From assembly GCA_012522855.1 (NCBI GenBank), contig JAAYJQ010000010.1, positions 62,001-126,000 of the forward strand: a stretch of 64,000 bases of DNA, in the 5' to 3' direction. The notes beneath the pieces were generated by a model. That model was not told the DNA's origin and searched no databases. It worked only from the letters and a program-made list of their open reading frames with translations. This DNA is from Bacteroidales bacterium (lineage in GTDB: Bacteria > Bacteroidota > Bacteroidia > Bacteroidales > UBA932). Every line of letters starts with the position of its first letter. Positions within the stretch are counted from its first letter, which is position 1. The position numbers and the translations under genes are program-made. Of the stretch, positions 1-64,000 are shown piece by piece.

Positions 1-362
1 TCACCTGCGCCGCCTACCGGGATGAAGAAGGGGTCAAGACCCTTCCGGTGATCGAGATCGTGACCGAGAACGACTATTTCGACTACGATGCAAAGTACAA
101 CGGACGCAGCCAGGAGATCTGCCCGGCTCCGATCGATGACGCCCTGTCGTGTGAGATCCGGGAAACCACGACAAAAATTTATTCCCTGCTGGGATGCGCC
201 GGGGTGGTCCGGATGGATTACATACTCGGCAGCGACGGACTGTATTTTCTTGAAGTAAACACGATCCCCGGCATGACCAGCGTTTCGCTTGTCCCGAAGA
301 TGGTCCGTACGGCAGGGCTGGACATCACCGACTTCTTGACCGGTGTCATTGAAAATTCCTGA
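1..362 (+). CDS. ddl: D-alanine--D-alanine ligase, C-terminal part (truncated by window start)
   Basis: Only the last ~120 residues are present; the frame is open from base 3. They carry the ATP-grasp C-terminal signature of Ddl: GVVRMDYIL, then FLEVNTIPGMTSVSLVPK, where Glu and Asn of EVN coordinate Mg2+ and the following loop contacts the second D-Ala. Ddl joins two D-alanines with ATP in the cytoplasm to make the dipeptide used by MurF in peptidoglycan synthesis. The stop is at 360-362, and prmC begins 14 bp later on the same strand, so co-transcription is likely. The start lies outside the window. Confidence 0.93.
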   Translation, partial: TCAAYRDEEGVKTLPVIEIVTENDYFDYDAKYNGRSQEICPAPIDDALSCEIRETTTKIYSLLGCAGVVRMDYILGSDGLYFLEVNTIPGMTSVSLVPKMVRTAGLDITDFLTGVIENS

Positions 363-376
363 AATCCCCGCAACCC

Positions 377-1279
377 ATGTTGTTGAAAGATTTTTTGAGG
401 GAAGGTTCACAGTCCCTTGAATCCCTATATCCGGCTACAGAAGCGCAGAACATCATGCTGATGCTCTGCGAGTATCGGATCGGGACGAAGAACTACACGC
501 ACATCGTCGAACCGGAGTACAAAATCGAAGAGAAGTTCATAGATGCGCTCCGGCAAGATCTGGATCGTTTGCGCGCGGGCGAGCCTGTCCAGTATGTCAT
601 CGGATACGCCGAATTCTGCGGATTCATGTTCAAAGTGACCTCCGATGTGCTGATTCCGAGACCGGAAACCGAACTGATCTGCCGGCATGCCGTCAAGCTG
701 GGTTCCCGGATGCAGCGCATGCGTGGCGCGTACGGAAAGTCCGCCAAGCCGGTGAAGATTTTGGATCTCTGCTCGGGTTCCGGGTGCATCGCCTGGACGG
801 CTGCCCTCTCGATTCCCGGATCCGAAGTGATCGGAGTTGACGTCTCGGAGGAGGCGGTCAAAGTCGCCGCCGATCAGGACTTTGCCCGGCAGCTCAAGAA
901 AACCGAGGCCAAAGCGCCGCTGTTCCTGGTCGCCGACGTGCTGGATGCCGAACAGGATTTCCCGTACAGCGAATTTGATTTGATCCTGAGCAATCCCCCC
1001 TATATCATGAATTCCGAGAAAGCGAACATGCGTGCGAACGTGACCAATTTCGAGCCGTCAGCCGCGCTCTTCGTTCCGGACGACGATCCCCTCGTATTTT
1101 ATCGCGCGATCGCCCGCTGGTCCGAACGCTTTCTGGCTGCGGAAGGGAGCGGGATCACTGAGATCAACGAACTCTTCGGGCCGGAAGTAGAGCGGATTTT
1201 CCGAAATTCCGGCTTCGCCGAGACGGAGACGATGAAGGATTTTTATGAAAAAAATCGCTTCGTGTTCTATTCGAAGTAG
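377..1279 (+). CDS. prmC: Peptide chain release factor N5-glutamine methyltransferase
   Basis: This 300-residue protein methylates the glutamine of the GGQ motif in release factors RF1 and RF2 using S-adenosylmethionine. The SAM-binding motif I, LDLCSGSGC, is at residues 129-137, and the family-defining NPPY motif, which holds the target glutamine, is at 206-209. An N-terminal helical domain (about 1-90) with PVQYVIG precedes it, as in PrmC/HemK. The length is slightly above the usual 280. It starts 14 bp after ddl, and a stem-loop with a T-run follows the stop, so ddl-prmC probably ends here. Confidence 0.95.
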   Translation: MLLKDFLREGSQSLESLYPATEAQNIMLMLCEYRIGTKNYTHIVEPEYKIEEKFIDALRQDLDRLRAGEPVQYVIGYAEFCGFMFKVTSDVLIPRPETELICRHAVKLGSRMQRMRGAYGKSAKPVKILDLCSGSGCIAWTAALSIPGSEVIGVDVSEEAVKVAADQDFARQLKKTEAKAPLFLVADVLDAEQDFPYSEFDLILSNPPYIMNSEKANMRANVTNFEPSAALFVPDDDPLVFYRAIARWSERFLAAEGSGITEINELFGPEVERIFRNSGFAETETMKDFYEKNRFVFYSK

Positions 1280-1311
1280 GCGCCTGGCGCATTAGAAGCG
1301 AGAATATGCAG

Positions 1312-1346
1312 ATAGCCGTGGAATCTTTGGTTCTACGGCTATTTTT
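1312..1346 (+). terminator. Intrinsic terminator after prmC
   Basis: ATAGCCGT at 1312-1319 pairs perfectly with ACGGCTAT at 1335-1342 and is followed by a run of T to 1346. It lies 32 bp after the prmC stop and upstream of the ATG at 1384. That also argues against the longer reading of the next gene starting at 1306, because the hairpin would fall inside it. Confidence 0.75.
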
Positions 1347-1383
1347 ATGTCTCTTTGTACTGACAACTTTAAACGCTAGCAAC

Positions 1384-2625
1384 ATGAAAAATTTCAGTAC
1401 CAACAGGAAGATTGCCGCGCCGGTGACGTCGGTTCTCTTCGGGCTGGCCGTCCTCTCGGCCGTTTCCTGCAACAAAGATTTGATGACCCGGTCTCCTTCC
1501 GGCCTGTCGCCGCAGACGCCAGAAATCGCCCTTTCCCTGGGACAGACCGCCAGGATGCTGACGGAATTGCCGCTGGGGATTGAACAGGTCAGGGAGGTGC
1601 AGGAAGCCGTGGCCGCTTCCGTCGCCAATGGATACGACGAAGAATATCCGTTCAGGAATCTGCTTGAGGCTCCCGGTACGGGCGTCGGAGATGCCGAACT
1701 CCAGTCTCGGTTCCCGGAACTTCGTTCCCGCGCTTCCGGCCGTAGCGAAGAAGCCGGTCTGCTGCGAAACCTCCTTTCCTATGCTCTCTCCACGCGATCC
1801 GAGAATCCGGCCGCTTCCCGGAATGTTCACCAGGAGCTGGTCGAATCCGGGTTTCAGATCTACTGGCCATATTTCGAAGAATGGGACGGAAAGACCCTGC
1901 CCGTCATTACCTTCCATCCTGAGAACGGGTCTGAATCCAATGTGGGGTATCTCCGCGTGCCGCAGCCGGACGGGTCTTGGAAGATCGAAGAAATGACCGT
2001 CGACGAGGAATTGGCTATGCAGCGTCCGGTCTGGGTCGTGAATCGCAACGAAGATGCCGGCGGCATGACACCGCAGCTCTTTGCGAAACTAGCCGCTTCT
2101 CTGCCGCAGTCGGAGTTCGGTCCGGTTTCGAGGGCCGGATCCGGGGAATTGAGGACGTTGACTCTCAAGGAGTTCCGCGCCAGCCGGAATTACGATTCCT
2201 GGTTCGCGGGAGCCTCGGAATTCTACGTCAAATGCGGATCGGTGGAAAATTTCACCGCTTCGACGGAAGAGGATCTCCTTCGCTACCACCCTTCCATCAC
2301 CGACTTCATGATCGTGGTTCGGAGGAAACAGGTCAACCACACCATCCCTTTCAATGCGGTGCTTGTTTCCGAATGGACCTCGCAGTTGCAGGATTCCGCC
2401 TTCCTGATTCTCGAAGATGATGGAGGGACCCGTACGTCTTGGAAGTGCAGCGCCAATGTCAGGATCAAATCCAAGGTCTACGGCTTCGATGTAGAGCTGC
2501 CATTCCGATCCCATGACGACATTGTTTGGCGCGGCCGCCTCTCCAACCGGTATTTCGAAAAGTACAACAACCTTATGGGTCATTACGGTGACGTAAGCAT
2601 CACCTTCCGCATTGCCAGCATTTAA
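1384..2625 (+). CDS. Hypothetical lipoprotein
   Basis: A 413-residue protein I cannot assign to a family. From the ATG at 1384 it opens with a lipoprotein signal peptide (MKNFSTNRK, a hydrophobic stretch, then the lipobox LSAVSC followed by N), so it should be exported and acylated on Cys, probably ending at the outer membrane. The frame is open from 1306, but that start would put a terminator hairpin inside the gene and spoil the signal peptide. The body is soluble and hydrophilic, with no transmembrane segment or recognisable catalytic motif. Base composition matches the neighbouring core genes. It is convergent with the TPR gene, with a strong hairpin between the two. Confidence 0.75.
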   Translation: MKNFSTNRKIAAPVTSVLFGLAVLSAVSCNKDLMTRSPSGLSPQTPEIALSLGQTARMLTELPLGIEQVREVQEAVAASVANGYDEEYPFRNLLEAPGTGVGDAELQSRFPELRSRASGRSEEAGLLRNLLSYALSTRSENPAASRNVHQELVESGFQIYWPYFEEWDGKTLPVITFHPENGSESNVGYLRVPQPDGSWKIEEMTVDEELAMQRPVWVVNRNEDAGGMTPQLFAKLAASLPQSEFGPVSRAGSGELRTLTLKEFRASRNYDSWFAGASEFYVKCGSVENFTASTEEDLLRYHPSITDFMIVVRRKQVNHTIPFNAVLVSEWTSQLQDSAFLILEDDGGTRTSWKCSANVRIKSKVYGFDVELPFRSHDDIVWRGRLSNRYFEKYNNLMGHYGDVSITFRIASI

Positions 2626-2750
2626 TCCACGGTTCCTATCCGGATCCTTTTACGCCGCGCCTTCCGCTTGGTCGCAGCACTTGCTTGACCATCCGACCGG
2701 TCACGCCGGCACCATCTGTCGCGCTCCGAACGCATGCCCGGCAATATAAA

Positions 2751-2791
2751 CGGCATCGGCACCGCAGTCAATCGCTGCGATGCCGATGCCG
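2751..2791. terminator. Bidirectional hairpin between convergent genes
   Basis: CGGCATCGGCA at 2751-2761 is the exact inverse of TGCCGATGCCG at 2781-2791, and the interior CGCAG/CTGCG extends the stem. An A/T-rich tail lies on each side. The hairpin sits between the 3' ends of the lipoprotein gene (ends 2625) and the TPR gene (ends 2829), as expected for a shared terminator. Confidence 0.7.
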
Positions 2792-2828
2792 GCATTTCTT
2801 GTCGGAGCAAGAAGTTCAAGGTTTCTTA

Positions 2829-3764
2829 TTATTTGTTCAGCGCGTCGATCATCTGCTTGGCCTGGGCACCGAACTGAGCGTCGTCTTGGACTTTCTTGTA
2901 GAATTCAATCGCCTTCGCATTGTTCTTCGCTCCCTGGTAAAGGGCGGCTACAGTGAAGGTGATGGCAGGAGCGTTCTTCGCATTCGGGCTGATTTCAAGA
3001 TATTTCTCGAAGTTGCTGATGGCCGCTGGATTCCGGTTGAGCTTCTGAGATGCCTGGCCTGCGATGAGGTAGGCATTGGCGGATTCGGAGTAACTATTGG
3101 CTTTCTCGGCGAGATCCACCGCCTCAGCGAGTTTGTTGGCCCTCAACGCCTCATTCGCCTCCCGGACGTACAAATTGGAAACCTGTCCTTTGGCGTTGGC
3201 CTCTTCCCCGTTCCAAGCAGCATGCCTGAAAGCTTCGATCGCTTCGTCGGTCTTGCCGGTCTGGCTGAGAATCTGACCCAGGGTCAGAGCCGTCTTGCCG
3301 TCGGTGGTGTCTGCAGCGTAGGCTTTCGCGAACGCATCGGCCGCCGCGTTCAGATCCTTGGCTTTGACGTCGTTGGCCCCCTTCATCTTCCACATCTGCG
3401 GAACCAGATCCTTAGCCTCTTGTGCCACATCCTCGTTCCCGTATTCCTGCGCCACCTGGGCGGCCTCGTCTAGTTTTGCCGAAGCCTCTGAATACTTGCT
3501 CTCTTGGATCAGATCCTTTGCGATGGAAAGAACGACCCCCGGGATCGCGGACTTGCAATTCTCCACAAGTTGTTCCCCATCCACGCCCAGCGCCTCGCCC
3601 ATTTCGAGGGCCTTTTGGAAATACTCCAAGGCTCCGGTCTTGTCACCGGCCCCCAGGGCGGTAGCGCCGTTGTTGAAGGTTTCAGTCGCTTGCGCCATGT
3701 CTTGGGCTGAAATCATTCCGGCGGACAATATCAAAGCCGCCGCAGCAAGGATAATTTTTTTCAT
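2829..3764 (-). CDS. Secreted tetratricopeptide-repeat protein
   Basis: The 311-residue product starts at the ATG at 3764 (MKKIILAAAALILSAGMISAQ), a clear Sec signal peptide with cleavage expected after SAQ. An in-frame upstream start would add seven polar residues before the signal. The mature part is almost entirely helical TPR-like units, for example ATALGAGDKTGALEYFQKAL and AISNFEKYLEISPNAKNAP, so it probably acts as a periplasmic scaffold. TPR proteins of this type are common in Bacteroidetes, and the partner cannot be read from the sequence. A TAnnTTTG-like element on the minus strand at 3808-3815 may be its promoter. Confidence 0.85.
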   Translation of the reverse strand: MKKIILAAAALILSAGMISAQDMAQATETFNNGATALGAGDKTGALEYFQKALEMGEALGVDGEQLVENCKSAIPGVVLSIAKDLIQESKYSEASAKLDEAAQVAQEYGNEDVAQEAKDLVPQMWKMKGANDVKAKDLNAAADAFAKAYAADTTDGKTALTLGQILSQTGKTDEAIEAFRHAAWNGEEANAKGQVSNLYVREANEALRANKLAEAVDLAEKANSYSESANAYLIAGQASQKLNRNPAAISNFEKYLEISPNAKNAPAITFTVAALYQGAKNNAKAIEFYKKVQDDAQFGAQAKQMIDALNK

Positions 3765-3807
3765 CGTATATAAATTTATGTTCAACTTTTCAAAAACGAA
3801 ACATTTA

Positions 3808-3815
3808 CAAAAGTA
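3808..3815 (-). promoter_or_regulatory. Possible -7 element for the TPR gene
   Basis: The minus strand reads TACTTTTG here, matching the Bacteroidetes -7 consensus TAnnTTTG, 43 bp upstream of the ATG at 3764. I see no convincing -33 TTTG at the right distance. Confidence 0.35.
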
Positions 3816-3822
3816 ATAAAAT

Positions 3823-3855
3823 TTTGCATGAAATGTGCAGTATTTGTTATTTTTG
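3823..3855 (+). promoter_or_regulatory. Bacteroidetes-type promoter for the M16-like gene
   Basis: A -33 TTTG at 3823-3826 and a -7 TATTTTTG (TAnnTTTG) at 3848-3855 are separated by 21 bp. The ATG at 3875 lies 19 bp further on, preceded by AGGAGG at about 3862-3867, an unusually strong Shine-Dalgarno sequence for this phylum. Confidence 0.6.
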
Positions 3856-3874
3856 CCTATCAGGAGGTTTAGTG

Positions 3875-6400
3875 ATGCGTTACTTGTATAAATTGGTTCT
3901 CATTTCTGTGTTGTCATGTATTTCAATAATGATGCCATCACAGGAATTGACCCAGTTGAAGCAGGAAGGTTTCATTACCACCGGTGCCCTTCCGAACGGA
4001 GTCTCCTACTATCTCGTGACGAATTCCTCTATGAAAGGCATCGCGGATTTCGCCCTTGTGCGCAAAGGATTGTGCGATACGACCGCTGCCCGGATGGAAC
4101 TGGCTTCCCTGCCGCACTTCAACAAGACCGCGCCGATCGAGTTTCTGTCCCGGAAGGGGATCGGCTGCCGGAAGGAAGGATACATCTCCTACACAGGGGA
4201 ATCGACCCTGTTCCGGTTCGACAACGTGCCCGTCTTTGACCGGGCGGCATCCGACACGACTCTGTTGTTGCTTTTCGATCTGATTGTCGAGCAGTCCTAC
4301 CCGCACGCCATTGTCATTGCCGGCGACATCAATCCGGGAACGATTCAAGAACGGATGAAGGTGCTCTCGATGATGGTCCCCGCCCGGACCCCCGTGACCA
4401 TCCCCGACTCTTACACCTGGGTACCGTCCGAATCGGTGAAATACGCGTTCGACTCCTCCGCCACGCATTCCGTGACCCTGGATTTCCGCGCGCGCCGGAC
4501 GCCCCGGGAGCAGATGAGTACCATTCAGCCCTTCATCTCGGAAATGTTCTCCGATGAATTGAAGCGGATTGTGCGCGGCCGCCTGGAAGATTCCTTTCAG
4601 TCTCGGGACATCCCCGTTTCAGGGTTATCCATCGACTATACGGGAAGCGCGCGAACCCCCGGAGATGAGCATTTTCGCATCACCGCCCGGACTGTGCCGG
4701 GCGAACTGATCCCCGTCACGCTATCGATGGCCTCTACCCTCTCGGAGCTCGGCGCGAACGGGTTGGAACTTTCTGAATTCAGTACGGCCCGGGCGAGTTC
4801 GATCGCCGCTTTCCAGCAGCCCGAGGACAACGCCGCGCTTGTGGAGAAATGCATTGCCGCGTACCTGTACGATGCAGATTTGGCATCCAACCAATCCAAG
4901 ACGCAGTTCCTGTCTTCCCGGAACCTGTCGGCAGAAATCGAACTGCCGTTGTTCAACACCTATCTTGCGGCACTGCTGAACGGACCCCGTAATCTGGCCG
5001 TATCCTGGACGGGAAGTACGGATGAATATGACGACTGGACCTTTCCGCTAGCCTTCCGCTCAACCTGGAACGGAGTCTCGATGCTTCAGAAGTCCATGTC
5101 GCAATGGAAGGTGAGCGAGGGTGACACGCTGGGTCTCTGGAACAGCCGGAATAAGGCCAAACTCAAGAATGTTTCGCCGGAACCCGTCTCCGGCGGGCAG
5201 ATGTGGACCTTCGCCAACGGCATGAGGGTCATCTACAAGCAGCTTCCCTCCGCCGATCGCTTCAGCTATGGGCTGATGGTGAAGGGGGGCTATGCTTCCG
5301 TGAGTGATCTTTCGAACGGAGAAGGTGCCTTTTTCTCGGATATGTTGGGACTTTACGACGTGGCCGGCCTGTCCGGGAAGAATTTCCAGCGGATGCTGGA
5401 GGCCAACGGAATCGAACTTCGAGCCCAGGTGTCGGTTTCCGACATGCGCCTCCGCGGTTCCGCGCCGGTCTCCAAGTTCAGCCTGCTGCTGAAAGCTTTG
5501 CTCTCCCTGGCCAATGAACGGAGACTCAATACCGCTGCGTTCGACTCTTATTACAGGCGAGAGCTTTCGCGCTTGCAACCCGATTTCTTGGACCGTCTCG
5601 TCTATCCCGATTACGCCTATTCGGAGAAAAAGGATCCCTCCGGTCTGACCCCCGAAACCCAGCGCCGAGCGGATCGGTATTTTTCAAACCAGTTCATGCG
5701 GATGAACGACGGAGTATTCGTGCTGGTCGGGGAACTCCCGGTGGAGGCGGTGCAGAAAACGTTGAGCCGATACCTGGGCGGGTTTCGCGTAAGCAAGATG
5801 ACGGTACACCGTCCTTCCCTTTCCTATAAGTTGCACCAGGGCGCGACCACGTATTCTCTGGAGGGAAGTCCGGTCCGCATCGACATCGCCATGGCATCCC
5901 CCTTGCCGTTCACGACGGAAAATTATATGGCGTTCAAGATCGCCGGTCTGCAGATTCTGAGAACTCTATCCGGAACATTGGCCGAATCCGGATTCTCGGT
6001 CGCGCTTTCCGATCGGTTCAACATCTATCCGGAGGAATCCGTTGAAATGGTCTTCACTTGCACCCCTGTTCCTGAATACGGTCTCCCGGAGGGGATTTCC
6101 GGCGGTGACCGCAAGCCGATGCGAGGTGTGGCGGCAGCCCGAAAAGCCATTGAAACGGTCCTTTCCGGTCCGATCCCCTCAGCCGATCTGGATGCTTGCA
6201 AAGCCCTGCTCGTCAACGACTATTCCACCCATCTGTCGGCTCCGGATCCGTACGTCGACGCCGTTCTCCTCCGGTATTCCAACGGGAAGGATGTGATCTC
6301 CAACCACGCTGCCCGCATCCGCAGCGTCACTGCAGACCGGGTACTCGGCGTGTTCCGCGCCTTGTCGGAAGGATTGAGGATTGAATATGTGGTCAAATAA
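3875..6400 (+). CDS. M16-family peptidase homologue lacking the zinc site
   Basis: The 841-residue protein starts at the ATG at 3875, after an AGGAGG site, with an N-terminal hydrophobic signal segment. It keeps the layout of two-part M16 (PqqL/insulinase-like) proteases: GALPNGVSYYLV begins the first half and MWTFANGMRVIYKQL begins the second. In active members a HxxEH zinc motif follows about 50 residues later. Here the corresponding stretches (LASLPHFNKTAPIEFLSRKG and EGAFFSDMLGLYDVAG) have no such motif. It is therefore probably a non-catalytic subunit or peptide-binding protein in the periplasm, as in M16 pairs where one partner is inactive. No active M16 partner is in the window. It ends 8 bp from the convergent DUF2007 gene. 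Confidence 0.75.
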   Translation: MRYLYKLVLISVLSCISIMMPSQELTQLKQEGFITTGALPNGVSYYLVTNSSMKGIADFALVRKGLCDTTAARMELASLPHFNKTAPIEFLSRKGIGCRKEGYISYTGESTLFRFDNVPVFDRAASDTTLLLLFDLIVEQSYPHAIVIAGDINPGTIQERMKVLSMMVPARTPVTIPDSYTWVPSESVKYAFDSSATHSVTLDFRARRTPREQMSTIQPFISEMFSDELKRIVRGRLEDSFQSRDIPVSGLSIDYTGSARTPGDEHFRITARTVPGELIPVTLSMASTLSELGANGLELSEFSTARASSIAAFQQPEDNAALVEKCIAAYLYDADLASNQSKTQFLSSRNLSAEIELPLFNTYLAALLNGPRNLAVSWTGSTDEYDDWTFPLAFRSTWNGVSMLQKSMSQWKVSEGDTLGLWNSRNKAKLKNVSPEPVSGGQMWTFANGMRVIYKQLPSADRFSYGLMVKGGYASVSDLSNGEGAFFSDMLGLYDVAGLSGKNFQRMLEANGIELRAQVSVSDMRLRGSAPVSKFSLLLKALLSLANERRLNTAAFDSYYRRELSRLQPDFLDRLVYPDYAYSEKKDPSGLTPETQRRADRYFSNQFMRMNDGVFVLVGELPVEAVQKTLSRYLGGFRVSKMTVHRPSLSYKLHQGATTYSLEGSPVRIDIAMASPLPFTTENYMAFKIAGLQILRTLSGTLAESGFSVALSDRFNIYPEESVEMVFTCTPVPEYGLPEGISGGDRKPMRGVAAARKAIETVLSGPIPSADLDACKALLVNDYSTHLSAPDPYVDAVLLRYSNGKDVISNHAARIRSVTADRVLGVFRALSEGLRIEYVVK

Positions 6401-6408
6401 TTGAAGCC

Positions 6409-6633
6409 CTACTCAGACGGGCTGTCCTGGGCCCCCAGAATTTTCAACGCGATATCGTAATCAGCGGCGTTGACCTTGACTTCGATGGGAGAGTTGAAAT
6501 TGAGAAAAACATTGGCGGAGTCCTGACCGAACATCGCGGCAGGGATTCCGTTCTCGGCGAGCAGACCGATGGTGATCTGCGCGCTCATTTGGTCGAAATA
6601 CATGGCGACCGTTTTAAATTCTCCGTCTTTCAT
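6409..6633 (-). CDS. DUF2007-family small protein
   Basis: This 74-residue protein (start MKDGEFKTV at 6633; an upstream in-frame start adds four residues) resembles the DUF2007 'putative signal transducing protein' family: FDQMSAQITIGLLAENGIPAAMFGQD followed by VKVNAADYDIALKIL. That is a single alpha/beta domain rather like a PII/ACT fold. The biochemical role is unknown. It begins 12 bp after the stop of the membrane protein gene upstream, so the two probably share a transcript. Confidence 0.75.
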   Translation of the reverse strand: MKDGEFKTVAMYFDQMSAQITIGLLAENGIPAAMFGQDSANVFLNFNSPIEVKVNAADYDIALKILGAQDSPSE

Positions 6634-6645
6634 ATTTATACACAA

Positions 6646-7119
6646 TCAGGGTTCGGTTTCATCGTTACGGAAGGCATATTCGAGGCCGTGGATGAGTCGC
6701 ACCACGTCTTTCGTGATGCCCTCCACCTGAAAGCCTCCGAGCGCCCGCTTCAATGTGATGCGGTCTTCCAGCATCCTCGTGAGCGCGTTCAGCTTCGAGC
6801 GGAGCCGAAAGGACAGGTTCTCCCCTTCCTCGCTTTCCAGCCGGTATCCGCGTTTTTCCAGGTAGGAGACGATTTTCGGGCGGATTTCCGCATATTCCCC
6901 GGGGATCATCACGCTCCGGGCGACGAATCCGAACTTCGGGTACACCGCGGCGACGATCGCGAACAGGATGCCGATCTGCCAGAGCGACCTGGTCCCGTTC
7001 CGGAAGAGTTGGTTCGGATCCGGCTCCACGAAACCGATCAACACCAGTATTCCGAGGATGAGGGCCAGAATGATGGCGAAGTAGAAAAAATATTTGACGG
7101 CTCGAATAAGGTAACGCAT
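6646..7119 (-). CDS. Hypothetical two-helix inner-membrane protein
   Basis: A 157-residue protein with two predicted membrane segments (about residues 10-30 and 47-65), then a charged cytoplasmic or periplasmic domain (RPKIVSYLEKRGYRLESEEG...). I do not recognise the family. It is upstream of, and probably cotranscribed with, the DUF2007 gene. The base composition resembles the core genome. Confidence 0.7.
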   Translation of the reverse strand: MRYLIRAVKYFFYFAIILALILGILVLIGFVEPDPNQLFRNGTRSLWQIGILFAIVAAVYPKFGFVARSVMIPGEYAEIRPKIVSYLEKRGYRLESEEGENLSFRLRSKLNALTRMLEDRITLKRALGGFQVEGITKDVVRLIHGLEYAFRNDETEP

Positions 7120-7149
7120 GTAACAAAGATATGTATTTTTTCGCTTCGA

Positions 7150-7977
7150 TTATTCTCCAAAATCTTCACCGTCTCGTATTCGTTGGTTCTTGAATCTTTC
7201 CCGCGCGGCTTCTGTTTCCTCTTTTGAATACTGTACATGCAGATTTTCATCGATAATATAGCAGCCGCATGGTTCAAATTCTTCGGTCAGTTTACTTGGA
7301 TCATATCCCATATCCAATTCTTGAAGCCAGACAGTAGCCAAGCCCGGTTTCAGGGCGCGCCAACGGTGTGAGTAGTCATTCCTTCCACCGGTTTGCTTAT
7401 CCCGATCCGGATCAAGACGCTCAACAAATACTCCCAAATCCTCCACCAATTCGGCAGGTTCGGCATGCGTGTAAATTTCGGTGGGCGTAGCGATGCCTTT
7501 GCTGTAAGTAACGCGAATCTCGAATTGTTGCTTGTATCGATCAATCCATCGATACATCAAATCAATCGCTTGTCTTTGCAACTCCGCCGTTTTCTTGTTC
7601 ATGCGTTGATTGATGGAATAACTACGGGAAACCCGTCTGCCGGTTTTAATAAATTTCACGTCAAGAGACTGTGTTAAATCGCGGATATAGCCGCGACGTT
7701 CTCTGTGAGGTTTGCTCATCCCGAAAAGAATACGCGCCAACGCATCGAAGTCGCTTTGCGTAATCTCAAAGCTTGTACTACCGTTCTCTTTGTAATCCCC
7801 CTTTTCAAATTTTACAGTATAAGTTTCCGCTGTTTTTCTAACATAAATGCAAATACGGTCATCACTGCGCATACCGTAACGCTGGTAATCTACCGATACA
7901 AGTTGTTTTTCCTGCGCGTTTGTGCATCCGAAAAGGGAAAAGAACGCAAATGTCATCATGATCAATTTTATTTTCAT
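7150..7977 (-). CDS. Hypothetical lipoprotein, third gene of a three-gene operon
   Basis: A 275-residue protein starting at 7977 (MKIKLIMMTFAFFSLFGC), with lipobox LFGC so likely membrane-anchored. An in-frame start eight codons upstream would weaken the signal peptide. The family is not recognised. The mature part contains an RYGMRSDDRICIYVRKTAETYTVKFEKGDYK region and a long helix, MNKKTAELQRQAIDLMYRWIDRY in outline. Its start lies 11 bp after the stop of the next gene upstream. The block looks more AT-rich than flanking core genes, which suggests acquisition. Confidence 0.65.
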   Translation of the reverse strand: MKIKLIMMTFAFFSLFGCTNAQEKQLVSVDYQRYGMRSDDRICIYVRKTAETYTVKFEKGDYKENGSTSFEITQSDFDALARILFGMSKPHRERRGYIRDLTQSLDVKFIKTGRRVSRSYSINQRMNKKTAELQRQAIDLMYRWIDRYKQQFEIRVTYSKGIATPTEIYTHAEPAELVEDLGVFVERLDPDRDKQTGGRNDYSHRWRALKPGLATVWLQELDMGYDPSKLTEEFEPCGCYIIDENLHVQYSKEETEAARERFKNQRIRDGEDFGE

Positions 7978-7988
7978 CGGTGCTTTAA

Positions 7989-8609
7989 CTATTTTATCCA
8001 TTTTTCATTTACCCATCTGATTGTAAGTTCTTTACAGGCTTCATAGGGAATGGTTTCAAAATCTTCTATAAGAGACTCGCGGTCAATCAGTATTTTTAAA
8101 GATGTACCTTTTTGAGGCAATTGATAATAGAACATGTATTTAAGGCTCTCGACATTTTTTCTGAGTTCTTCTACAATATCAGGTTTCAATAGCGATAGGT
8201 CAATAAAATCTTCCAATTTTATGAATATATTTTCCCAGATATTATAATCCGCGTCTTCACGCAATTTTCCGTTTTCATAATAGAAGAATCGCAGCTCCGG
8301 ACCCGTTTCGTAGTTTCGGTTTACCGCTACCAGCTTCCGTCCGTCTTTCAGGTTCCAATAGCACATCTCCCAGATGAATTGCCCGCCGCCCAGCTCCAAG
8401 TAGCCGTTTCTATAATCGCATACGCTGATATGCGACTCTTTCCCCTCTTTGTCGTCTTGTGGGACATATTCGGGAAAAGCATCGGCAGGCAGCATCCAAA
8501 ACAGGGTTTTGATGTTTACCTGCTGTTGCGCCGCCGCATTGGAAGCCGGTCCGGACATTGCTGCAATGAGCAAGGCGAGTGTGATGATGGTATTAGTTGT
8601 TGTTCTCAT
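7989..8609 (-). CDS. Hypothetical secreted protein
   Basis: A 206-residue protein with a Sec signal peptide (MRTTTNTIITLALLIAAMSGPASNAAAQ in outline, cleavage near AAAQ). The mature part is soluble, with many aromatic residues (FIWEMCYWNL, ELRFFYYENG). No family or motif was recognised. It lies 2 bp downstream of the 8612-9499 lipoprotein and 11 bp upstream of the 7977 lipoprotein, forming one transcript. All three products are predicted to leave the cytoplasm, which suggests one envelope function. Confidence 0.65.
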   Translation of the reverse strand: MRTTTNTIITLALLIAAMSGPASNAAAQQQVNIKTLFWMLPADAFPEYVPQDDKEGKESHISVCDYRNGYLELGGGQFIWEMCYWNLKDGRKLVAVNRNYETGPELRFFYYENGKLREDADYNIWENIFIKLEDFIDLSLLKPDIVEELRKNVESLKYMFYYQLPQKGTSLKILIDRESLIEDFETIPYEACKELTIRWVNEKWIK

Positions 8610-8611
8610 GT

Positions 8612-9499
8612 CTAAAGCGGAGCGGTGTATCTGCTATAGCTGCTTTCTTCGTCTGCAATGAGCCGGTCACCCGTCTGACGGATGAAAGAGGTGTGTGTTC
8701 CTTCAAATCCACTGTCATCGCTTAGAAAAACATACGAATCACCCTGTTTGAATACAGCGGAAATAGCAGGCGCGATGAACTGCCCGTCGTCATCAACACG
8801 CCATACACTCAGGGCATACCCGTCCTCGTTGCTCTCAAACGTTGCGGGAAATTCCATGTAAGCACGTTTTCCATCTGCCGTTTCGGTCATATATATCCCC
8901 AAGGCTTCGTTGCCTTTGTTCTCAAACTGCACGGAAAAGAAGCTGTTTTGCCTGTTATCGCCAAACGAGATCACTTTCTGTGCCTGCATCACCTTTCGTC
9001 CGAACTGCTTTTCCAATGCTTCGATCGTACTTTCGCCGGGCTCTTCAATTTCTTCGGGCCGTGAAAATGAGACGAGTTCGTTTTCGTCCAGATATCCTTG
9101 ATTGACAAGCAGGATCGTTCCCCATACCGCCTCGTATTCTTCGGCATCGGACGGCAATATTTTGCCGTCTAAATTTTCGAATAGCGCGCCTTGCAGATTT
9201 TCAAAGTTCTCGAAGTTTTGTCTGCCGTTGTCGTTCTCCTCGTTTCTTTGCTGCCGGCCTATGAGTTTGACACGGTAGAGTTTACCATCGGAGACGGCAA
9301 AAACAAGTTCCTCAAAAGAAGCGCCTTCTTCTGACTCAACAAGAAACTTGCTCCCGTCTTTGTTGCTGATGGCGAATTGATACGATGCCGTTTGTGCAGT
9401 TTGTACATTGGCTTCGCTTTGTTCTGCTTTTTTCGCTTTTCCGCTACCGCAGCCCATCACAGCGAAGGCAAGCAGCAACATAATAGATACTTTTTTCAT
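8612..9499 (-). CDS. Hypothetical lipoprotein, first gene of a three-gene operon
   Basis: A 295-residue protein with a textbook lipoprotein signal (MKKVSIMLLLAFAVMGC followed by GSG). The mature part begins with a short Lys/Glu-rich linker and then beta-rich repeats of the kind YQFAISNKDGSKFLVESE. I cannot name a family. It is the promoter-proximal gene of the operon reading down to 7150. A TATCTTTG element on the minus strand at 9544-9551 is a plausible -7 box. Confidence 0.65.
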   Translation of the reverse strand: MKKVSIMLLLAFAVMGCGSGKAKKAEQSEANVQTAQTASYQFAISNKDGSKFLVESEEGASFEELVFAVSDGKLYRVKLIGRQQRNEENDNGRQNFENFENLQGALFENLDGKILPSDAEEYEAVWGTILLVNQGYLDENELVSFSRPEEIEEPGESTIEALEKQFGRKVMQAQKVISFGDNRQNSFFSVQFENKGNEALGIYMTETADGKRAYMEFPATFESNEDGYALSVWRVDDDGQFIAPAISAVFKQGDSYVFLSDDSGFEGTHTSFIRQTGDRLIADEESSYSRYTAPL

Positions 9500-9543
9500 A
9501 CTGTAGGGTTTTCAAGTTGGTAATTTTATGGTCTAACCGAGTT

Positions 9544-9551
9544 CAAAGATA
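9544..9551 (-). promoter_or_regulatory. Possible -7 element for the lipoprotein operon
   Basis: The minus strand reads TATCTTTG, a full match to TAnnTTTG, 44 bp upstream of the ATG at 9499. A matching -33 element is not evident. Confidence 0.4.
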
Positions 9552-9705
9552 AAGTTACGGAATTGTTTTAGATAGGAGATGATTTTCGCAAGATTTTTGA
9601 TGCCGGTCTGCCGGTTCTTTACTTCACCCCTTGGTTTTCACCTTGCCCCGGGCTGGCGCGCAGCGGCATCCGTTACCCCACGTAGCCATCCATGAAGACT
9701 TTTTT

Positions 9706-9832
9706 AAGTATCTAATAAACAAGAACTTGTGGAGAGGCCCGTGGATGCCGCCCTGTTTTTCAGCATAGGCTTCCATTGCGGCTTTTGCAAGTGTCTTATA
9801 GACAAAAACTTACAAAGAGGCTCGTGGATGCC
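9706..9832 (+). repeat. Diverged pair of 44-bp direct repeats in a 520-bp intergenic region
   Basis: Bases 9706-9749 and 9789-9832 align without gaps at 35 of 44 positions, including an identical GTGGATGCC end. The 9500-10019 region has no convincing gene. Besides the repeats it holds a small GGAGC/GCTCC hairpin at 9855-9874 and the promoter of the next gene. The repeats could be a decayed mobile element or a structured RNA; the sequence alone does not decide. Confidence 0.55.
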
Positions 9833-9958
9833 TTCGCAGCGGGCAGGCACGGAGCGTTTTCAAAAGCTCCGGTAGAAGTTGTCACGAAAGACTTCTTTCG
9901 CCGGGGTCGCGGACAGGTCTGCCTGCCGGGCGGCCTTGGGGGCTATGGTGGTGTATTT

Positions 9959-9988
9959 TTTGCATTGCCAGTAATTTTGTTAAATTTG
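9959..9988 (+). promoter_or_regulatory. Bacteroidetes-type promoter for the coiled-coil protein/hemW operon
   Basis: A -33 TTTG at 9959-9962 and a -7 TAAATTTG at 9981-9988 are separated by 18 bp. The ATG follows at 10020. Confidence 0.6.
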
Positions 9989-10019
9989 TCTTATCAAAAA
10001 CTTTTAAACCGGAACGATT

Positions 10020-10931
10020 ATGGAAGAAGATCCGATCAGAGAGCGTCGTGAACGCGAAGAACAGGCAAAGCGGAATAGCAGCCTGAAAAACATGATGTGG
10101 ATCCTGGCGGCGATCGCCATCGTGCTCGCCGTTGCGCTGGCCTACATCTGGTTCTCCAAAGCCTCGCTCGTCAAAGACCTCAATCAAGAGAAGGAGGAAC
10201 TGACCCAGCAGATGATCACGCTCAAGAGCGATTATGATAGCCTGTCCACTGACTATGATTATATCAACACTCAGCTGGATTCTTCCCGCGAGGAAGTGAA
10301 CCAGCTCATCGAACGCATCAAGCAGACGGACGCGACCAACCGGTCCAAGATGCGTCAGTACGAAAAGGAACTCGGGACGCTTCGGAGCATCATGAAAAGC
10401 TACATCGTCCAGATCGACTCGCTCAACACCTTGAATCATCAACTGACGGCGGATGCTGCCGCCGCCCGCAGGGAAGCAGCTGAAAGCAGGGCGGCCAATG
10501 AGGAACTCAAGGGACAGGTTCAGGATCTTTCCGGGCAGGTAGCCGCAGGCGCGGTGATCAAGTCCAGAGGCTTGAGCGTCGCTGCCTACAATGCGTCCGA
10601 CAAGGTTACGGACCGCAGCAGCCGCGTCATCCGACTTCTGACCACGCTCAGCTTGGTCGAGAATGAGATCGCGCCCCGGGGACCGGTCAGGGTCTACCTC
10701 CGGGTGAAGGATCCGGACGGCATTCTGCTAACCAATACCACTCAGACTTCGTTCAACTTCAACGGACAACCGATGGTCGCGTCGGCTTCCCGCGAAGTGG
10801 ACTATCAAGGCCAGGAGGTTGAACTGAGCATCTATCTGAACGATATCCCTTCCTACAGCGCAGGCATCTACACCGTGGAGGCTTACACGGAGCAGGCTCT
10901 GCTCGGAAAGACTGACCTGCTGCTCAGGTAA
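10020..10931 (+). CDS. Membrane-anchored coiled-coil protein
   Basis: A 303-residue protein: a charged cytoplasmic N-terminus (residues 1-28), one transmembrane helix (about 29-46, MWILAAIAIVLAVALAYIWF), a coiled coil of about 120 residues rich in heptads (LVKDLNQEKEELTQQM through ELKGQVQDLSGQV), and a C-terminal beta-rich domain of about 110 residues (SLVENEIAPRGPVRVYLRVKD). Such architecture is seen in envelope-spanning proteins of Bacteroidetes, but no specific function is known to me. hemW starts 2 bp after its stop, so they share a transcript. Confidence 0.75.
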   Translation: MEEDPIRERREREEQAKRNSSLKNMMWILAAIAIVLAVALAYIWFSKASLVKDLNQEKEELTQQMITLKSDYDSLSTDYDYINTQLDSSREEVNQLIERIKQTDATNRSKMRQYEKELGTLRSIMKSYIVQIDSLNTLNHQLTADAAAARREAAESRAANEELKGQVQDLSGQVAAGAVIKSRGLSVAAYNASDKVTDRSSRVIRLLTTLSLVENEIAPRGPVRVYLRVKDPDGILLTNTTQTSFNFNGQPMVASASREVDYQGQEVELSIYLNDIPSYSAGIYTVEAYTEQALLGKTDLLLR

Positions 10932-10933
10932 CT

Positions 10934-12265
10934 GTGATCTACCTGCATGTTCCGTTCTGCGGAAGTTTCTGCACCTATTGCGATTTCTATTCGGAGATAG
11001 CGCCTGCGCGCGGGCAGGAGCGGCTGTTCGAGGATTATGCGGACGCCGTTCTTGCGGAGATCGGGACACGGAGGGAAGAAATTCAAATGAACCGTTCTGC
11101 GGATCCTGCCGCAGACACCCTTTACATCGGTGGCGGCACACCCAGTGTGCTGCCGCTGTTTGTCTTGCGACGGATCGCGGTATCTTTGTTGTCTCTCCTT
11201 GCCGCACGGGAACAAAAAAGCCGGCCTCAGCCGGCGCGCCGAAAAGGGGAGCGATGCGACGACTGGAGGCGCAGGGCCCCGAAGCCGCAAGCTTTGGGAA
11301 CACGCCTCCCGTGGGGCAGCTGCGAAGCGGCGGGGGGTGAAGGGATTGACCGTGAATTTACGATCGAGGTCAATCCGGAGGATGTTGTTGAAAAAGGACC
11401 GGAATATGTCCGGGGACTGCTGGAGTTGGGAGTAAACCGGATCAGCATGGGGGTGCAGTCGTTCGACGACGGCCTCCTGCGTTGGATGAACCGGCGGCAC
11501 AATGCTGCCGGCGCTGTCCGGGCCTATGAGATGCTGCGCGAGACGGCGGCGGAATGCCGGAAACCGCTTTCCGTCAGCATCGATTTGATCTTCGGAGTAT
11601 CGGGTTTGACGGACGACATCTGGAACGATACCCTTGGCCAAGCGCTTGCTCTCGGAAGAACCTCCGGACTTCCGCGACCCGACCATATTTCCGCCTACCA
11701 GTTGTCCATAGAAGAGGACAGCGCGCTCGGCCGGATGGCAGCCGAAGGCCGGTATTCCGAGGCTTCCGAAGACGATTGCCGCCGGCAGTACGACCGGCTC
11801 TGCCGCCGGCTGGCCGAAGCGGGCTATCGTCATTATGAAATTTCCAACTTCGCCCTCCCCGGTCACGAAGCCGTCCACAACAGCGCCTATTGGCGCCGGG
11901 TTCCGTACGTTGGCCTCGGTCCCGGCGCGCATTCCTTCTCGGTCGAAACCGATGCAGCCGGACATGTCCGCGAAGTCCGGTCTTGGAACGACCAAATCTT
12001 GCCCTGCAGGCTGGCCGACGGCCGCCTGCGGACGTATTCAAGGAAAGCGGAAACGCTCTCGGAGGAGGATATCCGGATCGAACGATTGATGTTGGGGCTG
12101 CGGACGGATCGGGGACTTCCGCAGGAGGAACTGGGCTCTCTGGCGGATCCGGCCGCGATCGACAGGTTGCTCGCCGAGGGCGCGCTGGAACGGGCGGATG
12201 GGTGGATCCACATCCCTGAAGATCGCTTTTTTACCTCCAACGAAATCCTCCGCGAACTGCTGTGA
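10934..12265 (+). CDS. hemW: HemW-like radical SAM heme chaperone with an internal insertion
   Basis: A 443-residue protein starting with GTG. The radical SAM cluster motif CGSFCTYC has cysteines at residues 9, 13 and 16. IGGGTPS, EVNPEDV, GVNRISMGVQSF, DLIFG and the HYEISNFA C-terminal block are all HemW signatures, and CxxxCxxC with the following Phe matches HemW/HemN-like proteins. Homologues are usually near 380 residues. The excess comes from about 48 residues (around 90-137) of low-complexity, Arg/Pro/Gly-rich sequence between the GGGTPS strand and the EVNPEDV strand. The nucleotides there are hairpin-rich and bounded by imperfect inverted repeats. The core motifs on both sides are intact, so the protein is probably still made. 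Confidence 0.88.
   Translation: MIYLHVPFCGSFCTYCDFYSEIAPARGQERLFEDYADAVLAEIGTRREEIQMNRSADPAADTLYIGGGTPSVLPLFVLRRIAVSLLSLLAAREQKSRPQPARRKGERCDDWRRRAPKPQALGTRLPWGSCEAAGGEGIDREFTIEVNPEDVVEKGPEYVRGLLELGVNRISMGVQSFDDGLLRWMNRRHNAAGAVRAYEMLRETAAECRKPLSVSIDLIFGVSGLTDDIWNDTLGQALALGRTSGLPRPDHISAYQLSIEEDSALGRMAAEGRYSEASEDDCRRQYDRLCRRLAEAGYRHYEISNFALPGHEAVHNSAYWRRVPYVGLGPGAHSFSVETDAAGHVREVRSWNDQILPCRLADGRLRTYSRKAETLSEEDIRIERLMLGLRTDRGLPQEELGSLADPAAIDRLLAEGALERADGWIHIPEDRFFTSNEILRELL
11200..11318 (+). repeat. Inverted-repeat-bounded insertion inside hemW
   Basis: TGCCGCACGGGA at 11200-11211 and TCCCGTGGGGCA at 11307-11318 are inverse complements at 11 of 12 positions. They enclose sequence with a GCCGGC-CTCA-GCCGGC hairpin just after an A-run, typical of non-coding DNA. 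The segment falls where HemW homologues have no extra residues and keeps the frame open. Confidence 0.5.
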
Positions 12266-12266
12266 A

Positions 12267-12298
12267 TTTGTATTCTTTGATTGATTTATATAAATTTG
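12267..12298 (+). promoter_or_regulatory. Bacteroidetes-type promoter for the YtxH cassette
   Basis: A -33 TTTG at 12267-12270 and a -7 TAAATTTG at 12291-12298 are separated by 20 bp, directly downstream of the hemW stop and about 70 bp upstream of the YtxH start. Confidence 0.6.
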
Positions 12299-12368
12299 AT
12301 CGTCAGCCGGAACGGTCGTTGCCGCCGGGTTGACGGAACAAGTTTTTTAAATTTTAATGATATTGGAG

Positions 12369-12740
12369 ATGAAAGGAGAAACATTTTTTGCATTGTTGGC
12401 GGGTGCGGTCGCAGGACTGACGATCGGATTGCTTTTCGCGCCGGATTCCGGCGAAGAAACCCGCAGAAAGGTTCGCGAAGCGGCCGGAGAAGGCTGGGAT
12501 CGGGCCAAAGAGAAGGCTTCAGAATTCTACGGACAGGCCCGGGAAGAGACTTCGGACGCCTTGGATAAACTGAGAGCGCGGGGAAGACTTGCTCGCATGG
12601 AGTTCAAAGAACTGCGCGATTCTCTGAAGGATCAGGCGGCGGGGATGACGGAAGAGGCGCGCAAGAAACTGCTTGAGCAATTGGAAAAGCTCGAGGATGC
12701 CCTGCGCGTAGACGATCAGAGCGAGACCGAAAATGCCTGA
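12369..12740 (+). CDS. YtxH-domain protein
   Basis: A 123-residue protein from MKGETFFALLAG at 12369 (a start four codons earlier at 12357 is also possible). The N-terminal glycine-rich membrane helix LLAGAVAGLTIGLLFAP followed by DSGEETRRKVREAA is the hallmark of YtxH proteins, and the rest is a long amphipathic helix. YtxH family members are small membrane proteins often linked to general stress. It overlaps the next gene by 8 bp, so the two are translationally coupled. Confidence 0.85.
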   Translation: MKGETFFALLAGAVAGLTIGLLFAPDSGEETRRKVREAAGEGWDRAKEKASEFYGQAREETSDALDKLRARGRLARMEFKELRDSLKDQAAGMTEEARKKLLEQLEKLEDALRVDDQSETENA

Positions 12741-13092
12741 CGACCCCATGAGCGAATTTACCAAACCCGTCGAGGAACTCGGGAGAAGAACCCGGGAATA
12801 TGTCGATCTGCGGATCGATGACTTGAAGCTGCGAGCGGTCAAGGGTCTTTCCATGAGCCTCGGCAAACTGCTGCTTGCCCTGCTTTTCCTCACGGTGATT
12901 TCCATCGTCCTGCTGGCGCTGGCCTTCGGCGGCGTGCTGCTGCTGGGGAATGCGGTCGGGAGTTATGCCATGGGCGCCTTCCTGGTTGCCGGCTTCTTCG
13001 CGATTGTGCTTCTGGCGCTCTTCCTGCTTCGGAAGCGGTTGTTCCGCGACACCTTCGTACCCCTTTTCGTCAAATTGTTCTTCGATGATTAA
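12733..13092 (+). CDS. Phage-holin-superfamily III (PF07332-like) membrane protein
   Basis: A 119-residue protein with a short cytoplasmic amphipathic N-terminus (VEELGRRTREYVDLRIDDLKLRAV) and two adjacent hydrophobic helices (about 48-75 and 80-100). This arrangement matches the chromosomal 'phage holin family' proteins common next to YtxH genes. There are no phage genes nearby, so the name is historical and lysis is not implied. It overlaps genes on both sides by 8 bp. Confidence 0.75.
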   Translation: MPDDPMSEFTKPVEELGRRTREYVDLRIDDLKLRAVKGLSMSLGKLLLALLFLTVISIVLLALAFGGVLLLGNAVGSYAMGAFLVAGFFAIVLLALFLLRKRLFRDTFVPLFVKLFFDD

Positions 13093-13321
13093 CTACAGCC
13101 GCATTACGAATTTAGCCGAACTGGATGAGGCTCAGCGGAACCTGAAAGCAGCGATCGAACGCAAGGGCGAATCGGTCATGGAGAGTTATGACGCATTGAA
13201 GGCGTATTATTCGCCGATGAACCTGGTGGCTTCCGGTGTCCGGAGCATTTCGTCGGTCATTCCTTTCGACCGGATGCTGCTCTTCGTCATCGCCCGCCTC
13301 AAAGCCGCTTTGAAACGTTGA
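13085..13321 (+). CDS. Small hypothetical protein, third member of the YtxH cassette
   Basis: A 78-residue protein starting at the ATG at 13085, which overlaps the preceding stop by 8 bp. The frame extends upstream, but only inside the holin-like gene. It is mostly helical and basic (ELDEAQRNLKAAIERKGESVMESYDALKAYYSP, with a hydrophobic C-terminal segment FDRMLLFVIARLKAALKR). No family is recognised. The double overlap indicates one three-gene unit. Confidence 0.7.
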   Translation: MINYSRITNLAELDEAQRNLKAAIERKGESVMESYDALKAYYSPMNLVASGVRSISSVIPFDRMLLFVIARLKAALKR

Positions 13322-13339
13322 GCCATAAACCAATATTCC

Positions 13340-15196
13340 ATGAACTTGTTCAGTGAAAGAGTAGAAGCGGTGCGTCGGATCATGCGCCGGCAGGGTTGGG
13401 ATGCGGTGATCCTCACCGGCACCGACCCCCACTCCAGCGAATATTCAGCGCCGCGGTGGCATCCGGTCGGCTGGGTGACCGGCTACACCGGGGAGGGAGA
13501 TCTCGTCATCACCCTGGATCACGCCGGGGTGTGGACGGACACCCGGTATTTTATCCAAGCGGAGCGGGAACTTCACGGATCCGGGGTGGAACTCCACAAG
13601 ACGCGGGTTCCGGAGCAAATTCTGATCCCGGAATGGCTGCCCGGACATTTTTCCTCTTTCGAGAACGTGGTCGTCGCCTTGGACGGGCAAAGCCAATCCG
13701 TCAGTTCGGTGCTGGACATCCGGAATGCTTTTCTGGCGCAAGGATTCGAAGAAAACGGAAAAGGCTCGCGCGCGTTCACGATCGCGAATGCTTCGAATTT
13801 CCTGGATGAAATCTGGCTCGACCGTCCGCCCGTACCCCAGACGCCCGTCATCACCCTCGGCACCGAACAGGTCGGCTGGTCCCGAAAACAAAAGATCGAC
13901 TGGCTCCGCAAGTGGATGCAGGAACGGGGCCATGATGCCCTGCTGCTGACCGCATTGGATCAGATCGCTTGGATGCTGAATGTCCGCGGCCAAGATGTTC
14001 AGTACAATCCGGTGGTGATATCGTATCTCTTGATGACCCTGGACAGTGTCCAATGGTTCGTCCGCAAAGGGCCGATTCCGGCCGAAGATTCCGAGACGGA
14101 AGACAGCTTCTATGAACTCACGGCGGACGGCGTGAATATTCAGGACTACGACGAGGTGAAATCCGCCTTGGTCGGCATGGTGCGGGACGACGAGGTCTCC
14201 CGCTTGTTCCTGGATTCCGCCTCTCTGAACTATGACCTCTATCGCGCTTTGAGCGACCATGCCTCCCATGCGGAACTGGAACTTGGAAAATCCCCCGTCA
14301 TCCTGCGGAAAGCGGTCAAGAACGAGGTGGAAATCGCAGGGATGCGGGAAGCCCATTTCGAAGACGGGGTTGCGATGGAAAAATTCCTATACTGGCTGGA
14401 GATGTCGGTCCGGAACGGAGATGCCGTCAACGAATATGAAGCCGCGCGGAAGATTCATGCCCTGCGCGCGGAAATCCCGGGCTTTCGCGGAGAAAGTTTC
14501 GAAACGATCTCCGCCTACGGTCCGAATGCTGCGCTACCGCATTATGTAACGCCTGTGGAAGGGTCGGCGGAATTGTACCCCAAAGGGTTGTATCTATGCG
14601 ATTCCGGCGGGCAATACCTGTTCGGAACCACTGATATCACCCGTACGATTCCCCTGGGACCCTGCACGCCGTTGGAGAAAGAGGACTATACCCTCGTGCT
14701 GAAAGGCCACATCGGCCTTGCGAAGACGGTCTTCCCGAAGGGAACGGCCTGCTGTCGGATCGATGCGCTCGCGCGTGTCCCCTTGTGGAATTCCATGCGG
14801 GATTTCGGCCACGGAACCGGCCACGGAGTGGGATTTTACCTGAATGTTCACGAAGGACCGCAGGGCCTCCGTCAAGATCTGAACCATCAGCCACTGATGC
14901 CCGGGATGACAACGACCAACGAACCCGGAATCTATCGGGAAGGACAGCATGGAGTCCGGCATGAAAACGTGTACCTGACGGTGGATGCAGGGCGGAACGA
15001 TTTCGGCTCCTGGCTGCGCTCGGAGCCGCTGACGCTCTGTCATTTCGACACCGGCATCCTGGTGCCGGATCTGCTGGACCGGGACGAGATCAACTGGCTC
15101 AATCAGTACAACGCCAGGGTTTTCGAAACCCTGGCGCCGCACCTGCCTGCCGAGGTCGCCGACTGGCTCCGCGACAAGACCCGCCCCGTAGGGTGA
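13340..15196 (+). CDS. pepP: Aminopeptidase P (Xaa-Pro aminopeptidase, M24B)
   Basis: A 618-residue, three-domain aminopeptidase P that removes N-terminal residues before proline. Two creatinase-like N-terminal domains precede a pita-bread catalytic domain. The metal ligands of the family can be placed: D421 in DSGGQY, D432 in TTDITRT, H495 in the HGTGHGVGF block, E528 in TNEPGIY and E542 in RHENV. The residue between the two aspartates that is usually Asp (YxDGTTD) is Phe here; it is not itself a ligand. The length fits the long eukaryote-like APP found in Bacteroidetes. It has no signal peptide, so it is cytoplasmic. The gene follows the YtxH cassette by 18 bp. Confidence 0.93.
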   Translation: MNLFSERVEAVRRIMRRQGWDAVILTGTDPHSSEYSAPRWHPVGWVTGYTGEGDLVITLDHAGVWTDTRYFIQAERELHGSGVELHKTRVPEQILIPEWLPGHFSSFENVVVALDGQSQSVSSVLDIRNAFLAQGFEENGKGSRAFTIANASNFLDEIWLDRPPVPQTPVITLGTEQVGWSRKQKIDWLRKWMQERGHDALLLTALDQIAWMLNVRGQDVQYNPVVISYLLMTLDSVQWFVRKGPIPAEDSETEDSFYELTADGVNIQDYDEVKSALVGMVRDDEVSRLFLDSASLNYDLYRALSDHASHAELELGKSPVILRKAVKNEVEIAGMREAHFEDGVAMEKFLYWLEMSVRNGDAVNEYEAARKIHALRAEIPGFRGESFETISAYGPNAALPHYVTPVEGSAELYPKGLYLCDSGGQYLFGTTDITRTIPLGPCTPLEKEDYTLVLKGHIGLAKTVFPKGTACCRIDALARVPLWNSMRDFGHGTGHGVGFYLNVHEGPQGLRQDLNHQPLMPGMTTTNEPGIYREGQHGVRHENVYLTVDAGRNDFGSWLRSEPLTLCHFDTGILVPDLLDRDEINWLNQYNARVFETLAPHLPAEVADWLRDKTRPVG

Positions 15197-15212
15197 GCCG
15201 GCAAGTTTTCTG

Positions 15213-16583
15213 TTACAGATTCACGTTCAACGCGTCGGCGGAACCGATGTATTTCTGAATCTCCACGTCCGAAACGGCGTAATTCGTGAGGTCGCCGGCA
15301 AAGTACTGATCGTATGCCACCATGTCCACGAGGCCGTGGCCGGAGAGGTTGAAGAGAATCGTCTTCCGTGTTCCTTCTTCTTTGCAGCGGAGGGCTTCCT
15401 TCACTGCCGAGGCGATGGCGTGGCAGGATTCCGGCGCCGGAATGATCCCCTCGCTGCGCGCGAAAAGTACGCCTGCATCGAAGGTGTCCAGCTGTCCGAA
15501 ACTCTGGGCTTCTACAAGGCCGTCTTTCATCAGTTGGCTGATGACGACTCCCGCGCCGTGATAGCGAAGTCCGCCGGCATGGATGTTGGCGGGTTTGAAT
15601 GTGTGTCCGAGGGTGTACATCGGGAGCAGGGGCGTGTAGCCGGCTTCGTCTGCGAAATCATATTCAAATTTGCCCCTTGTGAGCTTCGGGCAGGCAGAGG
15701 GTTCCGCGGCGATGAAACGGGTTTTCTTGCCGTCAAGCAGGTTGTGGCGCATGAACGGAAAGGTGATGCCGCTGAAGTTCGAACCGCCGCCGAAGCAGCC
15801 GATCACGATATCGGGATATTCTCCGGCCATTTCCATCTGCTTCTCCGCCTCCAGTCCGATGATGGTCTGGTGCAGGCACACATGGTTGAGCACCGAGCCC
15901 AGGGTGTATTTGCAGTTCGGCGTGGTCAAGGCCAGTTCAATCGCCTCGGAAATGGCTGCTCCCAGCGATCCCTGGTAGGTCGGATCTTTCGTGATGATGT
16001 CCTTTCCGGCGCGGGTGGACATGGACGGGGAGGCCGTCACAGTGGCTCCATACACATTCATGATGCTGCGTCGGTAGGGCTTCTGCTCAAAGGAAATTTT
16101 TACCATGTACACGGCGCTCTCCAGCCCGAAGACATTTGCGGAATAGGCCAGGGCGCAGCCCCACTGGCCGGCTCCGGTCTCTGTGGTGATGTTCGTTATA
16201 CCCTGCTTTTTACAGTAATACGCCTGCGCGAGCGCCGTGTTGAGTTTGTGACTTCCGAGCGGACTCACGCTTTCGTTTTTGAAATAAATGTGCGCGGGCG
16301 TGTCCAGTGCCTTTTCCAGACCATAGGCTCGCACAAGGGGCGTACAGCGGTACACGAGATATTTTTCGAGAACCTCGTCCGGAATGTCGATCCAAGCGCG
16401 GGTTTGATCGAGCTCCTGCTTGGAGCATTCTTCTGCGAAAATCGGGTAAAGGTCCTCCGGCTTCAGCACCTTGTGGGTCTTGGGATCGAGGATGGGCATC
16501 GGCTTCGTTGGCATGTCCGCCTGGATGTTGTACCATTGTGTCGGAATTTCACGCTCCGGCAGAATGAATTTTTTCTGTTTCAT
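15213..16583 (-). CDS. TrpB2-type tryptophan synthase beta-like enzyme
   Basis: A 456-residue PLP-dependent enzyme. K113 in GSHKLNTA is the Schiff-base lysine and GGGSN at 265-269 binds the cofactor phosphate. The N-terminal extension (WYNIQADMP) and overall length identify the TrpB2 subgroup, which condenses indole with serine but lacks some residues used to bind TrpA. No other trp gene is nearby, consistent with TrpB2 acting alone as an indole scavenger. It is convergent with pepP (16 bp apart) and downstream of sdhC on the same strand. A TATCTTTA element at 16605-16612 (minus strand) may be its own -7 box. Confidence 0.93.
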   Translation of the reverse strand: MKQKKFILPEREIPTQWYNIQADMPTKPMPILDPKTHKVLKPEDLYPIFAEECSKQELDQTRAWIDIPDEVLEKYLVYRCTPLVRAYGLEKALDTPAHIYFKNESVSPLGSHKLNTALAQAYYCKKQGITNITTETGAGQWGCALAYSANVFGLESAVYMVKISFEQKPYRRSIMNVYGATVTASPSMSTRAGKDIITKDPTYQGSLGAAISEAIELALTTPNCKYTLGSVLNHVCLHQTIIGLEAEKQMEMAGEYPDIVIGCFGGGSNFSGITFPFMRHNLLDGKKTRFIAAEPSACPKLTRGKFEYDFADEAGYTPLLPMYTLGHTFKPANIHAGGLRYHGAGVVISQLMKDGLVEAQSFGQLDTFDAGVLFARSEGIIPAPESCHAIASAVKEALRCKEEGTRKTILFNLSGHGLVDMVAYDQYFAGDLTNYAVSDVEIQKYIGSADALNVNL

Positions 16584-16678
16584 TGTCGTTCGTTTTTTAC
16601 GGGTTAAAGATATTTAATTTCTATGAAAAAAGGTCGGCCACGATGCGGTCGACCTTGAATTTTCTTCAAATCCTTGGA

Positions 16679-17401
16679 TTAGATCAATGCGTTTGCCTGC
16701 AGGAATGCATTTACGGCGATAACGACGAAACCAAGGCAGATCAGCGTGGCGACCACGACTCCGATCACTTTCAGTCTCTTGAACCACACCTGGTTGTTCC
16801 AACCGACCGTCTGGAACATGCTCCAGAATCCGTGGCAGAGATGGAACCAAAGTGCCACAAACCAGATGAGGTAGATCAACGTCATCCACCATCGTCCGAA
16901 AGTGGCGGTCAGAAGGAGATACGGATTCTCGGCTTCGGAACCCATGAATTCACGCAGCTGCATCTTCGCCCAGAAGTGGGTGAGGTGGAAAAACAGGATT
17001 CCCAGGACGACGATTCCCAGGACGAACATATTCTTGGAGGACCAAGAGTCCACAGCAGCCCGACTGCCGGCCCCGTACCGCTTGTAGCCGCCGCGCGCCC
17101 AGATATTGTACCAGGTCAGATAGCAGCCGTAGAGGATGTGGATGAAGAAACCCAGGGCCAAAACCGGCACCAGGATCGTGATCACCGGGGTGGACATGAA
17201 GTCGCAGCCGAGTTGGAACAATCCGTCTCCGGCGGAAAACAACTTCTGATCCGCGGCGACCACCCCGAATTTCCCCGTGAAGGTGTCGATGACAGAAAAC
17301 AGATTGATCGTTACATGAAGCAGCAGGAAGATCACAAGAAATGCCCCGCTGATCGCTTGGATTAATTTTTTCCCGATTGAATAGTGGAATGCGTTTGCCA
17401 T
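16679..17401 (-). CDS. sdhC: Succinate dehydrogenase cytochrome b subunit
   Basis: A 240-residue membrane protein with five hydrophobic helices, starting at 17401 (MANAFHYSIGKKL). Heme-ligand-type histidines lie in helices (LLLHVTINLF, FFIHILYGCY, FFHLTHFWAK, LWFHLCHGFW). This is the diheme cytochrome b subunit (SdhC/FrdC, B. subtilis type) that anchors succinate dehydrogenase or fumarate reductase to the inner membrane and exchanges electrons with quinone. In most Bacteroidetes sdhA and sdhB follow directly. Here the next gene downstream is trpB2, so the catalytic subunits must be elsewhere or missing. Confidence 0.92.
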   Translation of the reverse strand: MANAFHYSIGKKLIQAISGAFLVIFLLLHVTINLFSVIDTFTGKFGVVAADQKLFSAGDGLFQLGCDFMSTPVITILVPVLALGFFIHILYGCYLTWYNIWARGGYKRYGAGSRAAVDSWSSKNMFVLGIVVLGILFFHLTHFWAKMQLREFMGSEAENPYLLLTATFGRWWMTLIYLIWFVALWFHLCHGFWSMFQTVGWNNQVWFKRLKVIGVVVATLICLGFVVIAVNAFLQANALI

Positions 17402-17430
17402 CGTCGTTTTGTGTTCTGTTTCCTTTATCG

Positions 17431-17504
17431 TAGCGGGAGTGGGGCATGATCCCACGACCTCCGGATTATGAATCCGACGCTCTAACCAGCTGAGCTACCC
17501 CGCC
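17431..17504 (-). tRNA. tRNA-Met (CAT), elongator type
   Basis: The minus strand folds as a full cloverleaf of 74 nt. The 7-bp acceptor starts GGCGGGG and has two G-U pairs; the D-arm is GCTC/GAGC. The anticodon stem is TCGGA/TCCGG around TTCATAA (anticodon CAT), the variable loop AGGTC, and the T-stem GTGGG/CCCAC. CCA is not encoded. An isoleucine-decoding (lysidine) CAT tRNA cannot be excluded, but the stem sequences look like elongator Met. The T-loop reads ATCATGC instead of the usual TTCRANN. Confidence 0.85.
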
Positions 17505-17509
17505 TTTTT

Positions 17510-17526
17510 AGGGGGCGCTGCCCCCT
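17510..17526. repeat. Stem-loop between tRNA-Gln and tRNA-Met
   Basis: AGGGGGC and GCCCCCT form a perfect 7-bp stem around GCT. It lies in the 42-bp spacer between the two tRNA genes and may serve in processing or attenuation. No T-run follows on the transcribed strand. Confidence 0.5.
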
Positions 17527-17546
17527 GAACCCCCCGCGAAAGTTCG

Positions 17547-17617
17547 TTGAGATAGAAGGACTCGAACCCTCACAGACAGAGCCAGAATCTGTAGTGCTAC
17601 CATTACACCATATCTCA
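17547..17617 (-). tRNA. tRNA-Gln (CTG)
   Basis: The minus strand forms a 71-nt cloverleaf: perfect acceptor TGAGATA/TATCTCA, anticodon stem ACAGA/TCTGT around TTCTGGC (anticodon CTG) and a T-arm with the canonical GGTTCGAGTCC core. It is upstream of tRNA-Met on the same strand, so the two may be one transcript. Confidence 0.9.
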
Positions 17618-17709
17618 ATACCGGGGCGATTGCATCACTACAATCGGATTGCAAAAATAGAGATTAATCCCGAATTGTCAAAATAATTTGCTGAAAATAG
17701 GGCAGGGCA

Positions 17710-19155
17710 CTACTTCCGGCGGATGAGGAGGCACAGGCCGAGGAAGGTGAAGAGGGCGTTGAAGAGGAGGAGTTCGTAGCTGAACTGGTAGCCGCCGAAC
17801 CACCGGACGGAGTTCGTCTGCAGGATGAAGCAGAGGATCGGGGCGATGACTGCCACGACCGGCACCCATTTGTCGCGGACTTTCCGGCGCGTCAGCAACC
17901 CGAAGGCGAACATGCCCAGGATCGGGCCGTAGGTGTAACTTGCCAGCTTGTATACCGCGTCGATCGAACTCTGTGTATTCAGCAGATGAAAAATGAATAT
18001 GCACACGCCCATCAGCAGGGCCATCGTCAGATGCACCCGCTTGCGGACGGCGGTCACTTCCTCCTCCGATTTTCCGGCCGTGCCGATGATGTCCACCGTG
18101 AAGGAGGTCGTGAGGGCCGTCAGCGCCGAACCGCCTGCCGAGAAAGCGCAGGACACCAGCCCGACCACGAACATGATCCCCACGATCCCGGGCAGCAGCC
18201 CGCTGGTCGCAACCGCCGGAAACAGCGTGTCTCCGACCTCTGAAATCCCTTTGGCGGATCCGAAGATGTACAGCAGCGCGCCCAAAGAGAGGAACAGAAA
18301 GATCACCGGAATTTGCATCAAACCGCTGGTAACCAAGTTCTTCTGGGCGTTGCGGTAGTCTTTGCAACTCAGGGTCCGCTGCATCAGATCCTGGTCCAGC
18401 CCGGTCATCGCCACCACCGTGAAGATGCCGGCCAGAAACTGCTTCCAAAAATATTCAGGATGATTCACATCATCAAAGAAGAAAACCTTGGAATAAGGAC
18501 TTTCCCGGACGGTCTGGACCAGTCCGGAAAAATCGAGTCCCAGATCCTTGGCGATGAACACAATGCCGAGGACGATGGCCGTGATCATGCACACGGTCTT
18601 CAGCACGTCTGTCCAGATCACGGACTTCACGCCTCCCCGGAAGGTGTACACCAGAACGATGCCCATGGTGATCAGCACGTTGAGCAGGAACGGCAGCCGC
18701 AACGGCTCAAACACCATCAATTGCAGGGTCACGCAGACCAAAAACAGCCGGACGGACGCCCCGAGCATCTTCGAGATGAAGAAGAACCAGGCCCCGGTCT
18801 TGTGGGCGGACATACCGAAACGCGTATCCAGGTACTGGTAGATCGACGCCATATTCATTTTGTAGAAGACCGGGACGAGCACGAAGGCGATGATAAGGTA
18901 GCCCACGAAGAAGCCCAGGCACATCTGCATATAGCCCATCGCGGTGCCGTTTACCCCGACCATGCCGGGAACGGACACAAAGGTCACCCCGGACATCGGG
19001 GCGCCGACCATGGCGATGGCGGCGATCCACCAGGGGGTTTTCCGGGCGCCGGTGAAGAAACCCGCGTTGGAACTTTCCCGGGAGGAAATCCAGGACACCG
19101 TGAACATCACGGCGAAATATGTCAGAATGATGAGGATGACTGAAAACGGACTCAT
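17710..19155 (-). CDS. Sodium:solute symporter (SSS family)
   Basis: A 481-residue protein with about 13 hydrophobic helices. MSPFSVILIILTYFAVMF opens it, and FTGARKTPWWIAAIAMVGAPMSGVTFVSVPG is the family signature region near helices 1-2. The sodium-site helix with PMSGVTF is present. The substrate cannot be inferred from sequence. The ATG at 19155 overlaps the TGA of ispF (ATGA), so the two are translationally coupled; longer upstream starts would sit inside ispF. Confidence 0.9.
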   Translation of the reverse strand: MSPFSVILIILTYFAVMFTVSWISSRESSNAGFFTGARKTPWWIAAIAMVGAPMSGVTFVSVPGMVGVNGTAMGYMQMCLGFFVGYLIIAFVLVPVFYKMNMASIYQYLDTRFGMSAHKTGAWFFFISKMLGASVRLFLVCVTLQLMVFEPLRLPFLLNVLITMGIVLVYTFRGGVKSVIWTDVLKTVCMITAIVLGIVFIAKDLGLDFSGLVQTVRESPYSKVFFFDDVNHPEYFWKQFLAGIFTVVAMTGLDQDLMQRTLSCKDYRNAQKNLVTSGLMQIPVIFLFLSLGALLYIFGSAKGISEVGDTLFPAVATSGLLPGIVGIMFVVGLVSCAFSAGGSALTALTTSFTVDIIGTAGKSEEEVTAVRKRVHLTMALLMGVCIFIFHLLNTQSSIDAVYKLASYTYGPILGMFAFGLLTRRKVRDKWVPVVAVIAPILCFILQTNSVRWFGGYQFSYELLLFNALFTFLGLCLLIRRK

Positions 19156-19640
19156 GGCTTCTGGATTAATACGGTTGCCCATACCTCGCAGCCCTCTTCC
19201 CGTCCCACGAAACCGAGCCGCTCGGTGGTCGTGGCCTTGACGGAAATCCGCGAAACATTCACGCCCGTCGCTTTCGCGAGGGATTCGCGCATGGCGAGAA
19301 CATATTTTCCGATTTTCGGGGCCTGCAATGCGATCGTGATGTCGGCGTTGCCGAGGACGTAGCCCTTCGCGCCGATCAACTTGATTACCTTTTCCAGCAG
19401 GATTCGGCTGTCGATTCCTTTCCACTGCGGGTCGGTGTCGGGAAAGCGCTGCCCGATGTCCCCCAGCGCCGCTGCCCCCAGCAGGGCGTCACAGAGGGCA
19501 TGGATGGCGACATCCCCGTCGGAATGGGCTACGAAGCCCCGCTCGCTTTCGATGCGGACACCGCAAAGTACCAGGGGCAGACCTGCCCGCAGGGCGTGAA
19601 CGTCGTAGCCATGCCCGATTCTGAATGCATTCTCGTTCAT
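19152..19640 (-). CDS. ispF: 2-C-methyl-D-erythritol 2,4-cyclodiphosphate synthase
   Basis: A 162-residue protein of standard IspF length. GHGYDVHAL (zinc-binding Asp and His near the N-terminus), HSDGDVAIHALCDALLGAAALGDIG and the C-terminal KATTTERLGFVGREEG signature are all present. IspF makes the cyclic diphosphate in the non-mevalonate isoprenoid pathway. The start chosen at 19640 fits the family N-terminus. The promoter region is shared with the divergent metY; a TAAATTTG -7-like box on the minus strand is at 19658-19665. Confidence 0.96.
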   Translation of the reverse strand: MNENAFRIGHGYDVHALRAGLPLVLCGVRIESERGFVAHSDGDVAIHALCDALLGAAALGDIGQRFPDTDPQWKGIDSRILLEKVIKLIGAKGYVLGNADITIALQAPKIGKYVLAMRESLAKATGVNVSRISVKATTTERLGFVGREEGCEVWATVLIQKP

Positions 19641-19657
19641 CGGTTCGTGAATTTTCG

Positions 19658-19675
19658 CAAATTTAGTTAAATTTG
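19658..19675. promoter_or_regulatory. Back-to-back -7 elements between ispF and metY
   Basis: CAAATTTA at 19658-19665 is TAAATTTG on the minus strand (toward ispF), and TAAATTTG at 19668-19675 reads toward metY. Both match TAnnTTTG. Neither has an obvious -33 TTTG, so strength is uncertain. Confidence 0.45.
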
Positions 19676-19711
19676 TCAGCATCGAAAAATGCGGTCTTAA
19701 AACGAACGAAC

Positions 19712-20989
19712 ATGAAGAAGAATCTGCAGACACTGTGTGTCCAATCCGGCTGGAAGCCGAAGAAAGGAGAACCCCGGGTGCTGCCCATCTATCAGAGCAC
19801 GACCTTCAAGTATGACACTTCCGAAGAAATGGGCAAATTGTTCGACCTGGAGGAGAGCGGTTATTTCTATACGCGTCTTGCCAACCCCACAAACGATGCG
19901 GTGGCTTCCAAGATCAACGATCTGGAAGGCGGTGTCGGCGCCATCCTGACCTCTTCCGGGCAGGCCGCCAATTTCTACGCGATCTTCAACATCTGCGAAG
20001 CCGGCGATCATTTCATCGCTGCCAGCCAGATCTACGGCGGAACCTACAACCTGTTCGGCGTGACCCTTAAAAAACTGGGAATAGAATGCACCTTCATCGA
20101 TGAAGAGGCTTCCGACGAAGAGATTGAAAAGGCCTTCCGCCCGAACACGAAATGCTTCTTCGGGGAGACCATTTCCAATCCGGGCTGCCACGTCTTCGAC
20201 ATCGAACGTTTCGCGGAGATGGCGCATCGGTACGGGATTCCGCTCATCGTGGATAACACGTTCGCAACCCCGATCCTCTGCCGTCCCTTCGAGTGGGGCG
20301 CCGACATCGTGACCCATTCCACTACGAAGTATATGGACGGCCATGCTTCCCAGGTAGGCGGCGCGATCGTGGACAGCGGTCATTTCGATTGGGAGGCCCA
20401 TGCGGACAAGTTTCCGGGACTCACGACCCCCGATGCCAGCTACCACGGCCTGACCTACACGAAGGCTTTCGGGAAAAACGCCTATATCTCCAAGATTCTG
20501 GCCCAACTCATGCGGGACGTCGGTGCGATCCCTTCCCCGACGAATTGCTTTCTGCTGAACCTCGGTCTGGAAACCCTTCACCTTCGGATGCCCCGCCACA
20601 GCGAGAACGGATTGAAAGTCGCCCGGTGGCTGAAAGCGAATCCGAAAGTAGCCTGGGTGCACTACAGCGGCTTGCCCGACAGCCCGGACTACCCTTTGGC
20701 GCGGAAATATCTTCCCGACGGGCAATGCGGCGTGATTTCCTTCGGCCTCAAGGGGACGCGGGAAGAAGCCATCCGCTTCATGGATCAGCTGGAATTCGTC
20801 GCGATCGTGACCCATGTCGCCGATGCGCGTACCTGCGTGCTGCATCCGGCCAGCCATACCCATCGGCAGCTATCCGACGAGCAACTCCGCGAGGCGGGGA
20901 TCGCCCCGGATCTCATCCGGCTTTCCGTCGGGATCGAGCATGTCGACGACATCATCGCCGACCTTTCTCAAGCGATGGAAAAAATGTAA
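19712..20989 (+). CDS. metY: O-acetylhomoserine aminocarboxypropyltransferase
   Basis: A 425-residue member of the Cys/Met-metabolism PLP family. The PLP lysine is K206 in HSTTKYMDGHASQVGG. Phosphate-binding TSSGQAANF and the conserved YTRLANPT near the N-terminus are present, and the length (about 425) matches MetY rather than MetB or MetC (about 380). It makes homocysteine from O-acetylhomoserine and sulfide. The start at 19712 (MKKNLQTLCVQSGW) fits the family. The GH9 fusion gene begins 3 bp after its stop, an unexpected operon partner. Confidence 0.93.
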   Translation: MKKNLQTLCVQSGWKPKKGEPRVLPIYQSTTFKYDTSEEMGKLFDLEESGYFYTRLANPTNDAVASKINDLEGGVGAILTSSGQAANFYAIFNICEAGDHFIAASQIYGGTYNLFGVTLKKLGIECTFIDEEASDEEIEKAFRPNTKCFFGETISNPGCHVFDIERFAEMAHRYGIPLIVDNTFATPILCRPFEWGADIVTHSTTKYMDGHASQVGGAIVDSGHFDWEAHADKFPGLTTPDASYHGLTYTKAFGKNAYISKILAQLMRDVGAIPSPTNCFLLNLGLETLHLRMPRHSENGLKVARWLKANPKVAWVHYSGLPDSPDYPLARKYLPDGQCGVISFGLKGTREEAIRFMDQLEFVAIVTHVADARTCVLHPASHTHRQLSDEQLREAGIAPDLIRLSVGIEHVDDIIADLSQAMEKM

Positions 20990-20992
20990 GCC

Positions 20993-23530
20993 ATGCCGCG
21001 CTGCCGTTTCCTGAAATTCTTCCTTGCAGCGGCTCTCTGGATCCCCTGCATGCTTCCGGCATCTGCTGAAGGAGCCTGGGTACGGATCAACCAACTGGGC
21101 TATCTTCCCGACGCGACCAAGGTGGCCGTGCTATTGAGCCGGGAAGCGGTCCGGGTGACCGGTTTCGAACTGGCCGACTGCTTCACGGACGAGGTTGTCT
21201 TCCGGGGGACAGGGGACGACATCAGGCCTACCGGTCCGTTGGGCGGGATGCAGTCGACCGCCCGCCTGGATTTCAGTGGACTGCGGCGGGAGGGGGCTTA
21301 CAGGATCCGGGTCTTCACCCGTTCCGCTGATAGCGGCTCGGTGACCGAGTCCGACATATTCCCCGTCAATCACCGCGTCTATGACGGTACGGCGGATTTT
21401 GTGCTGAACTACATGCGCCAGCAGCGGTGCGGCTGGAATCCCTTTCTGCGCGACAGCTGCCACACGAAAGACGCCATCATCGTGGGGCATCCGGATCCGG
21501 CGAAAGACAGCACCCGGCTGGACGTGCACGGAGGCTGGCACGATGCATCCGACTGCCTCCAGTACACCGCCACGTCCGCCAATGCCATCTACCAGATGCT
21601 GTTCGCCTTTCAGCGGAACCCGGAGGCCTTTCCGGACAATTATCGGGCGGACGGGACGGCCGGTCGCAACGGGATTCCCGACATCGTGGACGAGATTCGC
21701 TGGGGCTTGGAATGGCTGGACAGGATGAATCCCGCGCCCGGAGAGCTGTACAACCAGATTGCGGACGACCGGGACCATGTCGGGATGCGGCCGCCGCCCG
21801 ATGACCAGGCCGACTACGGCTGGGGCGTGGGGCAGGAAAGGCCTGTCTGGTTCTGTTCGGGCGAACCCCAGCAGCGGGGGCGGGAAGGGGGCAAGAATGC
21901 GACCACCGGCGTTGCCAGTACGGCGGGCAAGTTCGCTTCGGCCTTCTCCCTCGGCGCGGAAGTGTTGAAACCCTACGATCCGGCCTTCGCGGCGAAAATC
22001 GGTGCGAAGGCAGAGGCCGCCTATCAAGCAGGTCGCGACAAACCGGGCGTCTGTCAGACGGCCTCTGTGCGTTCTCCCTACATCTACGAAGAAGACAATT
22101 GGACCGATGACATGGAACTTGCCGCGATCGAGCTGTTCCGCGCGACCGGCGACCCTCGCTACCAGGCCGAGGCGCTTGCATATGCCCGCCGCGAACCCGT
22201 AACGCCCTGGATGGGGGCCGACAGCGCCTATCATTACCAGTGGTACCCGTTTCTGAATATGGGGCACTACTACCTGGCGCGGGAGGGGAACGCCCGGGTG
22301 TCCCAGGAGTTCGTTCGCAACCTCCGTTCCGGCATCAGGCGGACGTATGAAAAGGCGCAGGGTCATCCGTTCCTGTATGGAATCCCGGCTATTTGGTGCT
22401 CCAACAACCTGACGACCGCCATGCTGACCCAATGCATCCTGTACCGGCAGCTGACCGGAGACACGACCTATCAGGAGATGGAAGGGTCTCTCCGGGACTG
22501 GCTGTTCGGCTGCAACCCCTGGGGCGTCAGCATGGTCGTGGAGCTGCCCAGAGGCGGCACCTACCCTACGCAGCCCCATTCGTTCATCATCAATTACAAC
22601 TTAGGCAACACGACCGGCGGACTGGTGGACGGGCCGGTGTACACGACCATATTCAACAGCCTGCTCGGCGTCAACACGGAAGGCGGTATCAACTACGAAG
22701 AGTTCCAGCCGGGGGACATGGTCTATCATGATTCGACCCACGATTATTCCACCAATGAACCCACGATGGACGGGACCGCGAGCCTGACCTTCCCGCTGTC
22801 GGCCTACGAGGCGGAAGGTCGCGCGGCTTCGGTCCGCCCGGCGACACCGGACCGGCATGTTTACCGGGAAGGCGGCATCATCCGGACGGATCCTTCCGTC
22901 CGGCACATCGACTTCGTGTTCACGGCCGCGGACAAGGCGGACGGGGCGGACCGGATCTTCTCGACTCTTGGAAAAAATAACATCCGGGGCGGATTCTTTT
23001 TCACCGGGGAATTCTTCGAAAAATTTCCCGAAGTGGTGAAGCGGCTTGTTGAAGCCGGCCACTATGTCGGCAGCCACAGCTATGATCACTTGCTTTACGC
23101 TCCCTGGGACAAGCGCGATTCGCTGCTGGTGACCCGCGAGCAATTCCAGGAGGACCTCCTCAAGAGCTACCGGCTGCTCCGGGCAGCGGGGGTGCAGGAG
23201 GCGCCGTATTTCCTGCCTCCGTACGAGCACTACAACGCGACGATCGCGTCCTGGGTACGTCAGATGGGGCTGAGGCTGGTCAACTGCACGCCCGGAACGT
23301 ACACCAACGGGGACTACACCACGCCCGACATGGAGCCGTACTACAGCAGCCGGTTCATTCTGGACAAGATCCGGGAATATGAGCGGACGCATCCGGACGG
23401 ACTGAACGGACACATCCTGCTGATTCACCTCGGCACCGACCCCGCCCGCACCGATAAATTCTACGACCGGTTGCCGCAGCTGATCCGGGAACTCCGCCGA
23501 AAGGGATATTCTTTCACCCCTCTGCATTGA
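20993..23530 (+). CDS. GH9 endoglucanase fused to a polysaccharide deacetylase (CE4-like) domain
   Basis: An 845-residue secreted enzyme with a signal peptide (about 1-25). An Ig-like CelD N-terminal domain follows (WVRINQLGYLPDATKVAVLL, about 28-125), then a GH9 (alpha/alpha)6 catalytic domain (about 135-610) and a NodB-type domain (about 635-845). GH9 residues are visible: HGGWHDASD at 179-187 with the catalytic-base aspartates, and E589 in TNEPTMDG as the general acid. In the NodB part the HxxxH metal motif HSYDH (695-699) is present. The first motif, usually TFDD, reads VFTAADKADG, so metal binding is atypical. It probably cleaves beta-1,4-glucans, while the second domain may be a modified deacetylase or a binding module. 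It starts 3 bp after metY. Confidence 0.88.
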   Translation: MPRCRFLKFFLAAALWIPCMLPASAEGAWVRINQLGYLPDATKVAVLLSREAVRVTGFELADCFTDEVVFRGTGDDIRPTGPLGGMQSTARLDFSGLRREGAYRIRVFTRSADSGSVTESDIFPVNHRVYDGTADFVLNYMRQQRCGWNPFLRDSCHTKDAIIVGHPDPAKDSTRLDVHGGWHDASDCLQYTATSANAIYQMLFAFQRNPEAFPDNYRADGTAGRNGIPDIVDEIRWGLEWLDRMNPAPGELYNQIADDRDHVGMRPPPDDQADYGWGVGQERPVWFCSGEPQQRGREGGKNATTGVASTAGKFASAFSLGAEVLKPYDPAFAAKIGAKAEAAYQAGRDKPGVCQTASVRSPYIYEEDNWTDDMELAAIELFRATGDPRYQAEALAYARREPVTPWMGADSAYHYQWYPFLNMGHYYLAREGNARVSQEFVRNLRSGIRRTYEKAQGHPFLYGIPAIWCSNNLTTAMLTQCILYRQLTGDTTYQEMEGSLRDWLFGCNPWGVSMVVELPRGGTYPTQPHSFIINYNLGNTTGGLVDGPVYTTIFNSLLGVNTEGGINYEEFQPGDMVYHDSTHDYSTNEPTMDGTASLTFPLSAYEAEGRAASVRPATPDRHVYREGGIIRTDPSVRHIDFVFTAADKADGADRIFSTLGKNNIRGGFFFTGEFFEKFPEVVKRLVEAGHYVGSHSYDHLLYAPWDKRDSLLVTREQFQEDLLKSYRLLRAAGVQEAPYFLPPYEHYNATIASWVRQMGLRLVNCTPGTYTNGDYTTPDMEPYYSSRFILDKIREYERTHPDGLNGHILLIHLGTDPARTDKFYDRLPQLIRELRRKGYSFTPLH

Positions 23531-23636
23531 ATCCGCTCACGCGAATTCCCGTCATATTCATTTTCGACAGCCTTTCGGAGAGGCACTATTCGGAAAAATT
23601 CGTACCTTTAAAGAATTGAAACCAATTCTTTACAAG

Positions 23637-26600
23637 ATGAGACGGATTTTTTTCATGGTCCTCGCAGGGGGCCTATCAGTCCTTGCTTTGGCGCAAAGCG
23701 CCGGAAATGAAGCCCGGCTGCTTCGATTTCCCGCCACCGACGGGACGAATATCGCATTTACCTATGCCGGCGACCTTTTTACAGCACCCATTACGGGCGG
23801 AACCGCCCGCAGGCTCACATCGCACGTCGGCTTCGAAGCCTTCGCCAAGTATTCACCGGACGGCAAGTTCATTGCTTTCACCGGGGAATATGACGGCAAT
23901 CGCGAAGTTTACCTGATTCCCGCGGAGGGTGGCGAACCGGTCCGGCTGACCTACACGTCCACCAATGCCCGGGATGATATGGGCGACCGGATGGGTCCGA
24001 ACAATATCGTGATGGGGTGGAGCCCGGACGGGAAAAAGATCCTGTACAGGAATCGTACGGGGGACGGATTCATCGGGAAACTCTGGTCCGTCTCCCCGGA
24101 AGGGGGCATGCCGGAACAGATCCCGCTTCCGGAAGGAGGATTCTGCAGCTTCTCCCCGGATGGGAAAAGCCTGGCCTATAACCGAATCATGCGGGAATTC
24201 CGCACCTGGAAATACTATCGCGGAGGCATGGCCGACGAGATCTGGGTTTACGACGGGAAATCAGTCGTTCAGATTACAGACAACGATGCGCAGGACATCT
24301 TCCCGATGTGGGTCGGCGACGAGATCTATTTCGCGTCGGACCGGGACATGATCATGAACCTGTTCGTGTACGACACCAACACCAAGACCATAGCCAAGGT
24401 GACTGACTGGAAGGACTACGACGTCAGGTTCCCGTCGACCAACGGGAAATGGATCGTCTATGAGAAAGGCGGCTTCCTTTTCAAGTTGGATCCTCAGACC
24501 AAGCAAAGTGAACAGATTCACATCACCCTCGGCTCGGACGATATTTACGCCCGTTCCGAGCGGATGGATGTCGGGAGAAAGCGCCGCAACAGCTACAGCC
24601 TGTCTCCGGATGGAAAACGCATGGCGATTACCGCGCGCGGGGAACTCTTCGATGTTCCTGTCGGACAGGGAGTTACCCGTAATCTGACTCGCACGCCCGG
24701 CTCTAACGACCGGTCCGCGAACTGGAGCCCGGACGGCAAATACATCGCGTTTATCGGGGACGGAACAGGCGAAACGGAAGTGTATCTCTACGATGTCGCC
24801 AAGGGCGGCGCGCCCGTGCAGATCACGCGGAACAACGACACATACATCCGCTCTCTGCTATGGAGCCCCGACAGCAAGCACATCTATTACACGGACCGGA
24901 AGAACCGCATCGTCGAGGTGGATCCGGTCGCCAAGACGAAGAAAACCATTGCGGAGTGCCCTGAAGCGGAATTCCGTTCCGTGGACATCTCCCGGGACAG
25001 CAAGTGGCTGGCCTATACGAAGCCGGCCGAGAATCAGATGAACGTCATTTATCTGCGCAACCTCGCCTCCGGCAAGGAATATCCCGTGACGGACCGGTGG
25101 TACAATTCCAGCGCGCCGACCTTCAGCGCGGACGGAAAGTATCTCATCTTTTCCTCCGACCGGGATCTGAATCCGATCTACAGCCGGATCGAGTGGGACT
25201 ATGCCTACACCGACATGAGCGGGACTTATATGACGATGCTGGCTGCGGACACGCCTTCGCCGCTTCTGCCGACCGACAGCCACTCTTCAGCAAAGGCTGA
25301 GGATCCGAAACCGGATCCGGAGGCGGACAAGGATTCCGCCGCGAAGAAAAAAGCGAAAGAGTCCGAACCGGCTGAGATCCGGATTGATCCCGAAGGATTG
25401 TCAGAGCGGATCATCAAGCTGCCGGTCAGCAATGCGCGCAATTATTTCTGCGACGGCAAGAAACTCTGGTACACCGGACAAGGCGGAACCCATGTTTTTG
25501 ACTTTTCGACCGGCAAGAGCGATAAATGCGCCGAGTCGATGATCGTGTACCGCGCGGGTGACAAGAAGGCCCTGCTCACCGGATCGGTCTGGAAGGCGGT
25601 GGACTTCCCGGCCTCCAAAGTCAGCGGCGGAGAGGAGGTCGATGTCGCGAACATGTATGCGACGGTGGACTATTCCCAGGAATGGCCGCAGATTTTCGAT
25701 GAGGTCTGGCGCGCCTTCCGCGACGGCTATTATGTGGAAAACATGCACGGACGCGACTGGAATGCCATCAAGGAGAAGTACGCGGTTCTGCTGCCGTATG
25801 TCAAGACACGGCTGGATCTGAACTACGTGATCGGCGGCATGATTTCCGAACTGGGCAGCGGCCATGCTTACATTTCTCCGGGCGACTATCCGAAGCCGGA
25901 CAAGATCCAGATGGGATTGCTGGGGGCGAAAATCAGCAAGGACAAGAGCGGCTTCTTCCGGATCGATCACATCTACGCGGGCGCGCCGTACCGCTCGTCA
26001 CTGCGTTCCCCGCTCGCTGAACTCGGCATGAACATCTCCGAGGGGGACTACATTACGGCGATCGACGGACAGCCGCTCCAAGGGGTGGACAACCTCTACA
26101 AACTCCTGATCGGCAAGGCGGACAAGCTGACCGAACTGACCGTCAACACGGTTGCCAAAGAGGGCGGAAGGAAAGTCGTGGTGAAACCCATCGCCGATGA
26201 ATATCCCCTCGAACACTACGAGTGGGTGATGAACAACATCCGCACCGTCGAGGAGAAATCCGGCGGGAAGGTGGGGTACATCTATATCCCGGACATGGGG
26301 GCGGAGGGTCTCAACGAATTCGCCCGCTACTACTATCCGCAACTGGACAAGGAGGCGCTGATCATAGACGACCGCGCGAACGGTGGCGGGAATGTTTCCC
26401 CGATGATCATCGAACGGTTGCAACGCATCGCCTACCGCATGACGATGAGCCGCACGTCTACCCTGACCGGGACGGTGCCGGAAGGCACGCATACCGGTCC
26501 CAAGGTGCTGCTGATCAACAAGTATTCCGCTTCCGACGGGGATCTTTTCCCGTGGAGCTTCAAGGCCAACAAGTTGGGAACCGTGATCGGAACCCGGACC

Positions 26601-26894
26601 TGGGGCGGCATCGTGGGCATCAGCGGTTCGCTTCCGTACATGGACGGGACCGATGTCCGCGTGCCGTTCTTCACGAACTATGACGCGGAGACCGGACAAT
26701 GGATCGTGGAGAACTATGGAGTGGATCCCGACATCGAAATCGATAACGACCCGATCAAGGAGCAGGCTGGGGAAGACCAACAACTGAACGAGGCCATCCG
26801 GGTCGCGCTTGAGCAGATCAAAGACCGCAAGCCGCTTCCGAAGGTTCCCGCCCCGCGCACCTTTAAGGATCTCGGCCTGCCGGAGACTTGGTAG
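23637..26894 (+). CDS. Tricorn-like S41 protease, exported
   Basis: A 1085-residue protein with a signal peptide (MRRIFFMVLAGGLSVLALAQ). Two beta-propellers follow (many SPDGK(Y/F)IAF blades, about 30-600), then a tricorn C1 region, a PDZ domain (about 790-860) and an S41 catalytic domain. The catalytic residues can be placed: H743 in GSGHAYIS and S966 in YSASDGD; DDRANGGGN forms the oxyanion region. Tricorn proteases degrade peptides from larger proteases; in Bacteroidetes they are periplasmic. A short low-complexity Lys/Glu/Ala linker (about residues 545-585) joins the propellers to the catalytic half. It is convergent with the HAD gene, 18 bp apart. Confidence 0.92.
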   Translation: MRRIFFMVLAGGLSVLALAQSAGNEARLLRFPATDGTNIAFTYAGDLFTAPITGGTARRLTSHVGFEAFAKYSPDGKFIAFTGEYDGNREVYLIPAEGGEPVRLTYTSTNARDDMGDRMGPNNIVMGWSPDGKKILYRNRTGDGFIGKLWSVSPEGGMPEQIPLPEGGFCSFSPDGKSLAYNRIMREFRTWKYYRGGMADEIWVYDGKSVVQITDNDAQDIFPMWVGDEIYFASDRDMIMNLFVYDTNTKTIAKVTDWKDYDVRFPSTNGKWIVYEKGGFLFKLDPQTKQSEQIHITLGSDDIYARSERMDVGRKRRNSYSLSPDGKRMAITARGELFDVPVGQGVTRNLTRTPGSNDRSANWSPDGKYIAFIGDGTGETEVYLYDVAKGGAPVQITRNNDTYIRSLLWSPDSKHIYYTDRKNRIVEVDPVAKTKKTIAECPEAEFRSVDISRDSKWLAYTKPAENQMNVIYLRNLASGKEYPVTDRWYNSSAPTFSADGKYLIFSSDRDLNPIYSRIEWDYAYTDMSGTYMTMLAADTPSPLLPTDSHSSAKAEDPKPDPEADKDSAAKKKAKESEPAEIRIDPEGLSERIIKLPVSNARNYFCDGKKLWYTGQGGTHVFDFSTGKSDKCAESMIVYRAGDKKALLTGSVWKAVDFPASKVSGGEEVDVANMYATVDYSQEWPQIFDEVWRAFRDGYYVENMHGRDWNAIKEKYAVLLPYVKTRLDLNYVIGGMISELGSGHAYISPGDYPKPDKIQMGLLGAKISKDKSGFFRIDHIYAGAPYRSSLRSPLAELGMNISEGDYITAIDGQPLQGVDNLYKLLIGKADKLTELTVNTVAKEGGRKVVVKPIADEYPLEHYEWVMNNIRTVEEKSGGKVGYIYIPDMGAEGLNEFARYYYPQLDKEALIIDDRANGGGNVSPMIIERLQRIAYRMTMSRTSTLTGTVPEGTHTGPKVLLINKYSASDGDLFPWSFKANKLGTVIGTRTWGGIVGISGSLPYMDGTDVRVPFFTNYDAETGQWIVENYGVDPDIEIDNDPIKEQAGEDQQLNEAIRVALEQIKDRKPLPKVPAPRTFKDLGLPETW

Positions 26895-26912
26895 AAGTTC
26901 TCTGAAAGAAAT

Positions 26913-27539
26913 CTAGAGGAGGCGGAGCACCGCTCCGGTCCAGTCCGTGTTGGCCTGGGGATTCAGTACGTGGATTCCCAAGGCCTTTGCGGCTTCCGCG
27001 TTCCGCGGGCTGTCGTCGACAAACAGCAGTTCCTCCGGTCGGATGCCTTCTTTGGCAAGGACATACCGGTAGATTTCCGGAGAAGGTTTCCGTAGTTTGC
27101 ACTCGAAACTCAGGTATGTGGCGTCGAAATAGTAGTCCAGCGAATGGCCTTTTCCGTCGAAGCCTGTTCCGTCGGGATCCATCACCATGAAAGGATTTGT
27201 GTTGGACAGCAGGACGCGTCGGTAGCCCATCTCGCGGAGGCGGAGCAGAAAATCGAGATTCCGCTGCGGGAGGCCGATCCGGAAGCCTGTCCAGCCGTAG
27301 CGGCAATCTTCCAGGGTGAGTTCCTTGCCGCAGAGTTTGGAGAGTTCCCGACGGAAATCCTCCGCGGAGATCTTTCCGTCCTCCAGGTCTCCGAAGATTC
27401 CTTCTTGGTAGAACGGATTGAGATAGCGGGAGGCCTCCCGGACGCCGACTTCTTCAAAATGCCGGATGGCATTCTCATGGCTTTGGTCGAAGATCACGCC
27501 GCCCAGGTCCAGCGCGATGACTTTGAAAGGATTTTGCAT
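26913..27539 (-). CDS. HAD-superfamily phosphatase (YihX-like)
   Basis: A 208-residue HAD hydrolase: motif I DLGGVIFD, motif II LLSNTNP, motif III lysine in KLRKPSPEIY and motif IV FVDDSPRN. The DxGGV form of motif I and the cap helices match HAD-IA phosphatases of the YihX group (sugar phosphate phosphatases). The natural substrate cannot be told. It lies 11 bp downstream of the thioesterase-like gene on the same strand and is probably cotranscribed. Confidence 0.88.
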   Translation of the reverse strand: MQNPFKVIALDLGGVIFDQSHENAIRHFEEVGVREASRYLNPFYQEGIFGDLEDGKISAEDFRRELSKLCGKELTLEDCRYGWTGFRIGLPQRNLDFLLRLREMGYRRVLLSNTNPFMVMDPDGTGFDGKGHSLDYYFDATYLSFECKLRKPSPEIYRYVLAKEGIRPEELLFVDDSPRNAEAAKALGIHVLNPQANTDWTGAVLRLL

Positions 27540-27550
27540 GGCTGTAAAGA

Positions 27551-27952
27551 TTAGCGCGATAATTTCGCGTCGGTTTTGGCTTGGAATTTCTCGAGGTCGA
27601 TGATGAAGCGTTCGTGGGTCCCTTCTCCGATGAGTTCCGCTTCGTCGTAGGCCTTGACCGAGAATGTGATGGCGCGGCGGTCAATGCCGATGATTTCGCA
27701 TTCGCACCAGACTTTCATTCCGGCGGGCGTGGATGCTAGGTGGTTCACCAGGACCTTTGTCCCGACGGTGTCCTGTCCTTCAGGGAGGCAGGATTGGGCG
27801 AGACGCCAGCAGGTCGTCTCCATCAGCGCGATCATCATAGGGGTCGCATACACCCGTACAGGGCCGCTGCAGCATTTGGCAGCCGTCATCTCCTCCGTCA
27901 CTCGTTCTTCGCGGCGGCCCTTCAGGCCGATTCTCAGTTTGTTTTCTTCCAT
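27551..27952 (-). CDS. Hot-dog fold thioesterase, FlK-like
   Basis: A 133-residue protein resembling the fluoroacetyl-CoA-thioesterase (FlK)-like family: RVYATPMMIALMETTCW, VLVNHLASTPAGMKVWCECEI and GEGTHERFII, where ATP(A/M)MI, the HLA..P.G turn and the GTHER C-terminal strand are conserved. It presumably hydrolyses a small acyl-CoA. On the minus strand a TATCTTTA element (27957-27964) ends only 4 bp before the ATG, leaving almost no room for a 5' leader. Near-identical sequence recurs at 36646-36694. Confidence 0.82.
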   Translation of the reverse strand: MEENKLRIGLKGRREERVTEEMTAAKCCSGPVRVYATPMMIALMETTCWRLAQSCLPEGQDTVGTKVLVNHLASTPAGMKVWCECEIIGIDRRAITFSVKAYDEAELIGEGTHERFIIDLEKFQAKTDAKLSR

Positions 27953-27994
27953 GCCCTAAAGATAGTGAATCCAGATCAAGAAAGTATATTCAAG
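27941..27994 (-). repeat. Left copy of a ~54-bp dispersed repeat (thioesterase 5' region)
   Basis: The stretch from the second to sixth codons of the thioesterase through its upstream region closely matches 36641-36694: TTTTCTTCCAT, then AAAGATA, TGAATCC and ATATTCAAG are shared in the same order and spacing. Similarity stops after ATATTCAAG. Both copies have the same orientation and they bracket the AT-rich island. Confidence 0.6.
27957..27964 (-). promoter_or_regulatory. -7-like element abutting the thioesterase start codon
   Basis: The minus strand reads TATCTTTA, one base off TAnnTTTG, then GGGC and ATG. If this is the promoter, the transcript would be leaderless or nearly so. The paralogous copy at 36657-36664 reads the perfect TATCTTTG. 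Confidence 0.4.
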
Positions 27995-28926
27995 TCCGCC
28001 TCGTGGCGGATCGGCTGTGTGGTTGTGGAGGGTAACGATCTGCTGCTGTGGACTTTCCGCCTTGCAGCCTCGGGGAAAAAAGCCGGAGGCATATTCATCT
28101 TTCCTTCTGCCCATCAGCACCTTGCCCTCCACGGCACATAGCAGATATCAGTCCTGGGCGAGGCTCCGGCAAAAGCGGCCATTATACCTTCATCGTCAAC
28201 GCCTTGTTCCTAGGCATCACGCCTATAGTGTCTGGCACAATCGATGGGGAAGGAGGTAGGTCAATCAAAACAGAAACCCTTTAGTGACGAGTTTTGCTGC
28301 GATCTCATTTTGAAAGCCCTTGGGGAGCATAAGTCATCGCCGCGGTGGAAAATTAATGACTTGGTGATAGAGTATTTTCAGCACCAAATTGAAATCAGCA
28401 TCCAGTATCTGTAGAATGCCGATTCTTATGATTCTAGATTACTTATCAATTACCTCTTAGACCATATTGGCTGTCGTGCATAGGCAATCAAGCGAGAGTG
28501 TTTCCCAAAAGTATGTCGGAGAGGTTGAAATAGGGCAGCACCACCTACGCCTACGACGCCTCTGGCCGCAACTTGACAGCAATTTATCGGGCAGGAAGCA
28601 CGAGGGTTACGACGGAGTATACAAACATAAGGTGTACAAACACAGCGCATTGGAGAACGATTTCGTGCACACCTCGGATTGGAATCGCCAGCACAGCCCC
28701 TTTTTTGGTTCAAGGTGTACACGCAGATCCCACAGGAAGCCGTTTCCTTGTACACTTCGGCAATATTACCGAAAGGCGGCTTATCCTCCGGTGTGAAGTA
28801 GGGCTTGCGTCCAAGTTCCGTGTTTTCAATGGTCTTCCGGTACAGGTCATAAAAATCAAACTCCCTAAATATCGATTCGGTTTTCGCTAACCACTTTCCA
28901 CGCCGGCAGTGTCAGGTATGGGGCCC
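27995..28926. other. Decayed, gene-free region with fragments
   Basis: No intact gene is convincing in these 930 bp. On the plus strand 28540-28640 encodes a YD/RHS-repeat fragment (see separate entry). On the minus strand about 28690-28905 encodes an open stretch with SIFREFDFYDLYRKTIENTELG, which looks like a piece of a real protein, possibly a transposase, but I cannot name it. The plus strand near 28165-28260 contains an isolated YTFIVNALFLGITPIVSG-like stretch. The mosaic suggests several partial insertions followed by decay. Confidence 0.55.
28537..28640 (+). pseudogene. RHS/YD-repeat protein remnant
   Basis: The frame through 28540 reads TTYAYDASGRNLTAIYRAG, a typical YD repeat (YDxxGRLTxI) of RHS-family toxins and wall proteins. 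Only one repeat is recognisable, and the surrounding frame soon loses similarity and shows no start. It is a short relic of a large gene. Confidence 0.6.
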
Positions 28927-31314
28927 TTACAATGAAAAATTCATCCGATACGTTACCATCGGCATAAATCCTTGCAGCAGGATCTCTGAATAGACACCTT
29001 TGTCAAGGTCAAATGAAAGGCCGTAAATATTTTTCCGGTTTGTCAGGTTTTGCAGATCGAGAGACAGTTCGTCTGTGAACTTCTTCTTGTTTTTTCTATA
29101 TCCTATTCGCAAGTCGGTTCTGAAATAGTCGCGCAGTTGCAACGCATTCACCCGGCTGTTGTCGAACACCAATTTGCGCTGCTGTTTACTCTCCTCCTCG
29201 AATACGGGGGTATAGCGCGTGCCGCCTGCCAATGAACTTTTTACATCAACAAATAGCGTCCACCCCTTTTTAAGCGGCAGTTCATATCCCGAAGCGAGAT
29301 TGAAGAGATATTTCCCGTCGAAGACGGTACTCCATTCTTTTTTATTGAATCCGTTTGTGTAGGTCGAACGGTAAAACGTGGAATTAAACAACAGGTAGTA
29401 ATTGTTGCTCATAAACTTTTCGACGGTGAATTCCACCCCGTAATTTTTCCCCGTTCCTTTATTGACCAGATTTCCTTCCCGCATAATTACATTGTCACCT
29501 GCTCCACCCGCCTGCAGGATCGTATACGTTTCATCCGGGTCGTTTTTTACAGGAATATTATAAAGTCTTTGGAAGTAAGTTTCCGCTTTGATATGCCAAT
29601 CGGGGGCGAAACCCCAATCGTATGAAAAGTCGACGTGCGCGCTCTTCATAAATCCCAATTTCTTATTGCTGTGTTCTATATTGCCGTACGAATCAAGCGT
29701 TCTGATAAAATAGAATGAGCGGGGAATCATCTGGCTGTATAGTCCGCCCGCCAATGCAAGAGTGTGTTTCGCGGCAGGCGTGTAACGGATACCCAAACGG
29801 GGTTCAAGCGCGGAAGTTTTGTTCAGATCAAGATACATCCCATGCAAACCGCCCGTCAGCAGCAATTTCGATGTTACATTTTGCCGATATTGCGCATAGG
29901 CTCTCCAAAGACTGAAAGCTCCTTTTTCATCGACATTGGTAAAAAGTCCCCTTTCATCATCAAAGGATTCTTTTTCCAAATAATTTACATCATACAAGTC
30001 ATACTTCACGCCTGCTTCTATCAGCGAAGCGTAAGAAAATCGGTGTTCTATTTTTGAATAGAGCGAATATTTATTTTCCAGAGCCTGCTCATCCCACAAC
30101 GTTTGCCATTCGGCATCCGGCTGTTTCAGAGACATTGTATCTACAGGCATATGGGTATCGCTCCTTACAAAGGAAAGCAATGTGGTTAGTTTTGTTTTCG
30201 GCGTAAAATCAAGGGTGTGCGTTGCTCCAAGAACAAATGTTTTCGCATCGATTTTGATACGTTGATCAAACTGCCCAAGTAGATTTTCATCAAATTCAAC
30301 CATTTCTACTTCCGAAGTCACAAAATCAATTCCGCTGCTGCCATACAAACCAATGACGGAAAGATGGTTTTTCGTGTTGATGTCAAAGTCAAGTTTTAGA
30401 GTCAGATCCTGATACTTCGGTGTTATACCTGCATAAAACCCCATCTTTTCCATCAAATCGGGAATAGAATATCGGTACGAAATCAGATAGGACGAAGTGC
30501 TTTTTTTTGAAAAATAACCTTCCGAACCCAGTTCAAAGCCGTTCCATCCCATTTGCGCCCAGAATTCATGTTTTTGGTTGTTTCCTTTCCTCATTTTCAA
30601 GTCGAATATTCCCGCCAACGCGTTACCATAGGAAGCGGGCCACGCGCTCATATGAAAATCCGAATTTGAGAGCAGGTTGGTATTCAGCATGGTAACTTGA
30701 CCGCCCGTCATACCTACGCCGGTATTGAAGTGATTGAGATTGGGAATTTCCACTCCGTCGAGCGCCCACTGAACACCGATGGGAGAATTGCCCCTGATGA
30801 TGATATCGTTGCGTGAATCGTTGGCAGGAATGACTCCCGCGAAGCTGCGCACCATGCGTGCCGGATCACCCAACGAACCGGCGAAACGAAAGGTCTCTTC
30901 CGTGCTGAACGTTCTGCCCCCGGTAACGCTTAACCTGTTGATGGGCCGACTCTTATCTCGACTTGCCACGACCTCTGTACCTTGCAGCTCTTCGAATGAA
31001 GGTTCCAGCACCACGTTTAATATCACCTCTTTGCCTGTATTTACCAAGACATCGATTTCTTGCGGCAAAAATCCGGTGCTGCTGAACAATAGTTTATGTC
31101 GTCCGACGGGAACACTGAAAGCGAAATTGCCGTGTTCATCCGTCACCGTTCCTAAAGCAGGTTCGCTTCCTTCCACGAATATAGAAGCCTGAATTAACTC
31201 CTGGGCAGGGTCGCCCGACACCACATTGCCCCTTACTGTTTCCGCCAAATTGTTTTGTGCGATACCAGCCGATACCGGCAAAAAAATGAATAAGATAAAC
31301 CACAACTGTTTCAT
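28927..31314 (-). CDS. TonB-dependent outer-membrane receptor (first of a tandem pair)
   Basis: A 795-residue protein with a signal peptide (cleavage near AGIAQ), then a carboxypeptidase-regulatory-like domain (about 25-105, GNVVSGDPAQELIQASIFVEG, ending in GFLPQEIDV). A plug domain follows (FAGVIPANDSRNDIIIRGNSPIGVQWALDGVEIPN) and a beta-barrel ending MVTYRMNFSL with a terminal aromatic pattern. It imports a ligand with TonB energy. No SusD lies nearby, so this is not a SusC-type pair. It is clearly a paralogue of the next upstream gene (same RNDIIIRGNSP plug motif and MRKGN blocks), 12 bp away. The sequence is AT-rich compared with core genes. Confidence 0.9.
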   Translation of the reverse strand: MKQLWFILFIFLPVSAGIAQNNLAETVRGNVVSGDPAQELIQASIFVEGSEPALGTVTDEHGNFAFSVPVGRHKLLFSSTGFLPQEIDVLVNTGKEVILNVVLEPSFEELQGTEVVASRDKSRPINRLSVTGGRTFSTEETFRFAGSLGDPARMVRSFAGVIPANDSRNDIIIRGNSPIGVQWALDGVEIPNLNHFNTGVGMTGGQVTMLNTNLLSNSDFHMSAWPASYGNALAGIFDLKMRKGNNQKHEFWAQMGWNGFELGSEGYFSKKSTSSYLISYRYSIPDLMEKMGFYAGITPKYQDLTLKLDFDINTKNHLSVIGLYGSSGIDFVTSEVEMVEFDENLLGQFDQRIKIDAKTFVLGATHTLDFTPKTKLTTLLSFVRSDTHMPVDTMSLKQPDAEWQTLWDEQALENKYSLYSKIEHRFSYASLIEAGVKYDLYDVNYLEKESFDDERGLFTNVDEKGAFSLWRAYAQYRQNVTSKLLLTGGLHGMYLDLNKTSALEPRLGIRYTPAAKHTLALAGGLYSQMIPRSFYFIRTLDSYGNIEHSNKKLGFMKSAHVDFSYDWGFAPDWHIKAETYFQRLYNIPVKNDPDETYTILQAGGAGDNVIMREGNLVNKGTGKNYGVEFTVEKFMSNNYYLLFNSTFYRSTYTNGFNKKEWSTVFDGKYLFNLASGYELPLKKGWTLFVDVKSSLAGGTRYTPVFEEESKQQRKLVFDNSRVNALQLRDYFRTDLRIGYRKNKKKFTDELSLDLQNLTNRKNIYGLSFDLDKGVYSEILLQGFMPMVTYRMNFSL

Positions 31315-31326
31315 ACCAAGCGTTAT

Positions 31327-33666
31327 CTAAAAATACAATCTGAACATACCGCCGGGCATGATACCCATTTGGTAATCCGTTTTTATCGTTTGCGTTTCGG
31401 CGTCATAAATTTCTCGCCAAATATTCTTTCTGTTGGTAATATTTGTCAGTTCGAAAGCAACTTCATAACTCATTTTTCTCAGATTTACACGATAGAGGAG
31501 CTTGATATTCGCCTTGAAGAAATCCGGATTTTTGTCCTTATAGGCATTTTCATAATCGTAAATTGTATGAGTTTCCGTTCTGGATTTTTCAAGGTCGATC
31601 GGAATTTTCCGCAAGCCTCCCGCATAAACGATATTCCCGTTGATTGTGATAGTTTGTTGTTTCGGCAGTTCGAATTCGTAACCGCCAAGCGCGTTCAAGA
31701 GGAAATTGCTGTTATAAACGGTGTTTCGCCAAATACGGTCGGACGCCAAATATTCGGAATTGAAGAGCGACGCGGTAATCAAGAAATAATAGTGATCGGA
31801 AAAATATTTTTCCGCTGTCATTTCAAGGCCCCAATTCCTTCCCTTGCCTTTATTTACCAAATCGCCTTTTGTAATTTCGTAGAAATCAGCGCCATAATTG
31901 ATGACTGAATAATGTGATCGTTCCTTCTCGATCGGGATGTCGAACAAATATTGATAATAGACCTCGGTTTTCAAATTGAAATCTTTTCCGAAATTCAGAT
32001 TGTAACCCAAAACAAAGTGATGACTTTTTGAAAAATCCAAATCAGTATTGGTCTGCTTGTATACAAGATTTGTGGTATCAAGTAAAGTTTGGTGAAAGTA
32101 TATATTTCCGGGTTGGGTTTGAGAATGTAAACCGTAAGCAAAGCCGAAACTGTTATTCTTATTCGGTGAATACTTGATGGCCGCTCGCGGCTCTGCGGAG
32201 AATGAATGATTCAACAGAGAGAATTGAGAGAACACCCCCAACGTTGTTTCAAGTTTTTCATTGATACGGTGTTGGTATTGTGCATTGAACTGAGCGAGTC
32301 CGTAGTCTCCGCGATTTTTAGTACCGGAGATGTATTGATTTTGAATTTTCGCGCTATCGGCAAAATTTATAAATGAATGAATATAAGACGCTCCGGCAAT
32401 TACTCTGTTTTTGGGGTTGAAACGATGTCTGTATTGGGTGGTCGCGATTAATTTGTTTTCAGTATAAGCGCCGCCGAAGAAATGAAAATCATTGCTGTTA
32501 TTGAAAACACTGTCCACAGCTACGCTTGATGTGGAATTTGTAAAAGCAACGGAAGTTCGCAAGTTGGATTTCGCGCTTATTCTGTTTTTCATTGTAATTG
32601 CGGCCACATGCGTTTGTCCTCCCATTTCCGTCCGAAGGTTTTTTGTGTAATTCAAAACATTTTCATCGGGATTCATCGACATTGAACAGGGACCGCCGAA
32701 GCCCCAGAACGATAGGGAAGTTTTACCGAATTCAAAGTCGGATTTGAATGTTAAATCCTGATATTTTGGAATGGCGGGCGTATTGAATTTTATTCCGATT
32801 TTGTCGAAAAGTTCCAAAAAAGCATAGCGATAATTGATCATAAAACTCGAATTATGTTTTTTGGAAAACGGGCCTTCAACGCCCGCTTCCAAACCGCCGG
32901 TTCCCATTTGAACGAGATATTCAAATTTTTCGCTGTTGCCTTTTCGCATTGATAAATCAAATGCGCCTGCAGTGGCATTTCCATATTGAGCCGGCATTGC
33001 GCCCGTCAAAAAATCGGAATTTGACAATTGATTGTTATTCAGCATCGAGATGGCGCCGCCGTTGGTTCCCAGGGTGGCAAAATGGTTGGGATTGGGAATA
33101 GGAATCCCTTCCAGCATATACAGCAATCCGAGCGGTGAATTCCCCCTGATGATGATATCATTACGCGAATCGCCCGCTGCCTGGACTCCGGCAAAATAGG
33201 AAGCCATTTTCGCAGGGTCGCCATTTGTCCCGGCATAGCGCTCCGTCTCTTTCACGTCAAAAGAGCGTGAACTGACATAAGCCAATTCGTTGTTCGCCTC
33301 ACCTCGTTTTCTTGCCGCGACGGTTACTTCCGTCAAGTATTGAGGAGATTGCTCCATCCTTACTTCAACTTCAAGTGCTTTTCCGCTTGCAAGTATCAAG
33401 TTGTTCGCGAAATAGGGCTCGTAGCCCAAATAGTTGATTTGCAAGCGAACCCTTCCCGCTCTGACTTTTTCAAAAATGAACTTTCCTTCGCTGTCGGAAA
33501 TCGTAGAAAAGTTCAAGGAGTCAACAGTAAGCGTGATCGTGGCATTGACCAGTATTTCATCCGTAAAAGCATCTTTGACTACACCTTTTACGGAATTGCT
33601 GAAACTTTGAGAATAAGAGTTTACACTAAGTAAAACAAGTATAGACGCTACAATATAATTCTTCAT
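31327..33666 (-). CDS. TonB-dependent outer-membrane receptor (second of a tandem pair)
   Basis: A 779-residue paralogue of the receptor at 28927-31314: signal peptide (MKNYIVASILVLLSVNSYSQ), carboxypeptidase-regulatory domain, plug with AGDSRNDIIIRGNSPLG and LEGIPIPNPNHF, then a barrel ending GMFRLYF. It is transcribed first of the pair. A TAATTTTG -7-like box on the minus strand at 33777-33784 is about 110 bp upstream. The ligand is unknown. The neighbouring lipase-like, nitroreductase and helical genes are on the same strand upstream but separated by about 200 bp. Confidence 0.9.
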   Translation of the reverse strand: MKNYIVASILVLLSVNSYSQSFSNSVKGVVKDAFTDEILVNATITLTVDSLNFSTISDSEGKFIFEKVRAGRVRLQINYLGYEPYFANNLILASGKALEVEVRMEQSPQYLTEVTVAARKRGEANNELAYVSSRSFDVKETERYAGTNGDPAKMASYFAGVQAAGDSRNDIIIRGNSPLGLLYMLEGIPIPNPNHFATLGTNGGAISMLNNNQLSNSDFLTGAMPAQYGNATAGAFDLSMRKGNSEKFEYLVQMGTGGLEAGVEGPFSKKHNSSFMINYRYAFLELFDKIGIKFNTPAIPKYQDLTFKSDFEFGKTSLSFWGFGGPCSMSMNPDENVLNYTKNLRTEMGGQTHVAAITMKNRISAKSNLRTSVAFTNSTSSVAVDSVFNNSNDFHFFGGAYTENKLIATTQYRHRFNPKNRVIAGASYIHSFINFADSAKIQNQYISGTKNRGDYGLAQFNAQYQHRINEKLETTLGVFSQFSLLNHSFSAEPRAAIKYSPNKNNSFGFAYGLHSQTQPGNIYFHQTLLDTTNLVYKQTNTDLDFSKSHHFVLGYNLNFGKDFNLKTEVYYQYLFDIPIEKERSHYSVINYGADFYEITKGDLVNKGKGRNWGLEMTAEKYFSDHYYFLITASLFNSEYLASDRIWRNTVYNSNFLLNALGGYEFELPKQQTITINGNIVYAGGLRKIPIDLEKSRTETHTIYDYENAYKDKNPDFFKANIKLLYRVNLRKMSYEVAFELTNITNRKNIWREIYDAETQTIKTDYQMGIMPGGMFRLYF

Positions 33667-33776
33667 CTATTCGTATTACATTGCTACTTAATGACACTGT
33701 TATCTTCTATCGAATACAATCTATGAATATACTTTCATTCATCACTTTGTCTGTTTGACATAGTTAAAAACATAGG

Positions 33777-33784
33777 CAAAATTA
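33777..33784 (-). promoter_or_regulatory. Possible -7 element for the tandem TonB receptors
   Basis: The minus strand reads TAATTTTG, matching TAnnTTTG, in the 198-bp gap upstream of the receptor at 33666. No clear -33 match is visible. Confidence 0.35.
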
Positions 33785-33864
33785 GTCAAGTCTACAGAGA
33801 AAGTGATTACGGAAAGATTAAAATAGCATTACATTATTACTGCTTTTCCCTAAAAATATGGGCT

Positions 33865-35121
33865 TTAAAGTAAACCGAACAGTTTATCCGGATAGAGATA
33901 ATTATAGAAATCCATGACCATGTAAACGATCATTTGTTCGTGTGTCATATCCTCATGGATATATTCAACATCGGCATTTATCTCTTTTAAATAGTCATAC
34001 AGAGCGTCTCCGCAAATCGAAGAGCCGAACAGGTCGGTAAAGCAATTGTACAAAAAAACCTTACCTTCCGGAAGCCAGTCATTGGGAATGGAGTTTTTTT
34101 CCAATGCGGTCATAACCGATTGACGATATTGGTTTTGTTCATTGTTTAAAAAATCCTCATCAAAATAGTTGTTCAGATCGGTTCCGATATAAGCTGTAAC
34201 GTCTCTTACACCTTTATATCCGTCGCATAATTCGGGAAATCCATCCAGCAGCTTGCCTTTGAAGATCTTGGTGAAATCGAGATTCAAATTTTCATAATAG
34301 TCTAATGACCATAGTACATACGGCGCGGCGGCATATTCAGTATAGCGAGTCTCAAATATATCTTTACCATAGAGTTCCGGGTAATAGACACCTCCTCCGA
34401 TAAAGATATCTTTCACAGTTACATTTAACTCTTTGTGAAGCGTGAGATATCGAGCCAACGACCAGGCGCCGGAAGCGCCCAAAGAATAACCGAACAGGGT
34501 AATTTTTTTAGGCAGTTTATACTGATAATGATTGTAAATAAACTCTTTGGCGGCCAGATATAAATCTGCGGCGGTTTCGGCTAAATTTTCGTGTTGAATG
34601 ATCGATATCGGTTGATTTGAACTTACACCCAGTCCGATTCCATCCGGGATTATGCATACATAATCACCCATACCGACCAATACTGCTTCTACACTGTATC
34701 GTACGTCAGTACCGCTCGTGCCCTTGTTCTTGAAAAAGGGAGAGATATAGATTACACCTTTAGGCTTCCTTTTTTGCGGATAATAGATCAATCCCGATGC
34801 TACGATAGGTTTACCAAGGGGATCTTTTGTATTATATGCAACACCATGCATCGTGTAATCCTTTGCAAGCGCGACATAGAGGTTGAGTTTGTCAAGTATT
34901 TTTTTGGATTGTTGCTCATCATAACCAAGTTCTGTCAACAATTCTTTGGGAGAAGCTTCCAGATCTTTAAAAACCTGCTTGATGAGCACTCCTAATTTTA
35001 CATTCTCTTCAAAGAGCTGATGGTTGTATTTGACATATTCAATTTTTTCAAAGTCAGGCTCTCGTTCACAGCTGAGAAGAGAGAAAATGATTGTCAAAAA
35101 AAGTATAAAAGAGCGTTTCAT
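33865..35121 (-). CDS. Exported alpha/beta-hydrolase lipoprotein (secretory lipase-like)
   Basis: A 418-residue protein with a lipoprotein signal (MKRSFILFLTIIFSLLSC). The nucleophile elbow GYSLG (in LFGYSLGASGAWSLARYLT) is typical of alpha/beta hydrolases. VIYISPFFKNKG and VGMGDYVCIIPDGIGLG match the oxyanion and strand regions of secretory lipase or prolyl-oligopeptidase-like proteins, and a late His in EDMTHEQM could complete the triad. It probably acts at the cell envelope on an ester; the substrate is not known. It is AT-rich like its neighbours and lies 6 bp after the nitroreductase, so they are likely cotranscribed. Confidence 0.8.
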   Translation of the reverse strand: MKRSFILFLTIIFSLLSCEREPDFEKIEYVKYNHQLFEENVKLGVLIKQVFKDLEASPKELLTELGYDEQQSKKILDKLNLYVALAKDYTMHGVAYNTKDPLGKPIVASGLIYYPQKRKPKGVIYISPFFKNKGTSGTDVRYSVEAVLVGMGDYVCIIPDGIGLGVSSNQPISIIQHENLAETAADLYLAAKEFIYNHYQYKLPKKITLFGYSLGASGAWSLARYLTLHKELNVTVKDIFIGGGVYYPELYGKDIFETRYTEYAAAPYVLWSLDYYENLNLDFTKIFKGKLLDGFPELCDGYKGVRDVTAYIGTDLNNYFDEDFLNNEQNQYRQSVMTALEKNSIPNDWLPEGKVFLYNCFTDLFGSSICGDALYDYLKEINADVEYIHEDMTHEQMIVYMVMDFYNYLYPDKLFGLL

Positions 35122-35127
35122 TTATGA

Positions 35128-35853
35128 TCATTCTACAATCCTGTACACTTCTTCAAAGGGTACTCTAAACCGTTCTCTCCGAATTCCAGACGTCCCTTTT
35201 CTGATTCCGCAGGGAATGACCATATTGATTTCGGCACTGCAGGGCAGTTTGAGCAACTTTTTAACCCTACGGCTGTCAAATCCTTCCAGCGGACAGGTAT
35301 CGTAACCGATTTCCGCCATGGCGATCATAAAAGTTTGCGCCGCCAAACCGCAGGTTTTATGCACGACCACGCGCATATCACTTTCTGAAATGGATGTTGT
35401 CATTGGACGGAATAGACTGACGGATGTGGCGAGGATCTTCCTGAAAACCCCGAGGAGTCCGAAAAATCGGCTGTATATAAACGGCATCAAGCGATTGTAG
35501 TACAATTGACGTTGATTCCACCGACTTTTTTCCTGTGGAGTATTGCGAGCGGTATTCTCTTTTTCAAATTCCAAAATAGCCTTTGAGCGTTTGCGGTGTA
35601 AATCGCGGCGCGTTACGAACACGACAATTTGTTTCGCTGTTTCGGTTGCTTTTTGGTCCAGACAAGCATGAGATATTTTTTTCAGCATCTCAGGGTCGGT
35701 GATGTGATAAAATTCCCACAGTTGCATATTGGAACTGTTCGGTGCAAGCGTCGCCAATTCGATACAGTGCTTTACCTTTTCCGTGTCAAGATCTTTGGCT
35801 TCATCGAAGTCACGGACTGAGCGCCGATATTCGAGGATTTCTTGTAATGTCAT
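35128..35853 (-). CDS. Nitroreductase-family flavoprotein
   Basis: A 241-residue protein with the nitroreductase N-terminal signature EILEYRRSVRDFD and LATLAPNSSNMQLWEFYHI, and the C-terminal QTFMIAMAEIGYDTCPLEGFD cofactor-binding region. These enzymes use FMN and NAD(P)H to reduce nitro groups, quinones or related acceptors in the cytoplasm. A central insertion (about 95-150, rich in basic and aromatic residues) makes it longer than the usual 190-220. It lies between the lipase-like gene (6 bp) and the helical protein gene (12 bp). Confidence 0.88.
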   Translation of the reverse strand: MTLQEILEYRRSVRDFDEAKDLDTEKVKHCIELATLAPNSSNMQLWEFYHITDPEMLKKISHACLDQKATETAKQIVVFVTRRDLHRKRSKAILEFEKENTARNTPQEKSRWNQRQLYYNRLMPFIYSRFFGLLGVFRKILATSVSLFRPMTTSISESDMRVVVHKTCGLAAQTFMIAMAEIGYDTCPLEGFDSRRVKKLLKLPCSAEINMVIPCGIRKGTSGIRRERFRVPFEEVYRIVE

Positions 35854-35865
35854 TTTATTTATTTT

Positions 35866-36324
35866 TTAAGGTTGATAAATTATTTTTTTCAATAATTGCT
35901 CTGCTTTCTTTTTTGTTGCGTTTCTCTCCGATTTCGTTGCATTCTCTATAAATGTCATAACGGATTGGTCATTTTTAATGTCTGAAACAAACGGCTTGAT
36001 CGCTTCCAAAACTTTTTCTGTCGCAATGTTTTTACACGCATCGGTTTCAAACTTGTCATGAGGGATTGAAATTAATTCTTTGATAATCAAATCCTTTAAG
36101 TTCGGTTTGTTTTGATAAATCAGTCCCGGAGCAAAAATAGCATGATTGCATGTAATTAACATACCTCCGTGAAGCATTTGAATCAAATCTGACATTAGAC
36201 CTTCTACTCTATTGTCTTTATCTACCGCTGACAGATAACCGATTTTCAACAATTCCTTCGCAAATCTGTATTTTACTTTCGGATTTTGAGAATTCAATTT
36301 ATCAAGGTCTGTTTTTGTAATCAT
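35866..36324 (-). CDS. Small helical-repeat protein, unknown function
   Basis: A 152-residue, Lys/Ile/Asn-rich protein predicted all-helical, with no signal peptide. The sequence KVKYRFAKELLKIGYLSAVDKDNRVEGLMSDLIQMLHGG resembles a HEAT-like start, but I cannot assign a family with confidence. It heads the transcript into the nitroreductase and lipase-like genes, and a pseudogene fragment lies just upstream. Confidence 0.6.
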   Translation of the reverse strand: MITKTDLDKLNSQNPKVKYRFAKELLKIGYLSAVDKDNRVEGLMSDLIQMLHGGMLITCNHAIFAPGLIYQNKPNLKDLIIKELISIPHDKFETDACKNIATEKVLEAIKPFVSDIKNDQSVMTFIENATKSERNATKKKAEQLLKKIIYQP

Positions 36325-36344
36325 CAGTTGCCCTTCAAATAGAT

Positions 36345-36659
36345 TTAGGAGCAGGTAATTCGTCGTTTTAAAATTTGTAGAACCAATGAAATCATTGTCC
36401 TGAATGAAAGGTCATTGTATGCCAACTGATTTACGGTTCCGGCGATATAAATATTCTCTTCCGGACTGTAATATACCAAAGCGCCTGAAAGTCCCGAGTG
36501 TCCGATAAAGTAGGGAACTGCACCTGTAGGGTTAAAAATCCAAGGGAGTTTGAATAGATGAATGCCGGCGGGAACAATTTCCCCGTAACAATTATCCAGC
36601 GGAGCGGTGCCAGAAACGCTCTTACGCCTGATTTTGTTAATTTTTCTTCCATACTTCAA
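36345..36659 (-). pseudogene. Chimeric remnant: thioesterase-like 5' end joined to a serine beta-lactamase-like 3' end
   Basis: The 3' two-thirds reads FIGHSGLSGALVYYSPEENIYIAGTVNQ, the C-terminal block of beta-lactamase-family serine hydrolases (HSG stands in for KTG). The rest of the usual ~350-residue protein, including SxxK and YxN, is absent. The 5' end begins with ATGGAAGAAAA like the FlK-type thioesterase at 27952 and carries the same upstream sequence, but then needs a one-base frame change to enter the lactamase frame. It is therefore a recombination scar rather than a working gene. Confidence 0.65.
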
Positions 36660-36694
36660 AGATAATGAATCCGATCTAAGAAATCATATTCAAG
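36641..36694 (-). repeat. Right copy of the ~54-bp dispersed repeat
   Basis: It matches 27941-27994 in order and orientation (TTTTCTTCCAT, AAAGATA, TGAATCC, ATATTCAAG) and includes a perfect TATCTTTG -7 box on the minus strand at 36657-36664. Beyond it, 36695-36855 has only a short open stretch on the plus strand ending in EKRPLESFLLK, with no recognisable start or family. Confidence 0.6.
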
Positions 36695-36893
36695 ACCACC
36701 TGCCATCAGCAACCAGAAAAGATCGCGACAGGTGGTTCGGCACGCAGAAGGAGCGCTACTCGCTGCGAAGGGTCAAGGCTGGGATAGCCGAAAGCCAAGA
36801 GGTACAAGCGGCGCAGAGAGAGAAACGGCCATTAGAATCATTCCTCTTAAAGTAAAACGATAAATATTAGAGATCTGGATTATGGTCTGAACG

Positions 36894-36913
36894 TATGTAG
36901 AACGTTTTACATA
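36894..36913. promoter_or_regulatory. LacI-type palindromic operator upstream of the LacI-oxidoreductase fusion
   Basis: TATGTAGAACGTTTTACATA is a 20-bp palindrome with a single mismatched pair, centred on CG. LacI/GalR-family proteins characteristically bind even palindromes with a central CG step (AACGTT core). It lies 47 bp upstream of the ATG of the fusion gene, in the right place for autoregulation of the 36961-43507 operon. Confidence 0.7.
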
Positions 36914-36960
36914 ATCATCTTCGCCTTTTTCTAAAAATTTATGGATAATATTGCATTGAA

Positions 36961-39804
36961 ATGAAAAAGGTAGTATCAAATACCGTCACGATTCGTGATG
37001 TTGCAGAAGCAGCGGGCGTTTCAATATCTCTTGTGTCTTTCGTGCTGAATGCCAAACGCGGACCCAAGGGGGAATATATTTGCTCCGCATCTCAGGAAAC
37101 AGCGGAAAAGATAGTGGCAGCTGCCAAAAAGCTTGGATATCGCAAGAATATGGCAGCTTCTTCTCTTCGTTCGGGATACAGCAAGACACTTGGAATAATT
37201 GTCGCTGACATTGCCAACACTTTCTTCAGCGACATATGCCGCCATCTTGAAAACATCTCTGCCCAAGCAGGTTATCTTTCAATCTTCGGGTCTACTGACG
37301 ACAACCCCGAAAAAATGTCTCAACTCATCAACAAGTTCATTGCATCCGGCGTTGATGGACTCATTGTGGCTCCTTGCGCTCACACCGAACAACAGATTTC
37401 TGAAATAGCTGCCAATGTTGTCCCTGTTGTTTTGATTGATCGGGATTTGGCAAGCGCGAAGGGCGTGGGACGAGTGATGATGGATAACGAGAATGCCGGA
37501 AGGCAAGCGACCCGGCACCTGATCGGCAATGGTCACAAGAAGATTGAAATGATCCGTTATCAGACTGACATTCCGACTATTCTAAAGCGTTTTCAGGGCT
37601 ATAAAGATGAGATGTTTGACAATGGTCTCGGCCAGTATGTCAAAGATAATATCATCAGGAAAGAATCCGTCGACGAAGGGATGATTGATGCTGTAAGGGA
37701 AGCGCGGGAGAGAGGTGTGAATGCCCTGATTTTCCCTTCCAATCTGCTGACAATAAAAGGTATTGCAGCAATCAACAACCTGGGGTACAAGATTCCTGAC
37801 GATTTTGCAGTCGTCGGTTTTGATCAGGGAGACAATGCTGAAATATACAATCCAAAACTGTCCTATGTATATCAGCCGACAAAACTTGTCGCGCAGCATT
37901 CATTTGAAATGCTGCACAATATGATAACCGGACAGCAAGGCAGTATGTGCAAGACAATAGCTCCAAAATTTGTATTGGGTTTATCTTCTGCCTCATCACA
38001 AAGTGGCAGAACCGGCTCAATCTTGCTGTGCGGATCGTCCTTTGATAATCTGGGAGGATGGATTTCCGACTCTCAATTCATGGATGTGATGGGGTCCAGT
38101 TATCTGCTGGCCCACGGATTGGGCAAGCCTGTTGACGATGCCTCTACTTCATTCTTCGTTGAGAAAGAAGGCGAGTATCACATTTATGTCAGGACAAGGA
38201 ACTGGACTGCATATTGGTCGGATTCCGCTCCCGGCATTTTTAATTTGTCGATTGACTCTGTCCCCATTGAAAACACATTTGGTTCCGGTTCTGCGGAATG
38301 GAACTGGCAGGAAGGGGGAACCGTGCATCTTTCAAAAGGCAATCACATTATTTCCGTACATGACCTGACCGGCTTTGAAGGTCGTTTCGACTCGATTCTG
38401 CTGACGCTGCATCCCGGTGCTCCGGTTGAGGATATCAATACCTTGAGAAAACGTCTGCTGGATATTCCGGTTCTTCCGGAAGATAAGGGAACCTTTGATT
38501 TTGTTGTTGCGGGAGGAGGTGTTGCCGGTATGTGCGCTGCTCTGTCCGCCGCAAGACTCGGACATAAAGTTGCCTTGATTCAGGACAGAAAGGTCCTTGG
38601 CGGCAACAATTCGTCCGAGGTCAGGGTTGGGCTTGGAGGCCGGATCAATATAGGTCCTTTCCCCGCTCTCGGATATCTGTTGAATGAGTTTGCACCGTCA
38701 AGAAAGGGTAATGCAAGGCCTGCCGACATTTATGAGGACGAAAAGAAACTTGATATTATACTGAAAGAAAAAAACATTTCACTTTTCCTTGGATATAAAG
38801 TGTCTTCTGTCGACAAATCTGACTCCAGCATAATCAGCAGCGTAATTGCTACAAATGTTGATGATTACAGGACCATAAAAGTGTCGGGTCACTTCTTCGC
38901 GGACTGTACGGGCGATGCTACTCTCGGCGTGCTGGCAGGAGCGGAATGGTCAATGGGCAGGGAGGCAAAAAGCGAATATGACGAGCCGTCAGCCCCTGAA
39001 ACTGCAGATGGAATCACCTTGGGAGCCTCGGTACTATGGTATTCCGAAGAAGAAAATGAAAAGCAGATTTTCCCGGATATTGATTGGGGGCTCAAGATAG
39101 ATGAGGATACGGTGCAGAAGGTCAGACGTGGACAATGGTATTGGGAGGTCGGAATGAAGGATGACCAAATTGCGGATGCTGAAAAGATACGTGATTATGG
39201 AATGTATGTGGCTTATTCGAACTGGGCATATATCAAAAACCATTCATCTTTCAAAGGGGAATATGACAAAACTGCTTTGAAGTGGCTGTCTTTCTATGCC
39301 GGAAAACGCGAGAGCCGTCGCCTTATCGGCGAATTTGTGCTGAAAGAGCAGGATTTGAGGAACTTTACCATATATGACGACGGCTGCGTTTCCACATCTT
39401 GGTACATTGACAATCACGAACCCGATCCTGAAAATCAGAAGCGCTTCAAAGATCCATGGCTGAGCCGAGGCTGCCTGGCTCCTCTTGATTTCTATCCTAT
39501 TCCTTTCCGCTGCTTTTACAGCAAGAACGTCCTCAATTTGTTCATGGCCGGCAGGAATATTTCTGTCAGCCATCTGGCTCTTGGCACAACAAGGGTGATG
39601 AGAACATGTGCAATGATGGGAGAGGTCGTGGGCATGGCATGCTCTGTCTGTCTGAAAAACAACATTCTGCCATCGAAGATTGTGCCCTCGTTCTTTGATG
39701 AACTTAAGGCTTTGATGAAAAAGGGTGTCGGTGACCCGAACAAACCTTATACTCAAATATATACCCTGATTGATACAACCGCTGTCAGAAGCGAAGATTG
39801 CTGA
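36961..39804 (+). CDS. LacI-family repressor fused to an FAD-dependent oxidoreductase
   Basis: A single 947-residue chain. Residues 9-33 (TIRDVAEAAGVSISLVSFVLNAK in outline) are a LacI helix-turn-helix. About 68-345 is a complete periplasmic-binding-protein effector domain, ending at the usual LacI C-terminus (FVLGLSSAS). About 355-485 is a beta-rich domain (FDNLGGWISDSQFMDVMG, YLLAHGLGKPV, HDLTGF) that I know as the N-terminal accessory part of some exported FAD oxidoreductases. About 510-947 is an FAD_oxidored (PF12831-like) domain: FDFVVAGGGVAGMCAALSAA dinucleotide fold, LGGNNSSEVRVGLGGR, ADCTGDATLGVLAGAEW and MAGRNISVSHLALGTTRVM. There is no signal peptide, as expected for a DNA-binding protein, although the homologous oxidoreductases are usually exported. 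The symporter starts 3 bp later. It presumably senses and oxidises the same small molecule; this is inference. Confidence 0.85.
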   Translation: MKKVVSNTVTIRDVAEAAGVSISLVSFVLNAKRGPKGEYICSASQETAEKIVAAAKKLGYRKNMAASSLRSGYSKTLGIIVADIANTFFSDICRHLENISAQAGYLSIFGSTDDNPEKMSQLINKFIASGVDGLIVAPCAHTEQQISEIAANVVPVVLIDRDLASAKGVGRVMMDNENAGRQATRHLIGNGHKKIEMIRYQTDIPTILKRFQGYKDEMFDNGLGQYVKDNIIRKESVDEGMIDAVREARERGVNALIFPSNLLTIKGIAAINNLGYKIPDDFAVVGFDQGDNAEIYNPKLSYVYQPTKLVAQHSFEMLHNMITGQQGSMCKTIAPKFVLGLSSASSQSGRTGSILLCGSSFDNLGGWISDSQFMDVMGSSYLLAHGLGKPVDDASTSFFVEKEGEYHIYVRTRNWTAYWSDSAPGIFNLSIDSVPIENTFGSGSAEWNWQEGGTVHLSKGNHIISVHDLTGFEGRFDSILLTLHPGAPVEDINTLRKRLLDIPVLPEDKGTFDFVVAGGGVAGMCAALSAARLGHKVALIQDRKVLGGNNSSEVRVGLGGRINIGPFPALGYLLNEFAPSRKGNARPADIYEDEKKLDIILKEKNISLFLGYKVSSVDKSDSSIISSVIATNVDDYRTIKVSGHFFADCTGDATLGVLAGAEWSMGREAKSEYDEPSAPETADGITLGASVLWYSEEENEKQIFPDIDWGLKIDEDTVQKVRRGQWYWEVGMKDDQIADAEKIRDYGMYVAYSNWAYIKNHSSFKGEYDKTALKWLSFYAGKRESRRLIGEFVLKEQDLRNFTIYDDGCVSTSWYIDNHEPDPENQKRFKDPWLSRGCLAPLDFYPIPFRCFYSKNVLNLFMAGRNISVSHLALGTTRVMRTCAMMGEVVGMACSVCLKNNILPSKIVPSFFDELKALMKKGVGDPNKPYTQIYTLIDTTAVRSEDC

Positions 39805-39807
39805 GTT

Positions 39808-41394
39808 ATGGACCTCATTGACTGGATACTGATTGCCCTATTCTTAATAACCCTCACGTCAATAGGCGCGTTCTTCTCAAACAAGAACAAAAATATTGGA
39901 GATTATTTCGTCGCAGGTCGCTCTATGCCGGGCTGGCTGGTTGCTCTGGCTGCGACAGGAACCTCCATCAGCGCAGGAACTTTTGTCGGATCTCCTGAAC
40001 TTGGTTTCAATACGAACATCACCTTCATCATGAGTTGTGTCGGAGCTGTAATCGGAGGTGTCTTTGTGGCCTGGCTTGCTTTGCCCAAGTTATACAATGC
40101 AAATACAATAACCATATACGGCTATATCGGTGATAGATATGGAGAGACAGCAAAGCGTTCGACCAGCGTGATGTTTCTTCTGGGCCAATTGTTCACTTCC
40201 GGCTCACGCCTGTTTATTGCCGCCATAGCCATTTCCGTAATCTGTTTCGGTGGAATTGATTTCCAGTTCATCGTATGGTCCATCATCATTCTCGGTGTTG
40301 TCAGCACAATCTATACAATGTGTGGAGGCATCAAGGGCCTGATATATATTGATGCTCTTCAGATTCTCCTGGTTTTCGGAACAGGAATCTTCGCCCTGGT
40401 AATGCTGTTCAATTCACTGGATATGAGTCTGTCCGATATCATCGGAAAACTGCACAATGGAATGGTGAAATTGCCTCAACAGGACGCGTATGCAATGGCC
40501 GCAGACGGCACATTCACCGGCTGGACGCAGGGAAACAAGTTGCTGCTTGCCGATCCCACATTTGATTTTACAAGGCCGTACAATCTGATAGGCGCATTGT
40601 TCGCGTATGCAATCTTCAAATTTGCGCAGTTCAGCACCGATCATGAATTTGTTCAGAGACAATTGACTTGTCAGAGCGTGCGGAAGGCCGGATCTTCACT
40701 GGTGGTTTCGCAGTTGATGGCAATTCCTATTGTATTCGTTTTTCTGGCAATCGGGCTTCTTCTTTTCATCAATTACAGCAGCGATCCTGAACTGGGAGCC
40801 GCTTCCGGATTCTTCTCCGACGCGAGAGACGTTTTCCCGCAGTATATTAAAAATTGCATTCCGACAGGAGCCAGAGGGCTTATGATTATCGGTTTGATTG
40901 CCGCGGCGCTTTCAAGCTTCAACTCGGCAATCAATGCCATGGCTTCCAGTTTCGTGACAGACCTGTTTCTTCCGATACGAAAGCAGAGAGGAAAAGAGAT
41001 AAAGGAGAATGCCGAGCAGATTTCATCGTCTAGAAAAATGTCTGCTCTTATGGGAGGCGCTCTGACTGCCTTTGCCATCCTCACTGCGGTGATGCAACAG
41101 GCGTCCGGACTCAATCTCGTAGATTTTGCTACAGGTGTGATGTGCTTCTCTTATGCGGGAATGCTTGGCGTCTTCGTCACGGCGATTTACACCAAACGCG
41201 GAAATACAAAGAGTGTGATTGCCGCCCTTGTCGTGGGGCTGCTGGTTGTGCTTCTGATGCAGCCATATATCATGAACCCCCTCACTACTGCCCTGTTCGG
41301 CCACAAGGTAGTCATTGCCTGGCCCTGGTGGGCTCCGATCGGAGGTCTTGTAAGTACGGCTGTATGTATGCTGGGAAAGAAAGAAGAAAAATAG
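39808..41394 (+). CDS. Sodium:solute symporter (SSS family)
   Basis: A 528-residue protein with about 13-14 membrane helices (first helix WILIALFLITLTSIGAFF). DYFVAGRSMPGWLVALAATGTSISAGTFVG matches the SSS signature around the sodium and substrate sites, and GLIAAALSSFNSAINAMASS matches the sodium-2-site helix. SSS members import sugars, polyols including myo-inositol, sialic acid or amino acids; specificity is not readable here. It begins 3 bp after the LacI-oxidoreductase gene and lies 55 bp upstream of the phosphatase gene, indicating one operon. Confidence 0.92.
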   Translation: MDLIDWILIALFLITLTSIGAFFSNKNKNIGDYFVAGRSMPGWLVALAATGTSISAGTFVGSPELGFNTNITFIMSCVGAVIGGVFVAWLALPKLYNANTITIYGYIGDRYGETAKRSTSVMFLLGQLFTSGSRLFIAAIAISVICFGGIDFQFIVWSIIILGVVSTIYTMCGGIKGLIYIDALQILLVFGTGIFALVMLFNSLDMSLSDIIGKLHNGMVKLPQQDAYAMAADGTFTGWTQGNKLLLADPTFDFTRPYNLIGALFAYAIFKFAQFSTDHEFVQRQLTCQSVRKAGSSLVVSQLMAIPIVFVFLAIGLLLFINYSSDPELGAASGFFSDARDVFPQYIKNCIPTGARGLMIIGLIAAALSSFNSAINAMASSFVTDLFLPIRKQRGKEIKENAEQISSSRKMSALMGGALTAFAILTAVMQQASGLNLVDFATGVMCFSYAGMLGVFVTAIYTKRGNTKSVIAALVVGLLVVLLMQPYIMNPLTTALFGHKVVIAWPWWAPIGGLVSTAVCMLGKKEEK

Positions 41395-41449
41395 ACAAGC
41401 GCTCCAGCACGGACTATTGTTTTTGTAAGTACCTGAAAACTATAGAAAT

Positions 41450-43507
41450 ATGAATTGTTTTAACTTGGTGAAGAAGATTCTCATTTCATTATATGCGATG
41501 CTGCTGTCCGCCGTCTTGCTTGCGCAGGGGTGGACGGCAGGCGTCAGCAACATGTATGCTGCTCCAAAGGAGGAAAAACTCGCCGTTCCCGATGGCTACA
41601 GGCCCTGGGTAATCAGTCATTACGGACGTCACGGAGCGAGGTTCCTTACCTCGGCCGATCAGTACGATATCGTTTATGATGCTTTTGCATACGAAGAGGC
41701 CAAGGGTAATCTGACGGAATATGGAGAGAAGGTATATGACAAACTGCTTTCAATCCACAAGAATTTCGAAGGCAATGCCGGTGCTTTGACTCAGAAGGGA
41801 GAGCGGCAACAGCGGCAGATTGCCAAAAGAATGAAGAAGCGTTTTCGCTCGATCTTCAAAACCCATCCGCAAATTTCGGCCTCCTCAAGCATCACGCCCC
41901 GATGCATCCACAGTATGCAAGCCTTCTGTGATGCACTTGGCGGAGATATTGAAATGCGCGCCGACACGGCTGATCTGAGAGTTCTCAATCCCTTTGCCTG
42001 CCTTGCGCCTTGCGACCAACAAAACCTGTCTTCGGAGGCATCCTGGCAGCCTTATTTCCGGGCCTATTGCGATTCTTTGATGGACACGGTTCCTTTCGAA
42101 ATGAAACTCTTCAAAAGTGGATATTCTTGCAGTTCAATTCCAATAGGGACTTTTGAAGCAAGGCTCTTCAGTATTATCAATAATCTTCCCTGTCTCGATT
42201 TCAAGGCTCCGTCGTTTGCCGGACTCTTCTCTGAAACGGAAACGCAACTTCTTTGGGAAATGGACAACATCAACTGTTTCCATCAGGCTTCAGCGGGTTT
42301 CCCGGGCAATGACAGACGTTATGCCGTTTGCTATCCATTGCTTGAGGAAATGATCATGACCTCCGATGCCGACATCAAGATCGCCGGACCTTCAGTGCGC
42401 TTGAGATTCGGACATGATATGACACTTAACGGCCTTCTGACTTTGATGGAAATTGAAGGCTGGAATAAAAAAGCCGGCTCGTATGCCGGAATAAAGGAAG
42501 TTTTCAAGAATTGGAGGATGCCGATGGCGGGAAATATCCAGATGATTCTATTCAGAAGCGAAGAGGATGGCAAACAGCCGCTGGTACGCTTCTATCTTCA
42601 TGAAAAAGCAATCGAGCTGCCGCTCACAGCCGTGGGGGACAGACTATATAAATGGGGGGATTTCAAGGATTATTACCTTGGCAGAGTTGCAACAGCCTTT
42701 CGCATTATGGCCCAACCTGCCTGCAATTTCCTCTTCAATATTGAAAAAGAATACAACGGCCGTCCAATGCAGTCATTCTCTATTTTGAATGACGTTGTGT
42801 ATGTAGGATATGATTCCGGCTTGTGCCGTACCTACGATTATTTGACAGGCAGAAAAATTGCGGAATTCCCTTTTGGTTGCCAGATCACTTCGAACCATTG
42901 CGGTAATCTGAATTTCCACGACTCTCTACTCTATGTGTCCGGAGATCTGACAAATACCGCCTGTTATGTGGAAAGCGTAACACCGGAGGGGACCCGTATT
43001 GTCCAGACAATCCATTTCCGCCTTTCCGGTGATTATGGCGGATCGCAGGCTGTCATTGATTCCGAGCGGGGTGTCATTGTATATATGAGGAGAGAGATTA
43101 AACAAATTAATGCCTCCGGCAACCGCTTCTTTATTTCTGAATTTCCACTGCCGAAAGTATCGGAAGGAGATATTACATATCGGGATTCCGATGCTGTCAG
43201 GACTTTCTCCTTGGAAAAATATTTCCCCATATATCAAGGAGCAAGCATAAGTGACGGCAAACTCTATCAATCTTTCGGAGGAACTCCTCGCAACCCTTCG
43301 TCCGAGGGTACAGGATTTGCTGTTTTTGACTTGCGTGACGGTCGTCTGCTCGATGTTGTCCGAGTCCCTTTCAACATGGAACCGCAATCTATTTTGACGT
43401 ACAAAGGCCGTATTTTGATGAATTTCAGTGGATGCGGGCTTTATGAAGTTATCAACTCCTTACACGTCCAATGTGATGCACGAATTCGATTCCAGGGGAG
43501 AATTTAA
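41450..43507 (+). CDS. Histidine acid phosphatase (phytase/MINPP type) with a C-terminal extra domain
   Basis: A 685-residue secreted protein with a signal peptide (about 1-26, ending LLAQ). The catalytic RHGxR motif of branch-2 histidine phosphatases is present: R60, H61, G62, R64 in YGRHGARF. The proton-donor HD is at H322-D323 in RFGHDMTLNG. This combination (HD rather than HAE) fits multiple inositol polyphosphate phosphatases and related phytases, which remove phosphates from inositol phosphates. About 410-685 is an additional beta-rich region (IEKEYNGRPMQSFSILNDVVYVGYDSG onwards) that looks like a small propeller; I do not recognise it. Its last 56 bp overlap the convergent GH27 gene. 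Confidence 0.85.
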   Translation: MNCFNLVKKILISLYAMLLSAVLLAQGWTAGVSNMYAAPKEEKLAVPDGYRPWVISHYGRHGARFLTSADQYDIVYDAFAYEEAKGNLTEYGEKVYDKLLSIHKNFEGNAGALTQKGERQQRQIAKRMKKRFRSIFKTHPQISASSSITPRCIHSMQAFCDALGGDIEMRADTADLRVLNPFACLAPCDQQNLSSEASWQPYFRAYCDSLMDTVPFEMKLFKSGYSCSSIPIGTFEARLFSIINNLPCLDFKAPSFAGLFSETETQLLWEMDNINCFHQASAGFPGNDRRYAVCYPLLEEMIMTSDADIKIAGPSVRLRFGHDMTLNGLLTLMEIEGWNKKAGSYAGIKEVFKNWRMPMAGNIQMILFRSEEDGKQPLVRFYLHEKAIELPLTAVGDRLYKWGDFKDYYLGRVATAFRIMAQPACNFLFNIEKEYNGRPMQSFSILNDVVYVGYDSGLCRTYDYLTGRKIAEFPFGCQITSNHCGNLNFHDSLLYVSGDLTNTACYVESVTPEGTRIVQTIHFRLSGDYGGSQAVIDSERGVIVYMRREIKQINASGNRFFISEFPLPKVSEGDITYRDSDAVRTFSLEKYFPIYQGASISDGKLYQSFGGTPRNPSSEGTGFAVFDLRDGRLLDVVRVPFNMEPQSILTYKGRILMNFSGCGLYEVINSLHVQCDARIRFQGRI

Positions 43508-45050
43508 GGAAGACGACGCCATGAGGCGCTACCTCAGTCTCCCATCTCTCGTTGTGGTCAGTAATCTCACCGATATCCTTCTGGCGCCACAGGTCGCGGA
43601 TAACCTGGCGTCCCAGCAGACCCACCCTGGAAGGAATGATGCCGATCATTTTCGGAGTTTCCGAGAGGTTGAAGAATGCGATTGCGACACTGCCGTCCTC
43701 AAGTGTCTTGAGGTAGGTCGCATAGGTGTCATCCCCGTAGATGCGTGATGCTTGAAGGCCAAGAGGGTCCTGGTTGACATCTATCACTTCATTGTTGCAC
43801 AGAAGACTGATTGTGAAATCATCCATCTCGGCCATGTCACAGCCTATCAGCAGGGGGGAAGAGAGTATGCTCCACAGTGTGATATGAGTATACTGCTCAT
43901 CAGCGGTGAGTTTGCTCCAGTGTGTCTGCGGTCCCCATCCGACCTTGCCCACAACGAGCATGTCTGCATCTGGCCAGTTGCCGGGGCGCTTGTATCCTGC
44001 CCAACGGTCTTGCCCTCCGAAACCGATATTGCAGATGCTTTCCCATGTGTCGCGGATGTCTCCTGTCGTGCGCCAGCACTGCGCGTACCGGGTCAGGTAG
44101 GGAGCGATTGCGATAGAAGAGGAGTTGGAGATGCTGTAAATGATGTCACGACCTGTTGCCTTGATGGCATCGTGCATGTCGCGCAGGTAATATACGTCAT
44201 TCGGGTTCCAGTCATACTTGAGGTAGTCGACACCCCAGTCCGCCCATTGCCGGGCGTCCTGACGGGCGAATGAGACATTCCCGAAATACCAGAGGCTGTC
44301 GCGTTTGAGTTTCGAGCGATCCAGCTTCCAATACTCATCAACGATGCCTTTCTCTACCCACCAATACTTGCCTTCGGCATTATCGCATGTGGTACCGATA
44401 TGACCGGCGTATGTTCCGGCCCACGGGCCGGAATAGATGCCGAGTTTGAGACCCTTGGAATGGAGGTAGTCGGCGAGAGCCTTCATGTCCTGGAACTTGC
44501 TGTTGGGCTGGATTGCGTTGTATTTGCCTCCTCGAAGTCCCTGCCAGCCGTCGTCGATGTTTATGTAGCTCCATCCGTACTGATCGAGACCTTTCTCGAG
44601 CATGGCATTCGCTGAGCTCAGCACCTTCTCCTGGCTGACGCTGTTGCCCCAGCAGTTCCACGAGTTCCATCCCATAGGAGGGGTCAGGGCGAGTTTGTCG
44701 CCGATCACGATGCGGAATTCACGCTCGTTTTGGCCTTTGGCGTTCTCAGCTTTGAGCGTGGTCTTGTATTCGCCGGCCTTTTTTACACTGCCGGAGATGA
44801 TTCCGGTTTCGGGATCGAGATTCAGGCCTTCAGGAAGACCTTCTGCACTGAACCTCATAGGACGTTCGCCGCTTGCCGGGATCTTGAAAAGGAAGTCTGC
44901 ATCAGGGCTCGCGCCATATACTTTGGGGCCGTTGATGCGAGGCGTGTCCGGTGCCTTCGGTGTCAGAATGTACGCAGAGTTGTCCTGAGCTGAGACAAGG
45001 GACGACAAAAGCACAAATGCTGCCGTGATTGTTGTCAGAATTTTTTTCAT
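43452..45050 (-). CDS. GH27 alpha-galactosidase with N-terminal Ig-like (putative-Ig) domain
   Basis: A 532-residue enzyme with a Sec signal peptide (cleavage near VSAQ). An Ig-like He_PIG domain follows (about 30-118, EGLPEGLNLDPETGIISGSV), then a GH27 TIM barrel beginning TPPMGWNSWNCWG. The nucleophile is D280 in YLKYDWN and the acid/base is D331 in WRTTGDI; YINIDDGWQ binds substrate. It hydrolyses terminal alpha-galactosides, as in raffinose-type sugars, galactomannan or galactinol. The family-typical end (APHGVVFLKFSP) is followed by an unusual 13-residue tail that overlaps the convergent phosphatase gene. It is the last gene of the minus-strand PUL operon. Confidence 0.94.
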   Translation of the reverse strand: MKKILTTITAAFVLLSSLVSAQDNSAYILTPKAPDTPRINGPKVYGASPDADFLFKIPASGERPMRFSAEGLPEGLNLDPETGIISGSVKKAGEYKTTLKAENAKGQNEREFRIVIGDKLALTPPMGWNSWNCWGNSVSQEKVLSSANAMLEKGLDQYGWSYINIDDGWQGLRGGKYNAIQPNSKFQDMKALADYLHSKGLKLGIYSGPWAGTYAGHIGTTCDNAEGKYWWVEKGIVDEYWKLDRSKLKRDSLWYFGNVSFARQDARQWADWGVDYLKYDWNPNDVYYLRDMHDAIKATGRDIIYSISNSSSIAIAPYLTRYAQCWRTTGDIRDTWESICNIGFGGQDRWAGYKRPGNWPDADMLVVGKVGWGPQTHWSKLTADEQYTHITLWSILSSPLLIGCDMAEMDDFTISLLCNNEVIDVNQDPLGLQASRIYGDDTYATYLKTLEDGSVAIAFFNLSETPKMIGIIPSRVGLLGRQVIRDLWRQKDIGEITDHNERWETEVAPHGVVFLKFSPGIEFVHHIGRVRS

Positions 45051-45075
45051 ATAGGTCTTTTTTTTGTTGTGCGGT

Positions 45076-46557
45076 TTATACTAGGAAGACGTCCTGGCTC
45101 TTGAGATCTTGGATCAGCTGCGCCACATCCACATCACGTGGGCCGCATCCACCCTTTATCGCAAGAGCTGCTGCTGTGCCGGCGGCCTGTCCCATGGCCA
45201 TGCAAGGAGGCATGACGCGGACTGCGCCCGCGGCATCCGAAGTGGCCGAGAGCGACCTTCCGGCAATAAGGAGATTGTCCACCCCTTGAGGAAGAAGACA
45301 GCGGTAAGGAACACCATACCAGCGTCCGTTCTTTACGGTGATATATTCTGTTGAATAGTCCCCGCCACGTCCGTGGACATCGACTGAATTGGAAGCGAGA
45401 AGGATGCTGTCCTCAGGAACGACTCCATTGAGCAGATCGTCAACATCGAGGACGTAATCGCCCTTGATGTGCCTTGACTCCCTGATTCCGACAGTCGCAC
45501 CGGAGCCCTTGATGGTGGCATCTTCGCAGCCGGGAACGTATTTGTGGAAGAAGTTCATGAGCTCGTTGACCTGCCTGCGTCCTTCGAATTCAGCGTCGGT
45601 AAGACTCTCCGAGTTCGTGGCATCCACATTCTTGATGCGGGTGCAGTTCACGGCCCACTCGTCAGGTTTCACACCTCTGTAGATGTTGACGCTCTTGCGG
45701 GCGATGCTCCATTCTCCAGCGGCCTCAGCCTCTGCCACATGCCAGTGGAGGGCTCTGTAACTGACTCCATCCTTTTTGTGGAAGGTGTCGAGGTGGTCCT
45801 CTACGTCCTTTATGAGCTTGTCTGAATCGACCTTATTGATGTGGAAGAAGAGGGTTGCAGGCTGTACTCGTCCGGTCTCGGGATTGCCGTATTCGCAAGG
45901 CACCCCGCTGCGGAAAGCCAGGTCGCCGTCACCGGTCGCATCGACGAAAATGTCAGCAGCAATGGACTCCAGGCCGCTTCTTGTAAGGATGATGATCTTG
46001 GAAATCTTCGAGCCGCGGAGAACCGGCTTGACGAAGGATGCATGGAAAAGCACCTTCACACCGGCTTCAATCACCATCCGGTCGAGAACGTACTTCAGGA
46101 CTTCGGCGTCGAAAGGAGTGACATGGTCGTGGCCTTGGGTGATCCATGCTGTAAAGGGGCTTCCGGCACGCACATCGCGAGGGTGAATGGCTCCTCCGAG
46201 CTGCACCATGCGTTGAACAACTTCCTCGAAAAGGCCTCTGATGATCTGCTGCTCACCTTCAGTGTCGTAACATGTCATGAAAGGCGCGACAAGGCCCCTT
46301 GTGGCCATACCTCCGAGACAGCCTCCCTGCTCAAGTATCATCGCCTTCACGCCTTTGCGCGCGGCTGCAATCGCGGCGCATACACCGGCAGGGCCTCCGC
46401 CAACGACTACCAGCTGGGTTTTGTATGAATCTTTCACATCTTTGATGCTGATGTCCTTTGTTCCGTCTAAAATGCCGGAACATGAGTTCAGGCTTGTTGC
46501 TGCAAGGCATGCCGCTGCGGTTACTCCGCTGGTCTTAAGGAAATTTCTTCTGTCCAT
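45076..46557 (-). CDS. Tat-exported FAD-dependent oxidoreductase (paralogue 1)
   Basis: A 493-residue flavoprotein. It begins with a twin-arginine signal DRRNFLKTSG and a hydrophobic stretch ending in a lipobox-like LNSC, so it should be exported folded with FAD and possibly acylated. The FAD fold is LVVVGGGPAGVCAAIAAARKG at about 50, with CLGGMATRG, DATGDGDLAFRSGV and the C-terminal LIAGRSLSATSDAAGAVRVMPPCMAMGQAAG, all FAD_oxidored (PF12831-like) features. The substrate of this family is mostly unknown; its PUL context suggests a sugar or polyol. It is closely similar to the protein at 47573-49057 and lies 6 bp downstream of the LacI gene. Confidence 0.88.
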   Translation of the reverse strand: MDRRNFLKTSGVTAAACLAATSLNSCSGILDGTKDISIKDVKDSYKTQLVVVGGGPAGVCAAIAAARKGVKAMILEQGGCLGGMATRGLVAPFMTCYDTEGEQQIIRGLFEEVVQRMVQLGGAIHPRDVRAGSPFTAWITQGHDHVTPFDAEVLKYVLDRMVIEAGVKVLFHASFVKPVLRGSKISKIIILTRSGLESIAADIFVDATGDGDLAFRSGVPCEYGNPETGRVQPATLFFHINKVDSDKLIKDVEDHLDTFHKKDGVSYRALHWHVAEAEAAGEWSIARKSVNIYRGVKPDEWAVNCTRIKNVDATNSESLTDAEFEGRRQVNELMNFFHKYVPGCEDATIKGSGATVGIRESRHIKGDYVLDVDDLLNGVVPEDSILLASNSVDVHGRGGDYSTEYITVKNGRWYGVPYRCLLPQGVDNLLIAGRSLSATSDAAGAVRVMPPCMAMGQAAGTAAALAIKGGCGPRDVDVAQLIQDLKSQDVFLV

Positions 46558-46563
46558 TTCAAG

Positions 46564-47571
46564 TTATTTTATGGAGTCTCCCAATTTAATTGTTGCATTC
46601 ATAATAATTGTTTCGTTCTTCTTGGAAGGGTCCTTGATCTTCTGCAGTATGATTTCAGCACATTTCCTTCCGATCTCGAACATAGGAGGAACGACAGTGG
46701 TGAGTTTGGGGTAAACTCCGTTGGCGAGTTCGTTTCCGGCGAATCCAGCCACGGAAATGTCTTCCGGAATCTTCATGCCCTTGCTCATCAGCGTTCTCAT
46801 GGCACCGATGCCCAGATTGTCCGTGAAAGAAAAAATGGCGTCGAAAGTCGCATTCCTCGAGAGGAGTTTTTCTGTCGCCCTCTCTCCATCCTCGATGGTC
46901 AATCCGCCTTCTACCTGGAGCTCATCCAGTACTGGAAGGTTGTATTTGGCAAGCACGTCCCTGTAACCCTTGGCCCTCATTTCCGAGTTGTAGATATCCT
47001 TGGGTCCATTGATGTAGGCAATGCGCTTCCTTCCTGCAAGAATCATCTTTTCAACAATGAAGAACGACATCGCGTAATCATCCACCAGCACCATTGAGAC
47101 GTCAAGTTTGTGAGGTATCCGCCCATAGAACACCATAGGCATCCCTTCAGACATGACTTCCTTAAACATATCATGATTTTGGGTGCCGCATTCAGCGACC
47201 ACCAGGCCGTCAACCTTGAACTTCTTCATGAGGAGCATGTTACGCCTTTCAGTTGCGGGATCCTCGTTGGAATCGGCCATGATCACTTTTATTCCCCTGT
47301 CATAGCAGTAATCCTGAATGCCCCTTATAACTTGGATGGTGTACTTGGTGTTGAGTTCGGGGACGATGACACCTATAGTCTGTGTCTTTCCTGTCTTGAG
47401 CGCCTTGGCCTCGGAATTGGGATGATACCCAAATTTCTTCACCGCGGCCGCCACCCTCCTCCTAGTCTCCTCGCTCGCACTGGTCCCTTCGCTCATCGCT
47501 CTGGAAACGGTGGCCACCGAAATTCCTAGATGTTTGGCTATGTCCTTTATTCTAACGCGATTTGAATCCAT
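46564..47571 (-). CDS. LacI-family transcriptional regulator
   Basis: A 335-residue regulator: helix-turn-helix RIKDIAKHLGISVATVSRAMS at residues 7-27, hinge helix, then a full effector domain starting QTIGVIVPELNTKYTIQVIRGI. It is of normal length. It sits inside the PUL operon between two FAD oxidoreductase genes (1 bp and 6 bp spacers), so it is transcribed with its likely targets. It is probably the local repressor and may bind the palindrome at 56711-56724 upstream of susC. A PUL controlled by LacI rather than a hybrid two-component system or sigma/anti-sigma pair is less usual. Confidence 0.93.
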   Translation of the reverse strand: MDSNRVRIKDIAKHLGISVATVSRAMSEGTSASEETRRRVAAAVKKFGYHPNSEAKALKTGKTQTIGVIVPELNTKYTIQVIRGIQDYCYDRGIKVIMADSNEDPATERRNMLLMKKFKVDGLVVAECGTQNHDMFKEVMSEGMPMVFYGRIPHKLDVSMVLVDDYAMSFFIVEKMILAGRKRIAYINGPKDIYNSEMRAKGYRDVLAKYNLPVLDELQVEGGLTIEDGERATEKLLSRNATFDAIFSFTDNLGIGAMRTLMSKGMKIPEDISVAGFAGNELANGVYPKLTTVVPPMFEIGRKCAEIILQKIKDPSKKNETIIMNATIKLGDSIK

Positions 47572-47572
47572 A

Positions 47573-49057
47573 TTATCCGAGGAATGCTTTGTTGTCCTTG
47601 AGTGTCTTCAGGAGATGCTCCATGTCTACATCCTTTGCGGCTTTGCCTCCCTCTTTGATGCAAAGGGCAGCCGCGATGCCGGCAGCCTGGCCCATGGCCA
47701 TGCAAGGAGGCATCACGCGCACCGCTCCGGCGGCGTCTGAAGTTGCCGACAGGGGTCTTCCTGCAACGAGAAGGTTGGTGATTTCCTTAGGAACAAGAGC
47801 TCTGTAAGGCACACCATACCAGTTGCCGTTCTTCATAAGGGTATAGTTGGTGGTATTTGTAGCGCCCTGTCCTCCGTGGACATCGACTGAATTGGAAGCG
47901 AGGAGGATGCTGTCCTCAGGAACAACGCCGTTGAGAAGGTCTTCAGCATTGAGCACGAAATCTCCGATGATGTGTCGCGACTCACGTATGCCGAGTGTCT
48001 CCGCGGTCTTCATCAGGGTCGCATTCTTGCATCCCGGCACATACTTGTGGAAGAAGTTGACCACTTGCTCCACCTGTCTGCGGCCCTCTATCTCTCCTGC
48101 TGTCATGCTTTCTGAATCAAGGGAGTTCACGTCAAGGATACGTGTCACATTGACGCTCCACTCATCCTCGCGGACGCATTTGTGAAGATTGACCGACTTT
48201 CTTTTTATGTCCCACTCACCATTATTCTCGGCCTTCTCGACGAACCAGTGCAGCGCCCTGTAGCTGACGCCGTTCACTCTTCTGAACTCACCAAGATGCG
48301 ACTCCACATCCGCTATGAGCTTGTCAGATTCGACGTTGTTGAGTCTGAGGAAGAGGGTGGAAGGCTGCACGCCTCCTTCTCCGTTTCCGTAGTAGAAAGG
48401 GACGCCTGCCGAAGCGCTGACATCGCCGTCACCTGTTGTGTCTATCACAAAATCAGCGGTGACAGATTCGAGGCCCTTCCTGGTGAGGAGCACGACCTTA
48501 TCGATTCTGTCGTTCTTAGTTTCCGTGGTGACAAAAGCAGCATGATAGAGTATCTTCACACCGGATTCGAGGGTCATTCGCTCAACGGCAACCTTCATTA
48601 TCTCAGGGTCAAACGGGGTTTCATGGTCATGCCCCTCCTTCATCCAGGCTGTATACGGGGTCTCCCAGCGTACGTCCTTTGGATGGATGGCTCCTCCCAT
48701 GGCAACCATTCTGTCAACGATCTCTTCGAAGAGACCTCTTATGATCATCTGCTCGCCGCTCATGTCATAGCAGGTCATGAATGGCTGGACCAGACCTCTG
48801 GTGGCCATTCCACCGAGGCATGCGCCCTGCTCGACGAGCATGACCTTCATGCCTTGCCTTGCGGCAGCGATCGCGGCTGTGATTCCAGAGGGGCCGCCTC
48901 CAACAACAAGCACCTGAGTCCTGAAACTGTCTTTCACTTCAAACTTTGCAAGTTTACCCTTGTCTGACGAACCGGCTGCGCATGAGGGTATCATTGAAGT
49001 AGCAAGACCCGCCAGCGTCAGCGAACCCGAGGATTTTAAAAAGTCTCTTCTATCCAT
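47573..49057 (-). CDS. Tat-exported FAD-dependent oxidoreductase (paralogue 2)
   Basis: A 494-residue paralogue of the protein at 45076-46557, with matching blocks throughout (GGCLGGMATRG/GACLGGMATRG, IRGLFEEIVDRMVAMGGAIHPKDVR, GIRESRHI, VPEDSILLASNSVDVHG, SLSATSDAAGAVRVMPPCMAMGQAAG). It opens with the twin-arginine motif DRRDFLKSSG and a lipobox-like IPSC. The FAD fold is LVVGGGPSGITAAIAAARQG. Two similar flavoenzymes on one transcript may act on different positions or stereoisomers; that is inference. It starts 2 bp after the metallo-beta-lactamase-fold gene. Confidence 0.88.
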   Translation of the reverse strand: MDRRDFLKSSGSLTLAGLATSMIPSCAAGSSDKGKLAKFEVKDSFRTQVLVVGGGPSGITAAIAAARQGMKVMLVEQGACLGGMATRGLVQPFMTCYDMSGEQMIIRGLFEEIVDRMVAMGGAIHPKDVRWETPYTAWMKEGHDHETPFDPEIMKVAVERMTLESGVKILYHAAFVTTETKNDRIDKVVLLTRKGLESVTADFVIDTTGDGDVSASAGVPFYYGNGEGGVQPSTLFLRLNNVESDKLIADVESHLGEFRRVNGVSYRALHWFVEKAENNGEWDIKRKSVNLHKCVREDEWSVNVTRILDVNSLDSESMTAGEIEGRRQVEQVVNFFHKYVPGCKNATLMKTAETLGIRESRHIIGDFVLNAEDLLNGVVPEDSILLASNSVDVHGGQGATNTTNYTLMKNGNWYGVPYRALVPKEITNLLVAGRPLSATSDAAGAVRVMPPCMAMGQAAGIAAALCIKEGGKAAKDVDMEHLLKTLKDNKAFLG

Positions 49058-49059
49058 CT

Positions 49060-50385
49060 TTACTCTGATTTGTATGGACCGCTAATTTTCTTGACCAAGT
49101 ATTTTTCGTTTGTGTCATCAAGGGTATAGACTTTGTACTGTCCGTCCTTGTTGACCCTTATTACGTAATGGCCTTCTATGGAGCCGAATTTTGACATATA
49201 TGATGTCAATTCGCTCTTCGCGTCATCACCGATGGCTGTCAGGAATATGTCCATCCTGCTGTTTGCGGTGTACATTCTTTTGATGGTGGCCGCATTCGGC
49301 TGCACGCTTCTCCATACACCGCCCAGGACGACGTCCGGTTTGAGCGCGGACAAGAGCGCGTCACTGTTGGTGTTGGATGTGGCGTGATGGCAGGCCTTCA
49401 TTGCCTCTACACGACCTGTCACCCTTGCGATCGGAGCCTCGATATCCCTCCAGGAGTAGGTGCTCCTTCCTGAGTACTGGATGTCACCTCCGGTGAAATA
49501 ATCGAATTTGCCGTAGGAGATCTTGATGACACAACTGAGAATATTGCCTGAGGGGAGGTTGTCCAAGTAATTGGCGAGTAGTTCCTTTGTGCTTGGAATC
49601 TCAGAAGAGGATTCATTCCCGCTTCCGGTCCACACGTCACCATTTGCGGCGATGTTCATCACCTTGAATGAAGGATAATCCCCGGCATTCTTCTTCATGA
49701 CAATCTGGTCGTTGTATCCGACCCTCATCTTCTCCCTTGTCGTGCCATATTTCTTGGTTGACCAGTCGATGAAGGAAAGGTAATTGTTGTATACGGTTGA
49801 AGAAGGATAAGTGTCGGTCGAGGGGCGGTCCTTGCTGTCGCCTCGGTCGATTACTTTCATCAGAGGGATTCTGGTGCCGACAGCACCGATTCCGTTATCG
49901 TAGAAGCCAAGTCCGACCGTCATCGGAATCGTGTATGTCTTTGTTGTCACGGCACCGATATGGTCTGAGTGATAGTGTGTCGCCAAGAAATAATCGATCT
50001 TCCCTCCAGCCTCGGCCGGCATGAAGTGGTTGATGTAGTTGACGATCACCTGGCCGCTGGAGATGTTCTCCGAAGGTTTCGGAGCGACACCAGGAGGATC
50101 CATCTCGTTCTTCTTAGGCGCGCCTGCGGCATCAATCAGCATTGTCGTGCCGTCAGGGAATATGCAGTACGTGCTCTCGCCTCGGCCTCCATTAATGAAA
50201 TGGATGTCAAGATAGCCTTCCTTCCAGGCAGGGAGCACGCTGCCGACCTTTGCCTCATCAGGAGTCTCAACTACCGGAGGATCGACTTTGGCGGGATCAG
50301 GATTCTTGCCCTCGCAGCAGGAAGCCGCAAGTGCGGTTCCTATGAGCAGGGGAGCAAGCATTCTTCTGTTCTTTATCATAATCAT
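49060..50385 (-). CDS. Exported metallo-beta-lactamase-fold hydrolase (ComEC-like domain)
   Basis: A 441-residue lipoprotein (lipobox LAASC near residue 23) with the metallo-beta-lactamase motif THYHSDHIG and upstream DIHFINGGRGESTYCIFPDGTTMLIDAAG, which resembles the DNA-uptake-type ComEC C-terminal hydrolase subgroup. Later blocks (FTGGDIQYS, ACHHATSNTNS) supply further metal ligands (D and H). These domains hydrolyse phosphoesters or related bonds; in a PUL the substrate could be a phosphorylated or esterified sugar. It sits 2 bp after susD and 2 bp before the FAD oxidoreductase. Confidence 0.82.
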   Translation of the reverse strand: MIMIKNRRMLAPLLIGTALAASCCEGKNPDPAKVDPPVVETPDEAKVGSVLPAWKEGYLDIHFINGGRGESTYCIFPDGTTMLIDAAGAPKKNEMDPPGVAPKPSENISSGQVIVNYINHFMPAEAGGKIDYFLATHYHSDHIGAVTTKTYTIPMTVGLGFYDNGIGAVGTRIPLMKVIDRGDSKDRPSTDTYPSSTVYNNYLSFIDWSTKKYGTTREKMRVGYNDQIVMKKNAGDYPSFKVMNIAANGDVWTGSGNESSSEIPSTKELLANYLDNLPSGNILSCVIKISYGKFDYFTGGDIQYSGRSTYSWRDIEAPIARVTGRVEAMKACHHATSNTNSDALLSALKPDVVLGGVWRSVQPNAATIKRMYTANSRMDIFLTAIGDDAKSELTSYMSKFGSIEGHYVIRVNKDGQYKVYTLDDTNEKYLVKKISGPYKSE

Positions 50386-50387
50386 CT

Positions 50388-52097
50388 TTAATAACCTTCG
50401 TTTTGAACGAGTCTGTCGCAGACAAGAAGCTCTTTTGTAGGTATCGGGAAGAGATATTGTCTTTCTGTGAATCCTCTGCGGACATTGATCTGGGCATATC
50501 CCGCGTCAAGGAACGCGCTGCAGTCAACGATGCCGTCCTTGTCAATCTTTGGACGGATGTCCTTAGGGAAGAGCCAGTATCCTGTGGCCTCGTTCTCAGC
50601 CATCTTGGCGTTTGAAGGGGTACCGTAGATAGGTGTTGTAAGCGCCTTCCCGCAGAGTCTCCAGCGGATGAGATCCTCCCAGCGTCTGTTCTCCCATGCA
50701 AGCTCGATACGCCTCTCGTTCCTGATGATGCGGCGGAGTTTGGCCTGGTCTGTCTCAGTGATAGAAGGATAGGCTGAAGTATTGGTGTAATCTACCTTGT
50801 ATGCCCTTGCCCTTACCTTGTTGATGGCAGCAAGGCAGCCGGAATCGATCTCGCCAAGCTCCATCTTTGCTTCAGCGAACATTAGAAGGACATCTGCATA
50901 TCTCATGATGATGATGCTTGCATCGGTGTAATAGTCATCTAGCCATTCCTCATCGATGCCTTTCTTCAGTGTGAGACCATTGTATGATGCATACTGGTCA
51001 ACAGACTTGTTGTCCTTGTTCTTGACCATGACCCCATCAGCGGTGGGAACCTTCTTCGCGCTTGGCCTTGGGTCGTATACGATGCCGCCGAGCATTTCGC
51101 CGAAAGGAAGGCAGACCTCGGAAAGCCTAGGATCCCTGTTCTTGAACGGGTCGGCAGGATCCCAGAGCGGAGACTCGTCAACCATCTTTCCGTCCGTGCA
51201 AGGGTATGCGAAGAAGAGTTCCCATGAAGGCTGCGCGCCATTTGTGCCGCCATTGTTTCTAGGAATGAAGGATTTCATGGCCTGAGGAGCGAGCAGGCCG
51301 AGGGCGTTGCTGTTGGGAAGGTCGAAGATGACCTCCTCGCAGTCCTTGGTCTTTGAGAGGAATATCTCGCGATAGTCAGGAGAAAGGGAGTATGTACCGA
51401 GGTCGATACATGCCTTGGCAGCATCACGGCAGGTCTTCCAGTCGTTCATCCAAAGGGCGATCCTGGCCTTGAAGGCATATGCCGCGCCCTTGGTGATGCG
51501 TCTTGTTCCAACATATCTTTCAGGGAGAACCTGTGCCGCCTCGTCAAAATCTCTATATATGCCCTCGAGGACTGTCTCCTTGTTGATACGTCCCATCTTG
51601 TAGGCCTCTTCGAGGGTGATGTAGCCTGTATAGTAAGGCACATCTCCGTAAGCGAAGACGAGGTATGAGTAGAAGCAGGCTCTGAAGAACTTTGCCTCTC
51701 CGGCATACTGTTCAAGTTTTTTGTCAGCCACGAGACCTTCTGCTTTTTCAAGAGAATAAAGGATGGTATTGGCTCTTGCCACACCCTTGTAGGAAGCTGC
51801 CCAGAGGCTTTCCGTGTCTCCCCATTCTCCGGTAATTGTACCGGCAAGCCAGTCATAGAGGTATACTCTCTGGTTCCAGTCATCCGAGAAGCGGTCTGTG
51901 TTGTAAGCTCTGCGTGCCTCGAAATTCCAAAGACTAGGCGCATAGAGAGCATTCAGGGCCATTGAGATTTCCTGCTCGTTGTTGAACCAGTTCTCCGATG
52001 AACCCTCTGAAAGCGGGTCCAAGTCGAGTTTCTGGCAGGATCCTGCTATCATGGCTCCAGCCATGAGAAGCAATACTGTGTGTTTGAATACTTTCAT
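50388..52097 (-). CDS. SusD-family glycan-binding lipoprotein
   Basis: A 569-residue surface lipoprotein starting at the ATG at 52097, with lipobox AGSC and QKLDLDPLSEGSSENWFNNEQEISMALNALY, the classic SusD N-terminus. TPR-like helices follow, and the RagB/SusD C-terminal region has VRARAYKV, RIIRNERRIELAWENRRWEDLIRW and LFPIPTKELLVC. SusD caps the SusC channel and binds the oligosaccharide at the cell surface. It lies 11 bp after the BACON lipoprotein gene. Confidence 0.97.
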   Translation of the reverse strand: MKVFKHTVLLLMAGAMIAGSCQKLDLDPLSEGSSENWFNNEQEISMALNALYAPSLWNFEARRAYNTDRFSDDWNQRVYLYDWLAGTITGEWGDTESLWAASYKGVARANTILYSLEKAEGLVADKKLEQYAGEAKFFRACFYSYLVFAYGDVPYYTGYITLEEAYKMGRINKETVLEGIYRDFDEAAQVLPERYVGTRRITKGAAYAFKARIALWMNDWKTCRDAAKACIDLGTYSLSPDYREIFLSKTKDCEEVIFDLPNSNALGLLAPQAMKSFIPRNNGGTNGAQPSWELFFAYPCTDGKMVDESPLWDPADPFKNRDPRLSEVCLPFGEMLGGIVYDPRPSAKKVPTADGVMVKNKDNKSVDQYASYNGLTLKKGIDEEWLDDYYTDASIIIMRYADVLLMFAEAKMELGEIDSGCLAAINKVRARAYKVDYTNTSAYPSITETDQAKLRRIIRNERRIELAWENRRWEDLIRWRLCGKALTTPIYGTPSNAKMAENEATGYWLFPKDIRPKIDKDGIVDCSAFLDAGYAQINVRRGFTERQYLFPIPTKELLVCDRLVQNEGY

Positions 52098-52108
52098 GAC
52101 CAATAGTT

Positions 52109-53509
52109 TTATTCTACAACTTCAATGATAGGGCACCTCGTTGCTTTGAGGTAGGGTGTCGCTGCGTTCGCATCCTCTCCGGAAAGTCTGACGACATAGC
52201 TTCCTGCCAGGCTCTCAAGCAGCCCGCTTCCGTCTGCCATCGCTGTAGATACGCAGGTCACTCTGAACTGTACAGTCTTTGCGGATGCGGAGAGCGTAAC
52301 GGTCTGGTCGATCTCCACATTCTGCTCCACCTGTTCGGCACCTGTGTTGTAAGGGAGTTCGATGTTATAGTCGAAGGTCTCCTCCCCCACGGTCTTGCTT
52401 GTGGTAGCTTTTGCCACTTTCCACTCTGTTCCGTCAAGGTATTCGATTTTCCAGTATCTCATTGCTTGGGCGTGACTTGCGCGCATTGTGAAGAAGATGT
52501 GGACTTTGGTGTTCGCGGCGAGATCATTTTCTGATTCCGCGGTGAAGAGGATGTAGTCATCCTTCCATGTGCCGTAGAATACAGGCTCTCCGTAAGCACC
52601 GATGGCTCTCTTGACCCTGTTCTTGGGATTGATGCTCTTCTTGTCTATGCCGTTATAGTATTCGATCATGCCGATGCCGCTTACGTTAGGGGCGATATAG
52701 AATCCGCCATTGCCGGGAAGGTTTGCTGTCGGATCTTTTGCATTCTCTGTGAAGTGGACCGCAAGAGCGTCTTTTTCAGTCGTGTTGAACTTCCACTCTG
52801 CGAGGACCTTGTTTGACGGAGCGACAGGGGCTGCATCTTGATGGATTGCAACAGCAAAAGATCTTGCGGTCTGGACGTTGGTGTTGTCCGTAGAGATTGT
52901 GAGGGTCGCGTCGATTGCGTCACCTGTGTTCTCCGCTGCTGTTACTGTGATCTCGCCGGCACCTTCTCCTGATGCAGGGGAGATTGTGAATGCGGCATTG
53001 TCACAGGTTGCTGTCCAGTTGACATTTCCGACGACAGTTACTGTCAGTGTCCCTCCTTCGTTTGTGAATGACAGATTGAGAGGTGAGGCTGAGAATGAGT
53101 ATACCTCAAGAATCGGTTCTTCTTGTTTGTATGAGGTTGCCTGGAGGATGCCGAATGACTTGAGGAAATAGTTGTCTTCATCGATCAGTGTGATTCTTGA
53201 GTAGCGGTCGAGAGAGGTCTCGTTCTTCGCGGCCGTGATGCTGAAGACTGTCTTTCCTGCGGTACCGGAGGTTGTGTTGGCGCTCAGCCAAGTTTTATCT
53301 ATTGAAGGAATGACAAGGGTATAGTTCACATCTGAGTTCACAACCACAGACACTGTGGCTCCCTCTGATGGAATGGAGTCTGTCGGAGCCTCAATTGTGA
53401 CAGTGGGCTTCTGATATATTTCCTCCTCGCCTGATTTCTCCACCTCGCAGGATGGAGCCATCATAAATATGGTCAGAAGAGAAATGATTATTGTCAGTAT
53501 CTTTTTCAT
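52109..53509 (-). CDS. BACON-domain surface lipoprotein (SusE-position)
   Basis: A 466-residue lipoprotein (lipobox APSC) with two Ig-like BACON domains: about 35-130 (TVSVVVNSDVNYTLVIP) and about 137-225 (GGTLTVTVVGNVNWTATCDNAAFTISPASGEG). A C-terminal beta-sandwich follows (about 235-466, VLAEWKFNTTEKDALAVHFTENA). It occupies the place between susC and susD, where such proteins act as extra surface glycan-binding or spacer subunits. The gaps are 9 bp after susC and 11 bp before susD. Confidence 0.88.
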   Translation of the reverse strand: MKKILTIIISLLTIFMMAPSCEVEKSGEEEIYQKPTVTIEAPTDSIPSEGATVSVVVNSDVNYTLVIPSIDKTWLSANTTSGTAGKTVFSITAAKNETSLDRYSRITLIDEDNYFLKSFGILQATSYKQEEPILEVYSFSASPLNLSFTNEGGTLTVTVVGNVNWTATCDNAAFTISPASGEGAGEITVTAAENTGDAIDATLTISTDNTNVQTARSFAVAIHQDAAPVAPSNKVLAEWKFNTTEKDALAVHFTENAKDPTANLPGNGGFYIAPNVSGIGMIEYYNGIDKKSINPKNRVKRAIGAYGEPVFYGTWKDDYILFTAESENDLAANTKVHIFFTMRASHAQAMRYWKIEYLDGTEWKVAKATTSKTVGEETFDYNIELPYNTGAEQVEQNVEIDQTVTLSASAKTVQFRVTCVSTAMADGSGLLESLAGSYVVRLSGEDANAATPYLKATRCPIIEVVE

Positions 53510-53518
53510 GATAATTGG

Positions 53519-56500
53519 CTAAAAGGTGATCTGAAGACCGAAGTTGAAAGTTCTTGCGATGTATGCGCTGACGGATGCCTCCGGATCGAAGCCTTCAGGG
53601 AAGTGGTCGATGGTGAAGGGATCAGTAACGGATGTGTAGATCCGCATCTTTGATACATCAATCTTTTTGAGAAGAGCGTTCGGCACCGTGTAGGAAAGGC
53701 CGATGTTCTTGATTCTGAAGTATGAGCCGTCGAAGAGCCAGAAGTCTGACATCGCAAAGTTGTTGCCCTTGTACTGAAGCTGTGAGAGACGCGGGTATTT
53801 TGCAGTTTCGTTCTGTTCAGGAGTATTGAACTCTGACCATCTGTTCTCAGCGTAGAACTTAGGAAGGTTGTGCCATTGTGCTGTCTGATATACCATATCA
53901 TCGGTGAGTCTGCATGTCCTCTTTCCTATGCCCTGGAATGTGAGTGTGAAATCAAAGTGCTTGTAACCGAGGTTGATGTTTCCACCGTACTGGTATCTAG
54001 GAAGGGAACCTCCGAGAAGAACGCGGTCGTATTCAGGAGAGATCTTGCCGTCAGGCACTCCGTCCGCACCCGAGATATCGACATACTTGACATCTCCCGG
54101 CTTGACGTTGGAGTTGAGAAGGGCTGATGAAGCGATGTCATCCATGTTCTGGAAGAGGCCGGCTGACTTGTAGCCATACCACTCGTTGTATTCACTGCCT
54201 TCCTTGATGATGTTGGCCCCGTCGAATACGATACCTGAAAGGTTGCCCATGACCGATTTGTAATCAGAGAGGTGGGCAGAGAGCGCGTATATGAAGTTGC
54301 CGATCCTGTCGTTCCATCCTGCCTGGACCTCCCAACCCCTGGTGTGCATCTTGCCGGCATTCTGGTCAGGGTTCCCGTAACCGATGAGATCAGGAATCTC
54401 AAGGGCGAGAAGCATATTGTCTGTCTCCTTGCGGAAATAGTCTCCGGTGAGGGTGAGTCTGTTTTGGAGGAGCGTAGCGTCTGCACCGACATTCCATGTT
54501 CTGGTTGTCTCCCAGGTGATGTCAAGGATATTGTAGGATGTCTGGGCTGCTGTCATCGCCGACTCGAGCGCAGCGCCGTTGTGCATGGCAACATGACCGA
54601 GATCCATGATGGCCTGGTAAGGATAGTTGCCGATCTTCTCGTTACCGAGTGAACCGTATGATGCGCGGAATTTGAGGAAGTTGACGGCAGAGAGGTCGAG
54701 ACTCTTGAAGAAAGGCTCTTGGGAGAGCACCCAGCCGAATGATGCTGACGGAAAGAATCCCCATCTGTAGTCTTTGTGGAATCTTGAGGATCCATCGTAG
54801 CGGGCATTTGCCTGGAAGAGGTATCTGCCTTTGAAGTCATAGGTCAAACGGCCGAAAAATGACATGTATGCGTTCTCTGAGGCATTGCCCGTATTGGTCT
54901 TGTACTCGAGATTGCCTCTGCTGAGGTAAGGGTAATCAGCGAGGTCCATATGGTCTGAAGCCGCCGAAAGGCTCTCTGAGAATGCGTAGTGGTCCTCGTA
55001 ACCGGCCATGAAGGTGAAGTGGTGTGAGTCGGCCAGATCGAGGGAGTAGTTTGCCACAAGCTGCTTGGTGAGGTTCATCGAGTCTGTTCTTCCTTCCGTG
55101 AGGTTGTTGGTCTGGCATCCTGCGACATAGCCTGCCGGTGTGACAGCATCATCCATGTTGTAGTATTGTACCTGGTTGATGAATGTCTTGGCTTTCTTGT
55201 CCCGGATTGAGGGGGCGAATACAGCCTGGATGGAGAACTTCTTGAACGGAGTCAAGGTAAGAGATACCTTGGCATTGAACACGTCTCTCCAGGAGTTGTC
55301 GAATCCGCCGTAATGGAGTCTTGCCCATGAGTTGGAACCGATATGACCCTCGGCAATTGTGCCGTTGCTCCATAATGCGGCTCTATTCTGACCATATTTG
55401 TAAGCTGCCTGTATTGGGTTGTACGATGTGTTCCTGTAGGTTGTGTGGAGGAACTGCATGTCGACTGAAGCGGCAAGGAACCGGTTGATCGTGATGTCGT
55501 TGTTGATACGGCCGTTGAATTCCTCCTCGCTTCTTCCGTCATACAGGGCATCCTCCTTTGTGTATGAGAGCATTGCCCTTGATTTGATGACATTGTTGCC
55601 GTATGTCAAGGAAACGCGATGCTTCTGTCGAGGCGCCGTCTTGTTCACGCAGAGCGCATCCCAATCAGTGATAGGATACATGTCAGGGTCCTGAGCGTTG
55701 AGGGAGTAGTAGTTGTCTATGACATCCTGAGGATAGATACGATACTCTTCGCCAGGGGTGTTTCCCGAGTCATTCCACTCAACCTCGTTCATCATCCTCA
55801 TATAGTCCTGAACACCTGACATGACAGGCTTTGTGGTCCTTGTGATGACGCTGAACGTTCCGTTATAGTCGATGTTCAAGATCCCTGGTTTCGCTCTCTT
55901 CGTAGTGATGAGAACGACTCCGGAAGATGCGCGCGCGCCGTAGATCGATGCCGAGGCTGCATCCTTGAGTACGTTGATGTTCTCGATATCGTCAACATCT
56001 ACATCATTGATCGATGTTACAGGAATACCGTCTACAATGATGAGAGGGTTTGAGTCACCGATTGTTGTGATGCCCCTGACACGGATTGTCGCTCCTGCGC
56101 CGGGAAGTCCGCTGGTTCTTGTGACTTGGACACCTGGCATTGAGCCCTGGAGGGCCTGTGAGAGCGAGGTCGTCTGGAGGTTGGCGAGTTTGTCTCCGGC
56201 TATGTTTGCCACAGCGCCGGTGAGGTCTTTCTTCTTGACGGTACCGTAACCGATCACGACAGCCTCTTCAAGAAGCCTTTTGTCCTCTAAGACGACAATT
56301 TCAAGGTTGTTCCTGTCGCCGACGATCACCTCGTTGTCGACATAACCGATGCAGCTTACAGTAAGGATCGCATCCTTTGAAACCGTGATTGTAAATTTTC
56401 CGTCAATGTCAGTTGACGTACCGTTGGAGGTTCCTTTCTCCACGACACCTGCTCCGATGACTGACTGACCGTCTTCCGTGACGATCTTACCCGTCAAAAC

Positions 56501-56590
56501 GACCTTGTCCTGTGCAGAGAGATCGATTGACGTGAATAGCATCAGAGAGGCAGTCAAAGCACATGTGAGTGCTAAGATTAAGCGATTCAT
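53519..56590 (-). CDS. SusC-family TonB-linked outer-membrane transporter
   Basis: A 1023-residue protein with a signal peptide (ending LSAQ). A carboxypeptidase-like domain follows (VLTGKIVTEDGQSVIGAGVVEKGT), then the TonB-box region EEAVVIGYGTVKKKDLTGAV and a SusC plug (GVQVTRTSGLPGAGATIRVRG, NPLIIVDGIP, VLKDAASASIYGARASSGVVLITTK). A long barrel ends FNFGLQITF. It imports oligosaccharides handed over by SusD and is the first gene of the eight-gene PUL operon. Confidence 0.97.
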   Translation of the reverse strand: MNRLILALTCALTASLMLFTSIDLSAQDKVVLTGKIVTEDGQSVIGAGVVEKGTSNGTSTDIDGKFTITVSKDAILTVSCIGYVDNEVIVGDRNNLEIVVLEDKRLLEEAVVIGYGTVKKKDLTGAVANIAGDKLANLQTTSLSQALQGSMPGVQVTRTSGLPGAGATIRVRGITTIGDSNPLIIVDGIPVTSINDVDVDDIENINVLKDAASASIYGARASSGVVLITTKRAKPGILNIDYNGTFSVITRTTKPVMSGVQDYMRMMNEVEWNDSGNTPGEEYRIYPQDVIDNYYSLNAQDPDMYPITDWDALCVNKTAPRQKHRVSLTYGNNVIKSRAMLSYTKEDALYDGRSEEEFNGRINNDITINRFLAASVDMQFLHTTYRNTSYNPIQAAYKYGQNRAALWSNGTIAEGHIGSNSWARLHYGGFDNSWRDVFNAKVSLTLTPFKKFSIQAVFAPSIRDKKAKTFINQVQYYNMDDAVTPAGYVAGCQTNNLTEGRTDSMNLTKQLVANYSLDLADSHHFTFMAGYEDHYAFSESLSAASDHMDLADYPYLSRGNLEYKTNTGNASENAYMSFFGRLTYDFKGRYLFQANARYDGSSRFHKDYRWGFFPSASFGWVLSQEPFFKSLDLSAVNFLKFRASYGSLGNEKIGNYPYQAIMDLGHVAMHNGAALESAMTAAQTSYNILDITWETTRTWNVGADATLLQNRLTLTGDYFRKETDNMLLALEIPDLIGYGNPDQNAGKMHTRGWEVQAGWNDRIGNFIYALSAHLSDYKSVMGNLSGIVFDGANIIKEGSEYNEWYGYKSAGLFQNMDDIASSALLNSNVKPGDVKYVDISGADGVPDGKISPEYDRVLLGGSLPRYQYGGNINLGYKHFDFTLTFQGIGKRTCRLTDDMVYQTAQWHNLPKFYAENRWSEFNTPEQNETAKYPRLSQLQYKGNNFAMSDFWLFDGSYFRIKNIGLSYTVPNALLKKIDVSKMRIYTSVTDPFTIDHFPEGFDPEASVSAYIARTFNFGLQITF

Positions 56591-56639
56591 GAAATTAATT
56601 AATGTGTTATTATTGTAAATTCCATAGTGGGTTGCATAT

Positions 56640-56647
56640 CAAAGTTA
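56640..56647 (-). promoter_or_regulatory. -7 element of the susC operon
   Basis: The minus strand reads TAACTTTG (TAnnTTTG), 49 bp upstream of the susC ATG. A weaker -33-like GTTG lies about 18 bp further upstream. Confidence 0.55.
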
Positions 56648-56710
56648 CAAACAACGCAATTTTTACAACTATAATTGCATGTATTTCTGTGAAATATGCA
56701 TAAAAATTCA

Positions 56711-56724
56711 TGGAAACGTTTACA
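56711..56724. promoter_or_regulatory. LacI-type palindrome upstream of susC
   Basis: TGGAAACGTTTACA is a 14-bp palindrome with one mismatched pair and a central CG, resembling LacI/CcpA-type operators. It lies about 120 bp upstream of the susC ATG and above the promoter. Likely candidates to bind it are the LacI encoded at 46564-47571 or the LacI part of the fusion protein, whose own site shares the AACGTTT core. Confidence 0.55.
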
Positions 56725-56764
56725 AAACTCGCGCATTCGAACAGAAGATGGAAAAGGTACCGTT

Positions 56765-57151
56765 TCAAAAAGTGTGTCTAGCGCCATCATCGAAGAACCG
56801 ATCCATATTGTCAAATTCTACCCAATCGCAACCCCATTCTGCCCATTGCCTGCTGACCGAAAAAGGTTTCATGGCGGTAAAATCTTCTCTCCAGTCCTCT
56901 TCGGTTCCGATACTGATATAGCCGCCTACTTCATTATGATTCGCTTTAATGTCTGAAATTGTTCCGGCAATTCCCGGCTCGAAAGGGTCGATGATAACGT
57001 ATGCGTTTTTTGCATCTTTTATGATGTCGTCAATATGGTCAGGATCAATATTCTCACTATATGTCTGATTGTATATTGAAACGGCCTGACTATTCCCGTG
57101 CGGTTTTATTGCATCATCCATTACGGTAAAACTGAAAAGAAGGATCGGCAA
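56765..57151 (-). pseudogene. GH114-like (endo-alpha-1,4-polygalactosaminidase family) remnant
   Basis: A 128-codon fragment. The stretch AKNAYVIIDPFEPGIAGTISDIKANHNEVGGYISIGTEEDWREDF followed by FSVSRQWAEWG matches the start of GH114 proteins, and CDWVEFDNMDRF resembles the later catalytic GCDGVEPDN block. The ~50 residues expected between them, a signal peptide and the C-terminal half are missing. It therefore looks like an internally deleted, truncated gene. About 57152-57297 upstream has no gene. Confidence 0.6.
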
Positions 57152-57297
57152 AAACCACTTATCAGATAATCTTCCAAAGCTTGTCTTTTTGCAACATCAT
57201 CTTTGCTTATTCTTTTATCTGAACCATTAAGTTGGCATAAAAATAATATTTATGTTGAAGTTAAAGTGTATCAGAGAAGATGTTATGTTTTCACGGC

Positions 57298-58119
57298 TTA
57301 TTCAAACACATCAAATTCTATTCTGTCAATTGTCCCTTTGTAATATTCATAATCGCCTTCCGGCAAATGCCACATCACTTTAACTTTTTCGGAGATTTTC
57401 AAGTTGTCCTGCGTTTTATAGCCATCCACAATTATTGAGAACTTTACTTTTTCATAGCGGTTTTTATCGATTGTGAAATAACGATCTAAGGTTTCAAAGC
57501 GTGTAAACAATCCCTCTTCGTCAAAGTAAAACATTCCGGAAACTTCAATCCCATTGTCTACGAGCGTTCCCCGAACTGTGCAGTCGTCTACCTGTTCCCA
57601 TCTCACATTATCCAAAAGCAGATAGCCCGGAACAAGCATAAACTCACAGAAGGTCGTTATCAGAGCCGATTGAGCCACCTCTTTGCTGTTGTCAAAAGCA
57701 ACTTGTATCAAATCCAACAGTTTCACCTTCATTTCTCCATAGCCGTCCCGATATAAATCTCTTGCCGCCACCGGCATACCGGAAATCTTCATATAGGCTA
57801 ATCTTCCTATCGGCCGCACCGAATTAAATTGTAAGGTCTTCAGCTTTCTCCACTCTTGGTCCGGCGACATTTTCAACCAGCTCTCTGTCCAATGCACATT
57901 CGCATTTACGGGAACAGGCGTGTTTATATATCCGCAGATACGAAGGTACTTTTTCAAAGGTTCAGGCAATTCTTTTATCGACGTTTCAGTAAATGTTTCA
58001 ACCTTGTGATCCTTATTTCTTTCAATCAGCCCGGACCTGTCTTTTATGAAAAGCCCTTTCATGCCGGTACAACTTGTAAGAAATAACAAGGTTGATAAGA
58101 GCGATAGTGTTCTTTTCAT
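57298..58119 (-). CDS. DUF6544-family lipoprotein
   Basis: A 273-residue protein starting at 58119 (MKRTLSLLSTLLFLTSC, lipobox LTSC); a start 12 codons upstream would be atypical for a signal peptide. The body (ELPEPLKKYLRICGY, VHWTESWLKMSPDQEWRKLKTLQFN, WEQVDDCTVRGTLVDNGIEVSGMFYFDEEG, RYEKVKFSIIVDGYK) matches a family of uncharacterised proteins I know as DUF6544/DUF6920. The function is unknown. It is the last gene of an AT-rich minus-strand cassette. Confidence 0.72.
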   Translation of the reverse strand: MKRTLSLLSTLLFLTSCTGMKGLFIKDRSGLIERNKDHKVETFTETSIKELPEPLKKYLRICGYINTPVPVNANVHWTESWLKMSPDQEWRKLKTLQFNSVRPIGRLAYMKISGMPVAARDLYRDGYGEMKVKLLDLIQVAFDNSKEVAQSALITTFCEFMLVPGYLLLDNVRWEQVDDCTVRGTLVDNGIEVSGMFYFDEEGLFTRFETLDRYFTIDKNRYEKVKFSIIVDGYKTQDNLKISEKVKVMWHLPEGDYEYYKGTIDRIEFDVFE

Positions 58120-58158
58120 TTTAACTTTGTTTGCAAGGATTCCAATCAATATCAATTA

Positions 58159-58854
58159 TCAGACATTTATAGTCGCCAGCAGTGCCGTTATCAGACCCAA
58201 GAGATTTCCCGACATGTGGACCAGGATCGCATAGGCATTGTTGTCATATTTTTCTTGATAATAACCGGCGATTAAACCCAGAACAAAAGTGAAGGCGAGG
58301 GTTCTGAAAATGAAATATGCGCCTGCGCCGGAAGCAATCAGGATTAAGTGAGCCAATGAGAATGCGAGAGCGGCAATCATGACCGGCACACTGATATACC
58401 TTTTACAAAATTTAATTCCTCCGGCTTGAAGCGGTTTGAGTATATTCTGAAGGAAACCGCGGAACAGCACCTCTTCCGCCACACTTGCCAGGATGCATAT
58501 AAAGAGGAAAACTTGTAACGGGGTCATTACATCAAAGACAAAATGCGATCCGGCTTCGATTCCGAAAACTTTTCCCAGACCGACTAAAAGAGCATTTATG
58601 ATTACTACAGCCAAAAAGCCGAGCAGCATCGGTTTCAGTGTCTTTTTGAACTTCGGCCATGCGATTTTATAATTTACATACTTCCTGAGGCAGCAAATCA
58701 ATACGATAGAGAGTATCAACATAGCCGAGTGGGTAATAAATGAAGGAGGCAGCGATTGGGAGTTCAATAGGATTTTTCTGCCGGCAAAATTTGCCGATAG
58801 AAACGCTACTGCTGTTAATAACAGTCCGTAAATAATTCGTTTACTGTTTTTCAT
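58159..58854 (-). CDS. CPBP-family intramembrane metalloprotease
   Basis: A 231-residue protein with about six to seven membrane helices. The EExxxR motif in EEVLFRGFLQNILK, FSLAHLI (His) and the C-terminal HMSGNLLG (His/Asn) are the conserved CPBP/Abi motifs. CPBP proteases in bacteria process membrane peptides or confer bacteriocin self-immunity. It lies 39 bp upstream of the DUF6544 gene and 1 bp downstream of the alpha/beta hydrolase gene. Confidence 0.87.
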   Translation of the reverse strand: MKNSKRIIYGLLLTAVAFLSANFAGRKILLNSQSLPPSFITHSAMLILSIVLICCLRKYVNYKIAWPKFKKTLKPMLLGFLAVVIINALLVGLGKVFGIEAGSHFVFDVMTPLQVFLFICILASVAEEVLFRGFLQNILKPLQAGGIKFCKRYISVPVMIAALAFSLAHLILIASGAGAYFIFRTLAFTFVLGLIAGYYQEKYDNNAYAILVHMSGNLLGLITALLATINV

Positions 58855-58855
58855 A

Positions 58856-59659
58856 CTACATTCTCTCTTTTATATATTCTTCAAGTATAAGATTGAATTC
58901 CACGGGATTATCGAAATTCGCATTGTGCGAAGCATTTTTGATTACTTCCAATTTAGCGTCGGTCTTCTTTGCCCAATTCTGATTGTATTTCGCAACCAAT
59001 CCTACCCTATCATATTCTCCATACGTCAACAGGATGGGAAAGGGAAACCGAACGCTCTCCTTGACCTTCAAAAACTCTTGATAAACCGCTTTTGTCGCTT
59101 TTAACATATTCTTTTTGCCCAAGCGCGCCCATGTTTTGAACATGTTCTGCCGCGCTTCCGATGTTACCGCCACTTTCCTGGAGCAAGCTTTGCAATAAAC
59201 TGAATATGGATATAAACTCGCCATAGTCGCAAAGTGTTTTACCCAAAAGAGCTCCGATTTCTTGTAGTATTTCATGCCGAAAGGAGTGGTTCCGATCCCG
59301 ACAAAACCGCGCGCCTTATCGGGATATTGACTAATATATGCTTGTGAAATATATCCTCCTCCCGATTGCCCGACAAAAATCAGTTTGCTCAGACGCTCTC
59401 TTTCAATGATTGTATTCAAGTCGGAAACGACATTGTCGTATGTGAAATTTTCGTAGGGGATTGACTTCCCGTGCAAAGGAATATCCCAAAGTAGAATTTG
59501 ATATTTGGGCGAGAAAAAGTCGATTTGCTTTTCAAACAATGAATGGTCTGCCGTCAAACCATGGCAAAATACAATGCATACGTCCGAATCCGGCAGATTA
59601 TTATTAATCCAATAATAAACCTTGCCAATTTCTGTTTTTATCGATTTTTCCTTAAGCAT
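58856..59659 (-). CDS. Alpha/beta hydrolase
   Basis: A 267-residue cytoplasmic hydrolase (start MLKEKSIKTEIG at 59659; another in-frame start lies at 59686). Motifs: FCHGLTADHSLF (oxyanion), LLWDIPLHGKS, the nucleophile elbow GQSGGG, Asp in YGEYDRVG and His in NASHNANFD complete the triad. The substrate is unknown. It overlaps the upstream DUF4386 gene by about 8 bp, so translation is coupled. Confidence 0.87.
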   Translation of the reverse strand: MLKEKSIKTEIGKVYYWINNNLPDSDVCIVFCHGLTADHSLFEKQIDFFSPKYQILLWDIPLHGKSIPYENFTYDNVVSDLNTIIERERLSKLIFVGQSGGGYISQAYISQYPDKARGFVGIGTTPFGMKYYKKSELFWVKHFATMASLYPYSVYCKACSRKVAVTSEARQNMFKTWARLGKKNMLKATKAVYQEFLKVKESVRFPFPILLTYGEYDRVGLVAKYNQNWAKKTDAKLEVIKNASHNANFDNPVEFNLILEEYIKERM

Positions 59660-60215
59660 GTCGTCTGATTTTATTTTCGCTGACAATCAACCAGATGGCA
59701 AATGTTACCTCCCAAAGTCCGCCGAGACCGAGAAGGTACATGCTCCACGCCTTGCCGAAAAGCTCCATCAGAAAACCAAAGGCGAAAACAGCGTAACCGA
59801 TCGCTCCCCAAATCGCCAACCAGGAGGGTGCGATCTTATGCTTGTGCAATGCCAGGCACATTGGAATACTGCCTATTCCTAAAACCAGCATACCGAGAAT
59901 ATATCCTAAATCCTCTGATAGATTTACTTTCAAGAATATGATACTTGAAAGAGCCAGGGCTTCAAAAATTCTTGTAAAGAGATAAATATTGCCGACCAAC
60001 GGGTTGTAGCGTTTCAATGTTTTTCTTAACAAAATCCCGATCAATAGCACCATTGCCGAGTTGGCGACAATCAGTAACGCGCCGGCGTATTTTTCAGGAG
60101 TGTTCGCGCTTTCAAACAGCCGGCTTCCGAAACCATAGGCCAAAAAGGCCAGCAGAAATAAAATCCCGATTGTACGAGCATTGTAAATGGTAATTGAACC
60201 GCTTTTGTTTATCAT
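59652..60215 (-). CDS. DUF4386-family membrane protein
   Basis: A 187-residue protein starting at 60215 (MINKSGSITIYNARTIGILFLLAFLAYGFG), with about six membrane helices. Segments RIFEALALSSIIFL and LGGLWEVTFAIWLIV match DUF4386 proteins, which are uncharacterised. It is the first gene of the four-gene AT-rich cassette (DUF4386, alpha/beta hydrolase, CPBP, DUF6544). A longer start at 60266 adds a non-membrane stretch. Confidence 0.78.
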   Translation of the reverse strand: MINKSGSITIYNARTIGILFLLAFLAYGFGSRLFESANTPEKYAGALLIVANSAMVLLIGILLRKTLKRYNPLVGNIYLFTRIFEALALSSIIFLKVNLSEDLGYILGMLVLGIGSIPMCLALHKHKIAPSWLAIWGAIGYAVFAFGFLMELFGKAWSMYLLGLGGLWEVTFAIWLIVSENKIRRHA

Positions 60216-60319
60216 TTCTTGTTGAGTTGATGGAATCAGTTGTCCGGGCAAGACAAAATTAATCATCTTGCTTATAAGTTTGAAGGAAAGGATATTACGT
60301 TTTTATGAAATTTTTCGGG

Positions 60320-60430
60320 TCCGCGACCCCGGTTCGGGCTGCAATTCCGGTTCGGGCGGGGGGGTGACGAACACCGAACCCGCCTGCACGACCGTCAGAG
60401 GCATATTGCCATCCGCGACCCCGGTTCGGA
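60320..60430. repeat. Copies of the 75-bp repeat, left cluster
   Basis: About one and a half units of the repeat seen at 62189-62386: a partial CCGCGACCCCGGTTCGGGC at about 60321-60339, then a more complete unit ending at 60430. The remainder of 60267-60591 holds no gene; it has a further pair of ~44-bp diverged direct repeats at 60484-60527 and 60547-60590, each containing CAAGGAATGAATA. Confidence 0.65.
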
Positions 60431-60483
60431 AGAGTTGTCCGGACACGCAGCCGGCCACCCTGACTCATGGCCACCCCTATATC

Positions 60484-60590
60484 TAACCGCAGCTCGCTCA
60501 AGGAATGAATATTCCGTCACACCTTTTTTGGCAAGGGCCTGACAATCAATCGCAACTCACCCAAGGAATGAATACTCTGCACACCTCGTG
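60484..60590 (+). repeat. Pair of diverged ~44-bp direct repeats before the istB remnant
   Basis: The two copies (60484-60527 and 60547-60590) share CAAGGAATGAATA and CACACCT in the same order, about 70% identity by eye. The second copy ends at the stop codon just before the open IstB frame. Confidence 0.5.
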
Positions 60591-60591
60591 A

Positions 60592-61152
60592 GCAAGCCGG
60601 AGCATCTCGAACGGGCTCAGCCTTGTTCAGCTCAAACAGCTGCGGGAACTGCACTGGCTGGAGGACAGCTACAACATCCTGTTTGCCGGACCCAGCGGCG
60701 TCGGAAAGACCTTCATCGCGGCGGGACTGTGCCACGACGCCATCAGACGCGGATACCGAGGGGTCTTCCGGTCAATGGAGAGCATCATCGCGACAATCAA
60801 GAGAAAAGACATCTCATCCGCGGCGAAAAAGGAATACAAGACATTGACCGAGGCTCAGGTCATCGTGATAGATGATATCATGAATGTCACCGTCGACAGA
60901 GATGAAGGAAACATGCTGTTCGCCTTCATCAACTCCGTGTATAAGACGACCTCGTTCATCATCACGACGAACAAATCCCCCGTGGAATGGGCTAGGACAC
61001 TTCCGGACGAAGTATTGGGAGCGGTACTGCTCGACAGACTGCTCTACAAATGCGAACTCATCCAGCTGTCCGGTGACAGTTACAGGATGAAGCACAGGAA
61101 GACGATCTTTGAAAATAAATCAACGACAACAAACAACCAGACAGAGAAATGA
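60592..61152 (+). pseudogene. IS21-family IstB-like helper ATPase, N-terminally truncated
   Basis: The frame is open from 60592, just after an in-frame TGA at 60589, and encodes about 186 residues. LHWLEDSYNILFAGPSGVGKTFIAAGL contains Walker A (GPSGVGKT), then VIVIDDIMN is Walker B, and SFIITTNKSPVEWARTLPD followed by LLDRLLYKCELIQLSGDSYR is the IstB sensor/arginine-finger region. The usual ~80 N-terminal residues are missing, and the only internal ATG is at 60775, past Walker A. No istA lies upstream. It is a remnant of an IS21-like element. Confidence 0.8.
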
Positions 61153-61475
61153 GAAAATATGAATATGACGGGCTCCTCAGGGCCGTTGACGACCTGAAAG
61201 AAGCGGATGCTGTCTTCAAACACAGCCATATCAAGGGCGAAATCATAGAAGAGCAACCGGACCTGTATGAACGCCCCAAATATCAACTTAATGAGATATA
61301 CCGCATGGCAGATATGGTCCTGATAAACTACAAGACTGAAAAGATGCTGCGAGAGTGGCGTCGTAGGCCGCTAGCGGCCAGACTTACCCGGACTTGCGAC
61401 AAACATTGCAATCAGATGAAGGAATATATAAGAAAAACACTACCTTTGCCCGTACAGCAGCATTGTTGTCGATAA
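61149..61475 (+). CDS. Small hypothetical protein overlapping the istB remnant
   Basis: A 108-residue protein whose ATG overlaps the istB stop (ATGA). It is hydrophilic and helical (YDGLLRAVDDLKEADAVFKHSHIKGEIIEEQPD, then a basic C-terminal part with several Cys). No family is recognised. Its 3' end runs into the terminal repeats of the insertion element, so it belongs to the element rather than the host. Confidence 0.5.
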   Translation: MRKYEYDGLLRAVDDLKEADAVFKHSHIKGEIIEEQPDLYERPKYQLNEIYRMADMVLINYKTEKMLREWRRRPLAARLTRTCDKHCNQMKEYIRKTLPLPVQQHCCR

Positions 61476-61550
61476 TACTGTATGCTTGTTGTCGAAAACA
61501 CTGTAACTATTGTTGCCAATCTTACTGCACTTCTTTTTGCCGATAACATA
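61461..61550 (+). repeat. Tandem ~22-bp terminal repeats of the IS21-like element
   Basis: Three repeats, TTGTTGTCGATAATACTGTA, TTGTTGTCGAAAACACTGTA and ATTGTTGCCAATCTTACTGC, start about 24 bp apart from 61461, and a weaker fourth (TTTTTGCCGATAAC) follows. Multiple short repeats of this sort mark the ends of IS21-family elements, where transposase binds. Confidence 0.6.
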
Positions 61551-61631
61551 TAAAGTATTGAATATTAAAGAAATAAAAGTTAAACCAAAATTATTTAATC
61601 CAATTTTATTTGGGTATTAATTGGAAGCGAT

Positions 61632-62072
61632 ATGAAGAAGTTTTTGAACATCATCTCTTATGTGTTCAACATTGCGCTTATTGCCATTTTAGTTCACATG
61701 TACTGCGGCAGGGGCATAAATGCAAGCGATAATAGAATCCAAGGCATCAAAGCTGGAATAGTCGAGCAAGAGAGAGCTGACATTCCTATGAAGATTCAAA
61801 AGTTTGACCATGTCTACGACATTGTCATAGACAGCTTAGTGTTAACGAACAACATAGAGCCATATGCTGGATATCTCGTGACCACTTGGGATTTGGATGA
61901 GAAGCAGAAACTGACTACACAGCAGTGGGCGGCCAATGGGTATAAGGACCAGTATATTAGAAAGACCAAAACTGTTTATGTTGAGATATACCAAATCAAG
62001 ACCAGGGGAAGGTCTATGACCTGGAACAATAACTGGGTATCTGCTTATCATGAAGCAGCAGACAATGAATAG
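61632..62072 (+). CDS. Hypothetical membrane-anchored protein
   Basis: A 146-residue AT-rich gene. The N-terminus (MKKFLNIISYVFNIALIAILVHMYCG) is a signal anchor or uncleaved signal. The rest is a small soluble alpha/beta domain with no recognised family. The base composition differs from both core genes and the GC-rich repeats that follow, so it is probably a cargo or stranded gene. Confidence 0.55.
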   Translation: MKKFLNIISYVFNIALIAILVHMYCGRGINASDNRIQGIKAGIVEQERADIPMKIQKFDHVYDIVIDSLVLTNNIEPYAGYLVTTWDLDEKQKLTTQQWAANGYKDQYIRKTKTVYVEIYQIKTRGRSMTWNNNWVSAYHEAADNE

Positions 62073-62188
62073 GAGAACCCCTCAAGCAGTATTACTCCAC
62101 ACTTAAGACCAAGCTAATATACATCTTCACCATCGCAGATGCGGCGCATGCGTGAAAATCGGCGAAGCTACGGACTCCATCCCCCGCT

Positions 62189-62386
62189 GAACCCGCCTGC
62201 ACGGTCGTCAGGGGCGTACTGCCGTCCGCGACCCCGGTTCGGGCGAGGGGGGTGACGAACACCGAACCCGCCTGCACGGTCGTCAGGAGCATATTGCCGT
62301 CCGCGACCCCGGTTCGGGCGAGGGGGGTGACGAACACCGAACTTGCCTGCACGGTCGTCAGGGGCGTACTACCGTCCGCGACCCCG
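62189..62386. repeat. Tandem 75-bp repeat array, right cluster
   Basis: Two complete 75-bp units (62189-62263 and 62264-62338) and a partial third (62339-62386) are nearly identical. The unit is 25 codons long. On the minus strand it is open and would encode a repeating peptide with ARTGVADG, PLTTVQAGS and VFVTP blocks (within 62092-62511), but there is no convincing start or family. Related units occur at 60320-60430. The rest of 62073-62546 holds no other recognisable gene. Confidence 0.8.
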
Positions 62387-62510
62387 ATATCAGAGAGAAG
62401 GGGATAACGGTTTTCTTCAGCGGCCAAGCTGTTCAGCCTTGATTTGCGATGCAGGGTATCCAAGAGGGACTTCCGATTTCCGGAAATGGAGATGCGACCG
62501 GTTACAAACA

Positions 62511-62545
62511 AACAATCCCCTGCAGGATTCCTGCGGGGGATTGTT
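62511..62545 (-). terminator. Terminator of tRNA-Ser
   Basis: AACAATCCCCTGCAGG (62511-62526) pairs with CCTGCGGGGGATTGTT (62530-62545) as a 16-bp stem with one G-U pair and a 3-base loop. It lies immediately 3' of tRNA-Ser on the minus strand and is followed there by TTTGT. Confidence 0.8.
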
Positions 62546-62546
62546 G

Positions 62547-62635
62547 CGGAGAGGACGAGATTCGAACTCGTGATACACTTTGACGCGTATGACGGTTTAG
62601 CAAACCGTTGGTTTCAGCCACTCACCCACCTCTCC
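62547..62635 (-). tRNA. tRNA-Ser (GCT)
   Basis: An 89-nt cloverleaf on the minus strand with a long variable arm, as expected for serine: acceptor GGAGAGG/CCTCTCC, anticodon stem-loop ACGGTTTGCTAAACCGT (anticodon GCT), and T-arm ACGAGTTCGAATCTCGT. CCA is not encoded. A TATATTTG element upstream on the same strand (about 62685-62692) may be its -7 box. Confidence 0.93.
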
Positions 62636-62888
62636 AGGTCGGTGTGATACCGAATTGTCATGCCGCTTGCGCAGCGGAATGGATTGCAAATATACAATAA
62701 AAATCCCAACTCGCAACTACTTTCTCCGTAAAGCCAAAGGTCCGGCAATGGGCGTGGGCCGCACTCAGCCGCAGCAGACAAGTCCCGAAGGGACGCAGGA
62801 TGCGAGAATGGACGGCGGTTCATGCACATGCCGACCTACGTTTTGTTATACTTTTTTGAAGGATTGTGGGGAGGGATCACTAAAAGCA

Positions 62889-63839
62889 CTAGCCTTTGGC
62901 GATGCTGTCCCGCATGTCGGTGTCGGACTGGATGTTCTTGATGCGGTAATAGTCCATGATGCCGAGGTTGCCGCTGCGGAAGGCTTCCGCTATGGCGAGC
63001 GGCACCTTGGCCTCGGCCTCGATGACCTTCGCTCTGGCCTCCTGCGCCTTCGCCTTCATCTCCTGTTCTTCCGCCACTGCCATGGCCCTGCGCTCTTCCG
63101 CGCGAGCCTGCGCGATGTTCTTGTCCGCATTGGCCTGGTCCATCTGCAACTCGGCTCCGATGTTCTTTCCGACATCGATGTCCGCGATGTCGATCGACAG
63201 GATTTCGAAGGCGGTGCCGGCATCCAGTCCCTTCGCAAGCACGACCTTGGAAATGGATTCCGGACGCTCCAGCACGTCCGCATGGGTCTCCGCGGAACCG
63301 ATGGAAGACACGATGCCTTCTCCGACACGCGCCAGCACGGTTTCTTCACCGGCGCCGCCGACCAGGCGGGCGATGTTGGCACGGACGGTCACGCGCGCCT
63401 TGCAAATGAGCTGAATGCCGTTTTTGGCCACGGCCGTCACCGGAGGGGTGTTGATGACCTTGGGATTCACGGACATCTGCACAGCTTCAAAAACATCCCG
63501 GCCAGCCAGATCGATGGCCGCTGCGGTTTTGAAGTCCAGCGGGATGTTGGCCTTGTCCGCCGAAATCAGCGCATTCACCACCTTGGTGACATTGCCTTTC
63601 GCAAGATAGTGGGCTTCGAGCTCTTTGGTGTACAGTTTCAGTCCGGCCTTCGTACCGGTGATCATAGCGATCACGATCGTGTTCGGGTTTACATTCCTCC
63701 ACCGCATGAGCATGAGTTGCAGCAGGGAGACCCGGACTCCGGAGAGCAGGGCCTGGAACCAGAGCGCAACCGGGAAGAACCACAGAAGGATGATAAGCGC
63801 GACGATCGCAATGGCGATCCAGATGATAAAAGTTGTCAT
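62889..63839 (-). CDS. floA: Flotillin-like protein FloA
   Basis: A 316-residue protein. An N-terminal membrane hairpin (about 1-35, [30 protein letters not shown]) is followed by an SPFH-like domain ([54 protein letters not shown]). A C-terminal coiled coil rich in Ala/Glu ([47 protein letters not shown]) completes it. FloA organises functional membrane microdomains. It lies 15 bp downstream of an nfeD gene, the standard partner. Confidence 0.96.
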
Positions 63840-63854
63840 ATTCTTAAGGAATCA

Positions 63855-64000
63855 TTAGTCGTTTGAAACGGGTATTACGAATATCTTGTTGTCTTCGATC
63901 AGGATGACTTCGATCTCGGTGTCCGGATCGATCATGCTGTCCTGCGATTTTACTTCACAGGAGAGCTCGCCGATTTTCGCCATTCCGGAAGGGGAGAGGC
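63855..64000 (-). CDS. NfeD-like protein, C-terminal OB-fold (truncated by window end)
   Basis: The last 48 residues are visible: LSPSGMAKIGELSCEVKSQDSMIDPDTEIEVILIEDNKIFVIPV, the small OB-fold domain that ends NfeD proteins. Only the 3' end is in the window. It lies 15 bp upstream of floA on the same strand, forming the conserved nfeD-floA operon. Confidence 0.82.
   Translation of the reverse strand, partial: LSPSGMAKIGELSCEVKSQDSMIDPDTEIEVILIEDNKIFVIPVSND

Follow-up and report, generated by a model that had tools for sequence, protein, structure and literature searches.

A gene fusing a LacI regulator to a flavoenzyme

The window, by which we mean the whole 64,000-nucleotide stretch of Bacteroidales DNA analyzed here, contains on its forward strand one open frame (36961..39804) encoding a 947-aa protein in which a LacI regulator is fused to a FAD-dependent oxidoreductase (lacI-fad). 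From the N-terminus, the protein comprises a LacI helix-turn-helix (HTH) domain (aa 10-63, 36988..37149), a LacI effector-binding domain (about aa 75-340, 37183..37980), a mostly beta region that links the LacI and FAD parts and has no Pfam match (aa about 353-485, 38017..38415), and a FAD_oxidored domain identified by Pfam (PF12831, aa 513-916, 38497..39708), all on the + strand. Its LacI half has the LacI HTH, the hinge helix and the periplasmic-binding-like effector domain of a LacI-family regulator. The HTH is kept in all 20 aligned lacI-fad rows, with the helix VSISLVS in 14 of the 20, and so is the hinge pattern AAxxLRxG including its leucine (20/20). As known from work on LacI and PurR, the hinge leucine acts at the central CpG of the operator. 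A first-pass annotation of this DNA had taken the DNA-binding half to be functional; the conservation of HTH and hinge supports this indirectly, and this half is very probably in use.

In the structure model of the fusion (mean pLDDT 80.9, pTM 0.64), the closest structural matches are PurR, CcpA and LacI, many of them bound to DNA. The hinge (aa 63-73) falls below pLDDT 50 in this monomer model, and the relative placing of the LacI and FAD halves is unreliable in it. A sequence search of the PDB with the FAD half returned short matches near the nucleotide-binding start and one weak longer match.

In some relatives, the two parts are split into separate genes. Counting fused and split rows only, at least two changes of state are needed on both the LacI and the FAD trees, so the fusion is not an artefact of a single assembly. 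The FAD tree was built without L001, L003, L004, L005, L017, L025, L033, L066 and L067, and the LacI tree without L033 and ten distant rows. No paper on LacI-FAD fusions was found in the literature searched, which was covered partly by titles and the starts of abstracts.

The next gene, only 3 nt after the fusion gene, encodes a sodium:solute symporter (SSF, 39808..41394, + strand), and is followed by a histidine-phosphatase gene (His_Phos_2, 41450..43507, + strand) possibly on the same transcript. In relatives, the neighbors of lacI-fad encode heparinase II/III-like lyases, GH88 proteins, a PfkB kinase, a zinc alcohol dehydrogenase and the SSF symporter, as judged from one or two scanned members per cluster, the others being assigned by BLAST clustering. 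A search of the window's genome for the zinc alcohol dehydrogenase neighbor was empty, and the closest PfkB of this genome lies on another contig. We also observed a second LacI/FAD-oxidoreductase neighborhood in the window (45076-49057, - strand), where a further LacI gene (46564-47571) has a FAD_oxidored-type gene with a TAT-like start on either side; the Pfam scan covers the first of these two FAD genes.

A palindrome upstream of the fusion gene

The 20-bp palindrome TATGTAGAACGTTTTACATA lies at 36894..36913 (core 36898-36909) and has no strand of its own. As the first-pass annotation had described, it is near-perfect, with 9 of 10 pairs matched and a CG centre, and ends 47 nt before the ATG at 36961. 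The site has the even palindrome and central CG pair of LacI-family operators. The annotation was also right in expecting the central CG in sites of this family, since it is present in 1173 of 1251 even LacI motifs according to parts of a published survey (PMC4052901). Parts of the same source place more than 75% of LacI-family sites about 30-140 bp before the start codon, a range that includes the 47 nt found here.

With up to 3 mismatches, TATGTAGAACGTTTTACATA occurs at a single place in the window, the second match being its own reverse complement. As a palindrome alone, the site is not rarer than chance: one 20-mer with at least 9 of 10 pairs and a central CG was seen in the window against 0.71 expected (mean over 200 dinucleotide shuffles of the window). 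Palindrome statistics by themselves were therefore discarded as evidence, and we consider the site real because of its conservation and position. Within its clade, the window copy is not the best one, carrying one A-to-G change in the core. A lone half-site, GTAAAACG, lies upstream of the operator (36852..36859, + strand).

In the window's genome, the 16-bp pattern TGTARAACGTTYTACA is found at one place with up to 2 mismatches (control 3). Ten further places within one mismatch of the 12-bp core were considered as a possible genome-wide regulon and taken as background because, by reading only, nothing visibly connects the neighboring ORFs with the fusion, and the reversed control gave 45 against 11.

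The palindrome is conserved upstream of fused and split lacI-fad genes

Scanning genome contigs with the fusion protein yielded 42 loci, and a search of 61 genomes added more. From these, we obtained 19 distinct lacI-fad loci with usable upstream DNA (11 fused and 8 split, including the window), defined as loci in which this LacI is fused to, or stands directly before, this FAD gene. Rows left out of this count are L001 (window), L003, L004 and L005 (same contigs as L040, L043 and L051) and L033 (40 nt upstream). The first-pass annotation had proposed comparing the upstream regions of orthologues, and the palindrome turned out to be conserved before both fused and split genes: the core TAAAACGTTTTA is present within 150 nt upstream of the LacI start with up to 2 mismatches in 15/19 loci, with up to one in 14/19 and exactly in 10/19, many of the loci being close relatives so that the counts are not independent. 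Markov-resampled upstream regions (n=3,800) contain the core with up to 2 mismatches in 3.8% of cases and exactly in 0%.

The four loci without an adjacent operator are L044, L040, L039 and L037, in all of which the lacI-fad gene follows closely behind another gene. In L044 the leading gene of that operon is preceded by a weaker site; no site above the cut-off was found elsewhere in the loci L040, L039 and L037.

Among 384 other mechanical ORF starts (at least 200 aa, L032-L073), the core was found with up to 2 mismatches in 11, with up to one in 7 and exactly in 5, and these five exact copies belong to the same regulon. The seven starts with up to one mismatch correspond to three heparinase-like genes, one PfkB gene and three divergently oriented genes with which lacI-fad shares its operator. 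The heparinase II/III-like carriers are the first such genes of their loci, and the operator lies 47-48 nt upstream of them (L043:10435, L047:4615 and L049:12346); the PfkB gene heads the L044 operon. The divergent genes are those of L049, L063 and L050; the last two fall into one cluster with the L035 GH88 protein, and the N-terminus of the L049 product resembles that of L063. The second heparinase-like gene of L050 has a weak site and no -7 box. In L043, L049, L050, L051 and L063, the DNA upstream has two additional TGTAAAA repeats, spaced 10-11 bp from each other, that run into the operator half-site; they are possibly added weak half-sites or an UP-like element.

The palindrome tracks this LacI subfamily

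Of 200 genomes of the genus, 3 contain the exact 14-mer GTAAAACGTTTTAC (reversed control, 2/200), and all three occurrences precede a lacI-fad gene, the third on the L035 contig. Among 400 genomes of the genus, 66 have a LacI match at E 1e-75 or better, with 52-100% identity in 11 and 44% or less in the remainder. By contig position these 11 genomes are loci already counted, mostly the same contigs, and add no independent support; the new rows are therefore 19 more distant lacI loci only. In seventeen of these loci no fad gene is present; the other two (L105 and L112) are further fusions. The core with up to one mismatch was found in 0/19 of these distant loci, and with up to 2 mismatches in three, two lacking a CG centre (L110 and L121) and one having it (L117). 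The operator thus tracks this LacI subfamily, as the 14-mer is found only before lacI-fad genes and the core is absent at one mismatch from the distant loci. In L105 and L112, the LacI proteins (42-44% identity) are likewise continued by a beta/FAD protein of this kind, which the end of the locus truncates.

The window's genome encodes other LacI-like proteins, one of them 44% identical. A paralogous LacI at G000:C25 was considered as the owner of the site and rejected, since no such palindrome is present in its upstream region.

Position of the proposed operator relative to predicted promoters

Parts of a study of Bacteroides describe TAnnTTTG and TTTG as the -7 and -33 consensus (PMC7366714). 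In our loci, TAnnTTTG is enriched 0-50 nt before the ATG, with TTTG 21-24 nt before it; the 0-10 nt bin of this enrichment is partly the lacI-fad regulon itself. In the window, the candidate -7 box TAATATTG (36946..36953, + strand, one mismatch) starts 42 nt from the operator centre and lies 7 nt before the ATG. A weak TTCG that may serve as a -33-like element is found 22 nt before this box (36920..36923, + strand). An alternative weak -7 box, CATCTTCG (36916..36923, + strand, 2 mismatches), is located 12 nt from the operator centre, and the operator would fall inside the promoter if this box were used. Both boxes of the window are weaker than those of its relatives.

A perfect TAnnTTTG starts exactly 41 nt from the operator centre at 11 of 14 sites, namely 8 of the 10 lacI-fad loci of the window's clade and all three heparinase-like promoters, versus never more than 2 sites sharing one distance in 5,000 resamplings. 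Taking one row per lineage or promoter, the 41-nt box is present in 5/8. The operator-to-box DNA of the window and of the heparinase promoters is 18-27% alike, and that of L050/L051 and L049/L063 (operator to promoter) is 97% alike. The operator-to-ATG distance varies from 29 to 89 nt in this clade. In L044, the perfect box is 31 nt from the operator centre; in L035, no -7 box was found although the operator is present, and no perfect box was found on the divergent side of L043. A second perfect box, 18 nt from the centre, is seen at three of the 14 sites (L043, L050 and L051) and with one mismatch in L032, L049 and L063.

For the divergent GH88-like genes, the perfect box is found 42 (L050), 52 (L051) or 62 nt (L049 and L063) from the operator centre and 27-32 nt before their own ATG. 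L050 and L051 are near relatives, and their box distances differ by exactly 10. The distances 31, 41, 42, 52 and 62 nt are whole helical turns apart. None of 20,000 random draws reached the phase coherence (10.5 bp) of six promoter types taken once each, and 29 of 20,000 reached that of the four distinct distances alone; these draws ignore kinship, and the rows were chosen by the analyst. If the box is assumed to start at about -11, the operator is centred near -42, -52, -63 or -73. Judged by the predicted boxes, the operator would thus be upstream of the -33 element and on one face of the helix. In several lacI-fad loci the -7 box is located 4-7 nt before the ATG, and therefore a near-leaderless mRNA would be produced; in Bacteroides thetaiotaomicron, about 3.7% of 5' UTRs are under 10 nt, according to the same partial source (PMC7366714).

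The layout differs in a sister clade, where the -7 box starts 6 nt from the operator centre in L036, L041, L045 and L059 and 7 nt in L038. The operator sits between TTTG and TAnnTTTG in L045, and nearly so in L036, L041 and L059. A second similar site is present 125-131 bp upstream (L036:2857, L041:5817 and L045:5809), and DNA looping might make use of such a spacing. Having the operator within the predicted promoter, this clade shows what looks like a classical repressor arrangement.

Discussion

Leaving aside the sign of control, we propose, with a probability of about 0.83, that the LacI half of the fusion uses the palindrome as its operator and that the protein regulates its own gene. What the sequences themselves show is the conservation of the site, its restriction to this LacI subfamily and its set distances to the predicted promoter. 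A LacI-type dimer would bind the palindrome with one HTH domain per half-site and hinge helices at the central CG, and the bound fusion would control its own operon, that is lacI-fad, the symporter and perhaps the phosphatase. Binding, dimerisation, an effector and the sign of control are what we infer here. A palindrome arisen by chance and serving no regulator is very improbable: 0.71 such palindromes are expected per window, but the conservation at 15/19 loci refutes this for the group, and the set promoter spacing also speaks against it.

LacI operators often share AAACGTTT-like cores, and the genome of the window has further LacI-like genes, so that another LacI-family protein of the cell might bind the site while the DNA-binding half of the fusion is inert. 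We consider this improbable given that the exact 14-mer stands only before lacI-fad genes in 200 genomes, that the 44% paralog and other distant lacI genes have no site upstream, and that HTH and hinge are conserved in 20/20 lacI-fad rows.

The sign of control is harder to read. The first-pass annotation had the fusion probably repressing its own operon; autoregulation is well supported by the conserved operator, whereas repression is not, and in this clade the upstream, helically phased layout leans the other way. For the window's clade, we lean slightly towards activation from about -52 through contact with RNA polymerase, because of the position of the site before the -33 region, the whole helical turns between box distances and the CcpA-like layout. 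According to parts of PMC3463425, CcpA activates from sites upstream of -35 and represses from promoter sites, the helix face matters, and at ackA of Bacillus subtilis extra upstream sequence is needed. The predicted boxes, on which the comparison depends, give our operator the same placement upstream of -35 and on a set helix face. The likeness to CcpA at ackA, pta and ilvB, as covered in those parts, thus extends to the protein family, the upstream placement, the dependence on helix face and the extra upstream sequence; CcpA differs in being global and working with HPr-Ser-P, whereas the regulator here is local and activation is suggested by layout only. Speaking against activation are the -7 boxes just 4-7 nt from the ATG in several lacI-fad loci, given how rare near-leaderless mRNA is in B. 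thetaiotaomicron, the second box at 18 nt, the comparatively weak boxes of the window, and the lack of a perfect box at the second heparinase-like gene of L050 and on the divergent side of L043.

Repression from the same operator, with the bound protein blocking RNA polymerase, for example at a distal promoter overlapping the site, is a credible if less probable reading, repression being the usual mode of LacI-family proteins. It agrees with the sister clade, where the operator overlaps the core promoter in 5/5 loci with the -7 box 6-7 nt from its centre, and with the second box at 18 nt in the window's clade (perfect at 3/14 sites, one mismatch in three more). However, the distal box of the window (CATCTTCG, 12 nt) is poor with its 2 mismatches, and the conserved box is the one at 41-42 nt, perfect at 41 nt in 11/14 sites and also found before three heparinase-like genes, while other target promoters hold its helical phase. 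Parts of PMC4052901 report that 72% of studied LacI regulators autoregulate, which is also in line with repression.

Local regulators of the LacI family are described in parts of Ravcheev et al. 2014 (PMC4052901) as binding an even palindrome of 16-22 bp with a central CG in front of the regulator's own operon, which holds sugar-type genes. Our site resembles these in its even central-CG palindrome 30-140 bp before an operon of this type, and differs in that the regulator is covalently joined to a FAD-dependent oxidoreductase, a separate gene in relatives. An autoregulatory LacI operator is ordinary; the interesting parts are the fusion to the enzyme and the possible change of sign. DNA binding and catalysis on one polypeptide are known from PutA, NadR and BirA, which share the single-chain design and are not LacI-family proteins. 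It is tempting to go further and suppose that the fusion carries a flavoenzyme of the pathway and activates its operon and regulon from helically spaced operators upstream of the promoter, with DNA binding responsive to the redox or substrate state of its enzyme half, and that between the sister clades the operator moved from within the promoter, where it would repress, to a place upstream, where it would activate, the recognition helix staying almost unchanged and the DNA word identical. This full scenario is speculative and, taken as a whole, unlikely.

The fusion to a flavoenzyme and the differing operator placement in the two clades deserve bench work. If our reading is right, a regulator with a defined DNA target is built into the same polypeptide as the enzyme in a flavoenzyme family of gut Bacteroidales that has received little study. 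The inducer, the regulon (in relatives, heparinase-like lyases, GH88, a sugar kinase and a symporter) and signalling from enzyme to DNA would become directly testable, and natural activator-like and repressor-like placements of one operator would be available for comparison.
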